DNA of 64,000 nt from Pantoea vagans (lineage in GTDB: Bacteria; Pseudomonadota; Gammaproteobacteria; Enterobacterales; Enterobacteriaceae), in contig NZ_CP038854.1 in NCBI RefSeq assembly GCF_004792415.1, positions 1-64,000 of the forward strand. Reading direction: 5' to 3'. A program made the translations under genes and the position numbers. Below the pieces are notes generated by a model. That model was given only the letters and a program-made list of their open reading frames with translations, was not told the origin of the DNA and made no database searches. This document shows positions 1 to 64,000 of this stretch, piece after piece (positions within the stretch are counted from its first letter, which is position 1; every line of letters starts with the position of its first letter).

Positions 1-885
1 ATGAATGCGGACAAGAATGCCCTCGAAGTTTTTGTGATTGTGGCGCAGACCCGAAATTTCCGTGTGGCAGCGGAACAGCTTGGCGTCACCCGACCGGCGA
101 TCAGCCAGAGCCTGCGGCGTCTGGAAGACCGGCTTAACATCTCACTGATGCAGCGCACCACGCGCTCGGTTCAGCTGACAGAAGCCGGACAGCGGCTCTA
201 TGCGGAAGTAGCTCCGGCCATCAACCAGCTTAACCGCGCCGTCACCGATATTGCCGAGCTGGCGGCCGAGCCGCGTGGTCAGTTGCGGCTGGCGATCTCC
301 TCGATTGCTGAGCGGATGCTGGGAGGCGAACTGCTGGCGAGCTTTATTACCGCCTACCCGCAGGTTGAGCTGGATATCACCGTGACCGATGACGAGTTTG
401 ATATTGTCGGGCAGGGCTATGACGCAGGCGTGCGGCTGGGCGAGGTGATCGCGCAGGATATGATTGCGGTGCCGGTCTCCACTGCACAGCGTCAGGTGGC
501 GGTAGCATCACCCTCTTATCTGGCGCGTGCAGGCACGCCACAGCATCCTGAAGAGCTGGTCACTCATCGCTGCATCGGCTGGCGTAAAGGGCCAGGCCTG
601 GCGCCTTATCGCTGGGAGTTTGCTGAGCAGGGACGGGAGTTTGATGTTGCCGTCAATCCGCAGCTGACTACCAACGACATGGGAGTGATGATCCGCACCG
701 CCTGCGCCGGGGGCGGCATCAGCTTTGGCATGGAAGAGACCTTTCAGCCTTACATCACGCGCGGCGAACTGGTGACGGTACTTGATGAGTGGTTACCCAG
801 CTTTGCCGGGTTTTATCTCTATTTTCCCAGCCGTAAAAATCTGGCCCCCAAGCTGAGGGCGTTGATCGATCACGTCAGGCTGTGA
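1..885 (+). CDS. LysR-family transcriptional regulator
   Basis: A 294-residue LysR-type regulator. Residues 1-60 carry the winged helix-turn-helix (AAEQLGVTRPAISQSLRRLE). The rest is the substrate-binding-like effector domain, with the usual short phrases such as LRLAISSIAERMLG near residue 95 and TNDMGVMIRTACAGGGI near 225. The ATG is the first base of the window, so a start further upstream cannot be excluded, although the N-terminus has normal length for the family. The target genes are not visible; they probably lie left of the window. The effector is unknown. Confidence 0.9.
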   Translation: MNADKNALEVFVIVAQTRNFRVAAEQLGVTRPAISQSLRRLEDRLNISLMQRTTRSVQLTEAGQRLYAEVAPAINQLNRAVTDIAELAAEPRGQLRLAISSIAERMLGGELLASFITAYPQVELDITVTDDEFDIVGQGYDAGVRLGEVIAQDMIAVPVSTAQRQVAVASPSYLARAGTPQHPEELVTHRCIGWRKGPGLAPYRWEFAEQGREFDVAVNPQLTTNDMGVMIRTACAGGGISFGMEETFQPYITRGELVTVLDEWLPSFAGFYLYFPSRKNLAPKLRALIDHVRL

Positions 886-1021
886 GAAAGGCCTGCGGTT
901 AGTCAGCGCGGATAGGGGTGATCGCTGACCAACCTGATCCGGTCAACCGGAGAGCCATTCAGAGACCCCGCAATCGCAATGTACTTCATGGTGTTATGCG
1001 GGATTACAACGTGTCAGTGCT

Positions 1022-2038
1022 TCAGGCTGTCATGTTGTATCGGGTGATGATATTGATTTTAGAGTAGGGCGCGGGCGGTTCGGAAGCGGGCAGAAAGCCA
1101 TGAAACTCCAGCAGTGTTCTGAAGGCGTGCAATGCGTCGAGCTGTAAATTGTGCTCGATCAGCGCATCAATCTTACCCGCCTGCAGCAGCGCACAATTCT
1201 CCTGATCGAGATCGTGACCAATACAGGCGTTCACATGCCGCTTTTGTTCAGCAAACGCGCGCAGAATTCCGGGATTACCGCCGCCGACCGTATAGACCGC
1301 ATCCGTGTCCGGATGGCTCCGCAAAAACTGCGTCACCGACTGATGCATCCGCGCGTCAATACCATAACCACCCGCCACTACACTTACCTGATGCTGAGGC
1401 GCAAACTGCTGCATCGCACGCTGAAAACCCTGGATTCTTTCCTGTTCACCGATGAAATCGCGACTACCGGTCACCGCGACAATATGCGAACGGCTGACCC
1501 GCAGCCATTTTGACATCAGAAAAGCCGCCACCTTACCGGCATCAAAGTTATCCATGCCGATATAGCGCAGGCGTGCACTGCCGGGTAAATCGCTCATCAT
1601 GGTGACCACCGGAACGCGTTGTTTCAGGAGCGATTCAATAGTGGGATTCAGCTCATCGGAGCAGGCCGCTTTCAGAATGACACCGTGACTGTGAAGCGCT
1701 TTTTTGTTCAGCAGCGCATTAATGGCTTCCGCTGTGAGATTCGCGCCAAAGTGGAAACGCAGCTGAAGTCTGAAAGCAGCAAAGCTGGCGATCTGACTGC
1801 TGAGCGCTTCACGTATCAGTGGCTGAAAGCGGTCAGGGGTATGCATGATGACGTCAAAGTAAATCGTTCTGCCTTTGGCGAGCCCGGCTTTTTGCATCAG
1901 TTCCAGGTCCGCTATCGCCTGCTGAATCCGATGCTGAGTGCGTGCATGAACGTTGCCACGCTGATGCAGGGCACGATCGATAGTGGCAAGGCTAAGCCCC
2001 GATTGGGCAGCGATCTGTTTGAGGGTGAATTTAGCCAT
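1022..2038 (-). CDS. LacI-family transcriptional regulator
   Basis: A 338-residue LacI-type repressor. The helix-turn-helix (FTLKQIAAQSGLSLATIDRA) is at residues 4-23, followed by the hinge and a periplasmic-binding-protein-like ligand domain to the C-terminus (GMDNFDAGKVAAFL near residue 160, TVGGGNPGIL near 250). The ligand domain resembles the sugar-binding group used by ABC sugar-uptake regulators. No sugar transport or catabolic genes adjoin it, so the regulated pathway cannot be named. It stands alone, facing the LysR gene tail to tail. Confidence 0.9.
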   Translation of the reverse strand: MAKFTLKQIAAQSGLSLATIDRALHQRGNVHARTQHRIQQAIADLELMQKAGLAKGRTIYFDVIMHTPDRFQPLIREALSSQIASFAAFRLQLRFHFGANLTAEAINALLNKKALHSHGVILKAACSDELNPTIESLLKQRVPVVTMMSDLPGSARLRYIGMDNFDAGKVAAFLMSKWLRVSRSHIVAVTGSRDFIGEQERIQGFQRAMQQFAPQHQVSVVAGGYGIDARMHQSVTQFLRSHPDTDAVYTVGGGNPGILRAFAEQKRHVNACIGHDLDQENCALLQAGKIDALIEHNLQLDALHAFRTLLEFHGFLPASEPPAPYSKINIITRYNMTA

Positions 2039-2398
2039 GCAGGACTCGCGACAGCAGAGGATAACCAGAGTTTTATCATAATACTGGCTAACAGCTCTGC
2101 TTCAACTGAAACACGTTGTTCAAAGCATCGCTGGCTGTCAGCGTGAAAATGCGGCACCGGGGACAGGAATAACGGATTTTATAAACCCCAAACTCAGGAC
2201 TCCGTTAAACGATATAAATGATCGGCTCACTTCGGGTATTTGCAAGGTCAGATTCTGGCAGTGATAACACTCTTTTGACTATTTACTTGCAAGCACAGGG
2301 TGCTGACTTAAATAACGTCAGTTCAAATTCTGGGCTGGATAATTTATAGCCTGGTTGCCGCTTCGCTTATATCCCCGTTAAGACGGCTTTTTTGTTTT

Positions 2399-2428
2399 TT
2401 GACACCCGATAATGTTAGACTGTATATG
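2399..2428 (+). promoter_or_regulatory. sigma-70-type promoter of the ymgB-like gene
   Basis: A consensus -35 TTGACA at 2399-2404 is followed after 16-18 bp by a TGTATATG block (about 2421-2428) that fits a -10 element. Transcription would start near 2434. The in-frame ATG at 2426 therefore lies inside the -10 element, which argues that translation starts at the later GTG (2450), preceded by GGGAGG at 2440-2445. Confidence 0.55.
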
Positions 2429-2449
2429 CATACACCATCGGGAGGTCGT

Positions 2450-2644
2450 GTGAAGTACGACAACGATAACGAGATCCGTGCACTGGTTGGCGCGGTCGTC
2501 AGTGATTTGATCAAGGCGGGAGAGCCGGTTCACTTTCACGACATTACGGACGCTCTGTTTCGCCTGAGCGAAGAGACGCGTGACAGCAAACTGAAAGCAT
2601 TGTGCCAGGAAGCAATTGGCTTTTTTACCCGCAAAATGCATTAA
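2450..2644 (+). CDS. small YmgB/AriR-like protein
   Basis: About 64 residues from GTG 2450 (RBS GGGAGG four bases upstream). An ATG at 2426 is in frame but falls in the promoter -10. The pattern EIRALVGAVVSDLIKAGEPV followed by an amphipathic helix and a short charged tail matches the YmgB/AriR fold, small all-alpha dimers that in E. coli modulate biofilm, acid resistance and the Rcs phosphorelay. It is the same type as the four minus-strand genes at 6146-7821 but stands apart from them, with its own promoter. A GC-rich hairpin follows the stop. Function by family resemblance only. Confidence 0.6.
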   Translation: MKYDNDNEIRALVGAVVSDLIKAGEPVHFHDITDALFRLSEETRDSKLKALCQEAIGFFTRKMH

Positions 2645-2680
2645 GGTTGATGGCGCCGATGGCGGGCGCCATCCGGAACC
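2645..2680 (+). terminator. GC-rich hairpin after ymgB-like gene
   Basis: GATGGCGCC (2649-2657) pairs perfectly with GGCGCCATC (2665-2673) around a 7-nt loop; GGTT (2645-2648) and AACC (2677-2680) can extend it. The hairpin begins right after the TAA stop. It has only a weak pyrimidine tail (TTCCCCTCC), so it may be an intrinsic terminator of moderate strength or an mRNA-stabilising hairpin. Confidence 0.4.
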
Positions 2681-3311
2681 TTCCCCTCCAGCCATCACTC
2701 CGCAGTGCCGCCTTAACTGAGAATAAGACGCAGTAAACAGAGCTTAAAAATATTTTAACTGAAGAGTTCTAATATCAGCTTGGCTATATTTCTGTTTTTT
2801 AAATTTAGTCAGAATTAATTTTTTTAGCCTGAAATGACAACGCAGTAATTAACTGCATCGGCATGAATCTCTATCCAGAATAAATTATTCGTGAGATGTT
2901 AATCTAAGACCTTAATGGAAATGTCTGCAATATCAGCGGGCTGAAGCAGCGTTTTCTTCTGCTTCAGTTGTTACTTATACTGTTCTGACTATGTTTAATT
3001 TGAGAAATGATTAGGACCGGGAGGATATCCTGCCTACCGGCCAGATGACGCTCCAGTGCCAGCACAGAATTTACCATCGCTACTGCCAGCTTCATCACCC
3101 CATCTCACACGGGTAACACAACGAGATAAGCTGGCTGCGACCTTCCGGTGGATGCGGCAGCCAGCTGAGAACCCGTTAATGTTCGTTCAGGCGGTGCACA
3201 GACTCTGCACCTGAAGCGGTTCCCTTATCCTGTGCGGAACGCCAGAAATGATGGCCGTTTGTGTCACCGGCCATCATCGTTCAGGGCTTTACGCTCTGTT
3301 TCAGCAACGGC
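2681..3311. other. gene-free gap
   Basis: About 630 bp with no supported gene. The left half is AT-rich. A strong hairpin lies near the SDR gene end: ATGATGGCCG (3248-3257) pairs with CGGCCATCAT (3268-3277). It has no U-tract on either strand, so it looks more like an extragenic palindrome than a terminator. Confidence 0.5.
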
Positions 3312-4145
3312 TCAGTCATCGGTTGAACGCGTGAGATTCTCCCAGCAATCAATTTCCTGACGCATTGCCGCAAGTTTTTGCCGTACCAGACTCAGGGCAT
3401 CACTGCCTAACAACAGATGCGCGGGTGGGTTCGGGCTTTCCAGCAATGCCAGCATAGCCTGAGCAGCCTTTACGGGATTGCCGGGTTGTTTCCCGCTTTT
3501 TTCCTCCCGGGCCTGACGAATGGGCCCGAACAGGGTGTCATAATCCGGAATAGTGCGGGCGCTGCGTATCATTGAGCGTCCCGCCCAGTCGGTGCGGAAT
3601 GAGCCGGGGGCCACGGCGGTGACGTGTATGCCGAACGGAGCCAGCTCTTTGCCCAGCGTTTCTGAAATACCCTCCAGCGCAAACTTGCTGCCGCAGTAGT
3701 AGCTGATGCCGGGCAGAGTAATAAAACCACCCATCGAGGTGATATTGATGATGTGTCCCCGTCGGCGCTCACGCATACCCGGCAGGACCGCTTTGGTCAT
3801 TGCCACTGCGCCAAAAACATTCACGTCAAACTGGTGGCGCATTTCTGCCAGGGAGGATTCTTCCATAATGCCCTCATGGCCGTAACCAGCATTATTCACC
3901 AGTACATCTATCTGACCGACTGTGGACTCAACCTCCCTGACAACTTCATCAATACGCGCAAAGTCCGTGACATCCAGCAGGCGGCCCACGGCACGCTGTG
4001 CATCAAGCGCCTCAAAAGTTTGCAGTGCTTCGTGGTTACGCACGGTACCAATGACCCGATGCCCGGCATGGAGGGCTTCGCGCGCCAGTGCCAGACCAAA
4101 GCCACTGCTGACGCCAGTAATTAAGATTGTTTTTAAAGATGACAT
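3312..4145 (-). CDS. short-chain dehydrogenase/reductase
   Basis: A 277-residue classical SDR oxidoreductase. The Rossmann glycine motif TGVSSGFG is at residues 10-17, the NNAG structural motif at 84-87, and the catalytic Ser137 and YCGSK (Tyr150, Lys154) follow. NAD(P)-dependent oxidation or reduction of a small alcohol or carbonyl is expected; the substrate is unknown. It is divergent from the AraC regulator at 4250 with about 100 bp between the starts, a common regulator-target arrangement, so that regulator probably controls it. Confidence 0.92.
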   Translation of the reverse strand: MSSLKTILITGVSSGFGLALAREALHAGHRVIGTVRNHEALQTFEALDAQRAVGRLLDVTDFARIDEVVREVESTVGQIDVLVNNAGYGHEGIMEESSLAEMRHQFDVNVFGAVAMTKAVLPGMRERRRGHIINITSMGGFITLPGISYYCGSKFALEGISETLGKELAPFGIHVTAVAPGSFRTDWAGRSMIRSARTIPDYDTLFGPIRQAREEKSGKQPGNPVKAAQAMLALLESPNPPAHLLLGSDALSLVRQKLAAMRQEIDCWENLTRSTDD

Positions 4146-4249
4146 AAAAGAACTCCCATGAACCGTTGAGATTGCATGGTATTCTCACTGCTGATGCATT
4201 TTCAGGCCGTATCTTCTCGTTTTCTTGCCTGATCTTATGAGGTGCTGTA

Positions 4250-5170
4250 ATGACTGGAATGATTGCCCTGATTAAAGCCCTTGCGCCGCATGAAGGGTAT
4301 AACCTGACGGCCTTGCCGGGTGTGCGAATTCTGCGCGCCGACCGTCCTCTTGCCAGAACACCCGTGCTATATGATCCGGGCATTGTGATTGTCTGTCAGG
4401 GCAGCAAGCGGGGTTACTTTGGCCAGCAGACCTATTTATATGATGAGCAGCACTACCTGGCGGTCTCGGTTCCTGTGCCATTTACCATGGAAACCGACGC
4501 GTCAGCAGAGCATCCTCTGCTGGCTATTTACCTGCATCTGGATTTTCAGCTCGCGGCTGAACTTATCCTGCAGATCGACCAGCATGATGCTTCACATCCT
4601 CCCGCCGCGCCGCAGAGTATGATGTCGAGTCAGATGGACGACACGGTTAAGGGCGCCGTATTGGGTCTGCTTGAAGCCCTGAACAGTCCGCTCGAAACCG
4701 CGATACTCGGACATGCACGACTGCGTGAACTCTACTTCCGTGTACTCACGGGCGAACAGGGCAACGCCATGCGTGCCGCGCTGGCCATGCAGGGGCAGTT
4801 CAGCAAAATAGGGAAAGTGGTAAAGCATATCCACGCCACGTATGCAGAGCCGTTGACCCTGACGCAACTGGCAGGGGAAGCGGGCATGAGCATCCCCACC
4901 TTTCATCTTCACTTTAAAGCCATTATCAGGATGCCGCCGATGCAGTATGTGAAATCGGTACGCCTGCACCAGGCGCGCATGCTGATGGTTCGCCAGCAGA
5001 TGACCGCTGCCGCAGCAGGCTACGCTGTGGGCTATGAAAGCCAGTCGCAGTTTAATCGTGAATTTAAACGTCTGTTTGGTCTGCCCCCGGCAGAGGAGAT
5101 AAAGCGCATGCAGCGTCACTTCTCTGTTCCGCCCGTGCAGCAAACGCCGGTGTTTGTATCATCGCATTAG
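4250..5170 (+). CDS. AraC-family transcriptional regulator
   Basis: A 306-residue regulator with an N-terminal AraC_N-type cupin domain (residues about 20-175, GIVIVCQGSKRGYFG) and a C-terminal double helix-turn-helix (about 195-290). Typical phrases are LTLTQLAGEAGMSIPTFHLHFK and AGYAVGYESQSQFNREFKRLFG. This architecture is common in regulators of a divergently encoded oxidoreductase, matching the SDR gene next door. The inducer is unknown. Confidence 0.92.
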   Translation: MTGMIALIKALAPHEGYNLTALPGVRILRADRPLARTPVLYDPGIVIVCQGSKRGYFGQQTYLYDEQHYLAVSVPVPFTMETDASAEHPLLAIYLHLDFQLAAELILQIDQHDASHPPAAPQSMMSSQMDDTVKGAVLGLLEALNSPLETAILGHARLRELYFRVLTGEQGNAMRAALAMQGQFSKIGKVVKHIHATYAEPLTLTQLAGEAGMSIPTFHLHFKAIIRMPPMQYVKSVRLHQARMLMVRQQMTAAAAGYAVGYESQSQFNREFKRLFGLPPAEEIKRMQRHFSVPPVQQTPVFVSSH

Positions 5171-5482
5171 TAAGGAGAGAGGGTAATCTGTGGCCATTTT
5201 TATGATATCAAAACCAGCATTCTCTTCGCGCCAGATGTGAGCATAGCGATTCCAGGCATCTGATTTTTATCTATTATTAAATGTTAAAGGCTGTTTTAAA
5301 TCGACCTGTGTGGCAAACCGGTTCTGATCTTAAGTAACAATGATGGCTGTATTATTGCCCCCAAACGTTGAAGTTAAAGTGCTGGCGATTAAGTATTTGT
5401 GAGCAATGCAAATTATTAGCTATGCAGTGAAGCGGTGCCATCGGGTATGATCCTCATACTAGAAACTCAGGATGAGTGTTAC
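5171..5482. other. gene-free gap
   Basis: About 310 bp of AT-rich sequence between the AraC gene and the small anchored protein. No gene, RNA or clear terminator was recognised. It presumably holds the promoter of the following gene. Confidence 0.4.
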
Positions 5483-5866
5483 ATGAAAAGGTTAGTCAGA
5501 ATTTTAGTCATCGCCATTACATCTCTGGCAGTGCTCGTATCTGCTGTAATGATTCTCATCATCGTATCTTTCAGACCGTCTGAAGTTAGCGCTGCCCGGA
5601 CTGAAGCCTGCCGACATTATGATAATCAGACAATCATGACTAAAGTCATTCGGGCTAAAACCGGAGATGAGGCAGAGTGGAAAAGTTTTTCTGACGCTCA
5701 GCACGCAGCTGAAAGGAATGGAATTCTTATTGACTATGAGCAGATGACTTTCGGGAATGATATCTGGTTAGTCCCCTTCACTCAGCGTAACCATGGGTCA
5801 GCTTACGGGGAATCCTTTGCCATGCTTGACTGTACGACAGACAGTGTAGAGTTCGACCAGAAGTGA
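5483..5866 (+). CDS. small membrane-anchored hypothetical protein
   Basis: A 127-residue protein read from ATG 5483, chosen because AGGATGAG lies just upstream and the product then begins directly with a membrane segment (MKRLVRILVIAITSLAVLVS, hydrophobic to about residue 29). The remaining 95 residues are polar with two Cys (CRHYDNQT and MLDCTTDS) that could form a periplasmic disulfide. I recognise no family. It is probably an inner-membrane-anchored periplasmic protein. It is monocistronic; the next genes are on the other strand. Confidence 0.65.
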   Translation: MKRLVRILVIAITSLAVLVSAVMILIIVSFRPSEVSAARTEACRHYDNQTIMTKVIRAKTGDEAEWKSFSDAQHAAERNGILIDYEQMTFGNDIWLVPFTQRNHGSAYGESFAMLDCTTDSVEFDQK

Positions 5867-6112
5867 TTTGTTGCCTTTTAACAGCAAATAAATAACATTC
5901 GTGCGGATTATTACCCAGAAGAGCGATACAAACGTCCAGGGGGAGCTGAGAGGGGGATTTTTCTCGGAAAAGAATGGCTACGCCAGGGCTGTTTATGTCC
6001 GCTGCGGCCAGCTATACGACTTGCAACGACGGTTGGGCGTTGAGTACTCAGCAGGTGGGTGATAGCTCTTCGTCAAAAATTGCCTGAAAAGCAGAGTATT
6101 CATCTCACTGAG

Positions 6113-6137
6113 CCTGCGTTATCACCGATAACGCAGG
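6113..6137. terminator. hairpin between convergent genes
   Basis: A perfect 11-bp stem (CCTGCGTTATC / GATAACGCAGG) with a 3-nt loop lies 8 bp beyond the ariR stop. No U-run follows on either strand, so it is either a weak terminator or an mRNA 3'-protecting hairpin. Confidence 0.4.
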
Positions 6138-6145
6138 AGAGGTAA

Positions 6146-6400
6146 TCAGATATCACTATCGTCAGGTGTACGGCCAACCACAATTTCCAGCGTTCTGCGC
6201 AACACATCCAGTCTGATCACGTCGGACGTGCATTCCAGTTCGGCGATCAGATAAAGAATTATCGCTTTGTTGGTCACACGTCCCTGATCAGCCACGATGT
6301 CACGAATTACTGCGCCCAGCAGTTCGGTTTCCGGTGCCAGCAAATCGCCTTCACTACGAAAATAGTCAATGATGGATAAATCTGATGAAGAGTGTTGCAT
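6146..6400 (-). CDS. ariR: YmgB/AriR biofilm and acid-resistance regulator
   Basis: 84 residues. The sequence (SIIDYFRSEGDLLAPETELL, TNKAIILYLIAELECTSD, LDVLRRTLEIVVGRTPDD) follows E. coli AriR/YmgB closely from end to end, including the C-terminal TLEIV...TPDD. Family knowledge: a small dimeric helical protein that affects biofilm formation, acid resistance and, with its neighbours, signalling through the Rcs phosphorelay. It is the last of the minus-strand run ycgZ, ymgA, ariR, the same order as in E. coli, but with a 163-bp gap before it, so it may have its own promoter. Confidence 0.85.
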   Translation of the reverse strand: MQHSSSDLSIIDYFRSEGDLLAPETELLGAVIRDIVADQGRVTNKAIILYLIAELECTSDVIRLDVLRRTLEIVVGRTPDDSDI

Positions 6401-6563
6401 GATTTTTCTTTCTCTGAGGAAAATTCGTTATACGCAATGGGTGGAGTCAAAAACGAGTGTAGACGCTGTTTTCGTTTTGCCCAGCCAGCCAATAAAAATT
6501 TCGTGTAAAGGCTGCCGCTTCGCTTAGTGCCAGCCGTGTATGACAGGCACGCAATACCCTTTA

Positions 6564-6857
6564 TCAGTGTTTTTTAGACCCATCAGGTGGGCCATCGCTG
6601 TTCATACGATGCGTCGTCTTATCACGTTCAGCACCGTCGCCCTGCACACGTTTACGCGCGGCGACCATGCCGTTTCGAACTTCAGTGATGGCTTTGCGAA
6701 TCACAGACAATTTTGTGTCGTCATCGGCATTAGCAGCCATGAGTTCAAGCTGTGCGATTAAGGCGTTACTCGACACCGGTTTGTCTGACTTGAGCAATGT
6801 CAGAACGGCTTCACCGATCATGACATCTGTCAGTTTCTCATCTTCACTTCTGTACAT
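6564..6857 (-). CDS. ymgA: YmgA-like small regulator
   Basis: 97 residues. The start MYRSEDEKLTDVMIGEAVLTLL matches the pattern of E. coli YmgA, with a polar, basic C-terminal tail after residue 62 as in that protein. The helical core (IGEAV..LL, LIAQLELMA, LSVIRKAI) is the YmgB-type fold. It sits between ycgZ and ariR on the same strand, as in E. coli. The second copy at 7528-7821 shares its N-terminal half. Likely role: connector protein acting on biofilm or Rcs signalling. Confidence 0.75.
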   Translation of the reverse strand: MYRSEDEKLTDVMIGEAVLTLLKSDKPVSSNALIAQLELMAANADDDTKLSVIRKAITEVRNGMVAARKRVQGDGAERDKTTHRMNSDGPPDGSKKH

Positions 6858-7034
6858 ACTGGCTTCTCTGATTACGAATCAATGGCCATGCTGCGGGTCC
6901 GTATACGTCAGCGGGTGCAACTTAGTGCACCAGATACGGCAAAGCAGTACTGGGCTTCGTTCCTGTGGGTAAATCTTCCTGAGTGTTGGCTAAGAGCAGG
7001 TATCGTGAATATTAGCTGGCGCGATGAGCGGGCA

Positions 7035-7280
7035 TTAATCTTCGCGACGAAAAAGCATTGCAATCAATTCGTGCAGATGGCTCTCTTCTTCTGGCGTTGC
7101 AGCCAGTTCAAGGCGGCGCAACAGTTTACTGCAAATTGCTTTACGGCTAAGGCTATGACCTGCGCGCAGAATTTCGACCACTACCGACCCCAGTGTTTCC
7201 TGCTGGGAAGGTGAGCTGGCCTGATTGAAGTAACGGGCAATATCGCTGATCGTTTCCGGGGCTTGTCCGTTCTTACGCAT
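7035..7280 (-). CDS. ycgZ: YcgZ-like connector protein
   Basis: 81 residues, strongly similar along its length to E. coli YcgZ: ARYFNQ, QQETLGSVVVEIL, LSRKAICSKLLRRLE and the C-terminal LIAMLF. The start ATG is preceded by GAGGAAA. In E. coli, ycgZ heads the BluR-repressed, blue-light- and cold-induced ycgZ-ymgA-ariR operon. Here it again precedes ymgA and ariR. No BluR or BluF gene is in the window, so whether the light control applies cannot be told. Confidence 0.85.
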   Translation of the reverse strand: MRKNGQAPETISDIARYFNQASSPSQQETLGSVVVEILRAGHSLSRKAICSKLLRRLELAATPEEESHLHELIAMLFRRED

Positions 7281-7456
7281 GGTGTTTTCCTCAGATGGTG
7301 AAAATGTATAGCATTCCTGATGCGCAAGTTATACATCTTTTCAAAACTTGTACAGAATTTTGGATTTTTGGAATAATTTTTTTTGTGCAAAAAGTGCTAT
7401 AGCTTTTAAAACAGGGTGTTACGAGGAGGTAGTGACGAGGTGAAAATTGTACCATA

Positions 7457-7470
7457 TTCCTGTACAGGAA
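7457..7470. promoter_or_regulatory. perfect 14-bp palindrome
   Basis: TTCCTGTACAGGAA is a perfect inverted repeat between the ycgZ gene and the second ymgA copy. The core TGTACA also occurs near 7350 and near 6852, both in the upstream regions of genes of the cluster. It could be an operator for a dimeric regulator; none is identified. Confidence 0.35.
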
Positions 7471-7527
7471 CAAGCCATCTGGTGTTCCGACCTGATTATT
7501 CAGGCCGGCAGAAGGTAAGCAGTTATG

Positions 7528-7821
7528 TTAATGCTTAAAGAAAATATCATCAGCAGAGGCGCTGATAGCCGGTTCGATACCCGCATTTCGGGACAGCCAG
7601 TTTGCCGGACCGGTATTGCGTGAACCAATCGTTTTGAATCCTGTCAGCCATTGACGTGCAGTTTGCATCTGCTCAAGGCGATACTCATTCACTTCTGAGT
7701 CAGCCATAACCTGTAGCTCTTTAATCAGCAGTTCAACGTTCACTTCCTGACCAGCATTAAACAGGTTCATTGCGGCTTCGCCAATGATGACATTCGCTTT
7801 TTCGTCGCTGGAAAAATACAA
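7528..7821 (-). CDS. second YmgA-like protein
   Basis: 97 residues from TTG 7821. This start is chosen over the ATG at 7854 because AGGAGG lies five bases upstream of the TTG and the product then aligns from residue 1 with the ymgA protein at 6564-6857 (YFSSDEKANVIIGEAAMNLF against YRSEDEKLTDVMIGEAVLTL). The C-terminal tail (after about residue 55) is unrelated to the paralogue. It is probably a diverged duplicate of ymgA placed upstream of ycgZ. Function by similarity only. Confidence 0.65.
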   Translation of the reverse strand: MYFSSDEKANVIIGEAAMNLFNAGQEVNVELLIKELQVMADSEVNEYRLEQMQTARQWLTGFKTIGSRNTGPANWLSRNAGIEPAISASADDIFFKH

Positions 7822-8208
7822 AATATCCTCCTGGGTGATTGCGGTAAGTAACATTAACTGTAGCAAAAAAATTCATCAGGCTTAATTAATTCGGCCTATC
7901 AATAAGATTATTTTAATTGTGAAATTGCTGCGTCTGTTGCGAGAGTGTCATCCGGCCTTGCAACCTCCTTTCGTGGATGGCAAAGCGTAGTCGAACGCTT
8001 TTTTTATGCCATTACCTCTTTTCTCATTTTGAGGCACTGAATCAGGCAGGAGAAAAACCCGCCTGTTGCGAAGCCATAAGCGGCTTGAATGCCACGCGTC
8101 ATCAAAAATATTCCTATCTATATCAGAGAGTAACTGAGCTGATTTACAAAAGCTGACACCTGAACCTGAATGTTGAAGAAACTTCACATCTCCCTGCTGT
8201 TCGGAAGG
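7822..8208. other. gene-free gap upstream of sitA
   Basis: About 390 bp. One minus-strand reading frame of 79 codons (7948-8187) is open but matches nothing I recognise and has no convincing ribosome binding site. I see no other feature before the MntR boxes. Confidence 0.4.
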
Positions 8209-8243
8209 TATAGCCTGTGCTATAAAAAATAGCCTATGCTAAT
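8209..8243 (+). promoter_or_regulatory. two tandem MntR boxes upstream of sitABCD
   Basis: TATAGCCTGTGCTATA (8209-8224) is a perfect inverted repeat, and AATAGCCTATGCTAAT (8228-8243) repeats it with slight asymmetry, centre to centre 19 bp. Both fit the enterobacterial MntR operator (ATAGC-N4-GCTAT). They lie 37-71 bp before the sitA ATG, where manganese-loaded MntR would block transcription. No equally clear Fur box was found here. Confidence 0.8.
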
Positions 8244-8279
8244 TGTGTTCTGTTTTTAATCACCTCTGGAGTCCGCCTG

Positions 8280-9194
8280 ATGGTCCCGATAAAAAAGCTC
8301 ACCACGCTGTTACTGAGTGCACTGCTCACCACTCTGATGGCGAGCAGCAGCTATGCAGCAGAAAAATTTAAGATAGTGACAACGTTTACGGTGATAGCTG
8401 ACATGGCTGAGAACGTGGCTGGCGATGCCGCGGAGGTCACCTCTATTACTAAGCCCGGTGCTGAAATACACGAATATCAGCCCACGCCCGGCGACATCCG
8501 GCGGGCACAGGGTGCGCAGTTAATTATGGCGAACGGGCTTAACCTGGAACGCTGGTTTCAGCGCTTTTATCAGCACCTGGACGGCGTCCCGGAAGTGGTG
8601 GTCTCCGCTGGTGTAACGCCGATGGGGATTGGCGAAGGGCCTTATAACGGTAAACCGAATCCGCACGCCTGGATGTCACCGGACAATGCGCTGATTTATG
8701 TCGATAACATCCGCGATGCGCTGGTGAAATATGACCCGGTCAACGCAGAGACCTATCGTCAGAACGCTGCCGCCTATAAGCAAAAAATTACCGCGGCACT
8801 GGATCCGCTGCGCCAGCAGATTGCCGCTATTCCCGAACAGAAACGCTGGATGGTGACCAGTGAAGGCGCGTTCTCCTATCTGGCGCGCGACCTGGGCATG
8901 AAAGAGCTTTACCTGTGGCCGATCAATGCTGACCAGCAGGGTACGCCGCAGCAGGTGAGACGCGTGATTGACCAGGTGAAGAAAAATGCCATTCCGGCGG
9001 TGTTCAGTGAAAGCACCGTGTCAGATAAGCCCGCCCGCCAGGTCGCGCGGGAAACCGGTGCCCATTACGGTGGTGTGCTTTACGTCGACTCCCTGAGTAA
9101 TGCGGAGGGACCAGTGCCAACCTATCTTGATCTGCTCAAAGTCACCACGGAGACACTGGTGCAGGGCATTAAAGCGGGAGAGAAAGCGCAATGA
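8280..9194 (+). CDS. sitA: Mn/Fe ABC transporter, periplasmic binding protein
   Basis: 304 residues. A Sec signal peptide ([23 protein letters not shown]) ends near residue 27, and the rest is a cluster A-I metal-binding protein. The four expected metal ligands are visible: His64 (EIHEYQP), His129 (PNPHAWMSP), Glu195 (TSEGAF) and Asp270 (YVDSLS), the His2-Glu-Asp set of the manganese/iron SitA/YfeA/PsaA group. It is the first gene of sitABCD and overlaps sitB by ATGA. Control is by MntR from the two boxes upstream. Role: captures Mn(II) (and Fe(II)) in the periplasm. Confidence 0.95.
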
Positions 9195-10006
9195 CAGACA
9201 CCATTGTGGTTTCAGGCGTCACGGTAACCTATCGCAACGGACATACTGCGCTGCATGATGCCAGCTTCAGCGTGCCGGGCGGATCGATCGCCGCGCTGGT
9301 GGGTGTTAATGGATCCGGCAAGTCAACCCTGTTTAAAGCGCTGATGGGATTTGTGCGGCTCGCCAGCGGCAGCATCTCGGTGCTGGGGATGCCGACCCGC
9401 CAGGCGCTGCGCCAGAGTCTGGTCGCCTACGTGCCGCAGTCAGAAGAAGTGGACTGGTCGTTTCCGGTGCTGGTGGAAGATGTGGTAATGATGGGGCGCT
9501 ACGGGCACATGGGTCTGCTGCGCCGGCCAAAGTCGCATGACCAGCAGATTGTCAGTGAGGCGCTGGCGCGGGTCGATATGCTGGATTATCGCCATCGTCA
9601 GATCGGCGAACTCTCTGGCGGGCAGAAGAAAAGGGTGTTTCTGGCGCGAGCGATTGCGCAGCAGGGCAGCGTGATTCTGCTGGACGAGCCGTTTACCGGC
9701 GTGGATGTTCAGACAGAGGCCAGAATCATCAGCCTGCTGGGGGAGTTGCGTGATGAAGGCAAGACCATGCTGGTCTCAACCCATAATCTGGGATCGGTTA
9801 CGGAGTTCTGCGATTACACCGTGATGGTAAAAGGCACCGTTCTGGCCAGCGGCCCGACCCGGACTACGTTTACCGCCGCGAATCTTGAGCGCGCGTTCAG
9901 CGGGGTATTGCGTCATGTGATGGTGAAGGGGCTGGACGATCAGATCATCACCGATGATGAACGTCCCTTTATTGCACCTCATGCCGCACGGGAAGAGGGG
10001 AGCTAA
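9191..10006 (+). CDS. sitB: Mn/Fe ABC transporter, ATP-binding protein
   Basis: 271 residues. Walker [10 protein letters not shown] is at 38-46, the Q-loop at about 83 (YVPQSEE), the signature LSGGQKKR at 141-148, Walker B ILLDEP at 162-167 and the switch His in STHN near 196. This is the cytoplasmic ATPase that powers the SitC/SitD channel. Its start overlaps the sitA stop and sitC begins two bases after its stop, so the genes are translationally coupled. Confidence 0.95.
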
Positions 10007-10008
10007 GC

Positions 10009-10869
10009 ATGGCGCTGTTACTGGAACCTTTTGGTTATCACTACATGCTTAACGCGATGTGGGTCTCCGCGATGGTGGGCGGACTTTGCGCGTTTCTCTC
10101 CTGCTATCTGATGCTCAAGGGCTGGTCGCTGATAGGTGACGCGCTTTCACACTCTATTGTACCAGGCGTCGCGGGCGCTTACATGCTGGGACTGCCATTT
10201 GCGCTGGGGGCGTTTCTTTCCGGCGGGCTGGCAGCGGGCAGCATGCTGTTACTCAATCAGCGCACCCGCTTAAAAGAAGATGCGATCATTGGCCTGATCT
10301 TTTCCTCTTTCTTTGGTCTGGGCCTGTTTATGGTCTCGCTCAATCCGACTGCCGTGAACATACAGACCATTGTGCTGGGCAACATACTGGCGATTGCGCC
10401 AGCCGATATACTCCAGCTGGCACTGATTGGCGGGCTGTCGATCATCATTCTGCTGTTTAAGTGGAAAGATCTGATGGTCACCTGCTTTGATGAGAATCAC
10501 GCGCGCGCCATCGGACTCCGGCCTGAACGGCTGAAAATTCTCTTCTTTACGCTGCTGGCCGTCTCTACCGTGGCGGCGCTGCAAACCGTCGGTGCCTTTC
10601 TGGTGATCTGTCTGGTGGTGACGCCCGGCGCAACCGCCTGGCTGCTCACCGATCGCTTTCCGCGTCTGCTGATGATTGCTGTCGCGATCGGCAGCATCAC
10701 CAGTTTTCTGGGTGCCTGGGCGAGTTACTACCTGGATGGCGCAACGGGCGGCATTATCGTGGTCGCGCAGACGCTGCTGTTCCTGCTGGCGTTTGTTTTT
10801 GCACCGAAACATGGCCTGCTGGCTAACAGGCGTCGTGGCCGCCATCACTCTGAAAAGGAGCCTGGCTGA
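10009..10869 (+). CDS. sitC: Mn/Fe ABC transporter, permease
   Basis: 286 residues of the ABC-3 metal permease family, with eight or so hydrophobic segments from residue 12 to about 270 and the typical KGWSLIGDALSHSIVPGV near 38-55 and PGATAWLLTDRF near 205. It forms one half of the inner-membrane channel for SitA-delivered manganese or iron. Its stop overlaps the sitD start (TGATG). Confidence 0.94.
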   Translation: MALLLEPFGYHYMLNAMWVSAMVGGLCAFLSCYLMLKGWSLIGDALSHSIVPGVAGAYMLGLPFALGAFLSGGLAAGSMLLLNQRTRLKEDAIIGLIFSSFFGLGLFMVSLNPTAVNIQTIVLGNILAIAPADILQLALIGGLSIIILLFKWKDLMVTCFDENHARAIGLRPERLKILFFTLLAVSTVAALQTVGAFLVICLVVTPGATAWLLTDRFPRLLMIAVAIGSITSFLGAWASYYLDGATGGIIVVAQTLLFLLAFVFAPKHGLLANRRRGRHHSEKEPG

Positions 10870-11738
10870 TGTGGATCCTTGACCCTTTCCGGTTTGCATT
10901 TATGAATAGCGCATTGCTTATCGCGCTGGTCGTGGCAATCCCCTGTGCGCTGCTGTCGGTGTTTCTGGTGCTGAAAGGCTGGGCGCTGATGGGCGATGCC
11001 ATGAGCCATGCAGTATTCCCTGGCATCGTGCTCGCGTGGATGGCAGGACTGCCGCTGGCGGTGGGCGCATTTGTTGCTGGGCTGTTCTGTGCCGTCGCCA
11101 GTGGTTTCCTGCAGGACAACAGCCGCATTAAGCAGGACACCGTGCTGGGCATTGTCTTCTCCGGCATGTTCGCGGTGGGGCTAATCCTCTATATCGCCGT
11201 GAAACCTGAAGTGCACCTCGATCATATTCTGTTTGGAGACATGCTTGGCATCACCGGCGCAGATATCGTTCAGACAGCGATTATCGCGTTGATCATCGTT
11301 ATGGTGATTGTGGTGAAGTGGCGTGATTTTATGCTGTTCAGCTTCGACCCTCAGCAGGCACAGGTCTCTGGCTTACCCGCCCGTCTGCTGCATTACGGGC
11401 TGCTCTGCATGGTCTCGCTGACCATTGTAGCGACCCTGAAAGCGGTGGGGATCATCCTGTCGATCTCCCTGCTGATCGCGCCCGGCGCTATTGCGGTGCT
11501 GCTCACCCGTCGTTTTTCACATGCGCTGCTGGTGGCGGTCATGGTGTCGGTGCTGGTATCGCTGAGCGGCGTTTATCTCTCGTTTTTTATCGACAGTGCG
11601 CCTGCGCCGACGATCGTAGTGTTGTTTGCTGTGGTGTTTGTCGTAGCGATGGTCATTGCGGGACGGAAAACCCGGCAGCGGGAACGGCTGAAGCATCGGT
11701 ATAACGAAAAGAGCGTCTGCGGTGATAAACCATCCTGA
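10869..11738 (+). CDS. sitD: Mn/Fe ABC transporter, second permease
   Basis: 289 residues, a second ABC-3 family permease homologous to SitC (LKGWALMGDAMSHAVFPGIV near 35-54, APGAIAVLLTRRF near 205). The basic tail (KTRQRERLKHRYNEK) lies in the cytoplasm. SitC and SitD form the heteromeric channel. It is the last gene of the operon; a hairpin lies about 120 bp downstream. Confidence 0.94.
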   Translation: MWILDPFRFAFMNSALLIALVVAIPCALLSVFLVLKGWALMGDAMSHAVFPGIVLAWMAGLPLAVGAFVAGLFCAVASGFLQDNSRIKQDTVLGIVFSGMFAVGLILYIAVKPEVHLDHILFGDMLGITGADIVQTAIIALIIVMVIVVKWRDFMLFSFDPQQAQVSGLPARLLHYGLLCMVSLTIVATLKAVGIILSISLLIAPGAIAVLLTRRFSHALLVAVMVSVLVSLSGVYLSFFIDSAPAPTIVVLFAVVFVVAMVIAGRKTRQRERLKHRYNEKSVCGDKPS

Positions 11739-11858
11739 TGCAATACCAGGGCGCGGTGAAATTCGGATTTCAGCGTGGAGAGCGTCTGAACAGACTTATT
11801 CTCAAGCCTGAAAGTTGATGCTTTTAACAGCGAATGACGCATCATGTCGGGTAGTGAT

Positions 11859-11882
11859 ATCCGCTCTGTACCCAGAGCGGAT
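11859..11882 (+). terminator. hairpin downstream of sitD
   Basis: ATCCGCTCTG (11859-11868) pairs perfectly with CAGAGCGGAT (11873-11882) around a TACC loop, followed by AATTTAATC. A 10-bp stem with a short AT-rich tail, it is a probable end point of the sit transcript, though the U-tract is poor. Confidence 0.5.
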
Positions 11883-12291
11883 AATTTAATCTCTCAGTAA
11901 TGATTGATGTGGGTATCAGCACAGATTCAGGTTTGTTATGTGAAACAGAAAAAATAACGCACTCCCTTAGGAATTTATGATTACGGCAATACATGCAGCC
12001 GGGTTGAACAAAAAATACGCTTAGAAATAATTTGTAGCGTGAAATGTTTTTTAACACTAATTAATCTGCTGGTGAATATTCTTTTAGTTGTTAATTATCA
12101 ATGGGTTGTATTTTTTCAGGCGTGCTCCTCTCTTTCTGATTTCTTAGTTTCCTCTCCCATCGTCTATATATATTTTCTGTCGCGCCGTTATTGATGGCGC
12201 TACCAGAGAAAATTTTTCATGGTTTTTTATTCAACCTCATTTCTTAACACCAGAGCAACATAGCAATCTCAAAAATATAACGGAAAATAAT
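11883..12291. other. gene-free gap upstream of the chemotaxis receptor
   Basis: About 410 bp of AT-rich sequence. No gene and no clear sigma-28 (FliA) promoter was recognised before the chemoreceptor, though one is commonly found at such genes. Confidence 0.4.
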
Positions 12292-13836
12292 ATGAAAATA
12301 GCCACGCGTCTTGTCGCAGGGTATAGTCTGCTGATCATCCTTTTTCTTCTCTGCACCGGGACGGCACTTCATGCACTCTGGCAGGCCAGGGACGATATGG
12401 AAAACGCTGTAAATAATAAAATTTACCGCTATGAACTGATTCAGAACATGCGAAATGCGGCCAGAGACATGGCGATCGCAGTCAGGAATATTGCATTACT
12501 GAATGAACAGAATGACAGACAGCCTGAATGGGACAGAATAGTCGCTCAGAAAGCCATCTACATCCAGAACAGGGACAAGCTGACGGCCAGTATGTCGCAA
12601 AACGTCTCAGCGGAAGGCAAAAGTGCGCTGGAAAATCTGACCTCGACGGATGAATCCGCACTGAGTCTGCTCATGACGGCGGGCAGGAAAGCGATGGAGG
12701 CACCTCAGTCCGAAACCGTTGATTACCTGCTAAAAACCGTAAGGCCCGGACAGCGAACAATGCTGAATGCCCTCGATCGGCTTTCGACTATTCAGATGCA
12801 GGTAAGCAGGAAAACCGTTCTGGATGCCAGGGCAGCAGCTTCGCAAACGGCGACGCTGATGTCGGTGATGGTATTGATTTCTTTCCTCATCGCTATCGCA
12901 GCCTGTTACTCCATCATCCGGACGCTCATGCGTCAGCTGGGCGGAGAGCCCGTGCAGGCACAGGCGCTGGCCGCGGCGATTGCGTCGGGTAACCTGACAT
13001 CGCCTGTCCTGTTACGGCATAACGATACTTCCAGCCTGCTGGCTTCGCTGGATGTTATGCAGGCCAACCTGCGCAGCATGGTGGCAAATATCAGAGATAC
13101 ATCTGCATCCGTAGCGCTGGCCGCAGATGAAATCTCGCAGGGTAATACAGAACTCTCCTCCCGAACCGAACAGCAGGCTGCTGCCCTGCAGGAAACGGCG
13201 GCGAGCATGGAACAGCTCACTGCTACCGTAAAAAGCAATGCAAGCGGGGCACATGAGACTGCCAACTCGGCCCGTGAAACTGCGCGCCTTACCCACGCCG
13301 GGGAAACAGATGTCAAGCGTATGGCAGAGACGATGCAAGCCATATCAATGAGCGCGACTAAAGTCCGGGACATTACTTCTGTGATTGAAAGTATTGCGTT
13401 TCAGACTAACATTCTGGCACTTAACGCAGCCGTTGAGGCGGCACGAGCAGGAGAAGAAGGACGCGGCTTTGCTGTTGTCGCGGGTGAGGTCAGGACACTG
13501 GCGCAGCGCAGTGCCTCTGCCGCCCGGGATATAAAACTGCTTATTGAAGAAGCGGTAACCCAGGTCGAAAGCGGCGTCACGGTCGCCTCGTCAACCGGCG
13601 ACAGCATTATGAAAATTGTTGGCATGGTGAATGAACTGGCTGTGTCGATGGATACGATTTCCCTTGCCTCATCAGAGCAGATGCAGGGTATATCTCAGGT
13701 CAGTGTCGCCGTGACGCAAATGGACAGCGTGACGCAGAATAACGCCGCACTGGTGGAAGAGTCGTCTTCAGCTTCTCAGTCGCTTTCTGAACAGGCGCAC
13801 GCGCTGCGGGGCATGGTGGCCGCATTTCAGGTGTGA
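12292..13836 (+). CDS. methyl-accepting chemotaxis protein
   Basis: 514 residues. Transmembrane segments are at about 7-29 and 187-209, enclosing a periplasmic four-helix-bundle ligand domain. A HAMP domain (about 210-265) and a long cytoplasmic coiled coil follow. The conserved signalling tip is [20 protein letters not shown] with [20 protein letters not shown] after it. The protein ends in MVAAFQV without the NWETF-type pentapeptide, so it probably lacks a direct CheR/CheB docking site. The ligand is unknown. It is monocistronic. Confidence 0.94.
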
Positions 13837-14672
13837 TGATCTCTGATGGCGGCGTTTACTTGCTGAAGGCACCGTCAGTATCCACATCTCCGAAGGTCTG
13901 CTTTTCCGGCCGATGAGGATGGGTGACAGGCACCTGTCTGTCACCCAGCGCTCAGACCTCATTCGTTTTCACTTTCTGACCACAGAAAAAAGAACATGAA
14001 AGGGAACAGGGGGAGAGTAAAGATACCCCTGTTGCCGCCTGATCCCGCGCAGAGTCAGCCATGCCGCCTTAATGCGCGTTACGGCCAGGCTCGAACCTGA
14101 AGAAGAATGCCGGAGCCTGAGCTGGAACGCTAATAAATCCAGCTACCGCGCTAACCATTTTGTTCACTCTACGGGTGGAAGGGCAGATGACCGCATTGTG
14201 AATGATGCGTTCATTGGTAAGGCCTGAGCAAACCTGCCTGTATCTCACGGCACTGCCAGTTGAGCTATTGCGCATAGAAGCTTCGCCCAGCCGCAGATCT
14301 TGCAGAATGCAAAACAGCACCTGTGATGTGCCCTGTGCGGCGTGGTGTTAAAAACCTCACTTCAGAAAACATCTCTCCTTATTGTCGTCATCGTCTCATT
14401 TGTCTTTTTCCCATAAGGCGGATATTTGCCAGCCGCAGCAGTTGCTCGCCTGAAACAATTTTCTGGCCGGGCACAAGAGGGGCTGATGAGTGACGCACTG
14501 CGAAATAACAAGAATAATTAATGTTTTTCAGAAAGCAGCCGATTAAGGAATTTGCCTTAACGGTTCAAAGCTGCGAGCAAAAGGGGTAAGAAACCCGCGG
14601 CTTCGCATGAGCCGTCGCGCAGACTTTCGCCAGGGTTCCGGGACCTGGACCCGGCAGGTGAGTATAGAAGCG
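13837..14672. other. gene-free gap with hairpins
   Basis: About 840 bp with no supported protein gene. GGGTGACAG (13921-13929) pairs with CTGTCACCC (13938-13946) and may end the chemoreceptor transcript. AACAGGGG (14005-14012) pairs with CCCCTGTT (14026-14033). Between about 14070 and 14275 the minus strand carries tRNA-like fragments (listed separately). Confidence 0.45.
14073..14274 (-). pseudogene. degenerate tRNA-like fragments
   Basis: Reading the minus strand, 14274-14215 begins like a tRNA 5' half: a 7-nt arm, TA, GCTC, a D-loop with GG (AACTGGCA), GTGC. It ends in TTACCA, but is only 60 nt and lacks a proper anticodon arm. A second piece (14156-14073) has GGTTAGCGCGGTAGC, like a D-arm, then CAGGTTCGAGCCTG (14099-14086), a T-arm with a loop one base short. 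Neither can fold into a complete cloverleaf by eye, so these look like decayed or recombined tRNA sequences rather than working genes. Chance resemblance is possible. Confidence 0.3.
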
Positions 14673-14706
14673 CAGCAGCCGTGCTACGAAAAGAACGGCG
14701 CTGCTG
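14673..14706 (+). promoter_or_regulatory. hairpin in the omptin leader
   Basis: CAGCAGC (14673-14679) pairs with GCTGCTG (14700-14706), continued by CGT/ACG with a 2-nt bulge. It ends 33 bp before the omptin ATG, so it may lie in the 5' untranslated leader. A regulatory role is inference only. Confidence 0.3.
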
Positions 14707-14739
14707 TACAGGGATTACCTTTATGGATATGGAACTGAA

Positions 14740-15678
14740 ATGAAAAAAAGCACCGTTGCAGTGATGATGATGGCGACTCTGTCAGGCGGAGCCTGTGCAG
14801 ATGCAGGTCGGTTCTCACCGGATTTTTCTCCGGAAAGCTTTACTGTGTCGACGTCAGCCGGGATGCTGAGTGGCAAATCGCATGAGATGGTTTACGACAC
14901 CGAAACAGGTCGCAAAGTCAGTCAGCTGGACTGGAAAATAAAGAATGTTGCTATTCTCAAAGGCGAATTATCCTGGGATGCATACTCATTTCTGACGCTG
15001 AATGCGCGAGGCTGGACTTCTCTGGCTTCTGGTTCGGGTCATATGGATGATTATGACTGGCTCGATGACAACCAGTCTGACTGGACGGATCATTCATCCC
15101 ATCCTCGCACAGATGTTAATTACGCCAATGAATACGATCTCAATGTTAAGGGCTGGGTGTTACAGGGCGATAACTATAAGGCCGGTCTGACGGCTGGTTA
15201 TCAGGAAACCCGTTTAAGCTGGACAGCTTTTGGCGGGTCATACAATTACGATAACGGCGCTTCTGTCGGTGATTTCCCAAGAGGCGAGCGCGGTATTGGT
15301 TATAGCCAGCGTTTTTCCATGCCATATATTGGCCTTGCAGGCCAGTATCGTATTAACGACTTTGAATTTAACGCCTTATTTAAATTCAGTGACTGGGTGT
15401 GGGCACACGATAATGACGAGCATTACATGCGCGATCTTACCTTCCGCGAGAAAGCGACTAATTCGCGGTATTACGGAACATCAGTAGATGCTGGCTATTA
15501 TGTCACGCCAAATGCCAAAGTGTTTGCCGAGTTCACCTACAGCAAATATGAAGAAGGCAAAGGCAGCACGCAGATTATTGACAGATTTTCTGGTGAATCA
15601 GCATCAATTGGTGGAGATGCGGCGGGTATATCAAATAAAAACTATACCATTACAGCTGGTCTGCAATACCGGTTCTGA
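14740..15678 (+). CDS. omptin-family outer-membrane protease
   Basis: 312 residues. A signal peptide ends near residue 20 (GGACADA), followed by a ten-strand beta-barrel ending in the outer-membrane signature QYRF. The omptin active site is complete: Asp104 and Asp106 ([10 protein letters not shown]) and the Asp226-His228 pair (HDNDEHY), with [10 protein letters not shown] in the second loop. Length matches OmpT, PgtE and Pla. The enzyme cleaves peptides at basic residues on the cell surface, with possible roles against antimicrobial peptides or plant-derived proteins. The exact subfamily cannot be fixed by eye. It ends at a strong terminator. Confidence 0.93.
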
Positions 15679-15711
15679 TTCGATTCTGTACGCCAGATGA
15701 TAATGTCACTC

Positions 15712-15732
15712 AAAGCCCCTTTGGGGCTTTTT
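15712..15732 (+). terminator. terminator after omptin gene
   Basis: AAAGCCCC and GGGGCTTT form an 8-bp stem around TTT, continuing into TTTT: a classic intrinsic terminator 34 bp after the stop. Confidence 0.9.
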
Positions 15733-15943
15733 AATGTTTTCAGCAAAAAGATGGAAATATTAGGTGCGCATATAATTCACAACTGAATCAATAAGATGAT
15801 TTATATAAATAAACTTTCAGCCCGGCAGCCCTGCCTCTTTTGTTAAAGTAATTGTAAATCTTATTTAGTCAATAAATATCGTTAAATGTCATTCCCGTTC
15901 GCTGATCGCGTCCAGCATATCGCATCTTAGGAAGAGAAAATAA

Positions 15944-16507
15944 ATGCATGTCATCCCGAAAATCATGAGAATTGCTGCGTTTTTCCCCGTTATTTTCCTC
16001 ACTGGCTGTTCCACGCTTTTACCCCTTAATTACACAGATTACGAAGGTAAAGATGCAGCGACGGTGGTGGCTATCAATCCAGAGGGATTTGTGGGTACAT
16101 TTTATCTTTCGGTCTATGAGAAGAAAGGCACCTGTTATGACAGGGTTGATCGTCATCAGCTGGAGTCAAATCTTATCCCCTCCGCTGGGCGCGTTATGAC
16201 AGCAAAGGTAAAACCTGGCAGGCTCATGGCTTTTCAGCAGCTCAACACGATAATGAGCGATTACGACACACAAGGAAAAAAAACGAGATTCCCGGAAAGC
16301 TATTTACTCTCGCAGTGGGTTCCCTTTATTCCACAAGCGGGTAAACGCTACTTTATTGATACTAAATATGGTGCTCGGGAGATTTCGTCGGATTATGCCA
16401 TTACTGTTTATTCAGACCCTGCCAGAATTGCGTCTGATTTTAAAACGCTTCCCCGGGATAACTGGGACGCCAGAAATCGTTGTCAGCATCTTATAGGTGG
16501 CAGCTAA
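15944..16507 (+). CDS. hypothetical outer-membrane lipoprotein
   Basis: 187 residues. The lipobox LTGC puts the acylated cysteine at residue 22, followed by Ser, which favours export to the outer membrane. The start at 15944 has AGGAAGAG upstream; an in-frame ATG at 15965 is an alternative. The mature part (VGTFYLSVYEKKGTCYDR, GRLMAFQQL, GKRYFIDTKYG) resembles small lipoproteins of unknown function; no catalytic motif is visible. It is monocistronic. Confidence 0.75.
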   Translation: MHVIPKIMRIAAFFPVIFLTGCSTLLPLNYTDYEGKDAATVVAINPEGFVGTFYLSVYEKKGTCYDRVDRHQLESNLIPSAGRVMTAKVKPGRLMAFQQLNTIMSDYDTQGKKTRFPESYLLSQWVPFIPQAGKRYFIDTKYGAREISSDYAITVYSDPARIASDFKTLPRDNWDARNRCQHLIGGS

Positions 16508-17139
16508 TCACGATTCACCTGTCGCTGTAACATCGTCACAGTGAAAGAGTGATAAGCAATCGGCCAGTATCGTTGACACCGGAAGGGATTAAGCATTTCT
16601 GCCACTTTCGCAGAGGATATGGATAGCCCCTGAAAATCCTGGTGTATGACTTCGCCGGGGGCCACCTTCCTGGCCAGACTCCCATCTGAGGCGAGTCTGA
16701 TTAAGCTCGCCTGAACGCGCCAGTTCATCTGCCAGAGTTGGCGCTATAAGGTGACCTGCCTTTGCACTCCGCCTGTATCAGCTTTGCCACTGCGACTGGC
16801 AGATGATGTCTGGGCTGCAATTTGTGGAAAAATTAGTGAAGCGGCTGCATCAATTCTCTAAGCGATACTGGCTGGAAAGATCCAGGAATATATCAAATAA
16901 AATCAATAATATGAAATCGTTATATCATATAATATATAGCGTTTTGCATTCCTTTTTTTCCTCAGATAACGCTGACTTTTTCCCGACATACCCGTCAGAT
17001 TGCTAAAAAGCTGCTAAACCTTAAGACAGAGATACGCGCGTAAAGATTAGGGTTATCACGATTTTCCCCGATTTAACTCCCGTCAGAACTAAACCTATAA
17101 AAATTTCATCTTTTAGCCCCCAACAATGGGAAGCAGACA
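16508..17139. other. gene-free gap upstream of paoA-like operon
   Basis: About 630 bp. A 74-codon minus-strand frame (16504-16728) overlaps the lipoprotein end and matches nothing I recognise; I do not call it. The right part (16890-17100) is AT-rich and presumably holds the promoter of the molybdenum hydroxylase operon. No operator was recognised. Confidence 0.4.
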
Positions 17140-17628
17140 ATGTCGGAAAAAATATCGCTAACAATGCAGGTTAATGGTCAGTCGCAGCAGATGCAGGTCG
17201 ATCCGCGAGTCACTCTGCTGGATGCGCTGCGTGAGCATCTTAACCTGACCGGCACCAAAAAAGGGTGCGATCAGGGACAATGCGGTGCCTGCACCGTGCT
17301 GATAAATGGTCAGCGGGTGCTGAGCTGCCTGACGCTGGCGGCCCAGGCGGATGGCGCTGACGTCACCAGCATTGAAGGGCTGGCCTCCACCGAGGGTGAA
17401 CTGCATCCGGTGCAGCGCTGCTTTATGGAGAATGATGCCTTCCAGTGTGGCTACTGCACGCCGGGACAGATTATGTCCGCCGTCGCCTGCATCAAAGAGG
17501 GTCATGCCGGTTCAGACGATGAGATCCGTGAATACATGAGCGGCAATCTCTGCCGTTGCGGGGCTTATCCGCACATCGTCGATGCGATTAAACAGGCCGC
17601 TGCTGAGATGGCGAAGGAGTCCGCATGA
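17140..17628 (+). CDS. paoA: molybdenum hydroxylase, 2Fe-2S subunit (PaoA-like)
   Basis: 162 residues. The N-terminal plant-ferredoxin cluster has Cys43, Cys48, Cys51 and Cys63 (KKGCDQGQCGACTVL). The C-terminal helical 2Fe-2S domain has Cys103, Cys106, Cys138 and Cys140 (QCGYCTPGQ and GNLCRCGAY). It transfers electrons from the molybdenum site to FAD. E. coli PaoA carries a Tat signal of about 50 residues; this protein starts directly at the ferredoxin domain and no in-frame upstream extension is open, so a cytoplasmic enzyme is likely. It is the first gene of a five-gene operon and overlaps the next by 4 bp. Confidence 0.85.
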   Translation: MSEKISLTMQVNGQSQQMQVDPRVTLLDALREHLNLTGTKKGCDQGQCGACTVLINGQRVLSCLTLAAQADGADVTSIEGLASTEGELHPVQRCFMENDAFQCGYCTPGQIMSAVACIKEGHAGSDDEIREYMSGNLCRCGAYPHIVDAIKQAAAEMAKESA

Positions 17629-18617
17629 ATGAATTCAGCTGGAAAGTTGCGCAGTCACCTGAAGAGGCTGCCACTCTGAAACAGCAGTCGGGCAGTCAGT
17701 TGCTGGCGGGCGGCACGACGCAGCTCGATCTGATGAAGTGTGGTGTCTTCACGCCACCACAGGTAATTGGCATCAGCGGCTTAACGGCGCTGAAAAACCT
17801 GCAGTTTGATGACGATAAGATCACCGCTGGTGCACTGGTCACCATGAGCCAGCTGGCCGATCATCCCACCTGCCAGCAGAGCGCGCCTGCCATCTATGGC
17901 AGCCTGTGGCAGGCTGCCTCACCGCAGATTCGTAATATGGCGTCGCTGGGCGGGAATTTACGTCAGCGCACCCGTTGTAACTACTACCGTGACCCGGCAA
18001 CGTTCCCGGCCTGCAACAAACGCAATCCTGGTTCCGGCTGCGCCGCCCTGGATGGCGTCAACAGCAATCACGCAATTCTGGGTGCCAGCGACAGCTGCAT
18101 TGCAGTCTATCCTGGCGATCTGGCGGTTGCGCTGGTGGCGTTTGACGCCATCGTCGTTCTGCAGAATCAGCAGGGCGAAATCCGTCGCATCGCAATTGAT
18201 GACTTCTTCCTGCTGCCGGGTGATACGCCTGATCGTGAGCACGATCTGCGCGATGACGAGATCATTGTGGCCATTGAAGTGCCGCAAACCGAGTCACTCC
18301 GCCACTCACACTACCTCAAAGTCCGCGACCGCAGCTCCTATGAGTTTGCAGCAGCCAGCGCGGCCGCAGGCTTCACGCTGGAAAACGGCGTGATGCGTGA
18401 CGTGCACATCGCCCTGGGCGGTGTCGCCACTAAACCCTGGCGCGTCCGATCGGTCGAGCAGGCGCTGGAAGGCCAGCCGTTTGATGAAGAGACGGTGTTT
18501 CAGGCGGCAGAACGGATTACTCAGGAGACGCAGGCGCTGACTCACAACGCCTATAAAGTAAAACTGGCGCCGCGAGTGATTGCACGCGCGCTGATGGCAG
18601 CAGGAGAAACCGCATGA
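17625..18617 (+). CDS. paoB: molybdenum hydroxylase, FAD subunit (PaoB-like)
   Basis: 330 residues of the CO-dehydrogenase flavoprotein type. The FAD-binding AGGTTQLDL is near 28-36 and LGGNL at 108-112. As in E. coli PaoB, and unlike most relatives, an extra 4Fe-4S site is suggested by Cys118, Cys130, Cys139 and Cys158 (RTRCNYYRDP, PACNKRNPGSGC, DSCIAVYPGD). It overlaps its neighbours by 4 bp on both sides. It passes electrons from the iron-sulfur clusters to an acceptor through FAD. Confidence 0.87.
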   Translation: MNEFSWKVAQSPEEAATLKQQSGSQLLAGGTTQLDLMKCGVFTPPQVIGISGLTALKNLQFDDDKITAGALVTMSQLADHPTCQQSAPAIYGSLWQAASPQIRNMASLGGNLRQRTRCNYYRDPATFPACNKRNPGSGCAALDGVNSNHAILGASDSCIAVYPGDLAVALVAFDAIVVLQNQQGEIRRIAIDDFFLLPGDTPDREHDLRDDEIIVAIEVPQTESLRHSHYLKVRDRSSYEFAAASAAAGFTLENGVMRDVHIALGGVATKPWRVRSVEQALEGQPFDEETVFQAAERITQETQALTHNAYKVKLAPRVIARALMAAGETA

Positions 18618-20923
18618 GTGAAGTAAACGACAACGCGCGTCCGGATGTGATCAACGCGAACTCAGCGGCAGACACCCGGATTGAAGGCCTGGGCGCTGCC
18701 CGCTCGCGTGGCGACGGCAGGGTCAAAGTCATCGGTGAAGCGCGCTATGCGTTAGAACATCAGCCGGAAAATCCCCTCTATGGCGTCGTGATCCAGTCCA
18801 CCGTCGCCAGCGGTCGTATCAGCCGCATGTCGACGGAAAAGGCACAGCAGGCCTCAGGCGTGCTGGCGGTCTATACCCATCTGAACACGCTGAAGATCAA
18901 CAAACCCACGGCGATTGCCGATGGCGGCGCGGCGCAGTCAACCTACACCCCGATTCAGGACGATGTGATTATTCACAACGGTCAGAACATTGGTCTGGTC
19001 GTGGCTGAGACGTTTGAGCAGGCGACCTATGCTGCCTCGCTGGTGGAGATTGAGTATGAAACGTCTGATGCACTGATTTTTGCCACCGATGAGGGCGTCG
19101 AGCCGAAACCGCTCCCGAAGCAGGATATCGATATGGGCGATGCCCAGTCGGCGATGCAGCAGGCCGAGGTGCGCCTGAGCCAGCGTTACACCACCCCGCG
19201 TGAATACAACATGCCGATGGAGCCGCACGCCTGTGTGGCGGAGTGGCAGGATGGGCGCATTACCGTCTGGGAGCCGAGCCAGTGGGTAGCCGGCGCGCAG
19301 GTAGAGATTGCCGAGTGGATGGGCATTGAGGTTGAAGACGTGCGGATCATCTCGCCGTATGTCGGCGGTGGATTTGGCTCTAAGCCGGTGCCTTACACCC
19401 ATGTTGCGCTGGCGACGGCGGCATCGCGTGCGCTGAAGCGCCCGGTCAAAGTGTCGCTGACCCGTCCGCAGACTTTTACCGGTCTTGGCGGGCGTCCGGC
19501 GACCTCGCAGCAGCTGGAGCTGGGCGCATCCCGCGACGGCAAAATCCAGGCAATTATCCAGCGCAGCTTCAGTGAAACGTCACTCATTGATGTGTTCGCC
19601 GAGAACTGCAGCAAAGTCACCGCCCGCATGTATGCGGTAGGCAACGTTTCCGCGCAGCATCAGGTCAGGCCGATTAATACGGTGACGCCAGGCTGGATGA
19701 GGGCGCCAGGTGAAAACCCAAGCGCTTTTGGACTGGAAGTGGCGATGGATGAGATGGCCTATGCCCTGAACATCGATCCGCTGGAGCTGCGTCTGCGCAA
19801 CTGGGCAGATAAAGATTATCAGCTCGACCTGCCGTGGAGTTCTCGCCGTCTGAAAGAAGCCTATCAGAAAGGCGCAGAAGCCTTTGGCTGGGACAAGCGC
19901 ATCATGACGCCGCGCTCAATGCGCGAAGGGCGTGAACTGATTGGCTGGGGCATGGCCTCCGGCACCTATCCGGTCAACAAACTCCCTGCCGAAGCGAAAA
20001 TTATCCTGACGCCGCAGGGCAAATTTGTGGTGCAGTGCGGCGGTGCAGATATCGGCACCGGAACCTATACCATTCTGGCGCAGACCGCTGCCGATATTCT
20101 GGGTGTCGCGTCCACCACCATTGAGGTGCAGCTGGGTGATACCGCGCTGCCGCGCGCGGGTGTAGCGGGCGGATCGCAGCTGGCGGGCAACGTGACCGCG
20201 GCGGTGAACGACACGGCCAAACGGATGCGCGACCAGCTGCTGAAGCTGGCCAGCGAACTGCCACAGTCGCCACTGAAAGGCACGCCTGCGTCTCAGCTCA
20301 CGCTGAAAGGCGACGGGGTGCAGCACAATCAGCGCAGCGATCTCGCCGTTTCCTTTGCTCAGCTGGCGACGCTAGCCCCGGCAGAGAGTCTGACGGTGAA
20401 AGGCGGAACCTTCCCGGACGATATGTCAGAGAGCGAACGCGACAAGATGGTGCGTAATCTTAATGACGGCACTCGCCCCGAAAAATTCTCTGCCCACAGC
20501 TGGAGTGCGCAGTTTGTTGAGGTCCGGGTCGATGAAGACTTCGGTACCATCCGGGTCAAACGGATGGTAGCCGCGCTCGACAGCGGTCGTCTCTATAACC
20601 CGAAACTGGCGCGCAGCCAGTGGATTGGCGGCATGATCATGGGAGTGGGTCAGGCGCTGATGGAGGAGGGCATCATCGATCCGCGTAACGGTCGGGTAAT
20701 CAACAATAACCTCGCAGATTACTTAGTGCCGGTGAATGGCGACATCCCGAGCATTACTACCATCAACGTGGGCGAGCCCGATTTTGAGGCGACCACCATG
20801 GGCGGCAAACCGGTGGGTGAACTGGGTATCGTCGGCGTTGCGGCAGCAATCAGTAATGCGGTGTTCCATGCCACCGGCAAGCGCGTACGCGATCTGCCGA
20901 TTACGCTCGACAAGCTTATCTGA
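18614..20923 (+). CDS. paoC: molybdenum hydroxylase, catalytic subunit (PaoC-like)
   Basis: 769 residues. The N-terminal aldehyde oxidase a/b hammerhead (residues about 35-145) is followed by the molybdopterin-binding domain. Landmarks are SPYVGGGFGSK near 252-262, GWMRAPGENPSAF near 355, DIGTGTYTILAQTAADILGV near 477 and the catalytic glutamate in PVGELGIVGVAAA near 735. The C-terminus (VRDLPITLDKLI) is like PaoC. It oxidises aldehydes or a related heterocycle; the substrate cannot be read from sequence. The molybdopterin is probably the cytosine dinucleotide form, as the MocA-type gene next door suggests. Confidence 0.88.
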   Translation: MSEVNDNARPDVINANSAADTRIEGLGAARSRGDGRVKVIGEARYALEHQPENPLYGVVIQSTVASGRISRMSTEKAQQASGVLAVYTHLNTLKINKPTAIADGGAAQSTYTPIQDDVIIHNGQNIGLVVAETFEQATYAASLVEIEYETSDALIFATDEGVEPKPLPKQDIDMGDAQSAMQQAEVRLSQRYTTPREYNMPMEPHACVAEWQDGRITVWEPSQWVAGAQVEIAEWMGIEVEDVRIISPYVGGGFGSKPVPYTHVALATAASRALKRPVKVSLTRPQTFTGLGGRPATSQQLELGASRDGKIQAIIQRSFSETSLIDVFAENCSKVTARMYAVGNVSAQHQVRPINTVTPGWMRAPGENPSAFGLEVAMDEMAYALNIDPLELRLRNWADKDYQLDLPWSSRRLKEAYQKGAEAFGWDKRIMTPRSMREGRELIGWGMASGTYPVNKLPAEAKIILTPQGKFVVQCGGADIGTGTYTILAQTAADILGVASTTIEVQLGDTALPRAGVAGGSQLAGNVTAAVNDTAKRMRDQLLKLASELPQSPLKGTPASQLTLKGDGVQHNQRSDLAVSFAQLATLAPAESLTVKGGTFPDDMSESERDKMVRNLNDGTRPEKFSAHSWSAQFVEVRVDEDFGTIRVKRMVAALDSGRLYNPKLARSQWIGGMIMGVGQALMEEGIIDPRNGRVINNNLADYLVPVNGDIPSITTINVGEPDFEATTMGGKPVGELGIVGVAAAISNAVFHATGKRVRDLPITLDKLI

Positions 20924-21017
20924 ACCGCTTGCTGACCTGCTGCCAGCAGGCCGGAGTGTGGTTATGCGGGCGCGGGCTAAGCCTGCGCCCGTTTTTCACG
21001 CATAGCGGAGAAAGAGA

Positions 21018-21584
21018 GTGAAGATTGCGCTGATTGTACTGGCCGCCGGGCTGAGTCAACGTTTTCGCCAGCAGGCGGGTGGGCATAAGCTGCTGGCTGA
21101 CCTTGAAGGCAAAGCGGTATTGCAGCGCACGCTGGATCAGGCCGTTGCCAGCGGGCTTGACCTGTTCGTGGTGACCCGTCCCGACGCACTGGCAATCCAG
21201 TCGCTCTGCTCACGGGCGACTGTCGTGCTGTGCGACAGCGGCGGGCTGGGCGAGTCCATCGCAGCGGGCGTTAATGCCAGCCGTGACTACGATGGCTGGC
21301 TGATTGCGCTGGGCGATATGCCGTTTGTGACGCCTGAAAGTTACCGCGCCGTCAGTGCCGCACTGGCGGATTCGCCGATCGTCAGGCCAGTCATTGAGGG
21401 CAGGCCGGGCCATCCGGTGGGCTTTCAGAATCACTTTTTTCCAGTGCTGAGCACGTTACAGGGCGATGCCGGACCCCAGACAATCGTGAAGTCACAGGCT
21501 GTCCGGCTGCCGCTTCACGATCGCGGCTGCCTCTGTGATATCGATTTTCCTGCCGATCTGCAGCTGATAAAGGAATTTTCATGA
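21018..21584 (+). CDS. mocA: MocA-type molybdopterin cytidylyltransferase
   Basis: 188 residues with the nucleotidyltransferase motif LAAGLSQRF at residues 8-16, HKLLADLEGKAVL after it and IALGDMPFV near 95. Family knowledge: joins CTP to the molybdenum cofactor, giving the MCD form needed by PaoABC-type hydroxylases. It lies 94 bp after paoC and overlaps the XdhC-type gene by 4 bp, so it serves this enzyme. A dedicated copy at the operon is probable; specificity (CTP or another nucleotide) is inferred. Confidence 0.78.
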   Translation: MKIALIVLAAGLSQRFRQQAGGHKLLADLEGKAVLQRTLDQAVASGLDLFVVTRPDALAIQSLCSRATVVLCDSGGLGESIAAGVNASRDYDGWLIALGDMPFVTPESYRAVSAALADSPIVRPVIEGRPGHPVGFQNHFFPVLSTLQGDAGPQTIVKSQAVRLPLHDRGCLCDIDFPADLQLIKEFS

Positions 21585-22564
21585 TAACGCTGGATCAACG
21601 CGTGATTAATGCGGCACTGAGCAGTTGCCAGGCGGGCCAGCAGGTCTGGCTCTGCACGGTGCTGCGCACCTATGGCTCTTCGCCGCGCGCACCCGGGACC
21701 CTCATGACGGTTAATGAAACCGGCGCGTATTGCGGATCGCTGTCGGGCGGCTGCATCGAAGAGGATTTTCTGGCGCAGCTGGCGGCGGGGGCGTACCGCG
21801 CCAGCAGTCAGCGGGTACGCTACGGCGAGGGCGGGATGCGTCCTGATGTCAGCCTGCCGTGCGGCGGCAGTCTGGAAATCGTCATCGAGTTTCTGCCGCC
21901 CGATGACGCCACGCTGGCGCTGCTGACGGCGATGCAGCGCGCGCTGAGCGGGCAACAGCCGCTGGTAAAAATGATACGGCCGGGCGAGCGCGCGCAGTGG
22001 GAGGCGATTGCCGCCGACAGGAGGCTGCCCGCACTGGATGCCAGCGAGCAGCAGTTGTTACTGCCGGTTGGCGCGATACCGGAACTGCTGATCGCGGGCT
22101 ACTCCAGCGTGGCACACGAGTGCATCCGGCTGGGACAGATGCTGGGCTTTCACGTCCGGGTCTGTGAGCACCGACCGGAAATGCGGACGGAGCTGGAGAG
22201 CCATTTCAGCGACGCGGACAACGTGACGCTCGTATCACAGCATCCGGCGCGCTGGCTGGAACTGAATGGGGCGCACGCCGCGGTGGCGATTGTGGCACTG
22301 ACTCACGATCCGCGCATTGATGACCTGACGATGATGGAGGCGATTGCAACACCTGCGTTCTACATCGGCATTATGGGTTCGGCGAAAAACAGCGAGAAAC
22401 GACGGGCGCGTCTGCAACAGATCGCGGGGATGGATCGGGCCGAACTGGACCGCATCCATGCGCCCATCGGCCTGCCTATCGGCAGCAAAACCCCGGCGGA
22501 GATTGCGCTGTCGGTCATGGCCGATATCGTCCGGGTGAAGAATAGTGAGCCGTCAGCCGCCTGA
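21581..22564 (+). CDS. paoD: XdhC/PaoD-type cofactor insertion chaperone
   Basis: 327 residues with an N-terminal XdhC/CoxI domain (GSSPRAPGTLMTVNETG near 32, GSLSGGCIEEDFL near 52) and a C-terminal Rossmann-like XdhC_C domain (IMGSAKNSEKRRARL near 265, IGLPIGSKTPAEIALSVMADI near 298). Such proteins bind and sulfurate the molybdenum cofactor and load it into the catalytic subunit. It is the last gene of the operon. Its 3' end overlaps that of the convergent binding-protein gene by 12 bp. Confidence 0.85.
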   Translation: MITLDQRVINAALSSCQAGQQVWLCTVLRTYGSSPRAPGTLMTVNETGAYCGSLSGGCIEEDFLAQLAAGAYRASSQRVRYGEGGMRPDVSLPCGGSLEIVIEFLPPDDATLALLTAMQRALSGQQPLVKMIRPGERAQWEAIAADRRLPALDASEQQLLLPVGAIPELLIAGYSSVAHECIRLGQMLGFHVRVCEHRPEMRTELESHFSDADNVTLVSQHPARWLELNGAHAAVAIVALTHDPRIDDLTMMEAIATPAFYIGIMGSAKNSEKRRARLQQIAGMDRAELDRIHAPIGLPIGSKTPAEIALSVMADIVRVKNSEPSAA

Positions 22565-23695
22565 TCCCGCAGTCTTCTCAGGTGCCAGTCGATAAAGATA
22601 GCTGCCCGAATAAGGGATGGGCAGGAAATCACGAAAAAGCTGCTGTAACGTCTGTTCGGGATCGACGTCGCGGAACAGCTGCGGGTAGAGCGTAGTAGCA
22701 AAGAACTCGGTCGCTACGACGTGCCACGGGCTGAGATAAAAATTGTGCCAGAGGGCTCCGGTATGACCCTCCCGTAGCGCGGTCAGCTGTTTCAGTGCGT
22801 TCTGCTGACCGGTCAGTGCCAGCAGGCTCTGCCGGGTCTGGAGCGTGGTGACGGCGGGGCCGAGCTTCAGCGCGCCCGCCTCATCGGCGCTGCCGCTGCC
22901 GGTGGCAAAGTAATACTCCGGCTGGGCAGCAATCACGCGCTCCTCACTCAGCCGCCCGAACACGCCTTTAATCTGCTGGCTGGCGATGTTATTGCCACCG
23001 GCAAATGTCAGCAGCTCACCCAGATTGCCATTCACCGAGGTGACGCAGCATTCGCTGCGCCGTCCAAGATGCAGCTGCAGCAGCACGGATGGTTTCGGGC
23101 CGTGATAACTCGCCAGCCGATCGGCAATGCGCTGCATGTGGCTGCGGTAGAAGTGATTAAACTCAGCCGCACGCTGCGGCTGATTCAGCACCTCACCCAG
23201 CAAAATGATGCTGCGCTCGGTGTTTTTAAGCAGATTAACCCGCAGATCGATCTTCACCACCGGGATATGGGCCGCAGCGAGCATCTTCTCCAGCACGGCG
23301 CCGTTTTCACTGTCGCGTGCCAGCTGCGGCAGGATCACCACATCTGGCTTAAGCGCGATCACCTGTTCGGGATTCATATCGTTAACGCCATCCAGCCCCA
23401 CTACCGGAATTGTCTCCATCCGGGGAAACTGGCGGGCAAAAATCTGCCAGGTCTGAGGATCGTACTTTTTCAGATCCTGCGGCCAGCCGGCAATATGCTG
23501 CAGCGGATTACCGGGCGTCAGCAGTGCAACGCTGTAGAGCATCCGGCTTTCACCCAGCACAATGCGCTGCGGATGGTCGGGAATCGTGACCTGACGACCG
23601 GTGATATCGGTCAGCGTACGGGCATGTGCACCCGCGCTGACCAGCATCACAGTGACCGTCAGCAGCGCCGAACGTAGCGAGTTAAAATTCCACAC
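22553..23695 (-). CDS. iron-siderophore ABC transporter binding protein
   Basis: 380 residues. A signal peptide (LLTVTVMLVSAGAHA) ends near residue 25. The type III periplasmic-binding fold is shown by LTDITGRQVTIPDHPQRIV near 28 and NPEQVIALKPDVVILP near 108, then SVNGNLGELLTFAGGNNIA in the second lobe. It begins 14 bp inside the end of the TonB receptor gene, so the two are co-translated. No permease or ATPase accompanies them; the protein must hand its ligand to a transporter encoded elsewhere. The ligand is probably a ferric siderophore. Confidence 0.83.
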   Translation of the reverse strand: MWNFNSLRSALLTVTVMLVSAGAHARTLTDITGRQVTIPDHPQRIVLGESRMLYSVALLTPGNPLQHIAGWPQDLKKYDPQTWQIFARQFPRMETIPVVGLDGVNDMNPEQVIALKPDVVILPQLARDSENGAVLEKMLAAAHIPVVKIDLRVNLLKNTERSIILLGEVLNQPQRAAEFNHFYRSHMQRIADRLASYHGPKPSVLLQLHLGRRSECCVTSVNGNLGELLTFAGGNNIASQQIKGVFGRLSEERVIAAQPEYYFATGSGSADEAGALKLGPAVTTLQTRQSLLALTGQQNALKQLTALREGHTGALWHNFYLSPWHVVATEFFATTLYPQLFRDVDPEQTLQQLFRDFLPIPYSGSYLYRLAPEKTAGSGG

Positions 23696-25802
23696 GGGCC
23701 TGTACCATCAGATTACGGGTTTCGCCTTCACGGACGCGCAGGTTGCCGCCGCTTGAACTGTAGTAGTGCTGGTTAAACAGATTATTGATATTCAGACGCA
23801 GCTGGGTTTTTTCACCAAACAGGCGGTTGTTCCACGCCACGAAGCTGTCTGCCACGACATAGTCGGGTAGGGTGAAACTGTTATCAGGATCGCCCGCACG
23901 GCTGCCGACGTAGCGCGCGCCACCGCCGAGCCTGAACGTGCCGGGCAGGCTGGTGATCTGCATCTCATGACTCAGATAGAGCGCACCGGCATGACGCGGC
24001 GCATTCTGCAGGCGATTGCCGTTGTTTTCCGGATTCACCCGATCGCTTACGATCTCTGCCTGATCATAGCTGTAGTTGGCACTCAAATCCCAGCCGGGCG
24101 CGATTTCGCCGTTGAGCTCAAATTCAGCGCCGGTCGAGCGTGCTTTGTCGATGGCCCGCGTGCTGCCATTGATGTTCAGCGACATCGCCTTTTCATCAAT
24201 CCGGTAGAGCGCCACTGTTGCCAGCAGTTTCGGCGAAAGCTGCCATTTGCTGCCGACTTCCCAGCTCGTGCCCTGTTCAGGCTTGCCGACATTACCGTCA
24301 TCATCCACATCGGTGGATGGCGTAAACGATTTGCTGACGCTGGTGTAAAAAGAGAGGTCAGGCGTGAGTTTGTAGATTACCCCCGCCTGCGGCAGGAACT
24401 TATTGCCCTCATCATTCAGGATTTCTGACTGGGGATTAACGCCGCGGGAGGCGCGCTGCTCATAATGCTGATAACGGCCGCCCAGCACCAGAATCCAGTC
24501 CTGTGTGAGTGAAATACTGTCTTTGGCGTAAAGCGATCGGCTATGGATACGGTTCAGGTTATTAGCGCCGGTGGTGTTTTCCGTGCTGTCATCTGTAACC
24601 GGTGACAGGATGTCATAGTCGGGATTGAAGTAACTGAACTGGCGATTGACCTTGCCCAGATACTGATGGGCACGATAAGTCTGGTTCATCTCGTAGTCGG
24701 TGCCCACCACCAGCGCATGCTGCATGCCCAGAATTTCCGGGTTGCCCAGCAGATCCCAGCTCACATATTTGGTTTTGTGGTTAAACCCGCGGTTGGCATC
24801 GGCGCGACGAGTAACCACGCCCGTGCTGGCATTGACCGCCGTCACGCGCACCTCATTGTTGTCATAGCGCCGCTGATTCCAGCCCAGGGTGAACCGGGTG
24901 CGCCACTCATCATTAAACTCCCAGTCATAGTGGGCATTGAGCGTTTTGTTATGGCCCCATGCGTGATTGGCTTTGTCATCCAGACGATCTTTATAGCCAA
25001 TATTGATCGGCTTACCGTCGATAAAGGCGGTGCCGCGATCGTAGGGAATGTCATAACGGTAGTCGGCATAGCTGATCAGAAAGCTGGCCTGCTCGCCAAA
25101 CCATTGCAGAGAGGGTGCCAGCAGCGTGTGCTCTTCGCTGCCAAAGTTGCGCCAGTAATCCTGATTCTGCTTTTCGGCGATGAGCCGGAAGGCAAAGCCA
25201 TTGCCCAGCGGGCCGGTGACATCCAGCGTGCCCGCACCGCCACCTTCACTGGCGTAACGTCCGGTAACGCTGGAGTGCCAGCTGTATTGTGGCTTTTTGC
25301 TGACCACATTGATAATCCCGCCCGGATTCTGAATGCCATACAGCAGCGAGGAGGAGCCTTTCAGCACCTCAACCCGTTCGGTCGTGGCATCAAAATTGAG
25401 TCCCTGACTGCTGCGGATGCCATCACGATAAACCGACCCATCGGCATTACTGCCAAAACCGCGTCGTACAAAGCCATCTTCGGTGCCGCCCAGCGTATTG
25501 GCCTCGGTGACGCCGCTGACAAAGCGCATCGCATCCGCCAGTGAGCTGGCCTGGAAATCTTCCAGCTGCTGCTGCGTCACCACGCTGACCGATTGTGCTT
25601 CATCGAGTCGCGCGGTTGGCATTTTACTGGCAACGCTGGTTTCGCTGGCGCTGTAATTTCCCTCTGAGCTGGCATCGGCGGTCACGGTCATATCTGATGC
25701 GCTGTCGGTTGCTGCACTGACCTGCGGCAACAGCATGCTGCCGCAGATCGCCACGACCAGAGCGGGGTGCCGGGCCGGATATCGCGAATCTCTGTTTTTC
25801 AT
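23682..25802 (-). CDS. TonB-dependent siderophore receptor
   Basis: 706 residues. A signal peptide is followed by a TonB-box-like DMTVTADASS, a plug domain (about residues 60-165: QSVSVVTQQQLEDFQ, VEVLKGSSSLLYG, NPGGIINVVSKKP) and a 22-strand barrel ending in MVQARVEF. Domain pattern and length fit the FhuE/FpvA-type ferric siderophore receptors. The Fur-box region upstream supports iron regulation. The specific siderophore is not identifiable. It forms a two-gene unit with the binding protein downstream. Confidence 0.9.
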   Translation of the reverse strand: MKNRDSRYPARHPALVVAICGSMLLPQVSAATDSASDMTVTADASSEGNYSASETSVASKMPTARLDEAQSVSVVTQQQLEDFQASSLADAMRFVSGVTEANTLGGTEDGFVRRGFGSNADGSVYRDGIRSSQGLNFDATTERVEVLKGSSSLLYGIQNPGGIINVVSKKPQYSWHSSVTGRYASEGGGAGTLDVTGPLGNGFAFRLIAEKQNQDYWRNFGSEEHTLLAPSLQWFGEQASFLISYADYRYDIPYDRGTAFIDGKPINIGYKDRLDDKANHAWGHNKTLNAHYDWEFNDEWRTRFTLGWNQRRYDNNEVRVTAVNASTGVVTRRADANRGFNHKTKYVSWDLLGNPEILGMQHALVVGTDYEMNQTYRAHQYLGKVNRQFSYFNPDYDILSPVTDDSTENTTGANNLNRIHSRSLYAKDSISLTQDWILVLGGRYQHYEQRASRGVNPQSEILNDEGNKFLPQAGVIYKLTPDLSFYTSVSKSFTPSTDVDDDGNVGKPEQGTSWEVGSKWQLSPKLLATVALYRIDEKAMSLNINGSTRAIDKARSTGAEFELNGEIAPGWDLSANYSYDQAEIVSDRVNPENNGNRLQNAPRHAGALYLSHEMQITSLPGTFRLGGGARYVGSRAGDPDNSFTLPDYVVADSFVAWNNRLFGEKTQLRLNINNLFNQHYYSSSGGNLRVREGETRNLMVQARVEF

Positions 25803-26218
25803 TTTTCTTTTCGTATCTGTTTCTGAAGCTAAAAAGGCCCGATGGCTGACGACTACGCCGGGCTTCCCTGAAGGTGTTCTGCAGGATGCAGCGGTTTAAA
25901 CAGAGGCGATCAGCATCAGGACTCGGCGAACATTACGACACCCGGACGACAATGCTTCTCATCTGTAATTGAGAATCATTCAAACATCAGGTAATGTAGT
26001 AGTAAACATAATTTGTACCTAAATCACTACAATTATGGCTAAGGGTACATTCACCGGTAATCAGATGCGTGTGTGATTCAGATTATTGAATAGATTGAAT
26101 TTATTTCCGTATTAAATACTGTTTGAGGCATAAATCCCTATCTTTTGCAGGTGAAAAAGAAAACGGATTAAGCCATTCACTACATTTTTACAGCGTTTAT
26201 CCCAGCAGCAGGAACAGC
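25803..26218. other. intergenic region between TonB receptor and RpiR genes
   Basis: About 415 bp holding the Fur-box region and, right of 26000, AT-rich sequence that presumably carries the promoter of the RpiR gene. No gene or RNA was recognised. Confidence 0.45.
25951..25982 (-). promoter_or_regulatory. Fur-box region upstream of the TonB receptor
   Basis: AATGCTTCTCA (25951-25961) and TGAGAATCATT (25970-25980) form an inverted repeat with one mismatch. The right half read on the minus strand, AATGATTCTCAATTACA, closely follows the Fur consensus. The arrangement looks like overlapping Fur sites about 150 bp upstream of the receptor ATG. Confidence 0.7.
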
Positions 26219-27109
26219 ATGAAACAGAACCGGCCAGTTAAAAACAGGGTGGATGTGGTGGCAGAGCGTCTGCGCGCCCGCGAAAAGCAGCTCTCGCCTC
26301 GTCTGCTGGCGGTAGCGCGCTATATCGATCAACAGCGTGAAACGGTGCTTGAAAGTACTGCGATGGAGATCGCCGTGGCGAACGCGACCTCTGACGCCAC
26401 CGTAATCCGTGCCATTCAGGCGCTGGGATTTAGCGGACTGCGCGATCTCAAACAGACGCTCAGGGCCTGGTTTGGTCCCTCACTGACCTCGGAAGATAAG
26501 ATGATCACCACGGTCAGTGAGGTGACCAGTGATGTGAACAGCGCCATCGACTTCGTACTTGCGGGTCACCGGCACGCCTGTGAGGTGCTGTCGCAGCCGC
26601 AGAACCGGGTGGCAGTAGCAGATGCCGTGGCGTTGCTGAGTGAAGCGCGGGAAGTGGCTATTTTTGGCATTAACGCCTCGGGTATTCTGGCGGATTACAG
26701 CGTGCGGCTGCTGAACCGCATCGGCCTGCCCGCCTTTTCGCTTAATCGCGCCGGCATTGCGCTGGCAGAACAGATGCTGGCGCTGCAGCGTGGCGACGTG
26801 CTGATAATGATGGCGCAGCAGTCGGCGCACCGGGAAGGGACTACCGTGGTGCGCGAAGCGAAACGGCTGGATATCCCGATTATCCTGCTCACCAACGCCA
26901 CCGACTCGTTTTTCGCGCGTGAGGCGGATGTGGTGATCAATGTGCCCCGTGGTGGCGAGAAGGGGCGCATTCCGCTGCACGGCACGATTATGGTCTGTCT
27001 GGAGATGCTAATCCTGTCGGTGGCGTCGACGCTGCCGCAGCGCACCGTTAAGACTATGAAACGGCTACAGGATCTCTATCGCGGGCTGAAACCCGCCAGC
27101 AAAAAGTAA
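26219..27109 (+). CDS. MurR/RpiR-family transcriptional regulator
   Basis: 296 residues from ATG 26219 (GCAGGA just upstream); an upstream extension to 26123 is open but has no RpiR character. The N-terminal HTH_6 domain (residues about 15-90, ATSDATVIRAIQALGFSGLRD) is followed by a SIS sugar-phosphate-binding domain (about 130-260, FGINASGILADYSVRLLNRIG). It likely senses a phosphosugar. No sugar catabolic genes are adjacent, so its target is unknown. Confidence 0.88.
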   Translation: MKQNRPVKNRVDVVAERLRAREKQLSPRLLAVARYIDQQRETVLESTAMEIAVANATSDATVIRAIQALGFSGLRDLKQTLRAWFGPSLTSEDKMITTVSEVTSDVNSAIDFVLAGHRHACEVLSQPQNRVAVADAVALLSEAREVAIFGINASGILADYSVRLLNRIGLPAFSLNRAGIALAEQMLALQRGDVLIMMAQQSAHREGTTVVREAKRLDIPIILLTNATDSFFAREADVVINVPRGGEKGRIPLHGTIMVCLEMLILSVASTLPQRTVKTMKRLQDLYRGLKPASKK

Positions 27110-27311
27110 TCTGCAAAATTGAGCCGTGACCGGAGTTTCCCAATAAACCACATTGTCGCGGCTCTGCTTTAAGTCAAATTTTCCCGCTTTGCGAGCGCGA
27201 TCGCCTCTTTTCATCAGCCAGTTTCCTCTGGCGACTACGCTTACAGCGTGCTGCACCTCCGGGTGCGGCTTTACTTTTTCTCCCTTTACTTTGTTTTGTG
27301 CGGAGCTGCTG

Positions 27312-29285
27312 ATGAAACCCCTTCACGCGCAATACCTTTTCTGCTGTGCCACCCTGAGCCTGCTGTCGCCGCTGCCTGCAATGGCATGGAGTGACCTTAC
27401 CGTCTTTGGTGACAGTCTCAGCGATGGCGGAAACGTAGGACGTTTTACCTATGATGGTGCGACCCATCCGCTCTATGACGAGATCCTGGCGCAGTCGCTG
27501 GGTGACACTCTGCGCCCCTCATCCCAGGGCGGTAACAACTATGCCGAGGGCGGTGCCGTCGCAGTGCCCGCGATCAATCCATTATTTAATACCCAGGATC
27601 AGCTTGATCGTTACCTGGCGGCGCGCGACGGACGCGCTGATAAGGACGGACTCTATATTCACTGGATTGGCGGCAATGACTTAGCGGCGGCAGCCCTTGC
27701 ACCGCTCGCTGCGCAGCAGATCGTGGATAACAGCGCCAGTGCCGCGGCCTCACAGGTCAGCCGGTTGCTGGATGCCGGGGCCGGCACGGTGATTGTGCCG
27801 ACGGTGCCGAATGTCGGGGCGACGCCCGCGCTGCTTCAGGCGATTCTGCAGGTGCTGGGTCCGGCCGCACAGCCTGCCACGGCGGCGCTGTTTCAGTCGC
27901 TGAGCGCCACCACCACGCCAGATCGTGCCGCCAGAGAACAGGCGATTGAAACCGCGCTTAACGAGGCCGCTGGTCAGGTCTCTTCGATTCCGCTGATCCG
28001 CGATGCCCTTGCACAACAGCTGATTGCCGCCTGGCAGTTGCTGAGTCAGGAGGCGGCGGCGCTCACTGATCGTTACAACCAGGCGGAGGAACAGGGCCTG
28101 GTGGCGGCACGCGGTAACATCGCGCGAGTGGATATTAATGGCCTGTTTAATGAGGTGATTGATAACCCGCGCCTGTATGGACTCAGCAACACGGCGGGCA
28201 TGGCCTGTCCGCCCGGCGTCTCATCCATGGACTGCACCTCCTCGACGCCAGGATTTTCGCAGTCACAGCAATATCTGTTCGCCGACCGGCTGCATCCCAG
28301 CCCGGCAGTGCATGCGCTGATCGCCGATTATATTCAGTCGGTGCTGAATGCGCCGCTGCAGGTGGCCGCGCTAAGTCAGGCACCGTCGATGCTGGTGGGT
28401 GATGCGCAGAATACGCTGGATGGCCATCTGCAACAGCAGCGTCAGCAGCCTGCCAGCACCGGAGAGTTTACCGTTTTCGGTGGCTATGCCGGACAGCAGC
28501 GAGATTTCCGCGGCGACAGCCTGCTGGACGGTGATGCCACCAGCGCCACCGGCACCGTGGGTGTGGGCTATCAGCTAAGCGATCACTGGCAGGCCGGCGC
28601 CATGCTCTCCACCACCTCGCAACGACAGGATCCCTCGTCGCGCTTTGATTACCGTTTACGCGGCAATCTGGTAACGCTGTGGAGCCAGTTAAATTATCTG
28701 GATCGGGGATGGATTAATGCAGATGCCCATTACGCCGATCTTAACTTTGATGATATTGAGCGTAAGGTCAGACTGGGACCGGCGACCCGCACGGAGAAGG
28801 GCAGCAGCGACGGCAAGGTGCTGGGAATGCGGGTGCAGACCGGCTGGGATCTACCGCTGGGCCGCTATGTCTCCACCGGCCCGATGGCCAGCTATGCGCT
28901 CGACTACACCCAGGTTGATGGCTACAGAGAAGAAGGGAACAGCAGTACCTCGATGCGCTTTGGTGACCAGACGCTGCACTCCCAAATCGGCTCGGTGGGC
29001 TGGCGTATCGACAGCAAAGATTTAGTGATCAATCCCTGGGCGCAGGTCAGTTACAACCATCAGTTCGGCGACAGCGACTCTGCTGTTACCGCCGGACTGA
29101 AATCGACCCGCACCGCCTTTACCCGCAGCAGCGGGTCACGGGATGATAACTGGATCAACATGGCTCTGGGCGCAAGCGTGCCCATTGGCACATCAGTGAA
29201 CGCATTTGCCGGCGTTTTAGCGGTGACAGGTAACAGCGACTATCACCAGGTGACATGGAACGTCGGTCTTAACGCCCGTTTTTAA
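27312..29285 (+). CDS. GDSL esterase autotransporter
   Basis: 657 residues from ATG 27312 (GGAG upstream), which begins with a signal peptide ending AMA. The passenger is a GDSL/SGNH hydrolase: GDS with nucleophile Ser35, GGND at 120-123, and Asp325/His328 (DRLHP). From about residue 380 to the end is a 12-strand autotransporter barrel closing in VGLNARF. It is similar in layout to the surface esterases ApeE and EstA. It hydrolyses carboxyl esters or lipids at the cell surface. Monocistronic. Confidence 0.93.
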   Translation: MKPLHAQYLFCCATLSLLSPLPAMAWSDLTVFGDSLSDGGNVGRFTYDGATHPLYDEILAQSLGDTLRPSSQGGNNYAEGGAVAVPAINPLFNTQDQLDRYLAARDGRADKDGLYIHWIGGNDLAAAALAPLAAQQIVDNSASAAASQVSRLLDAGAGTVIVPTVPNVGATPALLQAILQVLGPAAQPATAALFQSLSATTTPDRAAREQAIETALNEAAGQVSSIPLIRDALAQQLIAAWQLLSQEAAALTDRYNQAEEQGLVAARGNIARVDINGLFNEVIDNPRLYGLSNTAGMACPPGVSSMDCTSSTPGFSQSQQYLFADRLHPSPAVHALIADYIQSVLNAPLQVAALSQAPSMLVGDAQNTLDGHLQQQRQQPASTGEFTVFGGYAGQQRDFRGDSLLDGDATSATGTVGVGYQLSDHWQAGAMLSTTSQRQDPSSRFDYRLRGNLVTLWSQLNYLDRGWINADAHYADLNFDDIERKVRLGPATRTEKGSSDGKVLGMRVQTGWDLPLGRYVSTGPMASYALDYTQVDGYREEGNSSTSMRFGDQTLHSQIGSVGWRIDSKDLVINPWAQVSYNHQFGDSDSAVTAGLKSTRTAFTRSSGSRDDNWINMALGASVPIGTSVNAFAGVLAVTGNSDYHQVTWNVGLNARF

Positions 29286-29414
29286 ATGATAAGCGGTATC
29301 AAAAGGCCGTGCAGAGATCGTCTGCCGCTGTCTGAAACATTGCGGCAGACGACGTTGCGCGTTATTCATTACGCCGGGGCGGCAGAGCGTTAAACTCGCC
29401 CTGGCGTACGGTTT

Positions 29415-30503
29415 TCACGCTTCGATCAGTGCCGCCTGCGCCTCCAGCTCACGAACGCGCGGTATCACTTCGCGGCCAAAGAATTCCACCTCTTCGTGAA
29501 AGTGCAGAAACGCCAGCAGCAGCAGATCGACACCGGCCTGCTTAAGTTCGATGATCCTTTCAGCAATCTGCTGTGGTGTGCCAATCAGATTGGTTTTGAA
29601 GCCATCGTTGTACTGCACCAGATCCTCAAACGATGATTTCGCCCAGTTGCCTTCACCTTCGGGTGAAGCACTGCCTGCATTTTTGACCTCATGCTGGAAG
29701 CCTTTCACCGCATCCGGGTTGGCTTTGCTGATGATCTCCTGAAGCACCGCCTGCGCCTGCTGTTCACTCTCCCGCGCAATCACAAATCCATTCAGTCCGA
29801 TTCTGACCTGATGCTGATTGCGAGCCGCTTTTTCACGGATATCCGCGATCTGCAGACGGACGCCGTCCGGCGTATTTCCATTAGTGAAATACCAGTCTGA
29901 CACCCGTGAAGCCATGTCGCGCGCCGCACGTGAGCTGCCGCCCTGGAAAATTTCCGGTAATGGAGACAACGGCTTGGGTTTCATGGCGTAATCGCGAAAG
30001 CGATAAAAATCACCCGCAAAAGTAAAATTCTCTTCGCGCCAGATGCCTTGCAGGCAGCGAATAAACTCTTCGGAACGCAGATAGCGCTCTTCATGATCGA
30101 GCCAGGGTTCACCAATCGCTTTGAATTCGCCCCGGAACCAGCCGCTGACGATGTTAACGGCGATACGTGGCCCATAGAGATGGCTGATGGTGGCGATCTG
30201 CTTTGCCGCTAATACCGGATTCCACGGGCCAGGCAGCAGCGCGGCGATCACTTTTAACTTCGAGGTGTGACTGAGCAGGTCCTGCGAGAAGGTGACGGAT
30301 TCATGCTGATTGTCTGCGCCATACCCGGCAGTAAACCGGATCTGCGTCAGCGCATAATCAAAACCCGCCTGTTCGGCGATCTGCGCCAGTTTACGGTTGT
30401 AGGCAGCATCCCAGCGGGTTCGCTGCTCTATCTGACTGATCACCAATCCGCCTGAGACATTCGGAACCCAGTAGGCGAACTGTAAAGGCTGTGAAGCGGA
30501 CAT
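29415..30503 (-). CDS. sfnG: dimethylsulfone monooxygenase, SfnG-type
   Basis: 362 residues of the bacterial-luciferase-like (LLM) FMNH2-dependent monooxygenases. The sequence follows SfnG closely from the start (FAYWVPNVSGGLV, LTQIRFTAGYGA, AVNIVSGWFRGEF, AIGEPWLDHEERYLRSEEFI, FQGGSSRAARDMA). Family knowledge: converts dimethylsulfone to methanesulfinate for sulfur scavenging, using FMNH2 from a partner reductase. The start has AGGAGAG upstream. No reductase or sulfonate genes adjoin it. Confidence 0.87.
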   Translation of the reverse strand: MSASQPLQFAYWVPNVSGGLVISQIEQRTRWDAAYNRKLAQIAEQAGFDYALTQIRFTAGYGADNQHESVTFSQDLLSHTSKLKVIAALLPGPWNPVLAAKQIATISHLYGPRIAVNIVSGWFRGEFKAIGEPWLDHEERYLRSEEFIRCLQGIWREENFTFAGDFYRFRDYAMKPKPLSPLPEIFQGGSSRAARDMASRVSDWYFTNGNTPDGVRLQIADIREKAARNQHQVRIGLNGFVIARESEQQAQAVLQEIISKANPDAVKGFQHEVKNAGSASPEGEGNWAKSSFEDLVQYNDGFKTNLIGTPQQIAERIIELKQAGVDLLLLAFLHFHEEVEFFGREVIPRVRELEAQAALIEA

Positions 30504-30825
30504 AGTCTCTCCTTATATAGCTGAATTAATGTGGCGCTCATTTTTTCCAAACTTTCCGATATAACGAAAAGCTAAGCAGTAACCGTGCCATAAACTAATA
30601 GACTGTTTTTAAAGGGGTAACCAGCTTGAGGCTAGCCGGATGTGTTGCAAATGCGGCACGGCTGAGACAACCGGGTTGCCAATGCAGCAGCGATGCCTGA
30701 ACGGATCGGTAAACGTTGAATGCCTGCCGTCACGCTATCGACGGCAACAGGGCCAGAATGTCAGTCACCCGGGACGCGCTGTGATAACGTAGCGAAGCGC
30801 GACGCGATTACAGCCGGAGGGGAGC
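30504..30825. other. intergenic region, divergent promoters
   Basis: About 320 bp between the divergent sfnG and GNAT genes. It presumably holds both promoters. No operator or RNA was recognised. Confidence 0.4.
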
Positions 30826-31296
30826 ATGATAGTCAGACAGGCATCGCCTGAAGAGGCGCATACTTTATGGAACATCCGAAATCAGGCCATTCGTCACGGC
30901 TGCGAGCAGATCTATCCACCCGATGTGATCGTCGCCTGGACGCCAGACCGCATGCCTGCCAGCTTTCCCGCGATGATCCGCGTTAATCCCTTTTTCGTGA
31001 TTGATGGCCCGGCCGGTGTGCCGGTCGCTACCGGATCGCTGGATCTCGCCGCCGCCAGTGTCGAAGCTATTTTTACGCTGCCCGATTTCACCGGACAGGG
31101 AATGGCTGGCCTGATCATTGATACCCTCAAAGCGGAGGCGCGGCAGCGTGGCTATCGTCAGTTGACCCTTGCATCGACGCCGAACGCCGTGACCTTCTAT
31201 GAACAGCATGGCTTCCACGCGCTGGGAGAAAGTCTCTATCCGTCAAAGCTGGCGGGCTGCGCGTTGCGCTGTATTGAGATGGCGATTGAGCTATGA
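30826..31296 (+). CDS. GNAT-family N-acetyltransferase
   Basis: 156 residues with the GNAT fold. The acetyl-CoA site is in motif A (FTGQGMAGLIIDTLKAEARQRG, residues about 89-110) and the motif B region is NAVTFYEQHGFHALGE near 123. GGAG precedes the ATG. The acceptor substrate is unknown. Monocistronic. Confidence 0.88.
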   Translation: MIVRQASPEEAHTLWNIRNQAIRHGCEQIYPPDVIVAWTPDRMPASFPAMIRVNPFFVIDGPAGVPVATGSLDLAAASVEAIFTLPDFTGQGMAGLIIDTLKAEARQRGYRQLTLASTPNAVTFYEQHGFHALGESLYPSKLAGCALRCIEMAIEL

Positions 31297-31399
31297 ATGC
31301 CCGCTGCCGCAAGGCTGGCGAAATGTGGCAAAAGTTTCCCGTGCAAAGACTTCGCAAGCCCCCGCCGGTAAGGTATAGTCCGCGTTTTTTGGAGGAATC

Positions 31400-32278
31400 A
31401 TGCTGACTGGCTCATCAACACGTCTTAATAAATACATCAGCGAGAGCGGTATCTGCTCCCGTCGTGACGCCGATCGTTACATCGAGCAGGGCAACGTTTT
31501 CATTAACGGCAAACGCGCCTCTGTGGGCGCGCAGGTATTTGCAGGCGATGTGGTGAAGGTGAATGGTCAGCTGATTGAACCGCGTGATGAAGACGACCTG
31601 GTGCTGATTGCCCTGAATAAACCGGTGGGGATCATCACCACCATGGAAGAGGGTGAGCGCGATAACATCAGCGACTTCGTCAATCACAGCAAGCGCGTCT
31701 TCCCGATTGGCCGCCTTGATAAAGACTCTCAGGGCCTGATTTTCCTGACCAACCACGGCGACCTGGTCAACAAGATCCTGCGCGCCGGTAACAATCATGA
31801 AAAAGAGTATGTTGTTACCGTCGACAAGCCGATCACCGATGAATTTATTGCCGGGATGAGCGCAGGCGTGCCGATGCTGGGCACGGTGACCAAAAAGTGC
31901 AAAGTGAAAAAGGAAGCGCCGTTTGTCTTCCGTATTACGCTGGTTCAGGGTCTGAATCGCCAGATCCGTCGCATGTGTAAGCATTTCGGCTTTGAAGTGA
32001 CGAAGCTTGAGCGCACCCGCATCATGAACGTCAATCTTAAGGGGTTGCCGCTGGGCGAATGGCGCGACCTCACCGACGACGAACTCGTTGAGCTGTTTAA
32101 ACTGCTGGAGAACTCCTCTTCAGAAGATAAACCCGCGAAGAAAGCCAAAGCTCCGGCTAAAGCAGCTGCCGCTAAGAAACCGCAGAAAAGTGCCGCGAAA
32201 CCGGCTGAGAAAGCGGATGCGGCTGGCGCCTCGCGCAAGCGCTTTGTCCAGCCTGGACGGAAGAAGAAAGGGCGCTAA
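31400..32278 (+). CDS. rluF: 23S rRNA pseudouridine synthase F
   Basis: 292 residues. An S4 RNA-binding domain (about 7-60) is followed by an RsuA/RluB-type catalytic domain with catalytic Asp107 in [10 protein letters not shown], and [25 protein letters not shown] near 180-205. The tail after residue 235 is rich in Lys, Ala and Pro, as in other RluF proteins. It isomerises U2604 of 23S rRNA and tRNA-Tyr U35 in E. coli. The ATG has GGAGG upstream. A housekeeping gene, supporting a chromosomal location. Confidence 0.95.
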
Positions 32279-32291
32279 ACCCAGCCCGATG

Positions 32292-32316
32292 CAGAGAGCG
32301 ATATTCTCGCTCTCTG
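32292..32316. terminator. hairpin between convergent genes
   Basis: CAGAGAGCGA (32292-32301) pairs perfectly with TCGCTCTCTG (32307-32316) around a 5-nt loop, 14 bp past the rluF stop and 16 bp short of the SDR stop. It probably ends rluF transcription; its U-tract (TGCTTTC) is weak. Confidence 0.6.
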
Positions 32317-32332
32317 TGCTTTCACGGACGCA

Positions 32333-33391
32333 TCACGGAATAACGCGCGCCGCCCGAAAGCGGGCAAACAGATCGCAGAACATCTCATCCGTCGCGCGAT
32401 AACCGTGAAAGCCTGCCCGCCGCAGCTTGCTGCCGTCGCCAAACATGTCGTAATTCCAGCCGAAAACAAAATCAGCGAAAGCACCGTCACTGAGTGCCTG
32501 AATATCCGCTTCAATTAAGGAATGCTCCACGGCGATTTGCCGCCACAGCGCACGATAATCCTGAAACATCTGCCGGAATGACAGCGAAACCGGCGGGGCA
32601 ATCTCCAGTTCAAACCACGCTGCAATCACCGGCCACAGCTCACTCCAGCGCCAGAGATCACCATTGTTAATATTGAATGCCTGATTACGCGCGTCAGCGC
32701 TGCACGAAGCCCAGAGGGTGGCATCGGCCAGCAGTTCAGCATCGGTAAAATCGACCATGCTGTGCCAGGTTTCCGGCGAACCCGGGAAGCGCAGAGGGAG
32801 CCGCGCCGCGCGGCAGATCGACGCATAGAGCGCCAGACTCAGCGCCAGATTCATGCTGTTTCCATGCCGGTCACTGCCAACGACGCCAGGGCGCGGCGCA
32901 CTCCAGTGCCAGGCTTTACCTTGCTGGTGAGCGCTCAGCCAGTTCAGCTGTGCGGTGTTGAACTCGGCCCCCGGCACGCCAGGATCGCTTTCCCGCGCCG
33001 GGGTTTTGAATCGGCCCAGATGTGCGCCATACACTTTGTATCCTTGCATCAGACTGACATGCTCAAGCGGGGCGACATCCTCCATGACCTGAACCAGATT
33101 CTGCAACATGGTGAGATTGGGTCCGACCATCGCTGCCCAGTCAGCAGCATTGAGCCAGGCGCTGTAGAAGATATGCGTAACGTCGGTGAGTGATGCCAGC
33201 CGTTGCTGGCTCTGCAGGCGGTCGCGCAGATTCACCGCAACAGCCGCTGTGCCGCCTGTAGCAGAACCTGAGCGATGGGTCAGCGTGATTACCTGCCACT
33301 GGTCTGCGACCAGCGCCTGAGTCAGTTGCTGACCCACAATTCCACTGGCACCCGCTACCAGCGCAACCTTTTTGCCCTGTGTTGTTTTCAT
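32333..33391 (-). CDS. PRISE-like SDR oxidoreductase
   Basis: 352 residues of the extended SDR superfamily. The NAD(P) motif GASGIVGQQL is at 14-23. LEHVSLMQGYKVYGAHLGRF near 110-130 and the PRPGVVGS block near 165 are typical of the progesterone 5-beta-reductase/iridoid-synthase-like (PRISE) group, which reduces activated enones. The natural substrate is unknown. It is divergent from the LysR gene at 33489 with about 100 bp between, so that regulator probably controls it. Confidence 0.82.
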   Translation of the reverse strand: MKTTQGKKVALVAGASGIVGQQLTQALVADQWQVITLTHRSGSATGGTAAVAVNLRDRLQSQQRLASLTDVTHIFYSAWLNAADWAAMVGPNLTMLQNLVQVMEDVAPLEHVSLMQGYKVYGAHLGRFKTPARESDPGVPGAEFNTAQLNWLSAHQQGKAWHWSAPRPGVVGSDRHGNSMNLALSLALYASICRAARLPLRFPGSPETWHSMVDFTDAELLADATLWASCSADARNQAFNINNGDLWRWSELWPVIAAWFELEIAPPVSLSFRQMFQDYRALWRQIAVEHSLIEADIQALSDGAFADFVFGWNYDMFGDGSKLRRAGFHGYRATDEMFCDLFARFRAARVIP

Positions 33392-33488
33392 GATCGCTAT
33401 CCGGTTAAGAAAGAAGCCGCATTCTCACCTGCGTTAAATTCTGATTAAATCCCCGAAACCGGATATCACTTATCAGGAAAAACGATAA

Positions 33489-34394
33489 ATGCAGAACAAA
33501 CTGACTGCGATTCAGACCTTCATCCGCGTCGCGGAAGCAGGATCGTTTTCGGCGGCGGCGCGGCAAAACGGTATGAAGCAGTCTGCCGTGAGCCAGCAGA
33601 TTGCCGCGCTGGAGGAGGCGCTGGGCGTGGTGCTGCTGCACCGTACCACGCGAAAAATGGCGCTGACGGAGCAGGGTCACCATTATCTGCAGCAGGTCAG
33701 GCAACTGCTTGGTGCGATGCAGGAACTGGAGCAGCAATTACGGCCCGGCTCGCAGCCGCTTCACGGCAGACTGTATATTCAGTTACCGAGCGGCATCGGG
33801 CAGCGGCTGATGCCGCATCTGATCGCCTTCCAGCAGGCGCATCCCGCGCTGCGTCTGAATATTGCGCTGGAGGATCGCCTGTCGGATCTCGTTGCGGAGG
33901 GCGTTGATGTGGCGATTCGTCTCAGCGAGTCGCCACCCGCCATGCTGGCTGCCCGTTCGCTCGCCACGGTTGAAACCGTGCTGGTGGCTTCCCCTGAGTG
34001 GATAGCGCGAAACGGCACACTGCAGACGCCCGATGACCTTATGCGCCATCCACATATACGTTTTAGCGGTATAGCGACCGATGCACCGCTGCATCTGGTC
34101 TCTGAGAGCATGAGAATTTCTGTTCCGGTGGAAAGCGTGTTTCGGTCTAATAACAGCGATGCCTTGATGCAGGCTCTTGAAGCAGGCCTCGGGATTGGCG
34201 GCTTACAGACGCTGCCTGGCGCAGACGCGCTGGCCTCCGGCCGACTGGTGCGGGTGTTACCGGACTGGCGGCTTCCCGATCGTTATCTCTATGCCGTGTT
34301 CCCGGATGCCCGTTTTATTCCTGATAAGGTCCGTAAGCTGGTCGGGCGGTTGAGTGAGGTGGTGGAGCAGGGAACCAGGAGAAATATCAGTTGA
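33489..34394 (+). CDS. LysR-family transcriptional regulator
   Basis: 301 residues with an N-terminal winged helix-turn-helix (FSAAARQNGMKQSAVSQQIAAL near 18-39) and a substrate-binding-like domain of the type common in CrgA-like regulators (LDDRLSDL-type pattern, VDVAIRLSESPPA near 138). It is divergent from the PRISE-like SDR and so probably regulates it. Effector unknown. Confidence 0.92.
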   Translation: MQNKLTAIQTFIRVAEAGSFSAAARQNGMKQSAVSQQIAALEEALGVVLLHRTTRKMALTEQGHHYLQQVRQLLGAMQELEQQLRPGSQPLHGRLYIQLPSGIGQRLMPHLIAFQQAHPALRLNIALEDRLSDLVAEGVDVAIRLSESPPAMLAARSLATVETVLVASPEWIARNGTLQTPDDLMRHPHIRFSGIATDAPLHLVSESMRISVPVESVFRSNNSDALMQALEAGLGIGGLQTLPGADALASGRLVRVLPDWRLPDRYLYAVFPDARFIPDKVRKLVGRLSEVVEQGTRRNIS

Positions 34395-34449
34395 TGGGCG
34401 TCGAAAAAAAACAGTCACTGTTTGAAGTGTCCCCAACTTAAGGATAAAG

Positions 34450-34468
34450 TATCCCCTGCATGGGGATA
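34450..34468. promoter_or_regulatory. operator of the higBA toxin-antitoxin operon
   Basis: TATCCCC (34450-34456) and GGGGATA (34462-34468) form a perfect 7-bp inverted repeat with a 5-nt spacer, 16 bp before the toxin start. Position and symmetry fit autoregulation by the XRE antitoxin dimer. Confidence 0.65.
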
Positions 34469-34484
34469 GGGAAATAGACTATAC

Positions 34485-34829
34485 ATGGACGCATTATTCA
34501 TCGAGCTTTCCAGCTTTCAGAAATACCGGGCTGACTATCTGAATGATGATCAGTATCGGCGATTTCAAAATATGTTGCTGGCTGACCCTGAAAAGGGTGA
34601 TGTGATACCCGATACCGGCGGACTGCGTAAGGTTCGTTTCAGGGATGAGCGCCGACACAAGGGGGCCAGAGGTGGCATCAGGATTATCTATTACTGGACG
34701 GACGAACAAGGCCAGTTCATCCTGTTTACCATCTACGATAAAGACCAACGCGACGATCTTACGAAGCAGCAGCGTGATGCCCTGGCGACCGCGCTGAATG
34801 TGATCAAAAAAGGGTTGAGACATGACTGA
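34485..34829 (+). CDS. type II toxin, HigB/RelE superfamily
   Basis: 114 residues of the RelE/HigB-like mRNA interferase fold (GGLRKVRFRDERRHKGARGGIRIIYYW near 45-71, FTIYDKDQRDDLT near 80). Basic residues across Arg48-Arg66 are suited to RNA contact at the ribosome. It is followed, with an 8-bp overlap, by an XRE antitoxin, in the toxin-first order characteristic of higBA. Likely role: ribosome-dependent mRNA cleavage when the antitoxin is degraded. Confidence 0.87.
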   Translation: MDALFIELSSFQKYRADYLNDDQYRRFQNMLLADPEKGDVIPDTGGLRKVRFRDERRHKGARGGIRIIYYWTDEQGQFILFTIYDKDQRDDLTKQQRDALATALNVIKKGLRHD

Positions 34830-35136
34830 ACGCGATATTTTCAGTGAACTGATGACGGGTATGCAGGAGCTTAAGGATCATCAGGAGGGCAAAATCACGC
34901 TCAAGCGGTATAAGGTCACGAAGCGTGCTCCTGTCACTATTGCGCCGCAGGAGTTGCGCGACGTACGCGAAAAACTCAACCTCTCCCAGGCCGTTTTCGC
35001 CCATTATCTCCACACTGGCGAGACGACCTATCAGAACTGGGAGCAGGGCAGAGCCAGACCTAACGCCCAGGCTGTATTATTAATTCGCATGGTGCAGCAG
35101 AACCCTGAAACGCTAAAGACGCTCGCGCAACTCTGA
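34822..35136 (+). CDS. HigA/NadS-type antitoxin, XRE family
   Basis: 104 residues with a helix-turn-helix near 50-85 (LRDVREKLNLSQAVFAHYLHTGETTYQNWEQGR). The N-terminal 45 residues (MTERDIFSELMTGMQELKDH) are the toxin-binding part in this group. Paired with the RelE/HigB toxin upstream, it neutralises the toxin and represses the operon at the palindrome near 34459. Confidence 0.88.
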   Translation: MTERDIFSELMTGMQELKDHQEGKITLKRYKVTKRAPVTIAPQELRDVREKLNLSQAVFAHYLHTGETTYQNWEQGRARPNAQAVLLIRMVQQNPETLKTLAQL

Positions 35137-35139
35137 TAT

Positions 35140-35158
35140 GCCCGTCCGGATGACGGGC
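35140..35158 (+). terminator. hairpin after higA
   Basis: GCCCGTC and GACGGGC pair around CGGAT, directly after the TGA stop. The tail (AGCACATTCTTTC) is a weak U-tract, so termination is probable but not strong. Confidence 0.5.
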
Positions 35159-35349
35159 AGCACATTCTTTCACGGCTGCGCCCGACATCCGATCCGCGGC
35201 AGGTTAACACAGCCCTCTTTTTCGCCTAATCAGACAGTGCATTTCCCGCCTCAGGCGAGATTTTAAAGGGCTCACATTCAGAACAACGACACTTTTCACC
35301 CTGATCAGGGCGTGGCAGGATAAGCGCAATCTATCAAGGAGTGTGCCTG

Positions 35350-36021
35350 ATGTTACTGAAAGGTATGAACGATCCGCTGCTGAAAGCGTATCAGCATCCC
35401 AAATCACGGATGATGATCAGCCGTTTCAGGGGGCTGGCGGGCGACAGAAGACTCAGTGACTGGCAGGCGTTCTGTATTCTGGTGACCGGCTTTACCAATT
35501 ACTGGTATGTGCAGGCTGGTCACTACACCATTAATGTGACGCTGACCAAAACCCGTCAGTTCGACTTCCTGCAGGACTTCCTTCATTTCACGGTCACCCT
35601 GGATGGATTGATCGGCGATGAACATTTTCGCAGCCCGGACTTTGTACTGCCGCATTACGATGTGCCCTATGAATTCTGTCGCTGGCGCAACAAGCGCGGC
35701 TATGACGCCTTAACCACCTACGTCAGTAAACAGGGAGTGAAATCCCATAAGGGGATGTTTGTCGCCTCGGAAGGCGCGTCTCCGGAAGAGCAGGTGATGA
35801 AATGGGAAGGGGTGGTCAATGTCTACGATAAAACCTTTTTCAGTATGGCTAACTTCAATACCACTCAGGAATTCCTGATTAAGGACATCCGTAAATCCAT
35901 TCAGGATGGATTGCTGAAGCACCTGAGTTTTTACCGCGATCTGTTTCACTATATCTTTCCCACACCGGCAGAGGCTCGGTTGCAGGCGCGTGACGACAGG
36001 CGCTATCTGGCGAAAAGATAG
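35350..36021 (+). CDS. hypothetical protein
   Basis: 223 residues from ATG 35350, preceded by AAGGAG with 8 bp spacing (an in-frame GTG at 35341 overlaps that RBS). No signal peptide and no transmembrane helix. It is rich in aromatic residues (TGFTNYWYVQAGHYTIN near 52-68, VPYEFCRWRNKRGYD near 104). I do not recognise the family and can assign no function. It stands alone, following the toxin-antitoxin pair. Confidence 0.75.
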   Translation: MLLKGMNDPLLKAYQHPKSRMMISRFRGLAGDRRLSDWQAFCILVTGFTNYWYVQAGHYTINVTLTKTRQFDFLQDFLHFTVTLDGLIGDEHFRSPDFVLPHYDVPYEFCRWRNKRGYDALTTYVSKQGVKSHKGMFVASEGASPEEQVMKWEGVVNVYDKTFFSMANFNTTQEFLIKDIRKSIQDGLLKHLSFYRDLFHYIFPTPAEARLQARDDRRYLAKR

Positions 36022-36113
36022 CGCCCGGTCACCTTACTCTCAGTCACTGGCATCCACACAGAATGGTCGCTGAAAGGAGGCTCACCGTGCCGTTAGCGGA
36101 CCTCTCTGCAGGT

Positions 36114-36965
36114 TTACCACTTCATCTCGCCGGTATTCACTTTCGCGCTGAGTTCCAGTGAAGCTGGTTCAGCCAGTTCTGGCCAGGCGGTGTTCATGGC
36201 GGCAATCACCGCTGCTGAGGTTTTGTGTTCTGACAGCGCCGCTTCAAAACTCTTCAGATAATTCAGGGTGAAATCCACAGCCTGCGAACCGGCTGGACGC
36301 GTACCCAGATAGTGGCCCGGAATAACGTTTTTCGCGTTGAGCGACTGCATCTCTGTGAGGATATGGCGCCACTCACTGCGGCTCTTAACGGTCTGAGTGT
36401 CAGCCGTCCAGACGTGGATGCCAGAGGAAAGAGCCGTACCGCCCAGAATGGTGCTCACTGAGGGGATCCAGATGTATGCAGCATATTGATCAGGATGACG
36501 CAGTTCCAGCGCCTCGCCATCCACGCTGAAGCGGGTCTGATGCGTAACTTCTGGCACAAAGACCTTATCCGGGGCGCCCTGTTTCATCTGAGGGCCCCAG
36601 TATTTCAGCTTGGCGTCATGTGTCTGCTGGATATGCTTCACTACGGCAGGTGCGGCAACAACCTTGACGTCCGGCAAGGCTTTAACAATCGGCTCCAGAC
36701 CGAAGTAGAAATCGGGATCGCCAGAAGTGATCACAATCTCCTTCAGCTTTTTACCGCTCTTTTTAATCATCTCCACCAGTTTCTCACCATCCTGGGTGCT
36801 GAACTGGGCATCAAACAGAATCGCTTCGGTTGGACCGGAGACCAAAGTTGAGGAGACGGCAAAAATCCCCTTCTCCTGCGGATTATAGGTTTCCAGTTGC
36901 AGCGTGGCCGCACTGGCTGAAGCGGAAGCCAGAACGAGCATTACAGGTAACAGAACCGTTTTCAT
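36114..36965 (-). CDS. secreted metallo-beta-lactamase-fold protein, degenerate site
   Basis: 283 residues with a signal peptide ending ASASAA (residue 20). The fold is a metallo-beta-lactamase one: VSGPTEAILFDAQFS near 42-56, the IVITSGDPDFYFG turn at 77-89, and VIPGHYLG near 212. At the metal motif THxHxDH it reads T80-S-G-D-P-D-F86, keeping only the Asp, so at least three histidine ligands are replaced. It may bind a different ligand or metal set, or be non-catalytic. It is divergent from the LysR gene at 37112. Confidence 0.8.
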   Translation of the reverse strand: MKTVLLPVMLVLASASASAATLQLETYNPQEKGIFAVSSTLVSGPTEAILFDAQFSTQDGEKLVEMIKKSGKKLKEIVITSGDPDFYFGLEPIVKALPDVKVVAAPAVVKHIQQTHDAKLKYWGPQMKQGAPDKVFVPEVTHQTRFSVDGEALELRHPDQYAAYIWIPSVSTILGGTALSSGIHVWTADTQTVKSRSEWRHILTEMQSLNAKNVIPGHYLGTRPAGSQAVDFTLNYLKSFEAALSEHKTSAAVIAAMNTAWPELAEPASLELSAKVNTGEMKW

Positions 36966-37111
36966 AAATATTCCTCAGAGATAAATGCCCGACTCAGGCA
37001 GGTGTATCGGGCGATGTTCAGAATCAGTAGCGCTATTCTACCCATCTGACTATCTGTTAGAATTCCCGCAATCAGAGATGCTGAGTTTCATAATCCGAAC
37101 AGGTGAGCGGG

Positions 37112-37993
37112 ATGGACAGAGTGACTTCAGCTGCCGTTTTTAACCGGATATGTGAGCTGGGCAGCCTGAGTGCTGCTTCGCGTGCGCTGGGGATCTCGCG
37201 CCCAATGGTCAGCCGTTATCTGGAAGAAATGGAAAAGTGGGCGGGAACGCGTCTGCTGCATCGCTCGTCGCGCCGGCTGACCCTGACGCCTGCCGGTGAG
37301 GCGATTCTGCAAAAGACCCGCCAGCTGGCCCTGCTGTCAGAAGCGATCCAGCAGGAAACCACCCAGGGTGTCCCGGCCGGAACGTTACGCATCGCCTGTG
37401 CCCATTTTACGGCGCTTCATCTTGTCGGCCCGATCGTCCCCGATTTTCTTGCCCGTTATCCGGCACTGCGCATCGAACTGGATATTAACAATCAGCCGGT
37501 AAGCCTGATTAGCGAGCGCATCGATCTCGCCATCCGTATCACCGATGCGCCAGAGCCGGGGGCAATCGCACGCCGCCTCGGTGAATGTCACTCGGTACTC
37601 TGCGCCTCACCCGGCTATCTGCAGAAGCGAGGCACTCCGCAAACGCCTGGCGATCTGGCGCAGCACAACTGCCTCTACTACAGTCGTTTTGCCGGACAAA
37701 GCTGGCATTTCACGGCGGCTGATGGCGGCAAAATCGCTGTCGCCGTTAAAGGAAATTTCAGTGCGGGCATCTCGTCACTGCTATGTGACGCAGCGATTGC
37801 AGATTGCGGGTTAGCGATGGTGCCTGAACTGGAAGCACGCCATGCGCTTAAAACGGGAAAACTGGTGGAATTATTGCCCGATTATGAGCCGCAGCGCATT
37901 GGCATCTGGGGGCTTTACCTGTCGCGCGAGCATCAGTCTGCCGCGCTGCGTCTGATGCTGGATGAGCTGCAAAACAGCATTCAGAGCCGGTGA
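37112..37993 (+). CDS. LysR-family transcriptional regulator
   Basis: 293 residues from ATG 37112, with AGGTGAGCGGG upstream; a GTG at 37103 is in frame but is part of that sequence. The N-terminal helix-turn-helix is SLSAASRALGISRPMVSRYL and the effector domain has IDLAIRITDAPEPGAIARRL near 138. It is divergent from the metallo-beta-lactamase-fold gene. A VOC-family gene follows 36 bp downstream in the same direction and may be co-transcribed. Confidence 0.9.
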   Translation: MDRVTSAAVFNRICELGSLSAASRALGISRPMVSRYLEEMEKWAGTRLLHRSSRRLTLTPAGEAILQKTRQLALLSEAIQQETTQGVPAGTLRIACAHFTALHLVGPIVPDFLARYPALRIELDINNQPVSLISERIDLAIRITDAPEPGAIARRLGECHSVLCASPGYLQKRGTPQTPGDLAQHNCLYYSRFAGQSWHFTAADGGKIAVAVKGNFSAGISSLLCDAAIADCGLAMVPELEARHALKTGKLVELLPDYEPQRIGIWGLYLSREHQSAALRLMLDELQNSIQSR

Positions 37994-38029
37994 TGAGAGG
38001 AAATCATCCTGGTAATGAGGGAGACGTTT

Positions 38030-38449
38030 ATGAATGATGATCAACAACTGTACTGGAACCCTATGGTGCCAGAACTGACCGTTACTGACTTTGCCGTTTC
38101 GCTGCATTTTTACACCCTTGTGCTGGGCTTTAACGTGCGGATCCAGCGTCAGGATCCTGACTTCGCATACCTCTGCTATGGCCAGGCGCAACTGATGATT
38201 GAGCAGTGCCATCTGCAGGGCTGGAATACAGCCGATCTCAACTGGCCGCTGGGACGGGGCATCAATTTCCAGATTGAGGTCGACGACATCGAGCCGGTGC
38301 TGGCGCGCTTACAGCAGCACGCCGTTCCGCTCTATCGGGCGCTACGGGATAACCATTACGACACTGGCGGGACAACTGCCTGCCAGCGGGAGTTTCTGGT
38401 GCAGGATCCGGACGGCTATCTGCTGCGCTTTAGTCAGTATCTGGAATAA
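38030..38449 (+). CDS. VOC-family (glyoxalase/bleomycin-resistance-like) protein
   Basis: 139 residues from ATG 38030 (GAGGGAGA upstream). It has paired beta-alpha-beta-beta-beta modules of the vicinal oxygen chelate fold: VPELTVTDFAVSLHFYTLVLGF near the start and VDDIEPVLARLQQHAVPLYR then EFLVQDPDGYLLRFSQYLE at the end. Members bind or modify small molecules (for example bleomycin); the ligand is unknown. It follows the LysR gene closely. Confidence 0.82.
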   Translation: MNDDQQLYWNPMVPELTVTDFAVSLHFYTLVLGFNVRIQRQDPDFAYLCYGQAQLMIEQCHLQGWNTADLNWPLGRGINFQIEVDDIEPVLARLQQHAVPLYRALRDNHYDTGGTTACQREFLVQDPDGYLLRFSQYLE

Positions 38450-38920
38450 ACGGAAAAGGTATCCGGCAATATTAACGCGCAACGTACTAAAATGTATAAG
38501 CAGATTTTTCCAGGTTTATTTTAATTTGAACGTTCATTCATTATAAAATTAAAAACGCTGAATTCATTTTACTGGCGAATGAAAAGAGATTCGCCTGAGA
38601 AACTTCCCTTTTAAATTATTTTTTTCGCTAAAAAAATTACGAGTCACAGGAGATAAGCCATTACTAATTAACAGTAAAAATCCGCCAGCTCGGAACAACG
38701 TTTTCAGCTTCATAATAAAAAAGTATTATAAGCGTGCGGTCTTTTCAATTTATGTACTACACTCACGTGGCTTAGCTGGATTGGGATAATTCTTAATGCC
38801 AGTTTTACAACAGATTTCATTGAGCTAAGTGTCCGGCATTTACATTTCAACATCCACTCAGCACTTCATTTCCGGGTGTGCGAGCCGGTTATCGGCTGCA
38901 CTTCTCCTGGAGGAGAGACA
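38450..38920. other. gene-free gap
   Basis: About 470 bp, strongly AT-rich, with several runs of A or T. No gene, strong hairpin or RNA was recognised. It presumably includes the promoter of the fimbrial-like gene. Confidence 0.4.
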
Positions 38921-39223
38921 ATGAAATCCTTTATATCTGTCTGCTTTACCATGCTGTTGATTTGCATGGCGGGGCCTGTAAGCGCAGACCTCAATTCAGG
39001 CGTTGTCAGTTTCAGAGGCGCCATTGTTAATGATTCATGTAATATAAATACCGTAAACATGTCTGTCGTTTTCAATTGCTACGACCCGGCCAGCGGCAGG
39101 TCTGTTGCGGCTTCTGCCAATCTGATGAATTCTGACTCGCTGGGGGCTTTGCCTGCAGAAGTGAAAATGCACTGGTATAACCCCGAGAAAACAAAAGGGG
39201 TGATTTACGTCGCCTATCTTTAA
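38921..39223 (+). CDS. small secreted fimbrial-like protein
   Basis: 100 residues from ATG 38921 (GGAGGAG six bases upstream). The signal peptide MKSFISVCFTMLLICMAGPVSA ends near residue 22. The mature part begins like a type 1 pilin subunit (SFRGAIVNDSCNI, then VVFNCYD), with the Cys pair (NDSCNI and FNCYD) suited to the pilin disulfide. At about 78 mature residues it is only half a normal pilin, and no chaperone or usher gene is near. It could be a truncated relic or a small orphan adhesin-like protein. Confidence 0.65.
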   Translation: MKSFISVCFTMLLICMAGPVSADLNSGVVSFRGAIVNDSCNINTVNMSVVFNCYDPASGRSVAASANLMNSDSLGALPAEVKMHWYNPEKTKGVIYVAYL

Positions 39224-39448
39224 TTCTTTTTTCTGTTTTTAGCATATTGTCTGTGACGCGTGACTGGCAACGCTCACAATAACAAGCGGAATTTTTTCAA
39301 AGTCTCTGGTTATGCATTTGATTTTGCATACTTACAGGCTTTTCAATGTGATTTACACTCAGGGAATTCAATAGGCGTATTGCGCGCACGTTTTATTAAA
39401 CGGGCGCTGAAAACGGGATAGATATGATCTGTAATGTCTCAGGGATGA

Positions 39449-39487
39449 AAAAAGAAAAATGCCCGACTTTAACATTAAAACCGGGCA
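39449..39487 (-). terminator. terminator after gabP
   Basis: On the minus strand TGCCCG and CGGGCA pair around an AT-rich 16-nt loop, followed by TTTTTCTTTTTT: an intrinsic terminator 33 bp past the gabP stop. Confidence 0.75.
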
Positions 39488-39519
39488 CTGTTTTCAGTTT
39501 AACTGAAGCGTGTAGGTAC

Positions 39520-40935
39520 TTAGTAAGGATCAGATGAGCGCTGAGTAAAGTACTTCTTACTCTGACGCCTATCCTTTTTACGGCGCAGGACCAGGCTGGT
39601 GGTAATGATCAGCAGCGTTAAACCGCCGGTTGCCAGTAATTCAGCCTGATGTTTCGCATCAAACAACATGATCACCAGCACGGTCGTAATAAACAGAATC
39701 GTGACCCACGTCAGGCCTGGGAATAACCACATCCGATAAGTCAGGACTTCACCCGCCTTTTCGCGCTTTTTACGCAGCACCAGATGCGATACGGCAATCA
39801 CCAGATAAACCAGCAGCGCAATTGCCCCCGAGGTCGCCAGTAAAAACTCAAACACGACACTCGGCGCAAGGTAATTCGCAATAACTGCCAGAAACGCAGC
39901 TGCAGTAGAAAGCAGCACCGCAACCCACGGCGTGCCGCTGCGATTGGTGCGTGAAGCCGCAGCAGGCGCATCTTTACGGCGTGACAGGGAGTAGAGCATG
40001 CGCGATGAGGTATAGAGTGCAGAGTTAAGACAGCTGCACACCGCCATCAGCACCACCAGGTCGACGATCAGCCGGGCATGCGGAATGTTCATTGCCGTTA
40101 ATACCGTCTGCCATGAACCCTGTTCAACCAGGCCTGGTGTATTCCACGGCACCAGCGCCACCACAAAGAAAATCGACAGCAGATAGAACAGCGCAATACG
40201 CCAGATGACCGAGTTAGTTGCCTGGGTAATCTGCTTGCCAGGGTTTTTGGACTCGGCAGCGGCAATGGTGACGATTTCGGTACCCATAAAAGAGAACATC
40301 GTGGTCAGGATGGCCGCGACAACCGCACCCATCCCATTCGGCATAAACCCGTGCGTGTCATAAAGATGCGACAGGCCACTGGTGTTGCTGTCAGGCAGCA
40401 GACCCAATACTGCCGCCCCCGCCACACCCAGGAACAGGATGATAGCCACGACCTTGATCAGCGCAAACCAAAACTCAAATTCCCCATAATTTTTAACGCT
40501 GAGCAGGTTAGTAATGGTCAGCAGTAAGGTGATGGCAAAGGTATATTGCCAGATGGCGACCTCAGGGAACCAGGCGTGCAGAATGGTGCCTGCTGCATTG
40601 GCTTCCAGTGGGATCACCAGCACCCAGAACCACCAGTAGAGCCAGCCGATGGTAAAACCGGCCCAGCGGCCCAGCGCTTTATCCGCATAGGTTGAGAATG
40701 AGCCTGAATCGGGTGAAGCAACAGCCATCTCGGCCAGCATCCGCATAATCAGCACCACCAGCGCGCCGGCAGCGGCATAGGAGATCAGGACCGCGGGGCC
40801 CGCTTCAGAAATCGCGTGGCCGGAGCCGACAAACAGCCCTGCGCCAATCACACCCGCAATTGAGAGCATACGCACGTGGCGCGGTTTCAGGTTTTGAGCC
40901 AGCGAATCTTCATTCGCACTCTGAGTCATCGTCAT
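39520..40935 (-). CDS. gabP: amino acid permease, GABA permease-like
   Basis: 471 residues of the APC/AAT family, with 12 transmembrane helices and the first-helix motif SIAGVIGAGLFVGSG near 25-39. GSFSTYADKALGRWAGFTIGWLYWWFWV near 77-104 and GTEIVTIAAAESKNP near 217 match GabP-type carriers. It lies 76 bp downstream of gabT on the same strand, supporting 4-aminobutyrate uptake. A basic C-terminus is in the cytoplasm. Confidence 0.88.
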   Translation of the reverse strand: MTMTQSANEDSLAQNLKPRHVRMLSIAGVIGAGLFVGSGHAISEAGPAVLISYAAAGALVVLIMRMLAEMAVASPDSGSFSTYADKALGRWAGFTIGWLYWWFWVLVIPLEANAAGTILHAWFPEVAIWQYTFAITLLLTITNLLSVKNYGEFEFWFALIKVVAIILFLGVAGAAVLGLLPDSNTSGLSHLYDTHGFMPNGMGAVVAAILTTMFSFMGTEIVTIAAAESKNPGKQITQATNSVIWRIALFYLLSIFFVVALVPWNTPGLVEQGSWQTVLTAMNIPHARLIVDLVVLMAVCSCLNSALYTSSRMLYSLSRRKDAPAAASRTNRSGTPWVAVLLSTAAAFLAVIANYLAPSVVFEFLLATSGAIALLVYLVIAVSHLVLRKKREKAGEVLTYRMWLFPGLTWVTILFITTVLVIMLFDAKHQAELLATGGLTLLIITTSLVLRRKKDRRQSKKYFTQRSSDPY

Positions 40936-41011
40936 GTAAACGTCTCCAGGCGACGCCCGGCCTGAGTGGCCGGACGAAAGGGGAACAGGCTTGCGTTAAC
41001 GCACAGCGAAA

Positions 41012-42298
41012 TCAGGCCGGGACGACGGGATGTCCGGCTGAGGCAACACAGTGATTAATCACCGTGGAGAGAATGGTCAGCGCCTGGCTGAACTGGGCAT
41101 CAGGGATGGTAAGCGGGTAGAGGAAGCGAATGACGTTGCCTTTAGCGCCACAGGTCAGCAGCAGCAGGCCCTGTTCCATTGCCATCTTCTGAACCGCCTG
41201 CGCGGTGCTGGCCTGATAGAACTCCATCGCCACCATGGAACCCAGCGCACGCACGTCGGCAATGTCCGGATGGTTGCGTTGATGCGCCTGCAGTTCAGCT
41301 TCAAGCCTGGCACCGAGGTCGACGGCGCGCTGGCAGAGCTGCTCCTCTTCAATCACATCCAGCACCGCATGGGCTGAGGCGATAGCCAGTGGGTTACCGG
41401 CGTAGGTTCCGCCCAGGCCACCAGGCGCAGGTGCGTCCATGACCTCTGCACGACCGGCGATGGCGGAGAGTGGCATGCCACCTGCCAGGCTTTTCGCCAT
41501 GGTGATGATGTCGGCCTTTACCGGATAGTGCTCCATGGCGAACAGCTTGCCGGTCCGGGCAAATCCGCTCTGGACTTCATCCGCAATCAGCAGAATGCCG
41601 TGGCGATCAGCCAGCTCCCGCAGCTGCACCATAAACTCTGCCGGTGCGGCATGGAATCCGCCTTCACCCTGTACCGGCTCCAGCACGATAGCGGCAACAT
41701 CATGGGGGGCAATGTCCTGGGTAAAGATGTCGTCGAGGCTGGTCAGTGCCGCCTCAATGCTGATCCCCTGAACCGCGCTGGGGTAGCGAGCATGGAACAC
41801 CGACGGCGGCATCGGGCCGAAATCCCGCTTGTAAGGTGCCACTTTGCCGGTCATCGCCATCGTCATGAAAGTACGACCATGGAACGCATTACCAAAAGTG
41901 ATGATGCCGTGACGGCGGGTAAAGGCACGCGCCACTTTAACCGCATTTTCCACCGCTTCCGCGCCAGTCGTGAAGAAGGCCGTTTTGGCCGGACCGGCGA
42001 TGGGCACCCGCTGATTAATGCGCTCAGCCAGGGCGATGTAGCTTTCGTAAGGGGTGATCTGGAAGGCAGTATGGGTAAACTTTGTTAACTGATCGGCAAT
42101 GGCCTGTTCGATACGTGGATGGCGGTGGCCGGTATTCAGCACCGCGATGCCGCCAGCGAAATCGATCCAGCTGTTACCGGCCTGATCCCATAAGGTGGCG
42201 TTTTCTGCCCGGGCAACGTACCAGTCGCACAGCGTACCGATGCCTTTAGGGAGAGCCTGTGCTTTGCGCTGCTGCATCAGGTTATTATTTTCGCTCAT
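41012..42298 (-). CDS. gabT: 4-aminobutyrate aminotransferase
   Basis: 428 residues from ATG 42298, chosen for GAGGTGG upstream and agreement with the E. coli GabT N-terminus. It is a class III PLP aminotransferase with TTGAEAVENAVKVAR near 110-124, the Asp/Gln pair in IADEVQSGF near 238-246 and the Schiff-base Lys269 in TMAKSLAGG. It converts GABA and 2-oxoglutarate to succinate semialdehyde and glutamate. No gabD follows; gabP does. A GabR-type regulator is divergent. Confidence 0.92.
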   Translation of the reverse strand: MSENNNLMQQRKAQALPKGIGTLCDWYVARAENATLWDQAGNSWIDFAGGIAVLNTGHRHPRIEQAIADQLTKFTHTAFQITPYESYIALAERINQRVPIAGPAKTAFFTTGAEAVENAVKVARAFTRRHGIITFGNAFHGRTFMTMAMTGKVAPYKRDFGPMPPSVFHARYPSAVQGISIEAALTSLDDIFTQDIAPHDVAAIVLEPVQGEGGFHAAPAEFMVQLRELADRHGILLIADEVQSGFARTGKLFAMEHYPVKADIITMAKSLAGGMPLSAIAGRAEVMDAPAPGGLGGTYAGNPLAIASAHAVLDVIEEEQLCQRAVDLGARLEAELQAHQRNHPDIADVRALGSMVAMEFYQASTAQAVQKMAMEQGLLLLTCGAKGNVIRFLYPLTIPDAQFSQALTILSTVINHCVASAGHPVVPA

Positions 42299-42363
42299 TT
42301 CATCCACCTCGTTAATATGCGTGTTTACAATTCCCGACAAACACGCTTATTTATGCCTGAGGC

Positions 42364-43899
42364 GTGGTGAGTTGCCAGAGCCAATTGTCAGAGGAAAGGT
42401 GGAGCCAATTGCGACTCTTGTACGCAGATCATCTATTAGCACGGTTGCAGTTTTTAAGAACCGGCTCATTACACCAGCGGCTGCTGAACTGTATGCAGGC
42501 CGCGATTGCTGAAGAGGTGTTTCCGCGCGGAAGCCGTTTGCCGCCAACCCGCGATCTGGCGCGCGAACTCGGCGTGTCGCGAAACACGGTAATGCATGTC
42601 TATGAAAGTCTGATGGCGCAGGGATATGTCACCGCACGCACCGGCAGCGGCACCTGGATTGCCGAGACGCTGCCGGAGAACTCTCTGCAAAGTGATGCGA
42701 TTGCCGATCTGCAGGCGGTGAGGGCGCAACGACCCGCGACGCTGTCGAAGCGGGGTGCCAGTCTGCTGGGGCATGCCACCGCCTCGCCCTGGCAGTGGGG
42801 CGCATTTGTGCCCGGCGCGCCCGATGTCACCGAATTCCCCCATAAACTTTTCAGCCAGATTCAGGCGCGGCTGAACCGCGAACCTGACGTACATCGCCTG
42901 GTCTACAGCAGCGGTGGCGGCTGTCCCGACCTTCGCCATGCGCTGGTGGACTATCTGCGGGTGGCGCGTTCTGTACGGGCCGATGCCGACCAGATTCTTA
43001 TTACCGAAGGAGTTCATCAGGCGGTTGATCTGGTGACGCGGGTGTTATGTGATCCCGGCGATCGGGTCTGGATGGAGGAGCCGGGCTACTGGGGAACACG
43101 TAATCTGCTGCGCATGAATGGTCTGAAGATTCGCGCGATGCCTGTTGATGAGCAGGGCCTGGTACCGGACAGCGGCCCGGCCCCTAAAATGGTGTTTGTA
43201 ACGCCTTCTCATCAGTATCCGCTGGGGGTGCACCTGAGCCTGGCGCGTCGTCAGGCATTGATCGCCCTGGCTCGCCGTCATCAGAGCTGGATTGTTGAAG
43301 ATGACTACGACAGCGAATTTCGCTTTTCCGGTCAGCCTCATCCCTCACTGCAGGGACTGGAAGCTGATGCACCGGTCATCTACATGGGAACATTCAGTAA
43401 AACACTCTATCCCGCCCTGCGTATTGGCTACATGGTGGTGCCGAAACCGCTGGCACAGCCGTTGCGCATCGCGGCAGCGGAACTCTATCGTGGCGGACAT
43501 CTGCTGATTCAGCGGGCGCTGGCGGAGTTTATCCGGCTGGGTCATTACATGGAGCATATCCGCCGGATGCGCCTGCTTTATCGTCAGCGGCGACAGTTTC
43601 TCTGCAGGCTGATTGAACGCTATCTGGGGCCGGCCTTTTTACCGGCATTCAACCATGAAGCGGGACTGCATCTGGTGATGCCGCTGCCTGCGGGCGCGGA
43701 TGACGTAGCGATAGCTGCGGAGGCGCTGAAGCGCGGAGTTAAAGTGCGGCCGCTTTCGCAATACTACATGCATCCGCAGGAGGCGCGTGGATTGCTGCTG
43801 GGTTATGCCTGCGTCAATGAGCGGCAGTGTCAGGACGCCTTTGGCACACTCAAAGCCTGTCTTATGTCTGCAGGGATGGTCTTTAGTCCGCCGTGTTAG
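42364..43899 (+). CDS. MocR/GabR-type PLP-dependent regulator
   Basis: 511 residues from GTG 42364. A GntR-type winged helix (residues about 35-100: FPRGSRLPPTRDLARELGVS) is fused to an aminotransferase-like domain with FSKTLYPALRIGY holding the PLP Lys346. This is the GabR/PdxR/MocR layout. Being divergent from gabT it probably activates gabTP in response to GABA and PLP. The start is uncertain: the first 15 codons include the direct repeats of the putative operator. A later non-ATG start is possible. Confidence 0.88.
   Translation: MVSCQSQLSEERWSQLRLLYADHLLARLQFLRTGSLHQRLLNCMQAAIAEEVFPRGSRLPPTRDLARELGVSRNTVMHVYESLMAQGYVTARTGSGTWIAETLPENSLQSDAIADLQAVRAQRPATLSKRGASLLGHATASPWQWGAFVPGAPDVTEFPHKLFSQIQARLNREPDVHRLVYSSGGGCPDLRHALVDYLRVARSVRADADQILITEGVHQAVDLVTRVLCDPGDRVWMEEPGYWGTRNLLRMNGLKIRAMPVDEQGLVPDSGPAPKMVFVTPSHQYPLGVHLSLARRQALIALARRHQSWIVEDDYDSEFRFSGQPHPSLQGLEADAPVIYMGTFSKTLYPALRIGYMVVPKPLAQPLRIAAAELYRGGHLLIQRALAEFIRLGHYMEHIRRMRLLYRQRRQFLCRLIERYLGPAFLPAFNHEAGLHLVMPLPAGADDVAIAAEALKRGVKVRPLSQYYMHPQEARGLLLGYACVNERQCQDAFGTLKACLMSAGMVFSPPC
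42378..42411. promoter_or_regulatory. direct repeats in the gabT/gabR-like divergent region
   Basis: GAGCCAATTG occurs at 42378-42387 and again at 42402-42411, 24 bp start to start. MocR/GabR-type regulators bind direct repeats, so these may be the operator. They overlap the 5' end of the annotated regulator reading frame, which suggests its translation may start downstream. Confidence 0.5.
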
Positions 43900-43954
43900 C
43901 GGTTAATGGGGCTTTAAAAGGCAGCAGTTTCAGGGCTGGAGCTGTGCTAACGCA

Positions 43955-45367
43955 TTGACATTTCATCAGCGTCACCGAGAATACAGCTCTTTGCGTTCCG
44001 ACCAGAAAATACTGGAGTTTATCATCGCCCTTAATCCCTTTTCTGCCCAGGCCAGAGCGGCTATTAAGCGAGGCGCTGCGCTGGCTGCGGCGTTATTGCT
44101 GGTCAGTTGCGCATCCGAACCACCGAAATCGCTGGTGACCCCTTTTCCGCCGGTAACGAAACAGCCATTACCTGTGCCCGGCAAGCCAGCACAGCCTCAG
44201 ATTACACAACCGATGCGGGGCGTCTGGTTAGCCACGGTGTCACGTCTTGACTGGCCACCTGTCGCGTCGGTGAATGGCACCAGTCCGGCGCAGCGTATCC
44301 GCCTGCAGCAGCAATCCCTGACCGACAAGCTGGATAAGCTGAAAAGTCTGGGGATTAACACGGTGTTTTTCCAGGTAAAGCCGGATGCCACAGCGCTCTG
44401 GCCCTCAAAAATCCTCCCCTGGTCCGATATGCTGACCGGCAAAATCGGTGAAGATCCGGGATATGATCCGCTGCAGTTTATACTGGATGAGGCGCATAAG
44501 CGCGGCATCAAAGTTCATGCCTGGTTTAATCCCTATCGGGTATCGGTGAATACCAAACCCTCTACCGTCAGCGAACTGAACCGCACGCTGTCACTGCATC
44601 CGGCCAGCGTTTTTGTGCTGCACCGCGACTGGATCCGCACCGCAGGGGATCGCTATGTGCTCGATCCGGGCATTCCTGAGGCGCGTGACTGGATCACCAG
44701 CATTGTGGCCGAGGTGGTGGCGCGTTATCCCATCGACGGTGTGCAGTTCGATGACTACTTCTATGCCGAATCGGCAGGTTCACTGCTCAACGATAATCAG
44801 ACCTTCAGTCGCTACGGACAGGGTTTTGCCGGTAAAGCGGACTGGCGACGTCACAATACTCAGCAGCTGATTGAGCAGGTGTCACGGACTATCAAACAGC
44901 TGAAGCCAGAGGTTGAATTTGGTGTCAGTCCGGCGGGCGTCTGGCGCAATCTGTCGCACGATCCTGCTGGTTCCGATACCCGGGGCGCCGCGGCGTACGA
45001 CGAAGCTTTTGCGGATACCCGTCGCTGGGTGCAGCAGGGCCTGCTGGATTATATCGCCCCGCAACTTTACTGGCCTTTTTCCCGTCAGGCTGCCCGTTAC
45101 GACGTGCTGGCAAACTGGTGGGCAGAGGTAGTGAAACCGACTAAAACCCGGCTCTACATCGGTCTTGCGCTCTACAAAGTCGGCGAGCCGTCGAAAGTTG
45201 AACCTGACTGGACGCTTCAGGGTGGCGTGCCTGAACTGAAAAAGCAGCTCGACCTGAATGAATCTAACCCCAATATTGCTGGCACCATTCTGTTCAGAGA
45301 GAACTATCTGAATCAGCCGCAGACTCAGCAGGCGGTGAGCTATCTTAAAAGCCGCTGGGGAGGCTGA
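43955..45367 (+). CDS. digH: DigH-like glycosidase lipoprotein
   Basis: 470 residues as drawn. The lipobox LVSC is near residue 50, and the rest follows E. coli DigH (YddW) closely (PMRGVWLATVSRLDWPPV, TVFFQVKPDATALWPSKILPWSD, GVQFDDYFYAE, SYLKSRWG). It is an outer-membrane lipoprotein with a GHL10-type TIM barrel that cleaves denuded peptidoglycan glycan strands at the division site. No in-frame ATG precedes the signal peptide: the open frame starts at TTG 43955, with another TTG at 43991 (GAGAA upstream). The start is therefore uncertain. Confidence 0.9.
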   Translation: MTFHQRHREYSSLRSDQKILEFIIALNPFSAQARAAIKRGAALAAALLLVSCASEPPKSLVTPFPPVTKQPLPVPGKPAQPQITQPMRGVWLATVSRLDWPPVASVNGTSPAQRIRLQQQSLTDKLDKLKSLGINTVFFQVKPDATALWPSKILPWSDMLTGKIGEDPGYDPLQFILDEAHKRGIKVHAWFNPYRVSVNTKPSTVSELNRTLSLHPASVFVLHRDWIRTAGDRYVLDPGIPEARDWITSIVAEVVARYPIDGVQFDDYFYAESAGSLLNDNQTFSRYGQGFAGKADWRRHNTQQLIEQVSRTIKQLKPEVEFGVSPAGVWRNLSHDPAGSDTRGAAAYDEAFADTRRWVQQGLLDYIAPQLYWPFSRQAARYDVLANWWAEVVKPTKTRLYIGLALYKVGEPSKVEPDWTLQGGVPELKKQLDLNESNPNIAGTILFRENYLNQPQTQQAVSYLKSRWGG

Positions 45368-45448
45368 AATGCCCCGACAGCATGACCAGTGCGGTTAAGT
45401 TTTTCCCTGTGACTTACTGCTATTCTTGCGCTTTATATGGGAGGAACC

Positions 45449-46189
45449 ATGAGCGAACTGATTAATATTTTTACAAGTCATAAAAGTGAACGCAGTTTCA
45501 CTGAGCAACCTGTCGATGAAGCGGTACTGGATCGAATTATCAGTACTGCATACCGCGCACCGACATCAGTAAACTCACAGCAGGTTTCTGTGGTGATCAC
45601 GCGTGATGCCGGACGTCGCGCAGAGATCGCCGCCATTGCAGGTGGTCAGCCATGGATTGCTAAAGCACCGGTCTTCATCACCTTCGTGCTGGATATGCAT
45701 AAATCAGCGGTGGGAATGGCCGCTGTCGATCAGCAGCAGATCGCGCATCAGAGCATTGAGAGTATCGTGTCGGGTTCTACCGATATCGGTATTGCACTGG
45801 GCTCAGTCATGGCCGCTGCGCGTGCAGAAGGTCTGGGCATTGTGCCGATTGGCGGAATCCGTCGCGATCCACAGGCGATGATTTCACTGCTGGAACTGCC
45901 GCCAATGACCTTCCCGATTGCGGGCGTGGTCATCGGTCACGTTGATGAACCCGCTCATCAGAAACCGCGTCTGCCACTGGCAACCTTCCGCCATGATGAG
46001 ACCTATCAGACGCAGGGGCTGGAGCAGCAGATTGCGGCCTACAACGATGAAATGGTTCAGCACTGGAAAAACATCGGTCGTCACGACGGTGAGAGCTGGA
46101 GCGAAAGCGTCAGCGGTTACTACAAAAACATCTACTTCCCGGCTGTACTGCCCGCCCTGCTGAAACAGGGATTCGGCACGGATAAGTAA
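45449..46189 (+). CDS. NfsA-type NADPH nitroreductase
   Basis: 246 residues from ATG 45449 (GGGAGG upstream). Nitroreductase fold with the FMN site ERSFTEQPVDEAVLDRIISTAYRAPTS near 13-39 and GLGIVPIGGIRRDP near 133. It resembles oxygen-insensitive NADPH-flavin oxidoreductases such as NfsA/FRP. It reduces nitro compounds or flavins with NADPH; the natural substrate is unknown. It is monocistronic, ending at a strong terminator. Confidence 0.87.
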   Translation: MSELINIFTSHKSERSFTEQPVDEAVLDRIISTAYRAPTSVNSQQVSVVITRDAGRRAEIAAIAGGQPWIAKAPVFITFVLDMHKSAVGMAAVDQQQIAHQSIESIVSGSTDIGIALGSVMAAARAEGLGIVPIGGIRRDPQAMISLLELPPMTFPIAGVVIGHVDEPAHQKPRLPLATFRHDETYQTQGLEQQIAAYNDEMVQHWKNIGRHDGESWSESVSGYYKNIYFPAVLPALLKQGFGTDK

Positions 46190-46217
46190 CCTATCCTGCG
46201 CGAAGTGAAAAGTAACA

Positions 46218-46250
46218 GGCCATCCGTACAGCGTGACGGATGGCCTTTTT
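46218..46250 (+). terminator. terminator after the nitroreductase gene
   Basis: GGCCATCCGT and ACGGATGGCC form a perfect 10-bp stem around an 8-nt loop, followed by TTTTT: a strong intrinsic terminator. Confidence 0.93.
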
Positions 46251-46354
46251 CATTTTGTTACTATAACGAAATGTGACTTTCTTCTTTGTAACACATAATT
46301 TCCCTGTTAACCGAAGCGCTACTGCCTTTAACACTTACCTTCCAGGGAAATAAC

Positions 46355-47557
46355 ATGTCTCAGCGTTCACTCTATGCGCTCTGTTTAATGAGCTTTTTTC
46401 TGGCCGATGTCCGCGACGGTCTGGGGCCTTTTCTGGGCATATTTCTGACGGAACGGCACTGGCGTCCTGACGAAATCGGTCTGGTGATGACCTGCGGTGG
46501 CATAGCCGGACTCCTTGCCACGCTGCCTGCAGGCATAGCTGCCGATGCAACCCGCCATAAAAAAATGATTGTGCTGCTGGGTTGTCTGGTAATCACCGTT
46601 GCTACGCTGTTGCTGTGGTACAGCAATCAGACCTGGACCGCGATGGTCTCGCAAATTGTAGCGGGAATTGCTGCGGCGTTTATCGGCCCGACCGTGGCGG
46701 GTATCACTCTGGGGCTGACCGGTCAGCGCGGCTTCAACCATCAGATGGGACGCAATGAGGCCTTCAATCATGGCGGTAACACTATTGCGGCGTTGCTGGC
46801 GGGTTTTTCAGCCTGGTACTGGGGCATGGGTGCCGTCTTTATTCTGATGACGGTAATGGCGATTTTTGCTGCCTTCGCCACCCTGGCGATTCGCGGTGAT
46901 GAGATTGATAACGAGGTGGCGCGAGGCTATGAACAGAACGAAGAGCGGCAGCCAGCGCTGAGCTTATCGATGCTGATGCGTAAGCCAGCGCTGATGATTG
47001 CAGGCGTAACGCTGTTGCTGTTTCATCTTGCCAATGCCGCACTGTTACCGATGCTGAGCATGCGCGTCGCCTCGGCAGGCGGACAGGCGGCGGTTAGTCC
47101 GGGTCTGTACGCTGCGGCAACGGTGGTGATTTCCCAGCTGGTGATGATCCCGGTCGCGCTGTGGGTCTCTAAGCGGGTGGAAACGCACGGCTATCGCCTG
47201 TTTATTATGGTCGCCCTGATGATTCTACCGCTGCGCGCGGTTATTGCGGCAGGCTTTGCGGAGCCGCTCTTTGTCATTCCGGTTCAGGTTCTGGATGGTA
47301 TTGCGGCAGGGATTCTGGGCGTGGCGGTGCCGGGTTACATTGTGTCTCTGATGCGGGGTACCGGCCATGTTAATGCCGGACAGAGCGTCATTATGCTGAT
47401 GCAGGGCGCAGGTGCTGCGCTGAGTCCGGCCATGACCGGAGCAATCGCCGCACGTTATTCTTACAGCACTGCCTTTGCGGTTCTTGGGGCGATAGCCCTG
47501 GCGGCGCTGATTTTATGGTGGCGTACCGGTAGCTCGCCTGCCACCCGTCTGGCCTGA
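46355..47557 (+). CDS. MFS transporter
   Basis: 400 residues with 12 predicted transmembrane segments and the major facilitator motif A-like GIAADATRHKKMIVL near 60-74. Substrate unknown; it is of the drug or metabolite efflux or uptake type. A neighbouring nitroreductase is not obviously linked, since a terminator separates them. Monocistronic. Confidence 0.88.
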   Translation: MSQRSLYALCLMSFFLADVRDGLGPFLGIFLTERHWRPDEIGLVMTCGGIAGLLATLPAGIAADATRHKKMIVLLGCLVITVATLLLWYSNQTWTAMVSQIVAGIAAAFIGPTVAGITLGLTGQRGFNHQMGRNEAFNHGGNTIAALLAGFSAWYWGMGAVFILMTVMAIFAAFATLAIRGDEIDNEVARGYEQNEERQPALSLSMLMRKPALMIAGVTLLLFHLANAALLPMLSMRVASAGGQAAVSPGLYAAATVVISQLVMIPVALWVSKRVETHGYRLFIMVALMILPLRAVIAAGFAEPLFVIPVQVLDGIAAGILGVAVPGYIVSLMRGTGHVNAGQSVIMLMQGAGAALSPAMTGAIAARYSYSTAFAVLGAIALAALILWWRTGSSPATRLA

Positions 47558-47565
47558 TCAGGCAC

Positions 47566-47591
47566 AAAAAAGGCTGCCCATTGGGCAGCCT
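47566..47591 (-). terminator. terminator after the YhcN-type gene
   Basis: On the minus strand AGGCTGCCC and GGGCAGCCT pair around a short loop and are followed by TTTTTTG: an intrinsic terminator 30 bp past the gene end. Confidence 0.85.
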
Positions 47592-47620
47592 CGTCTGGCA
47601 AATCCGTTTGCGACCATCCG

Positions 47621-47836
47621 TTATTTATACAGTTCTGCGGTCATGTGAACACGGTTATTGGTGTTCGCTTCCGTAATTTTGTACTGCGCGCCCTGTTCCT
47701 GCGCCTGAGCGGTGATTTTCGATTCTGCGCCATCCAGTGTAGAGGAGGTGACAGAAATGCTTTCGGCAAAGCTGCCAAATGAGATCAGTGAAAGAGCGGC
47801 GAGGGCGGCAATTGAGAGTGCTTTTATATTTTTCAT
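47621..47836 (-). CDS. DUF1471/YhcN-type periplasmic stress protein
   Basis: 71 residues from the ATG at 47836, which has CAGGAA upstream and gives a proper signal peptide (MKNIKALSIAALAALSLISFGSFA). The mature part is the single small DUF1471 domain of the BhsA/McbA/YhcN group (AQEQGAQYKITEANTNNRVHMTAELYK). Such proteins respond to acid, oxidative or other envelope stress. Monocistronic with its own terminator. Confidence 0.85.
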   Translation of the reverse strand: MKNIKALSIAALAALSLISFGSFAESISVTSSTLDGAESKITAQAQEQGAQYKITEANTNNRVHMTAELYK

Positions 47837-48147
47837 GGTCATATTCCTGAGATATGCCAGCAACTATTCCTGACAGTGTCTGCCCATTCCAGACTGTTTA
47901 CCTGAATCCATTTTAAGGATAAGGGGCATGAATCAGAACTGCTAATTTCGTCTATATAAGCTATTAAAAAGCGGGTGGCGGGGTGAATATTTGAGTACGG
48001 GATTTTGCTTGCGATGTTCCTGGCCGTATTGTTTTGTTAACCAATCGGTCAGGAAGTATGTAAGTTGCACGCTTCCTGACCGGCTTATTCATGTAATTAC
48101 AGGCTGATTTGAAAAAATGATGAGGCCGACAAAGCTTCCTGATGACG

Positions 48148-49392
48148 TTAATATACTGGCAATAAATCAAATTCACTCAGCGCCCATGAAAGGATGTTCA
48201 GGGCGGCGAATACTATAATCATGCTCAACTGAAGCCCGTCCCACTGGCTGCGCCGATAGCCTGAGTCTTGCCGGGAGCGCATTTTCAGATGAAGCAACCC
48301 CGGAACAATCACTGCCCATATTGTCGCGATTAGCCCGGCATAACCAATTGCCGTGACAAACCCATCCGGAAAAAGCAGAGATAAACTCAATGGCGGCAGG
48401 AAAGTGATCGCAGTGGCTTTAAGGCGACCTGTTCTGGTCGCGGGGAAATTGAAGCGGTCGCTGATATAATCCACAAGGCCCGCCGTCACTCCCACGAACG
48501 AACAGATAACGGCAAAATGTGAGAACGTCGAAAACAACAGCGACATCCCGGCAGTATAACCGCGCAGACTAAATGCGTGCATCAGCGCGGCAATGTCGCC
48601 GCCCTGGGCGGCAATTTCCGGAAAGGCTGAGCGGGGAAGGTTACCCATAGTGCAGATTATCCAGAAAAGATAGATAACTAGTGCCACGGCAGTACCTGTG
48701 CACAGGCATCTTTTCACACGACGATGATCGCCATTGTAATAGCTGATTAGGCCGGAAATGTTTCCATGATAGCCGAATGAGGCAAGGCAGAATGGCACGA
48801 TGCCGAGCATATAGGGCCAGTACGATGCCGCAGGATTCTGATTGTCCAGCAGGTAGTCGACATTCACGGTAGTAAATAATCCACCAAACAGGATAAGTAA
48901 CAGAACAATTTTAGTGATGAGCAGAACAGACATCATCCGGCCAATGCTGCTGGTGCCTAACCAGACGATGGCAGCTACGGTCAGGCTTAACATAATTTTG
49001 GCTTCGGATGATGAGACCGTTTTGCCGGTCAATATGCTCAGTGAGTGATCATAAACAGGCCCGACCGCTGAAATATAGGCGTATGTCAGAATGCCCAGCA
49101 CGAAAACCAGGCTCAGGCCATTTATTTCAGCCCAGTTACGACCTAAAACATCTCGGACAATTTTGTCATAGCCGGTTTCCAGAGGGTAATGCTGGCTCAC
49201 ACGGTGAAACATCAGGCCACTGATTAACATACAGATCCAGCTAAAAGTCAGTATCAGTAATGCCCAGCCAAACCATGCTCCGGCCATCACGACCGGCAGG
49301 ACGAACATGCCTGCACCCACCACGGTGCCGCAAATGATGGTTGCTCCCCAAAACATCGAAGGAGAACGCGTTGGAATTGCCATATCAGACAT
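48148..49392 (-). CDS. aromatic amino acid permease, Mtr/TyrP type
   Basis: 414 residues with 11 hydrophobic helices of the hydroxy/aromatic amino acid permease (ArAAP) family. The helix I motif is GTVVGAGMFVLPVVMAGAWFG near 22-42, and FGYHGNISGLISYYNGD sits near 206. It begins 21 bp after the iaaH' stop with CAGGAAA before its ATG, so it belonged to the iaaM-iaaH operon and probably imports tryptophan, the IaaM substrate. The gene itself is intact. Confidence 0.88.
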   Translation of the reverse strand: MSDMAIPTRSPSMFWGATIICGTVVGAGMFVLPVVMAGAWFGWALLILTFSWICMLISGLMFHRVSQHYPLETGYDKIVRDVLGRNWAEINGLSLVFVLGILTYAYISAVGPVYDHSLSILTGKTVSSSEAKIMLSLTVAAIVWLGTSSIGRMMSVLLITKIVLLLILFGGLFTTVNVDYLLDNQNPAASYWPYMLGIVPFCLASFGYHGNISGLISYYNGDHRRVKRCLCTGTAVALVIYLFWIICTMGNLPRSAFPEIAAQGGDIAALMHAFSLRGYTAGMSLLFSTFSHFAVICSFVGVTAGLVDYISDRFNFPATRTGRLKATAITFLPPLSLSLLFPDGFVTAIGYAGLIATIWAVIVPGLLHLKMRSRQDSGYRRSQWDGLQLSMIIVFAALNILSWALSEFDLLPVY

Positions 49393-49413
49393 AGGGTTTC
49401 CTGAAGAAAAAAT

Positions 49414-50264
49414 TTAACGCTGGAGAATAGCCTCTATAGCAAGGGCATGACTAATCAATTGACGATCTTCTTTCGGCAACCCATCTAACGATAATCCAAC
49501 AGACAAATTTCCCCGGTCAGCAACCGGCATTGTCACGCTGGGCGCACCCACGCTGCTGGCAATGTCGGTGTTACGAATGAGTTTATTGAAAATATCAGGT
49601 TGAGCGGCATTCTCAATCCGTGGCACTTCACAACACAGTGTGGGATAGAGGATGGCATCCAGCTTTAATTTGCTGTAAATCTGGTCCCAGTAAGCGCGAA
49701 GTTGACCGATTGATTTAAGGCCGTGCATATACTCCTTCCAACTGACCTGTTCCTGCGCATTCTGCCTTTGCAAAATAGACGCGACGGCTGGGTCGGAAAT
49801 TTGACTGATGATTGTGTCAAAATCAGCGACGAAGTGCTGCTCCAGTAAGAAAGCGGGGAAGTCGATAAAAAATTCAAAAAACGGTACAGGGAACTGGATT
49901 TCTTTATTCAGCTTACCGAATACGCTGTCATCGAACGTCACGATCTCAACGCCTGCCCGCGCCATCTGCCTGACCACCTTCATGCAGGTTTCCCGTACGG
50001 TAGTATCCAGGTTGCTCCACATAAACTCAGCCGGCAGCCCTATTCGTGAAGGCGGACGAGGGGTAATAGCGGGTTCATCCATCATTGCGGCGTCGAGCAG
50101 CGCCAGGTCGCTGACTGTCGCGGCAATAAATCCAGGGGTATCTTTGGTGCGGGAAACAGGAACAATGCCTCTGGTTGTGTAACGTCCCGTGCTGGGTCGA
50201 AAACCTGCAACTCCACACAGTGCAGCAGGTATACGTACTGACCCTCCGGTATCGGTACCGACTA
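49414..50264 (-). pseudogene. iaaH: iaaH 3' remnant, indoleacetamide hydrolase
   Basis: The reading frame from GTDTGGSVRIPAALCGVAGF (second half of the amidase signature) to the stop follows indole-3-acetamide hydrolase for about 280 residues. The nucleophilic Ser of GGS is kept. About the first 160-170 residues of a normal protein, including the catalytic Lys and cis-Ser of the Ser-cisSer-Lys triad, are missing. The frame remains open upstream but there reads the neighbouring iaaM DNA out of frame. It cannot be a working amidase. It forms the right half of a deletion junction with iaaM'. Confidence 0.82.
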
Positions 50265-50974
50265 TCATCAGGTTTTTGCCACTGCTCACCTCCCTGCGGA
50301 TTAGTGCCAGTGAAGATCCTGACAAGCGCAGAGTAGAAACAGTTATCACCGAAAATATCCAGGTACTGCTGCCACGCTTCTTTGGCATCCGCAAGCCGGC
50401 CTTCTTTTAACGCCAGTGTGATTGAAGCAGGCGCCTGAAGCTGCTTTCCTTCAATAAGTACGCCTTCCTGTAAAAAGCATCGCCAGCCGCGATCAACCCG
50501 CGAGAACAGTTCCGGGGGCGGGGTTCCTGCAGTCCATTTGTGCGGCACACCCTGAAAATGAATTTCGGTATCACCAATGCCAGGGTCCGGAAACTCAGAG
50601 GCTGTATCAATATTGAATTCAGCCAGATAATGGAACAAGCCTGTTTCTGAAGGCGGGAAGCGCATTGCTCCCATTTCAGCGATATATTCCGGCATACCGT
50701 CATCAAATTGCTGGCTCAACAGTCGCCCACCGGAGCTGGCAGCGTTTGCTTCGAAGAGCGTCACATGCGTGACTCCCGCATTCAGAAGCTCCCGCGCCGC
50801 AATCATTCCGCTCAGGCCTGCCCCGATAATTGCCACGCTTGCTGGACAATCGTTATCAACATGGCCAATGCCGCCCGCTGATTTGGCGTGGGCAAGAAAA
50901 GTTCCGTAATCAAAGAGTGTATCAATAAAGGGAAAGGTATTACCCTCGCCGACACGACTTGCTTTAGTCTTCAT
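50265..50974 (-). pseudogene. iaaM: iaaM 5' remnant, tryptophan 2-monooxygenase
   Basis: The first 237 residues follow tryptophan 2-monooxygenase: the FAD-binding AIIGAGLSGMIAARELL at 48-64, MGAMRFPPSETGLF at 101-114 and YSALVRIFTGTNPQGGEQWQ at 214-233. The normal protein is about 550-560 residues, so more than half is lost. After residue 237 the frame runs into iaaH in a different phase and stops at 50075. The junction is near 50264. IaaM makes indole-3-acetamide from tryptophan; this copy lacks the substrate and much of the FAD domain and is not functional. Confidence 0.82.
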
Positions 50975-51224
50975 TATCTATCCAGCAGAATGCATGTTAA
51001 TTCAAAGATGAGGATGCGCTATTAGTGAAACTCTTTAGAGAAGAAGGGGTCTGTTTTTAAACATCCACATTGTGGACTGTTCAGGAATTAAAATTCTCAA
51101 GGCAATTGCATAAAAACAGTCAGTCAATCTGAAGAGTTATTTCCATGATAAACGCAGGTTCTGGCATCTTTATTTTTTGTGCAGGTAAAGAAACCCCGCA
51201 CATCGGCGGGGGAGGTCATCAATG

Positions 51225-51623
51225 CTATGAAGGCTGAGGCAACGCTGTCTCCTGCAGATGACGCCAGATGATTTTGCCATTCGGCTTTGATTCGAATACG
51301 ACAGTCGAAAAACGCAGAGTGGGGCTTTGATCAGGAAGTTGCTGTAATTCTTTATAGACAACCGTTGCACCAGTATCGCACTCAGCAATCACTCGCATGT
51401 CGCTGATTTCGATCGCTAAACCGGGGCGTGCGCCGCGCTGAGTCCGAAAAAAGGAGTTTAATGTTGTGAAGTCCAGCAACCCGCCACCGGTCGTTACCAT
51501 AGAGTATGCAGGACTGAAACGTGCCAGGAGATCTTCACAAACCTCATCTTTTGCAGTTTCATTGCCCAGCCACTCTTTGATCAATTCATGGGTATCCAGG
51601 ACTTCCTTCATGAAAAGGTTCAT
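51225..51623 (-). CDS. NTF2-like/SnoaL-type domain protein
   Basis: 132 residues with the cone-shaped NTF2/DUF4440-like fold pattern (HELIKEWLGNETAKDEVCEDLLARFSP, then LDFTTLNSFFRTQRG). Members include ketosteroid isomerase-like enzymes and ligand-binding proteins; the role is unknown. Its ATG overlaps the MFS pump stop (ATGA), so both are one unit. Confidence 0.72.
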   Translation of the reverse strand: MNLFMKEVLDTHELIKEWLGNETAKDEVCEDLLARFSPAYSMVTTGGGLLDFTTLNSFFRTQRGARPGLAIEISDMRVIAECDTGATVVYKELQQLPDQSPTLRFSTVVFESKPNGKIIWRHLQETALPQPS

Positions 51624-52999
51624 TTTTGTTCCTTATTAAGCGTAAGTACGACTTTGTGATTAGCAATGCGGAGGGAGCACAGTACAGGGATGACAGCGCT
51701 GCATGCCGCTATGACAAAGCAAAGACGATAGGACTGCTTTACAGGCATCCCCGTGTTCGCTATCAGATTGAACAGCAGGCTGACCAGCGTTACGCCAAGA
51801 CAAAAACTAAGCTGGCGATTGATATTCCACAGGGCGCTTGCATCGGCCAGTTCATGATCAGCCATTTGAATAAAAGCAGAATTCTGCGCCGTGCTGCTGC
51901 ACAAGCTGCCGCCAAATCCCATAAAAGCGAAAGCGAGTATGCAAATAATAGTGTCTATGCTATGCCCTGTTAGCGCCAGCATCCCGATACCTAGTGCCTG
52001 AACCAGGCAGCCTGTGATAAAGAGCGGACGGGGGCCCCAGCGGTTAAACCTTTTGCCGGTCAGGCTGATAGCGGCAAAAGAGGTTATTGACCAGGGAAGC
52101 ATTAGCAAACCCACGAAGCTGGCATGCATCCCCAACTGATTTTGCAGATAGAGCATGGTGATCATACTGACGCCAGTAAACACACCGGGGATAAACTGAT
52201 AAATCAGCATTGCGGTGTGTAAAAGCGGGTCTTTGACCAGATGCAGATTGATGAGCGGGTGACGTTTTTTAATCGCGTTGCTGACATAGCCAGCCAGCGT
52301 AACAACACCTGCCAGCAGCATCAGTGCGCCTTTATTGAACTCTCCGGCTTCACCCACATAGGTCAGCCCCAGCAGAATCAGCGTGAGCCCAACACAGCCA
52401 CTGACTAATCCCACCAGATCTAACTGTTCAGCGGTCTTTTCCGGACGAGCCGGATTGAGCCATAAACCTGCCATGATTAGCGTCACCACGGCCAGGGGAA
52501 GACTGACCAGAAATACCCAGCGCCAGCTGAGATGCTCGACCAGCATTCCGCCAATGGCTGGCGAGAGTGCGGGTGCGAGCAGGGCGACCAGCATGACAAC
52601 GGAGGATAATTTTGCGCGCTCATTACTTTGATACAGGGCGTAAGTCATTGTCTGTCCTATGGGGATCAGCAATCCGCCGCCAATGCCCTGAATCCAGCGC
52701 CATGTAATGAGTTGTGTAACCGATGCTGACGCACCCACTCCGCAGGTACCCAAAATAAAAATTAGTAATGACAGCATGAAAAGACGTTTCGCCCCCATCC
52801 GTCTTGCCAGCCAGCTACTCAGAGGGATGACCAGTGTCAGCCCCAGAATGTATCCATTACTTATCCACGCCAGCTTGCTAACGGGTGCGTCAAAGTGCCG
52901 GCCGATATCCGGATAAGCCACGTTGGCGATAAACATATTTACCAGATCGATAAAAAAACCCAGCAGATACACACTGGCAACACGCACACGATAAGACAT
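51620..52999 (-). CDS. MFS multidrug transporter, DHA2 type
   Basis: 459 residues with 14 hydrophobic segments, as in the EmrB/QacA (DHA2) group. Motif A is SSWLARRMGAKRLF near 61-74 and the motif C-like AlsPAIGGMLVEHLSWRWVFLVSLPLAV is near 150-178. It is a proton-driven efflux pump for an unknown compound. Divergent from the LysR gene at 53123, with a 23-bp palindrome between, so its expression is probably controlled by that regulator. Confidence 0.88.
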   Translation of the reverse strand: MSYRVRVASVYLLGFFIDLVNMFIANVAYPDIGRHFDAPVSKLAWISNGYILGLTLVIPLSSWLARRMGAKRLFMLSLLIFILGTCGVGASASVTQLITWRWIQGIGGGLLIPIGQTMTYALYQSNERAKLSSVVMLVALLAPALSPAIGGMLVEHLSWRWVFLVSLPLAVVTLIMAGLWLNPARPEKTAEQLDLVGLVSGCVGLTLILLGLTYVGEAGEFNKGALMLLAGVVTLAGYVSNAIKKRHPLINLHLVKDPLLHTAMLIYQFIPGVFTGVSMITMLYLQNQLGMHASFVGLLMLPWSITSFAAISLTGKRFNRWGPRPLFITGCLVQALGIGMLALTGHSIDTIICILAFAFMGFGGSLCSSTAQNSAFIQMADHELADASALWNINRQLSFCLGVTLVSLLFNLIANTGMPVKQSYRLCFVIAACSAVIPVLCSLRIANHKVVLTLNKEQK

Positions 53000-53079
53000 T
53001 TGTTTTCTCAGACTGAACAGCTTAGGGCGCGAAGTATAAGACCGACGACAGGCCGGATAAATTGCTTTTCCCTTGCTAC

Positions 53080-53102
53080 ATTGTCAAAATTATTTTGACA
53101 AT
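53080..53102. promoter_or_regulatory. palindromic LysR operator
   Basis: ATTGTCAAAAT (53080-53090) and ATTTTGACAAT (53092-53102) are perfect inverted repeats around a single central T, 20 bp before the LysR start. It fits a LysR regulator site; the TTGACA at 53095-53100 could also be a -35 element for the regulator gene. Confidence 0.75.
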
Positions 53103-53122
53103 TTGAGTGCGGAAGAGGTGAT

Positions 53123-54031
53123 GTGATGATCAATATGCAACGTCTGGCTATGTTTGTTGCGGTAGCAGAGGCGGGCAGTTTTACCGGTGCCGCTCAGACG
53201 CTGGGACTTACCAAAGCAGTAGTCAGTTTTAATATCAAACATCTTGAAGAAGAGCTCGGTGTTTCACTCCTGACAAGAAGCACCCGACGCGTTTCGACGA
53301 CGGATGCCGGAGAACGATTTTATCATCGCTGTCTCAAGCTTCTTGAGGATGCCGAAAGCGCCCTGGAGGATGTCCGCAGCGATCATGCCGGATTAAGCGG
53401 GTTACTGAGGATCACCACAACCCCGGAGTATGGGGCCAGGGTGATTGTGCCAGCACTCACGGATTTTATTGCGAAACACCCGCAGTTACGTATCCAGCAC
53501 GCTTCTTCATCAAAAAACGACGATCTCATTGCCGGTCGCTTTGATGTGGCTATTCGGCTTGGTCATCTGGCCGATTCCAGTCATCATGCCCGTCTCATCG
53601 ATCAGTTTGATATTCTGGCGGTCGCTGCGCCGCTTTATCTGAACACCCTCCACACCCGCTCTGTCCGGAACCTTGAACAGCTTGCCTCTGCAAAATGGAT
53701 TGCGCATAGCCGCTTATCAACGCCACTTAGCTGGCAGGTGATCACTCCGGGCGGGGTGACTGTATTGTTGAACGCCAGCTCTCCAGCAATGGTCATGGCT
53801 GACAGCGCGTCTTCTTTGCTGGCGTTTGCTTTAGCCGGAGCTGGCGTTGCCATTCTGCCGGCCTGGCTGGTACAGAATGAGATAGTAAAGGGAAGGCTAA
53901 TACATATTCTGCCCGATCATCTTTTTCCCCCACAGGGTATCTACGCGCTTTATCCCAATACGCGCCATGTGCCGGAAAAAGTGCGGGCTTTCATCGATTT
54001 CCTGCGCGATCGCTTAGTTGCAACAACCTGA
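53123..54031 (+). CDS. LysR-family transcriptional regulator
   Basis: 302 residues. Winged helix-turn-helix near 19-40 (FTGAAQTLGLTKAVVSFNIK) and a substrate-binding-like domain (FDVAIRLGHLADSSHHARLI near 138). The start may be the ATG at 53123 or the next at 53126. It is divergent from the DHA2 pump and NTF2-like gene and has the palindrome at 53091 in front. It likely senses a toxic compound and controls the pump. Confidence 0.92.
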   Translation: MMINMQRLAMFVAVAEAGSFTGAAQTLGLTKAVVSFNIKHLEEELGVSLLTRSTRRVSTTDAGERFYHRCLKLLEDAESALEDVRSDHAGLSGLLRITTTPEYGARVIVPALTDFIAKHPQLRIQHASSSKNDDLIAGRFDVAIRLGHLADSSHHARLIDQFDILAVAAPLYLNTLHTRSVRNLEQLASAKWIAHSRLSTPLSWQVITPGGVTVLLNASSPAMVMADSASSLLAFALAGAGVAILPAWLVQNEIVKGRLIHILPDHLFPPQGIYALYPNTRHVPEKVRAFIDFLRDRLVATT

Positions 54032-54472
54032 GCCTGAAGCAACGAATAACATTCAAAAAACTGATTATATGCGTTGAAGTAAAGTTTTATCCGGCTAAGG
54101 TTAGATCCCTTCAATTTTTTATATCCGTTGCTATTGAAGACTCGTAATCCACAAGGATCACAGGTTTTCGCCACTTAAATTTATGCCGTTTTTATTGGTT
54201 AATTTTTATACAATTTAGCCGCTTAAATACTTTTCCTGAACTACATAAAATAAAACCTGAAAGATTCCATTTGAAATTAATGTATAATTAGTAATTAAAT
54301 CAGACACTTACTGATTATTTCTGAACGTGCTGGTGTAATGGGAAATTTATCTTACCTGCCTGTAAATTAAACACTAAGCAGGCCCAGAGAGAATTTTTGG
54401 ATAGAAAAGTTTACAAGGAAAAGGACGGGGTTATTTCAGATATTAACTACTAGTTGGGCAATGGTGGTCGTG
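54032..54472. other. gene-free AT-rich gap
   Basis: About 440 bp between two convergent LysR genes. Strongly AT-rich with no open reading frame, hairpin or RNA recognised. Confidence 0.45.
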
Positions 54473-55390
54473 CTAACTGTTGATTTGAGGGTCGGCCAGC
54501 GCGTGGGCGGTTTCTGCTACTAAGCTCCTGAACCAGCGATGTGCAGGATCGTCGCGATAGCGCGCATGCCAGCCCATTTCAACCGGAAAAGTGCCGAGAT
54601 CAACCGGCGCGGGAACAATTCTGAGCCGCTGGTCTCTGGAAAGATGCTGGCAGATAAGGCGAGGCAGGGTCGCGCAGTAATCCGTGACCGCAATCATCTC
54701 CGGTACGGCCAGAAAATGTGTCACCGACACGGCAACCTGACGGCGCAGGCCACGCTTTTCTAGTGCCTGATATAAACCCGCGCGCATACGGCCAGGCGGC
54801 AGGACATTAACGTGTTTGAGCTGCTCATACTGTTCTGCGCTAAGGTTTTCGCCCACCAGCGGATGATCTGCGCGTATCACACACGCCAGACCTTCATTCA
54901 TCAGGTGCTGCACAACCAGATTATCAGGAGGCTCAACGATACGCCCCAGCACCATATCGGTGTTTCCTGAAATCACACCCGTTTCCGTTACGTCGTTACC
55001 AAAAGGGGTAAGGCGAAGCCTAATGCCGGGCGCGCAGTCACGAAGACGCGCCACAATGGCAGGCATCATGATGAATTCAACATAGCTGTTAGGGGCGAGG
55101 GTAAACAATCGGGTGGCGTGCAGCGGATCAAAGTCCTGCTGACCAAGGATCACCTTATCAATGGATGACAGGGCAGTACCGACTACCTGGGCCAGTTGTT
55201 CTGCTTTCGGTGTAGGACGCATACCGTAGCGCTCGCGGATAAACAGCGGATCGTTGAGCGTTTCGCGCAGCCGGTTTAAGGCATTTGACAGCGCTGGCTG
55301 AGTTATGCCAAGCCGCTCTGCGGCGCGAGTAACATTGCGCTCTTCCATCATCACCAGCAAAACCGGCAGTAAATTCAGGTCGTATTTCAT
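54473..55390 (-). CDS. LysR-family transcriptional regulator
   Basis: 305 residues with an N-terminal HTH (NVTRAAERLGITQPALSNALNRLR near 19-42) of the NodD/LeuO/PnbR-like group, whose second element reads NDPLFIRERYGMRPTPKAEQL. It is divergent from the DJ-1/PfpI gene at 55552 and an inverted repeat (AGCTAT-N12-ATAGCT) lies at its start. It probably controls that gene. Confidence 0.92.
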   Translation of the reverse strand: MKYDLNLLPVLLVMMEERNVTRAAERLGITQPALSNALNRLRETLNDPLFIRERYGMRPTPKAEQLAQVVGTALSSIDKVILGQQDFDPLHATRLFTLAPNSYVEFIMMPAIVARLRDCAPGIRLRLTPFGNDVTETGVISGNTDMVLGRIVEPPDNLVVQHLMNEGLACVIRADHPLVGENLSAEQYEQLKHVNVLPPGRMRAGLYQALEKRGLRRQVAVSVTHFLAVPEMIAVTDYCATLPRLICQHLSRDQRLRIVPAPVDLGTFPVEMGWHARYRDDPAHRWFRSLVAETAHALADPQINS

Positions 55391-55392
55391 TG

Positions 55393-55416
55393 AGCTATAA
55401 TGCTGCGTGAATAGCT
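55393..55416. promoter_or_regulatory. inverted repeat in front of LysR gene
   Basis: AGCTAT (55393-55398) and ATAGCT (55411-55416) form an inverted repeat separated by 12 bp, 2 bp upstream of the LysR start. A 12-bp spacer is near the T-N11-A pattern of LysR sites, so it may be the autoregulatory operator. Confidence 0.45.
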
Positions 55417-55551
55417 TAAATTGAAGAAATAAATTTCATAAATACTTATATGCGCGCCATCATTAGTGGGTCAACGCAGAACATGGCGGCTAAATCGCGG
55501 GTTCTGACTATCCTTACACCTGAAACTGACTGACTCTTATAGGGAGCGGAA

Positions 55552-56232
55552 ATGAAAATTTTAATGGTTTTGACCTCGCATGATGAGTTGGGTACCACCG
55601 GCAAGAAGACGGGTTTCTGGCTTGAAGAGCTTGCCGCACCTTACTATGCATTCCTGGATGCGGGCGCTGAGATTACTCTGGCTTCACCGAAGGGTGGACA
55701 GCCGCCACTCGATCCAAAAAGTGATGAACCTGATTCTCAGACTGATGAGACACGCCGCTTCCATGCTGACTCTGCTGCTCAGACCGCGCTGGCCTCGACC
55801 GTAAGGCTTGATACGGTTAATCAGGAAACGTTTGATGCCGTGTTCTATCCTGGCGGCCATGGTCCGTTATGGGATCTGGCTAACGACAAACACTCCATTT
55901 CGCTGATTGAGCAAACCCTGCAGGCTGGCAAGCCGGTGGCACTGGTTTGTCATGCACCTGGTGTTCTGCGTGATGTGAAAAACGTTGATGGCACACCGCT
56001 GGTGAAAGGCAAGAAAGTAACCGGGTTTACTAATAGCGAAGAAGAGGGCGTTGGCCTGACTGACGTCGTGCCTTTCCTGGTGGAAGATGTGCTGAAACAG
56101 AATGGCGGTCTTTACTCACGCGGTGATGACTGGCAATCCTACACTGTGCAGGACGGCTTGCTGATTACCGGACAGAACCCAGGTTCGTCGGCTGAGACCG
56201 CGAAAGTCTTACTTTCAAGTCTGGCGAGTTAA
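55552..56232 (+). CDS. DJ-1/PfpI-type protein (Hsp31-like)
   Basis: 226 residues of the type 1 glutamine amidotransferase/DJ-1/PfpI superfamily. The nucleophile elbow is ALVCHAPGVL with Cys133 and His134; an acidic residue partner is likely Glu25 in GFWLEELA; YPGGHGPLWD is near 99-108. The length and pattern match Hsp31/YajL-like chaperone or glyoxalase III enzymes that detoxify methylglyoxal. It is divergent from a LysR gene and ends at a clear terminator. Confidence 0.85.
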   Translation: MKILMVLTSHDELGTTGKKTGFWLEELAAPYYAFLDAGAEITLASPKGGQPPLDPKSDEPDSQTDETRRFHADSAAQTALASTVRLDTVNQETFDAVFYPGGHGPLWDLANDKHSISLIEQTLQAGKPVALVCHAPGVLRDVKNVDGTPLVKGKKVTGFTNSEEEGVGLTDVVPFLVEDVLKQNGGLYSRGDDWQSYTVQDGLLITGQNPGSSAETAKVLLSSLAS

Positions 56233-56257
56233 TGCGTCTGTAGCTAAGACGTTTCGA

Positions 56258-56281
56258 AAGGTGCCCCAAGGCGCCTTTTTT
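56258..56281 (+). terminator. terminator after the DJ-1/PfpI gene
   Basis: AAGGTGCC pairs with GGCGCCTT (one G-U) around CCAA and is followed by TTTTTTG: a strong intrinsic terminator. Confidence 0.9.
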
Positions 56282-56449
56282 GTTGCTGAACTCAAGGCAC
56301 AGTGCAGATAGTTACCTGATGAATTATTCAGATCAAATATATTAGGACTAAATTTAAATTGATGCCAACAATTACAGCGCTGGATTTCTCTTATTAACGC
56401 TTAGCTGAGTAAGTCTACTGAAAATATAAACATGTCTTTAAAAACAGTG

Positions 56450-56477
56450 TTGACATCGTTTATCAGATACGTAAAGT
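56450..56477 (+). promoter_or_regulatory. promoter of the predicted long RNA
   Basis: TTGACA (56450-56455) is a perfect -35; TAAAGT (56472-56477) after 16 bp is a plausible -10. The start would be near 56484, exactly where the first stem-loop of the following RNA begins (56485). Confidence 0.6.
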
Positions 56478-56483
56478 AAGTCA

Positions 56484-57013
56484 CATCAGCGGCGTGAAGT
56501 TGCCCTGATACACCAAAAAAATCCCTGGTGTTAGCGTTAATGGTGTCGACAATTTGTAAATATAAGTTGCCGATGGTTCTGTTAAACGAAGTTGTTATTA
56601 ATCGTACATAAGTTAATGACGACGCTGTTAGATGGAGTCTGAGTAAATCTTCGAGAAGTAAGTAGTATCGCGTCGCGATGATGTAAGGCCTCGTAGTTCT
56701 GAACGTTACTTTACGACAGGATACGATTGCGGTTTAAACGTCGTAATGAAAGTAAGGCAACGCATCAAAGAGTATATATCGCGATGGGGGTGTACAGATT
56801 TATACGGGCCTGACCTGTCTTTGTCTCCTGAAAGACTATCAGGTGGTTGAAACCGCTAATAATAATGACATTTCATTATTGTGATCATTATTATCCGCAG
56901 GATCTGTTCATAAATAGCAGTATCGAAGCAGTACCTATCAATTAAGTTAGTTAATGTTTAATGTTAAATCTGTAGTACCTTAAAAGCCCTGACTATTTCA
57001 GTCAGGGCTTTTA
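56484..57013 (+). ncRNA. candidate structured RNA of about 530 nt
   Basis: No reading frame of 60 codons is open on either strand between 56233 and 57282, TAA is very common, and a promoter and a strong terminator bound the segment. Well-paired stems occur in series: ATCAG-c-GGC/GCC-CTGAT (56485-56509), ACACCA/TGGTGT (56510-56531), ATCG/CGAT (56667-56679), CCT-CGT-AGT/ACT-tt-ACG-ac-AGG (56689-56720), TACGA/TCGTA (56722-56745), CCTGA + GTCTTT/AAAGAC + TCAGG (56809-56843) and ATAATAATGA/TCATTATTAT (56859-56894). AAGTAAG occurs at 56656 and 56750 (and at 56474 in the promoter). It is not RNase P, tmRNA, 6S or CsrB-like (few GGA motifs). I recognise no known family. Structure is by eye, not covariation-tested. 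Confidence 0.5.
56982..57012 (+). terminator. terminator of the predicted long RNA
   Basis: AAAAGCCCTGACT and AGTCAGGGCTTTT form a perfect 13-bp stem around ATTTC: a strong intrinsic terminator. It could also work on the minus strand, as it is symmetric. Confidence 0.92.
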
Positions 57014-57889
57014 TCATTTAAGCGTCTCTCTCAGCTTTTGCGGGTGTGTCATTACTGATCGTCATTTCCGAATTCTTTCTCATTAGTCACTCTTTGCCGC
57101 ATTCATGCATGCTTTAATACTCTTCAGTTTGCACATCCTCTTCATCGCTTCGCATCAAGATTTAATGCCCTGCTAAGAGTATTCACAAGGTGTGGCTATA
57201 GCGTTGTCATCAGGAGTAACTGCTGGCATTTACCCTGCGCAAAACCTTCAGAACTGAGTTCAGCAATGAACATCACATCGATTGATAGCAAGACATATTA
57301 ACCATACGCCAGAGCAGGTGCAGCCGCTCCAGCGCAAGCCGCTCTTTGACGTATGCCGTCAAGAGCTGATCAGGAAAAACTACAAATCATTAACAAATTT
57401 AATGGCTATGTCAGTATTGTTTAAGCCTTCGCCAGCAAAGGTCAGCTTAAGCAAAAGATGCCAATCGCATTTTTTGTTGATGCTGAACTCCACGAATAAA
57501 ATCTTCTTACTGCTCGTGTCTGAAACATTTGCATGACAAGCGCTGATGCGGCCTGCCGCCCATCTCTTAGGAAACTTCTTATAAATCAGATCGGTGCCAG
57601 GTTTTTATGTGCCGAACTCTGTGAAATAAATATTTACATTTTAACATTTCCATTAGGTGACCCACTATTTTTAAACTCGCGCCATGGGTGTTTATCTGAA
57701 AGTTCTTCTTTGGATTTATGCTCCTACACCGCGTCATATCGCCAGTAAATGGAATGTACTCGCTTCTGACCCCGGTTCTGCTCATCACTCAATGTTTAAG
57801 AGCAGAAATGTTTCATGGCAGGGTAAGCCGTTTTCAACATTTCCCACTGGCAGTGACGGTATCTGGTACTTCTGAATACAGAGATAGCT
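57014..57889. other. gene-free region before the T6SS operon
   Basis: About 875 bp, moderately AT-rich. Short frames (for example 57282-57536, 84 codons) have no recognisable domain, signal peptide or RBS, and I do not call them. The tssB promoter is presumably near 57600-57880; no operator was recognised. Confidence 0.45.
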
Positions 57890-58387
57890 ATGTCCAGTTC
57901 CTATCAGTCCGAGATCCCCAAAGCCCGCGTTAATATCCAGCTCAGCGTCCACACCGGTGGCGCGCAGAAAAAAGTCGAACTGCCGCTCAAGATGGTCGTG
58001 GCTGGTGACTACAGCAACGGCAGAGAACAGCGTCCGCTTTCCGAACGTGAAAAGATCAACGTCAATAAAAACAATTTCGACAGTGTACTTGCCGATTTTG
58101 CGCCTGCCATCAGCCTGTCGGTGGCCAACACCCTGGCGGGAGACGGCTCCGAAGAGGGTGTCAGCCTCCGTTTCCGCGAGATGAAAGATTTCGAACCGGA
58201 GCAGGTCGCCCGTCAGATCCCTCAGCTTAAAGCGATGCTGGCCATGCGCAGCCTGCTGCGCGACCTCAAGGCTAACCTGCTCGACAACATCACCTTCCGT
58301 AAAGAGCTGGAAAAAATCCTGCTCGACCCAGCGCTCAGCGCTGAGCTCAGAGCCGAACTGGCCTCTCTGACCCCTGAACAGCCGTAA
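57890..58387 (+). CDS. tssB: T6SS contractile sheath small subunit TssB
   Basis: 165 residues of the TssB/VipA/ImpB family: RVNIQLSVHTGGAQKKVELPLKMVVAGDY near 12-40, LSEREKINVNKNNFDSVLADFAP near 50-72, and a helical C-terminus (LLDNITFRKELEKILLDP). Pairs with TssC to build the contractile sheath around the Hcp tube. First gene of the T6SS operon, with tssC 38 bp on. Confidence 0.95.
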   Translation: MSSSYQSEIPKARVNIQLSVHTGGAQKKVELPLKMVVAGDYSNGREQRPLSEREKINVNKNNFDSVLADFAPAISLSVANTLAGDGSEEGVSLRFREMKDFEPEQVARQIPQLKAMLAMRSLLRDLKANLLDNITFRKELEKILLDPALSAELRAELASLTPEQP

Positions 58388-58425
58388 CGGCCGCAAAAAT
58401 TTAACGGATTAACTGAGGAATGCTG

Positions 58426-59967
58426 ATGTCTGTACAAAATCACACTGCCACGGGTGGTGAAAGCGTGGTGCTGGACCGCCCCGAAGCTGGCGGCGTTTAT
58501 GCGTCGCTGTTTGAGAAAATCAATCTGAGCCCGGTTTCATCTCTGAGCGCGCTGGAGAACTGGCAGGACAGCCAGGCAATGTCCGACGCTAGCGCTGACG
58601 AGCGTCTCACCGCGGGTATGAAAGTGTTTCTGGAGTGCCTGAGCCACGCGGGCGCGAAGGTCGAAAAGCTGGATAAGACGCTGATCGACCATCATATTGC
58701 GGAGCTTGACTATCAAATCAGTCGCCAGTTGGACGCGGTGATGCACCACCAGACGTTTCAGCAGGTGGAGTCGCTGTGGCGTGGCCTGAAGTCGCTGGTC
58801 GACAAAACCGATTTTCGGCAGAACGTCAAAATCGAGTTGCTGGATCTCTCCAAGGATGACCTGCGACAGGATTTCGAGGATGCACCGGAGATCATCCAGA
58901 GTGGTCTCTACAAACATACCTACATTGATGAATATGACACTCCCGGAGGCGAGCCGGTTGCTGCGCTGATCTCTTCTTATGAGTTTGACGCCTCTGCACA
59001 GGATGTGGCGCTGCTGCGCAACATTGCAAAAGTCTCTGCGGCTGCTCATATGCCGTTTATTGGCTCAGCAGGCCCGAAATTCTTCCTTAAAGAGACCATG
59101 GAAGAGGTGGCCGCAATCAAAGACATCGGCAACTACTTTGACCGTGCTGAATACATCAAATGGAAGTCGTTCCGCGAAACCGATGACTCACGCTATATCG
59201 GTCTGGTCATGCCGCGCGTGCTGGGCCGCCTGCCGTATGGTCCTGACACCGTTCCGGTACGCAGTTTTAATTATGTTGAAGAGGTAAAAGGCCCGGATCA
59301 CGATAAATACCTGTGGACCAGCGCCTCGTTTGCTTTTGCCGCCAACATGGTGCGCAGCTTTATCAATAACGGCTGGTGTGTGCAGATTCGCGGCCCGCAG
59401 GCGGGCGGTGCGGTGCAGGATTTGCCAATCCACCTCTATGACCTGGGAACCGGCAATCAGGTGAAAATCCCGAGTGAGGTGATGATCCCGGAAACCCGCG
59501 AGTTCGAATTTGCCAATCTGGGTTTCATCCCGCTCTCTTATTACAAGAATCGGGATTACGCCTGTTTCTTCTCGGCAAACTCTACCCAGAAACCGACGCT
59601 GTATGACACCGCAGATGCCACAGCAAACAGCCGCATCAATGCGCGCCTGCCATACATTTTCCTGCTGTCGCGCATTGCTCACTATCTGAAGCTTATCCAG
59701 CGCGAAAACATCGGTACCACGAAGGACCGTCGCCTGCTGGAACTGGAGCTGAACACCTGGGTGCGGAGTCTGGTCACGGAGATGACCGATCCCGGTGATG
59801 AGCTGCAGGCGTCGCACCCGCTGCGCGATGCAAAAGTCATGGTTGAGGATATTGAAGATAACCCGGGCTTCTTCCGCGTGCGGCTCTATGCGGTACCGCA
59901 TTTCCAGGTAGAAGGCATGGACGTCAATCTGTCACTGGTTTCTCAGATGCCGAAGGCGAAATCGTAA
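58426..59967 (+). CDS. tssC: T6SS contractile sheath large subunit TssC
   Basis: 513 residues from ATG 58426 (GAGGA six bases upstream; an ATG at 58420 is in frame but touches the RBS). TssC/VipB/ImpC type: LDYQISRQLDAVMHHQTFQQVESLWRGLK, PFIGSAGPKFFLKETMEE, FRETDDSRYIGLVMPRVLGRLPYG, then the C-terminal NPGFFRVRLYAVPHFQVEGMDVNLSLVS. It forms the bulk of the contractile sheath with TssB. Confidence 0.96.
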   Translation: MSVQNHTATGGESVVLDRPEAGGVYASLFEKINLSPVSSLSALENWQDSQAMSDASADERLTAGMKVFLECLSHAGAKVEKLDKTLIDHHIAELDYQISRQLDAVMHHQTFQQVESLWRGLKSLVDKTDFRQNVKIELLDLSKDDLRQDFEDAPEIIQSGLYKHTYIDEYDTPGGEPVAALISSYEFDASAQDVALLRNIAKVSAAAHMPFIGSAGPKFFLKETMEEVAAIKDIGNYFDRAEYIKWKSFRETDDSRYIGLVMPRVLGRLPYGPDTVPVRSFNYVEEVKGPDHDKYLWTSASFAFAANMVRSFINNGWCVQIRGPQAGGAVQDLPIHLYDLGTGNQVKIPSEVMIPETREFEFANLGFIPLSYYKNRDYACFFSANSTQKPTLYDTADATANSRINARLPYIFLLSRIAHYLKLIQRENIGTTKDRRLLELELNTWVRSLVTEMTDPGDELQASHPLRDAKVMVEDIEDNPGFFRVRLYAVPHFQVEGMDVNLSLVSQMPKAKS

Positions 59968-59983
59968 CTCAGGCAGGAAGCCG

Positions 59984-61324
59984 ATGAAAACGGAACAACC
60001 GCTTTGGGGTCGGGGCGTGATGGTCTCGCCCCAGCATTTTCAACAGCAGGCTGCTTATGCAGCCTGGTCTGCTGAGTCTATTGCACAGCTAAGCCTTAAT
60101 CATCCCTGGGGAGTGATTAAGGCGACGTTTGAACCTGAGATGCTCAGGCTCGGGCGTCTGCAGGCTCATCACCTGCATCTCCGGTTTCAGGATGGTGTGC
60201 TGATCGATACTGATAATGCTGACAGCTTGCCCGCTGCACTGTCACTGCAGGATCGGACGGGCATCACAGGCGTCGTTCTGGCATTGCCGCTGTTACGCGC
60301 CAACGGCGGTAATTGTCTGAGCCCCGATGAAGTCGCCGATCGTCCGGTGCGCTTTCGTCAGCGCTGGCATGACGTTCGTAACGCATTTGGTGAAGATAGC
60401 CGTCAGATAGCGGTCATGCAGCCGGAATTGTCGCTGCGCTTTGCCGATCAGGACAACAGTGACTATCTCACCTGCCCGGTTGCACGTCTGCTGCAGGACT
60501 CGCAGGGTAACTGGATGCTGGATGAAACCTTTCTGCCTCCGTTACTGAGAGTTGAAAGCAGCCGCTGGCTGTTGACGCAGCTTGAGCAGTTAATGATCCA
60601 GCTTCGCGCCCGACTTTTTCGTCTGATGGCTATGCGTCGTGAAAGCAATGAAAGAATGGCCGATTTTGCCGTGGCAGATGTCTCTCTGTTCTGGTTACTC
60701 AACGCGCTGAACAGTGCAGAACCTGTGCTCGGCCAGTTTCTGCGTTTTCCACAAAGCCCGGCAGAACGCCTTTATCCTGAACTGGCACGGCTGGCTGGCT
60801 CTCTTCTGACCTTCTCTCTGGAACATCAGGTCAGCGCCATTCCGGTTTATCAGCATGCGCAGCTGAACGCCGTTTTTCCACCGCTGTTCGATCTGCTGAC
60901 CGAGCTGCTGGAAGCGAGTCTGCCGTCCCGCGTAGTGCCTGTTGAACTCACCCATGATAAGCGGCTACGCCAGTGGCAGGCCCGGCTGCAGGATCCTCGT
61001 CTGCGTGAAGGGGCGGACTATTACCTCTCTGTACGCTCGCCAATTCCTGCTGCACAGCTTCAGGAGCAGTTCCCGCTGCAGTGCAAAGTCGGCAGTCCCG
61101 AATTTGTAACCAGTCTGGTGAACACCTCACGCCAGGGTATCCCACTCCGGGCGCTTCGTCATGTTCCGGCGGCAATCCCATTGCGACTTGAAAACCAGTA
61201 CTTCTCGCTCGACCTGTCCCATCCGGCGGCGCAGGAGATGCTGGAGAGCGGCAGTTGCATGTTTTATACCCCAGGCATGCTAGGCGAACCCGAGCTTGAA
61301 CTTTATGCGGTACTGCGAACATGA
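59984..61324 (+). CDS. tssK: T6SS baseplate protein TssK
   Basis: 446 residues of the TssK/ImpJ/VasE family. The N-terminus is GRGVMVSPQHFQQQAAYAAW near 10-29 and conserved core phrases include PLRALRHVPAAIPLRLENQYFSLD near 389-412. TssK links the baseplate to the membrane complex TssJLM through TssL. It follows tssC by 16 bp and overlaps tssL by ATGA. Confidence 0.94.
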   Translation: MKTEQPLWGRGVMVSPQHFQQQAAYAAWSAESIAQLSLNHPWGVIKATFEPEMLRLGRLQAHHLHLRFQDGVLIDTDNADSLPAALSLQDRTGITGVVLALPLLRANGGNCLSPDEVADRPVRFRQRWHDVRNAFGEDSRQIAVMQPELSLRFADQDNSDYLTCPVARLLQDSQGNWMLDETFLPPLLRVESSRWLLTQLEQLMIQLRARLFRLMAMRRESNERMADFAVADVSLFWLLNALNSAEPVLGQFLRFPQSPAERLYPELARLAGSLLTFSLEHQVSAIPVYQHAQLNAVFPPLFDLLTELLEASLPSRVVPVELTHDKRLRQWQARLQDPRLREGADYYLSVRSPIPAAQLQEQFPLQCKVGSPEFVTSLVNTSRQGIPLRALRHVPAAIPLRLENQYFSLDLSHPAAQEMLESGSCMFYTPGMLGEPELELYAVLRT

Positions 61325-62013
61325 GTAACCAAAACAAACACGGCGCTGCCGCCGCTATCGATATCGATGCTTTGCTGCAGAACACCTGGCTGCAGGTTAT
61401 CAGCCTGCGCCATGGTCCACAGTTTCAGGAGGGCGAAGGGCGAGCGTTATGGGATCGCTGCGTAACGGATGTTGAACGGGTACAGCAGGCATTAAAAGCA
61501 GCCATGCTGGATGAGGAAAACTGCCGGCATATTCTCACCGCCCAATGCGCATTGCTTGATGAAGCCGTGAAAGGTCGCGGAGTACAGGATGATGCCTGTG
61601 TTCAGTGGTACGACATCCCATTGCAGGGGCATTTTCTCGGCACCATGGATGCCGGTGACACCCTGTGTGAACGGATGCAGCGCGTGCTGCACGAACCTGC
61701 ACCGAACCGCGCTGTGCTGACCTGTTTTCATCGCGTCATGATGCTGGGCTTTCTCGGACATTTTCGCGCAGTAAATGATGCCGAGCGTCAGAAGCTGGTG
61801 AAGGCACTTAGCGATCAGGTTCCTCCGTTCAGTACACCGCAGGCAACGCCGATTCTGGCGGAAAGTACGGCGGGTCCTGCACTTTTTGGCTGGCTATCTT
61901 CCTGGCCCGCACGCATCGCTCTGAGTGCTATCGTGGTGGTAGCGCTGTGGTGGGGATTAAACAGCTGGCTGGATCAACTGCTGGTGACGCTGCTGCCTGG
62001 AGTAACGAAATGA
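61321..62013 (+). CDS. tssL: T6SS membrane-complex protein TssL (DotU type)
   Basis: 230 residues of the DotU/IcmH-type TssL: an N-terminal cytoplasmic helical domain (DALLQNTWLQVISLRHGPQFQEGEG near 17-41, LLDEAVKGRG near 77-86) and a single C-terminal transmembrane helix (ALSAIVVVALWWGLNSW near 195-218). No C-terminal peptidoglycan-binding extension; that function is on the next gene. It overlaps both neighbours by ATGA. Confidence 0.92.
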   Translation: MSNQNKHGAAAAIDIDALLQNTWLQVISLRHGPQFQEGEGRALWDRCVTDVERVQQALKAAMLDEENCRHILTAQCALLDEAVKGRGVQDDACVQWYDIPLQGHFLGTMDAGDTLCERMQRVLHEPAPNRAVLTCFHRVMMLGFLGHFRAVNDAERQKLVKALSDQVPPFSTPQATPILAESTAGPALFGWLSSWPARIALSAIVVVALWWGLNSWLDQLLVTLLPGVTK

Positions 62014-63713
62014 GTCGTGCGCAACAGCGACTTCTGGCGTTGTGGGCAGCACTGCTGAGTGGGCTGGTCTGTCTCTGCTTTCTGTCTTTGTCGTGGCAGA
62101 TATCGGGACTTATTTTGCTGGCAGTCTGGGGAATCATTGCAGCAGTATGGACTGGATACCGCGTCACTCGCCATTCGGCGCGGGAAGTTGTTCCCGATTT
62201 TGGAAATTTACCGGAAACGACGTGGCGGCAGCCAGTCGTGCTGGTCTGCGGCGATCTGTCACAGCCGTGGCCAGAACAATCACAGGTTCTGACAGTCGCT
62301 CAGGGATGCTGGATCCGGGTAGAAGATCATCAGGATCTCGATCAGGTTGCGCGACAATTGCTGCTGCTGCGCCCGGACTGGGGGCGACAGCTTTCGGTGA
62401 TGATCAGCGTCTGTCCGCAGAAGCATACGGAAAATGAAGCACTGACCAGTCGTCTGATGTCTTTACGCTGGCAAATCAGCCAGCTGCGCAAACTCTCTGG
62501 TCACTCTGTTCCTGTCGTGCTGATGGGTATTGCCGGCAGCGCGATCCTGGATGATATGCTCTGGCAGGCCGCTATGCCAGGCGAGAGTATCAGCGTCTGG
62601 CGTGAGTCTGCCGCACCTGACGCTGTTGCCAGTTGGGTCACGACAGGTGGCGCGATGGCGATGCAGCAGCAGGTGCTGATGAACAGTCTGATGATCTGGT
62701 TTCATCACCACGTCAGAGCGATCTTTACAGATGACAACCCGGACATTCCCGCGGTTCTGCCTGTGGCGATGTTGTGGGGCATTGGGCCCCGGCTATCTGA
62801 TGGGCTTGCCTCATCCCTCTGGACCGACTGGCTGATCCGCCACACCGGTATGCAACGTGTTGCAGGCTGGCAGCCGGTGAACATCGACACTGCGGCCATC
62901 TCACCCCTGCCTGATTTCATTCTGCCTCTGTTGCCGCAAGGTCGGGGTCTGACACCCCGGGATCGCGCGTGGTGCTGTGCACTTGGCTTGTTCACCCTGG
63001 CCGCCGTGGCGGCTCTGCTGTGTAGCGGCTGGAACAACCGACAACTGCTGCAGCGTCTGAGCTTCGATATCGATCACTATGATCGCATCTCAATGGATAA
63101 CTACGCGCCGAAAGCCGATGCCCTTCAGGTTCTTCGTCAGGATGCTGCACAGCTTGATGAATGGGCGCGCAATGGTGAACCCGTCCGGATGAGTCTGGGA
63201 CTTTATCACGGCCATCGTCTGCGTCTGCCGGTGCTGGAGGCTATCCGTTCTTATATTCCACCGCCTCCGCCACCTGAACCCAAAAAGGTCGTTATACCGA
63301 AAATAGTCCGCCTCGACAGCCTGTCGCTGTTTGACTCCGGCAAAGCTGAGCTTAAGGCGGGCTCTACCAAAGTGCTGGTCAATGCACTGGTGGACATTAA
63401 AGCCCGGCCCGGCTGGCTGATTGTGGTCGCTGGTCACACCGACATCACCGGTAATGCGCAGCGCAACCAGCTGCTCTCACGCGAGCGCGCCGCGGCAGTC
63501 CGGGACTGGATGCGCGACACCGGTGACGTGCCGGAGAGCTGTTTTGCAGTGCAGGGTTATGGCGATAGCCGCCCTGTAGCGTCTAACGACACGCCGGAAG
63601 GCCGGGCACAGAACCGGCGTGTCGAAATCAGTCTGGTACCGCAGGCTGATGCCTGCCGTATGCCAGGTGCAGTACCCGCGTCACAGGATGACAGTGACGT
63701 TTCAACTCAATAA
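62010..63713 (+). CDS. T6SS-associated OmpA-domain inner-membrane protein
   Basis: 567 residues from ATG 62010, which overlaps the tssL stop. Two adjacent transmembrane helices lie near 9-50, a third near 335-355, then a proline-rich PPPPPPEPKKVV linker and a C-terminal OmpA/MotB-like peptidoglycan-binding domain (LFDSGKAELKAGS, VAGHTDITGNAQRNQLLSRERAAAVRDWM, GYGDSRPVASNDTPEGRAQNRRVEI). It anchors the T6SS membrane complex to the cell wall, a job fused to TssL in some systems. Confidence 0.88.
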   Translation: MSRAQQRLLALWAALLSGLVCLCFLSLSWQISGLILLAVWGIIAAVWTGYRVTRHSAREVVPDFGNLPETTWRQPVVLVCGDLSQPWPEQSQVLTVAQGCWIRVEDHQDLDQVARQLLLLRPDWGRQLSVMISVCPQKHTENEALTSRLMSLRWQISQLRKLSGHSVPVVLMGIAGSAILDDMLWQAAMPGESISVWRESAAPDAVASWVTTGGAMAMQQQVLMNSLMIWFHHHVRAIFTDDNPDIPAVLPVAMLWGIGPRLSDGLASSLWTDWLIRHTGMQRVAGWQPVNIDTAAISPLPDFILPLLPQGRGLTPRDRAWCCALGLFTLAAVAALLCSGWNNRQLLQRLSFDIDHYDRISMDNYAPKADALQVLRQDAAQLDEWARNGEPVRMSLGLYHGHRLRLPVLEAIRSYIPPPPPPEPKKVVIPKIVRLDSLSLFDSGKAELKAGSTKVLVNALVDIKARPGWLIVVAGHTDITGNAQRNQLLSRERAAAVRDWMRDTGDVPESCFAVQGYGDSRPVASNDTPEGRAQNRRVEISLVPQADACRMPGAVPASQDDSDVSTQ

Positions 63714-63728
63714 AAGGAGAAGTTCAAC

Positions 63729-64000
63729 ATGGCAATTCCGGTATATCTGTGGCTGAAAGACGATGGCGGTGCGGACATCAAAGGTTCCGTTGATGTTAAA
63801 GACCGCGAAGGCAGCATCGAAGTCGTGGCACAGGAGCACAAGCTCTACATCCCGACCGACAACAACACCGGCAAGCTGACCGGTACCCGCATTCACACCC
63901 CGTTCCTGTTCACCAAAGAGATCGACTCCTCAAGTCCGTATCTCTACAAGGCGGTGACCACTGGCCAGACCCTGAAATCGGCCGAATTTAAGTGGTACAG
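63729..64000 (+). CDS. hcp: T6SS tube protein Hcp (TssD), partial
   Basis: 90 residues before the window ends (ATG 63729, AGGAG upstream; no stop in the window). It begins MAIPVYLWLKDDGGADIKGS and continues GSIEVVAQEHKLYIPTDNNTGKLTGTRIHTPFLFTKEIDSSSPYLYKA, the Hcp1-type pattern. It forms the inner tube secreted through the sheath. The 3' half lies beyond the right edge. Confidence 0.94.
   Translation, partial: MAIPVYLWLKDDGGADIKGSVDVKDREGSIEVVAQEHKLYIPTDNNTGKLTGTRIHTPFLFTKEIDSSSPYLYKAVTTGQTLKSAEFKWY

Follow-up and report, generated by a model that had tools for sequence, protein, structure and literature searches.

What is the stretch of about 530 nucleotides that stands without a protein-coding gene near the 3′ end of a 64,000-nucleotide piece of Pantoea vagans DNA (contig NZ_CP038854.1, positions 1–64,000, hereafter the window)? 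An earlier note, made from the letters alone, had read it as an undescribed structured RNA with a promoter, an intrinsic terminator and no open frame in between, and this arrangement is confirmed in the sequence (Table 1). The longest ATG frame of the segment has 34 codons, and the window ORF scan gave no ORF of at least 40 amino acids between 56232 and 57282. The terminator proved to have a perfect 14-bp stem instead of the 13 bp first counted, with only four U residues after it. Taken singly, these pieces are close to chance in scans. The promoter (10 of 12 matches) is unremarkable alone, as 2.5 kb held five promoter-like sites against 4.1 ± 1.9 in shuffles, and a terminator scan of the window found two sites (2.6 ± 1.7 in shuffles) and did not list 56981–57013. 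Promoter and terminator are convincing because they are conserved across the copies described below.

Table 1. Features of the segment and its promoter region in window coordinates (all on the + strand)
Feature	Position	Basis
Operator-like dyad CTG-N10-CATG-N10-CAG, abutting the −35	56418..56447	Sequence, 75 promoters, LexA matrix
Sigma-70 promoter, TTGACA (56450–56455), 16-bp spacer, TAAAGT (56472–56477)	56450..56477	Promoter scan, 112 fetched copies, 75 promoters
RNA gene	56484..57019	5′ end inferred from promoter, 3′ end from terminator
Predicted hairpin at the 5′ end, beginning right after the presumed start	56485..56509	Fold, structure
Module 1 region, approximate borders	56551..56673	Alignment A3
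Module 2, closing stem CGCGAT (56674–56679) / ATCGCG (56778–56783)	56674..56783	Alignment, pairing test
Inner hairpin of module 2, TTACGAC (56711–56717) / GTCGTAA (56740–56746)	56711..56746	
29-base core GGCAACGCATCAAAGAGTATATATCGCGA	56756..56784	Alignment, pattern searches
3′ domain, closed by TGTAC (56791–56795) with GTTCA (56906–56910)	56791..56910	
Conserved 3′ tail with AGCAGTAT-type repeats	56916..56980	Alignments
Intrinsic terminator, stem 56981–56994 / 57000–57013	56981..57013	Sequence, fold, 112 copies, pairing test

The closest named match to the segment by blastn is a Pantoea vagans plasmid, 98.0% identical over the segment. A plasmid of the biocontrol strain P. vagans C9-1 also carries the RNA. 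Long blastn matches were found in Pantoea plasmids, and only conserved islands were matched in plasmids of Rahnella, Duffyella, Yersinia, Enterobacter, Citrobacter, Ewingella and others; blastn gave no match in phage records and, with two different queries, none in 5,426 E. coli genomes. An alignment of 16 members resolved three islands: a block ending in the −35, the core, and the 3′ end with the terminator. Written as a degenerate 25-mer, the core occurs at 73 loci in genome contigs, all from Enterobacterales and from 19 named genera (Pectobacterium, Proteus, Yersinia, Citrobacter, Rahnella, Serratia, Hafnia, Enterobacter, Kluyvera, Pantoea, Erwinia, Shimwellia, Rouxiella, Ewingella, Raoultella, Superficieibacter, Lelliottia, Buttiauxella and, as K. 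grimontii, Klebsiella). Adding Duffyella, Providencia and Arsenophonus, the family was traced to 22 named genera, on chromosomes and plasmids and in unrelated gene neighbourhoods.

In the fetched loci, the core (at most three mismatches) was found at 112 places. Promoter block and terminator were both present in 107, and the five incomplete copies were all cut by the end of the locus; the complete copies are therefore genes with the same ends. Individually, the −35 block ACAGTRTTGAC stood upstream of the core in 109 of the 112 (at most two mismatches; exact in 91), upholding the TTGACA promoter first noticed in the window, and a terminator-type stem was present in 110. The 107 complete copies comprised 91 distinct sequences and 75 without near-identical ones, and leaving out L033 (an insertion) and L078 and L099 (where the called terminator position looks wrong) gave 72; alignment A1 holds 74 of the 75 and alignment A3 32 of the 72, and the same genome may recur among copies from different collections. 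A −10 of the type TAnATT/TATGTT follows a 16-bp spacer in 67 of the 75 promoters, a count that is too low because the pattern does not recognise the TAAAGT of the window.

Across the order, the core (at most three mismatches) occurs in 10 of 394 genomes, every one of which is grouped in the family that the window belongs to. Module 2 was also modelled by covariance from 74 sequences, and the model matches 55 of 295 genomes of that family, belonging to 33 of 154 genera, with one match in 47 genomes and two in 8. Within Pantoea, 44 of 61 genomes match something in the segment query, and only 16, the window's included, exceed a terminator-sized match at E below 1e-12. A hairpin nearly the same as this terminator (query 543–583) recurs at other sites in many Pantoea genomes, where the remainder of the RNA is absent (e.g., L010, L011, L013–L023, L026 and L034–L040). 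Large structured RNAs are seldom newly found, least of all in Enterobacterales, the most thoroughly studied bacteria, and one present in this share of sampled genomes and genera may have been overlooked because E. coli gives no match.

No known RNA family was recognised, as the earlier note had supposed: no Rfam 15 family reached its gathering score in the window, in three loci with a copy (L042, L043 and L064) Rfam matched only the neighbouring cspA leader and not the RNA, and three copies searched at relaxed thresholds reached E 0.32 at best. Nor did we find a description of the RNA in open-licence PubMed Central. We call the family undescribed on these two grounds. It fits no described family testable here and, in general type, can be grouped with other large structured RNAs of unknown function.

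The at least seven stem-loops seen in the window carry less weight than the earlier note gave them. The + strand does fold better than all 100 of its shuffles, yet the minus strand does the same (z −5.0 and −5.1, respectively), and 14 members taken without the terminator have a mean z of −0.93, with 4 of the 14 above zero. Because the minus strand folds equally well and the score without the terminator is ordinary, the stems of a single sequence are not evidence and the comparison between sequences is; fold stability was dropped as an argument.

For the comparison, an 80-pair RNAalifold structure was derived from the 32 divergent members of A3. Standard pairs fill 89.3% of its 2522 cells, against 84.2% in shuffles and 37.1–41.5% when the structure is slid by one to three columns. 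Both sides have changed with pairing kept in 33 pairs (shuffles 20.8 ± 2.5, slid 18–20) and in 124 cells (shuffles 43.7 ± 5.8, slid 36–51), numbers that none of 500 shuffles reach, with the caveats that related sequences can exceed shuffles in such a test and that any structure fitted to its own data will outdo the slid versions. Placed on a tree, independent both-side changes occurred four times in one pair (C–G to U–A), three times in two others and twice in a further two, and the pair with the most striking counts (46 U–A, 23 C–G), which belongs to the stem closing module 2, changed once. No pair was significant when a tree-based covariation test was run on every combination of columns (best E 3.2); in a test restricted to 63 proposed pairs, 6 passed against 0–2 in slid versions, the helix GATG/CATC standing out of register and the helix P5 being weak. 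The covariation that the earlier note had looked to is thus seen as both-side changes beyond shuffled and slid controls, but not in the all-pairs test. G–U cells number 301 and A–C cells 52, and, since an A–C is the G–U of the other strand, it is the + strand that folds. Both the slid control and the G–U excess overstate the case somewhat, because the structure was derived from these very sequences and the program used for folding prefers G–U to A–C.

With a known family, a conserved short ORF (see below) and an absence of covariation each checked and none of them found, the reading as an undescribed structured RNA is supported. The RNA nature of the segment and its family are well supported by the comparison, and we regard a real, transcribed, structured noncoding RNA family as very probable.

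The shared architecture is best seen in other genera, because the Pantoea copies keep module 2 and the 3′ end while their 5′ half has drifted from the family consensus. Both tandem modules follow one plan: GCGAT at the start and ATCGC at the end enclose two AAGGCC-type strands, and these in turn flank an inner hairpin. The plan is plainest in L192 (G483) and L193 (G606), two copies from one genus in which all four strands are readable and the module-2 model matches twice in a row, and the two modules look like an internal duplication. At least two copies of AAGGCCNNGNAGT (at most two mismatches) are carried by 64 of the 75 RNAs, but by a single one of 75 shuffled sequences. In Pantoea, module 1 is without the GGCC motif strands kept in other genera. 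The inner hairpin of module 2 is TTGCGAT/ATCGCAA in many other genera, and the closing stem of the 3′ domain, with one mismatch in Pantoea, is fully paired in many others. The 5′ stems of other clades are built from other sequences; a perfect 5′ stem is present in 52 of 72 members against 64% of shuffles, so its presence is not remarkable, and the mean stem score is 12.4 against 7.8 in shuffles. One Pantoea copy (L012; G024:C3:81366-84436), matched by the RNA profile only before and after module 2, may be the product of a deletion or of decay.

The block before the −35 suggests how the gene may be controlled. Among the 75 promoters, CTG-N10-CATG-N10-CAG precedes the −35 in many clades, 14-base units are repeated there in some Serratia and Pectobacterium-type copies, and some other lineages have a full CTGT-N8-ACAG LexA box at the same promoter position; CTG-N10-CAG is found in only nine, mostly Rahnella. 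These promoters were scored with a matrix built from 17 E. coli LexA sites (four verified in K-12), which themselves span 12.8–26.2. The operators of L193 (CACTGTATTTAAAAACAGTA; 20.6) and L192 (CACTGTGTTTAAAAACAGTA; 18.4) rank fourth and fifth among the approximately 1.04 million positions of all loci examined, outranked by one site in L042, immediately ahead of umuD, and by two in L131, of which one precedes the gene for a pore-forming colicin. The nine CTG-N10-CAG copies score 10.6–15.1, with L044 at 15.1, and the Arsenophonus copy L141 scores 14.8 with its box slightly further upstream. Altogether 48 of the 75 promoters lie above the 99% level of shuffles and 7 above the 99.9% level. Most, the window's included, score below the 17 known sites; the window promoter has no CTGT-N8-ACAG box as strong as a known site (best score 7.7), and boxes of that strength occur in other lineages (L193, L192, L044 and L141). 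From these scores we lean towards an ancestral LexA operator that some lineages have retained and that has been weakened or altered in the rest, though the opposite order is possible. Ancestral repression by LexA would mean induction by DNA damage, and SOS control of this Pantoea copy seems rather doubtful. In 12 genomes, the operator had exact matches only at the RNA operators of G000, G002 and G003, and matches with one or two mismatches were about as many as in the control. A comparison with the UP-element consensus gave 8.9 of 14 matches against 6.8 ± 1.7 in shuffles, with the best placement three bases out of register. In L131 (IMGVR_UViG_3300031110_000591), the colicin gene with its LexA-type box lies approximately 1.2 kb from an RNA copy followed by csp.

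The surroundings of the RNA differ from place to place. In the window, the upstream neighbour is a DJ-1/PfpI gene (55552–56232), and a type VI secretion cluster follows (VipA at 57890, VipB at 58420, VasE at 59984); the RNA is not tied to type VI secretion, as the cluster is not a neighbour of annotated copies in other genera. The approximately 880 bases between the terminator and the first secretion gene (57014–57889) are matched over most of their length by the other P. vagans plasmids, and the one ORF tested there (57282–57536) had no Pfam match. Flanking genes vary between genera and often agree within them, and the identity of the RNA mostly tracks genus; a Proteus copy is nevertheless 0.90 identical to a Superficieibacter copy, and the Pantoea copy L009 is closer to Enterobacter (0.75) than to other Pantoea. 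We infer that the RNA has moved between genera, sometimes together with csp genes, discussed below. Standing alone in unrelated neighbourhoods and having apparently moved between genera, it would work in trans. Among the 109 of 149 flanking proteins listed, there was no constant protein neighbour, and the commonest domains were GNAT (7) and cold-shock (4). Linkage to tRNA was considered and rejected, with tRNA genes in only 5 of 60 loci scanned. Two divergent RNA copies of different sublineages lie approximately 1.5 kb apart in L087 (Rahnella rivi) and in L194 (G600:C53:60000-63500), and the former locus also has a csp gene on the far side of one copy.

The reading that we prefer, with a probability of about 0.72, is that of an undescribed, horizontally moving, trans-acting and ancestrally SOS-controlled structured RNA that would be a multi-site scaffold or decoy. 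Positions 56484 to approximately 57019 would be one copy of a large (approximately 450–580 nt), stand-alone structured RNA family of Enterobacterales, started by the sigma-70 promoter and ended by the intrinsic terminator, and predicted to fold into a 5′ hairpin, two tandem modules in which GCGAT/ATCGC closes the AAGGCC-type strands, and a 3′ domain. It would code for nothing and act in trans, and in its ancestral state it was probably repressed by LexA and induced by DNA damage. Transcription, SOS induction and function we infer from sequence. For the function, the repeated AAGGCCNNGNAGT strands may be binding or assembly sites, which would let the RNA act under stress as a scaffold or decoy with several sites for an RNA-binding factor of the host, as CsrB holds CsrA. 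This part of the reading is tentative and falls well short of even odds; we still rank it first, ahead of an assembly made of RNA only and a long base-pairing regulator. The decoy RNAs CsrB and CsrC likewise carry several copies of one short motif per RNA, but the motif here is another, its strands pair together instead of standing in hairpin loops, and the analysis identified neither a protein partner nor a target. That the family represents a new class of DNA-damage-controlled mobile RNA machine, with up to four motif copies, self-assembling or capturing a host factor, and with or without a cold-shock RNA-chaperone gene, strikes us as more doubtful still. Clear ends, a promoter suggesting DNA damage and relatives in easily handled species make the function directly testable.

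The nearest competitors leave the gene as it is and change its task. The RNA might form a multimer, a cage or particle, as GOLLD or ROOL do, and its similar size, its internal duplication, the self-complementary GGCC strands in the repeated motif and the lack of a constant protein neighbour would suit such an assembly. GOLLD and ROOL are large stand-alone structured RNAs of unknown function found on mobile DNA, and the rise of GOLLD RNA during phage lysis, as reported (PMC12286853), is comparable to a damage-controlled promoter here. However, the RNA has no sequence or covariance match to either (if Rfam 15 holds them), GOLLD and ROOL often lie near tRNA islands, unlike the loci scanned here, and they differ in host range, the viral-contig copies of this RNA looking like prophage edges. 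GOLLD and ROOL are its best analogues in size and mystery, not its relatives, and we consider an RNA-only assembly unlikely. To a similar degree we doubt a long base-pairing sRNA whose single-stranded stretches, such as the AGCAGTAT repeats of the 3′ tail, would pair with mRNAs: conserved stretches unpaired in the consensus, an intrinsic terminator and a stand-alone gene would agree with it, but the length is unusual, only four U follow the terminator stem in the window, and conservation lies mostly in the structured core.

In 22 of 107 copies, from 9 named genera, the RNA is followed at 296–366 nt by a CspA-family gene in the same orientation, and the csp-leader motif is present in 27 of 107; in at least five of the 107, the flank is too short to show a csp gene. 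These counts, and a resemblance by eye between the core and part of the E. coli cspA leader, would fit an RNA that binds CspA-family proteins as a decoy or regulator and is tied to the csp gene often adjacent. The leader is strongly conserved in 14 csp-linked loci and the stretch from terminator to leader is variable; csp has a leader of its own, and most copies have no csp gene within the fetched flank. The cspA thermoregulator leader (RF01766) is linked to the RNA genetically, but the RNA is a separate gene, and Rfam matches the leader only. Homology of the two was rejected: none of 124 RNA-profile matches fell in any E. coli csp locus or outside the RNA in the 22 csp-linked loci, the leader profile reached E 12 or worse against 75 RNAs, and in 78 pairwise comparisons the shuffles (100 each) were equalled or narrowly exceeded three times. 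We hold a cold-shock-protein decoy to be quite unlikely. On ColRNAI-type plasmids of Enterobacter (L138, NZ_AP026875.1) and Klebsiella (L139, CP067690.1), only the last part of the RNA is kept, followed by cspG, and in L138 an IS1 transposase gene ends just before the remnant.

The remaining two alternatives deny that the segment is a noncoding RNA, and both are highly improbable. A conserved DNA element, such as a plasmid, replication or recombination site with hairpins acting as DNA, could account for the many plasmid copies and the long inverted repeats, but not for the many copies on chromosomal contigs, the promoter and terminator at fixed places in one orientation, or the 301 G–U against 52 A–C cells, as a DNA hairpin has no reason to favour G–T over A–C. 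The tisB mRNA and IstR are SOS-controlled RNAs, and a structured mRNA for a small SOS-controlled toxin or peptide of the tisB kind would go with the long structured transcript and the LexA-type box at the promoter in some lineages, but the 72 members share no frame on either strand, whether a small hydrophobic ORF of the tisB type or any other conserved short ORF, and start columns used by many of them give unlike peptides of unlike length. The RNA is also much larger than tisB mRNA or IstR and has conserved tandem modules, no toxin frame and, in most lineages, a weak box.

Eight matches were in viral contigs. In one of them (L134, IMGVR_UViG_2840427236_000008), the RNA closely follows the end of an integrase gene and precedes a LysR gene, and because of this position the copy looks like a prophage edge. 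In the region 4375–6274 of L134, the phage-type integrase gene ends approximately 140 bases from the RNA promoter, and the upstream flank of the RNA may therefore serve as an integration site; L132 and L135 have nearby ORFs equal in length to this integrase. One further copy (L043; NZ_CP151862.1, approximately 219971–235831) lies in a 425,507-base Citrobacter record labelled a plasmid, which carries rpoB, rpoC and thi genes, normally chromosomal.
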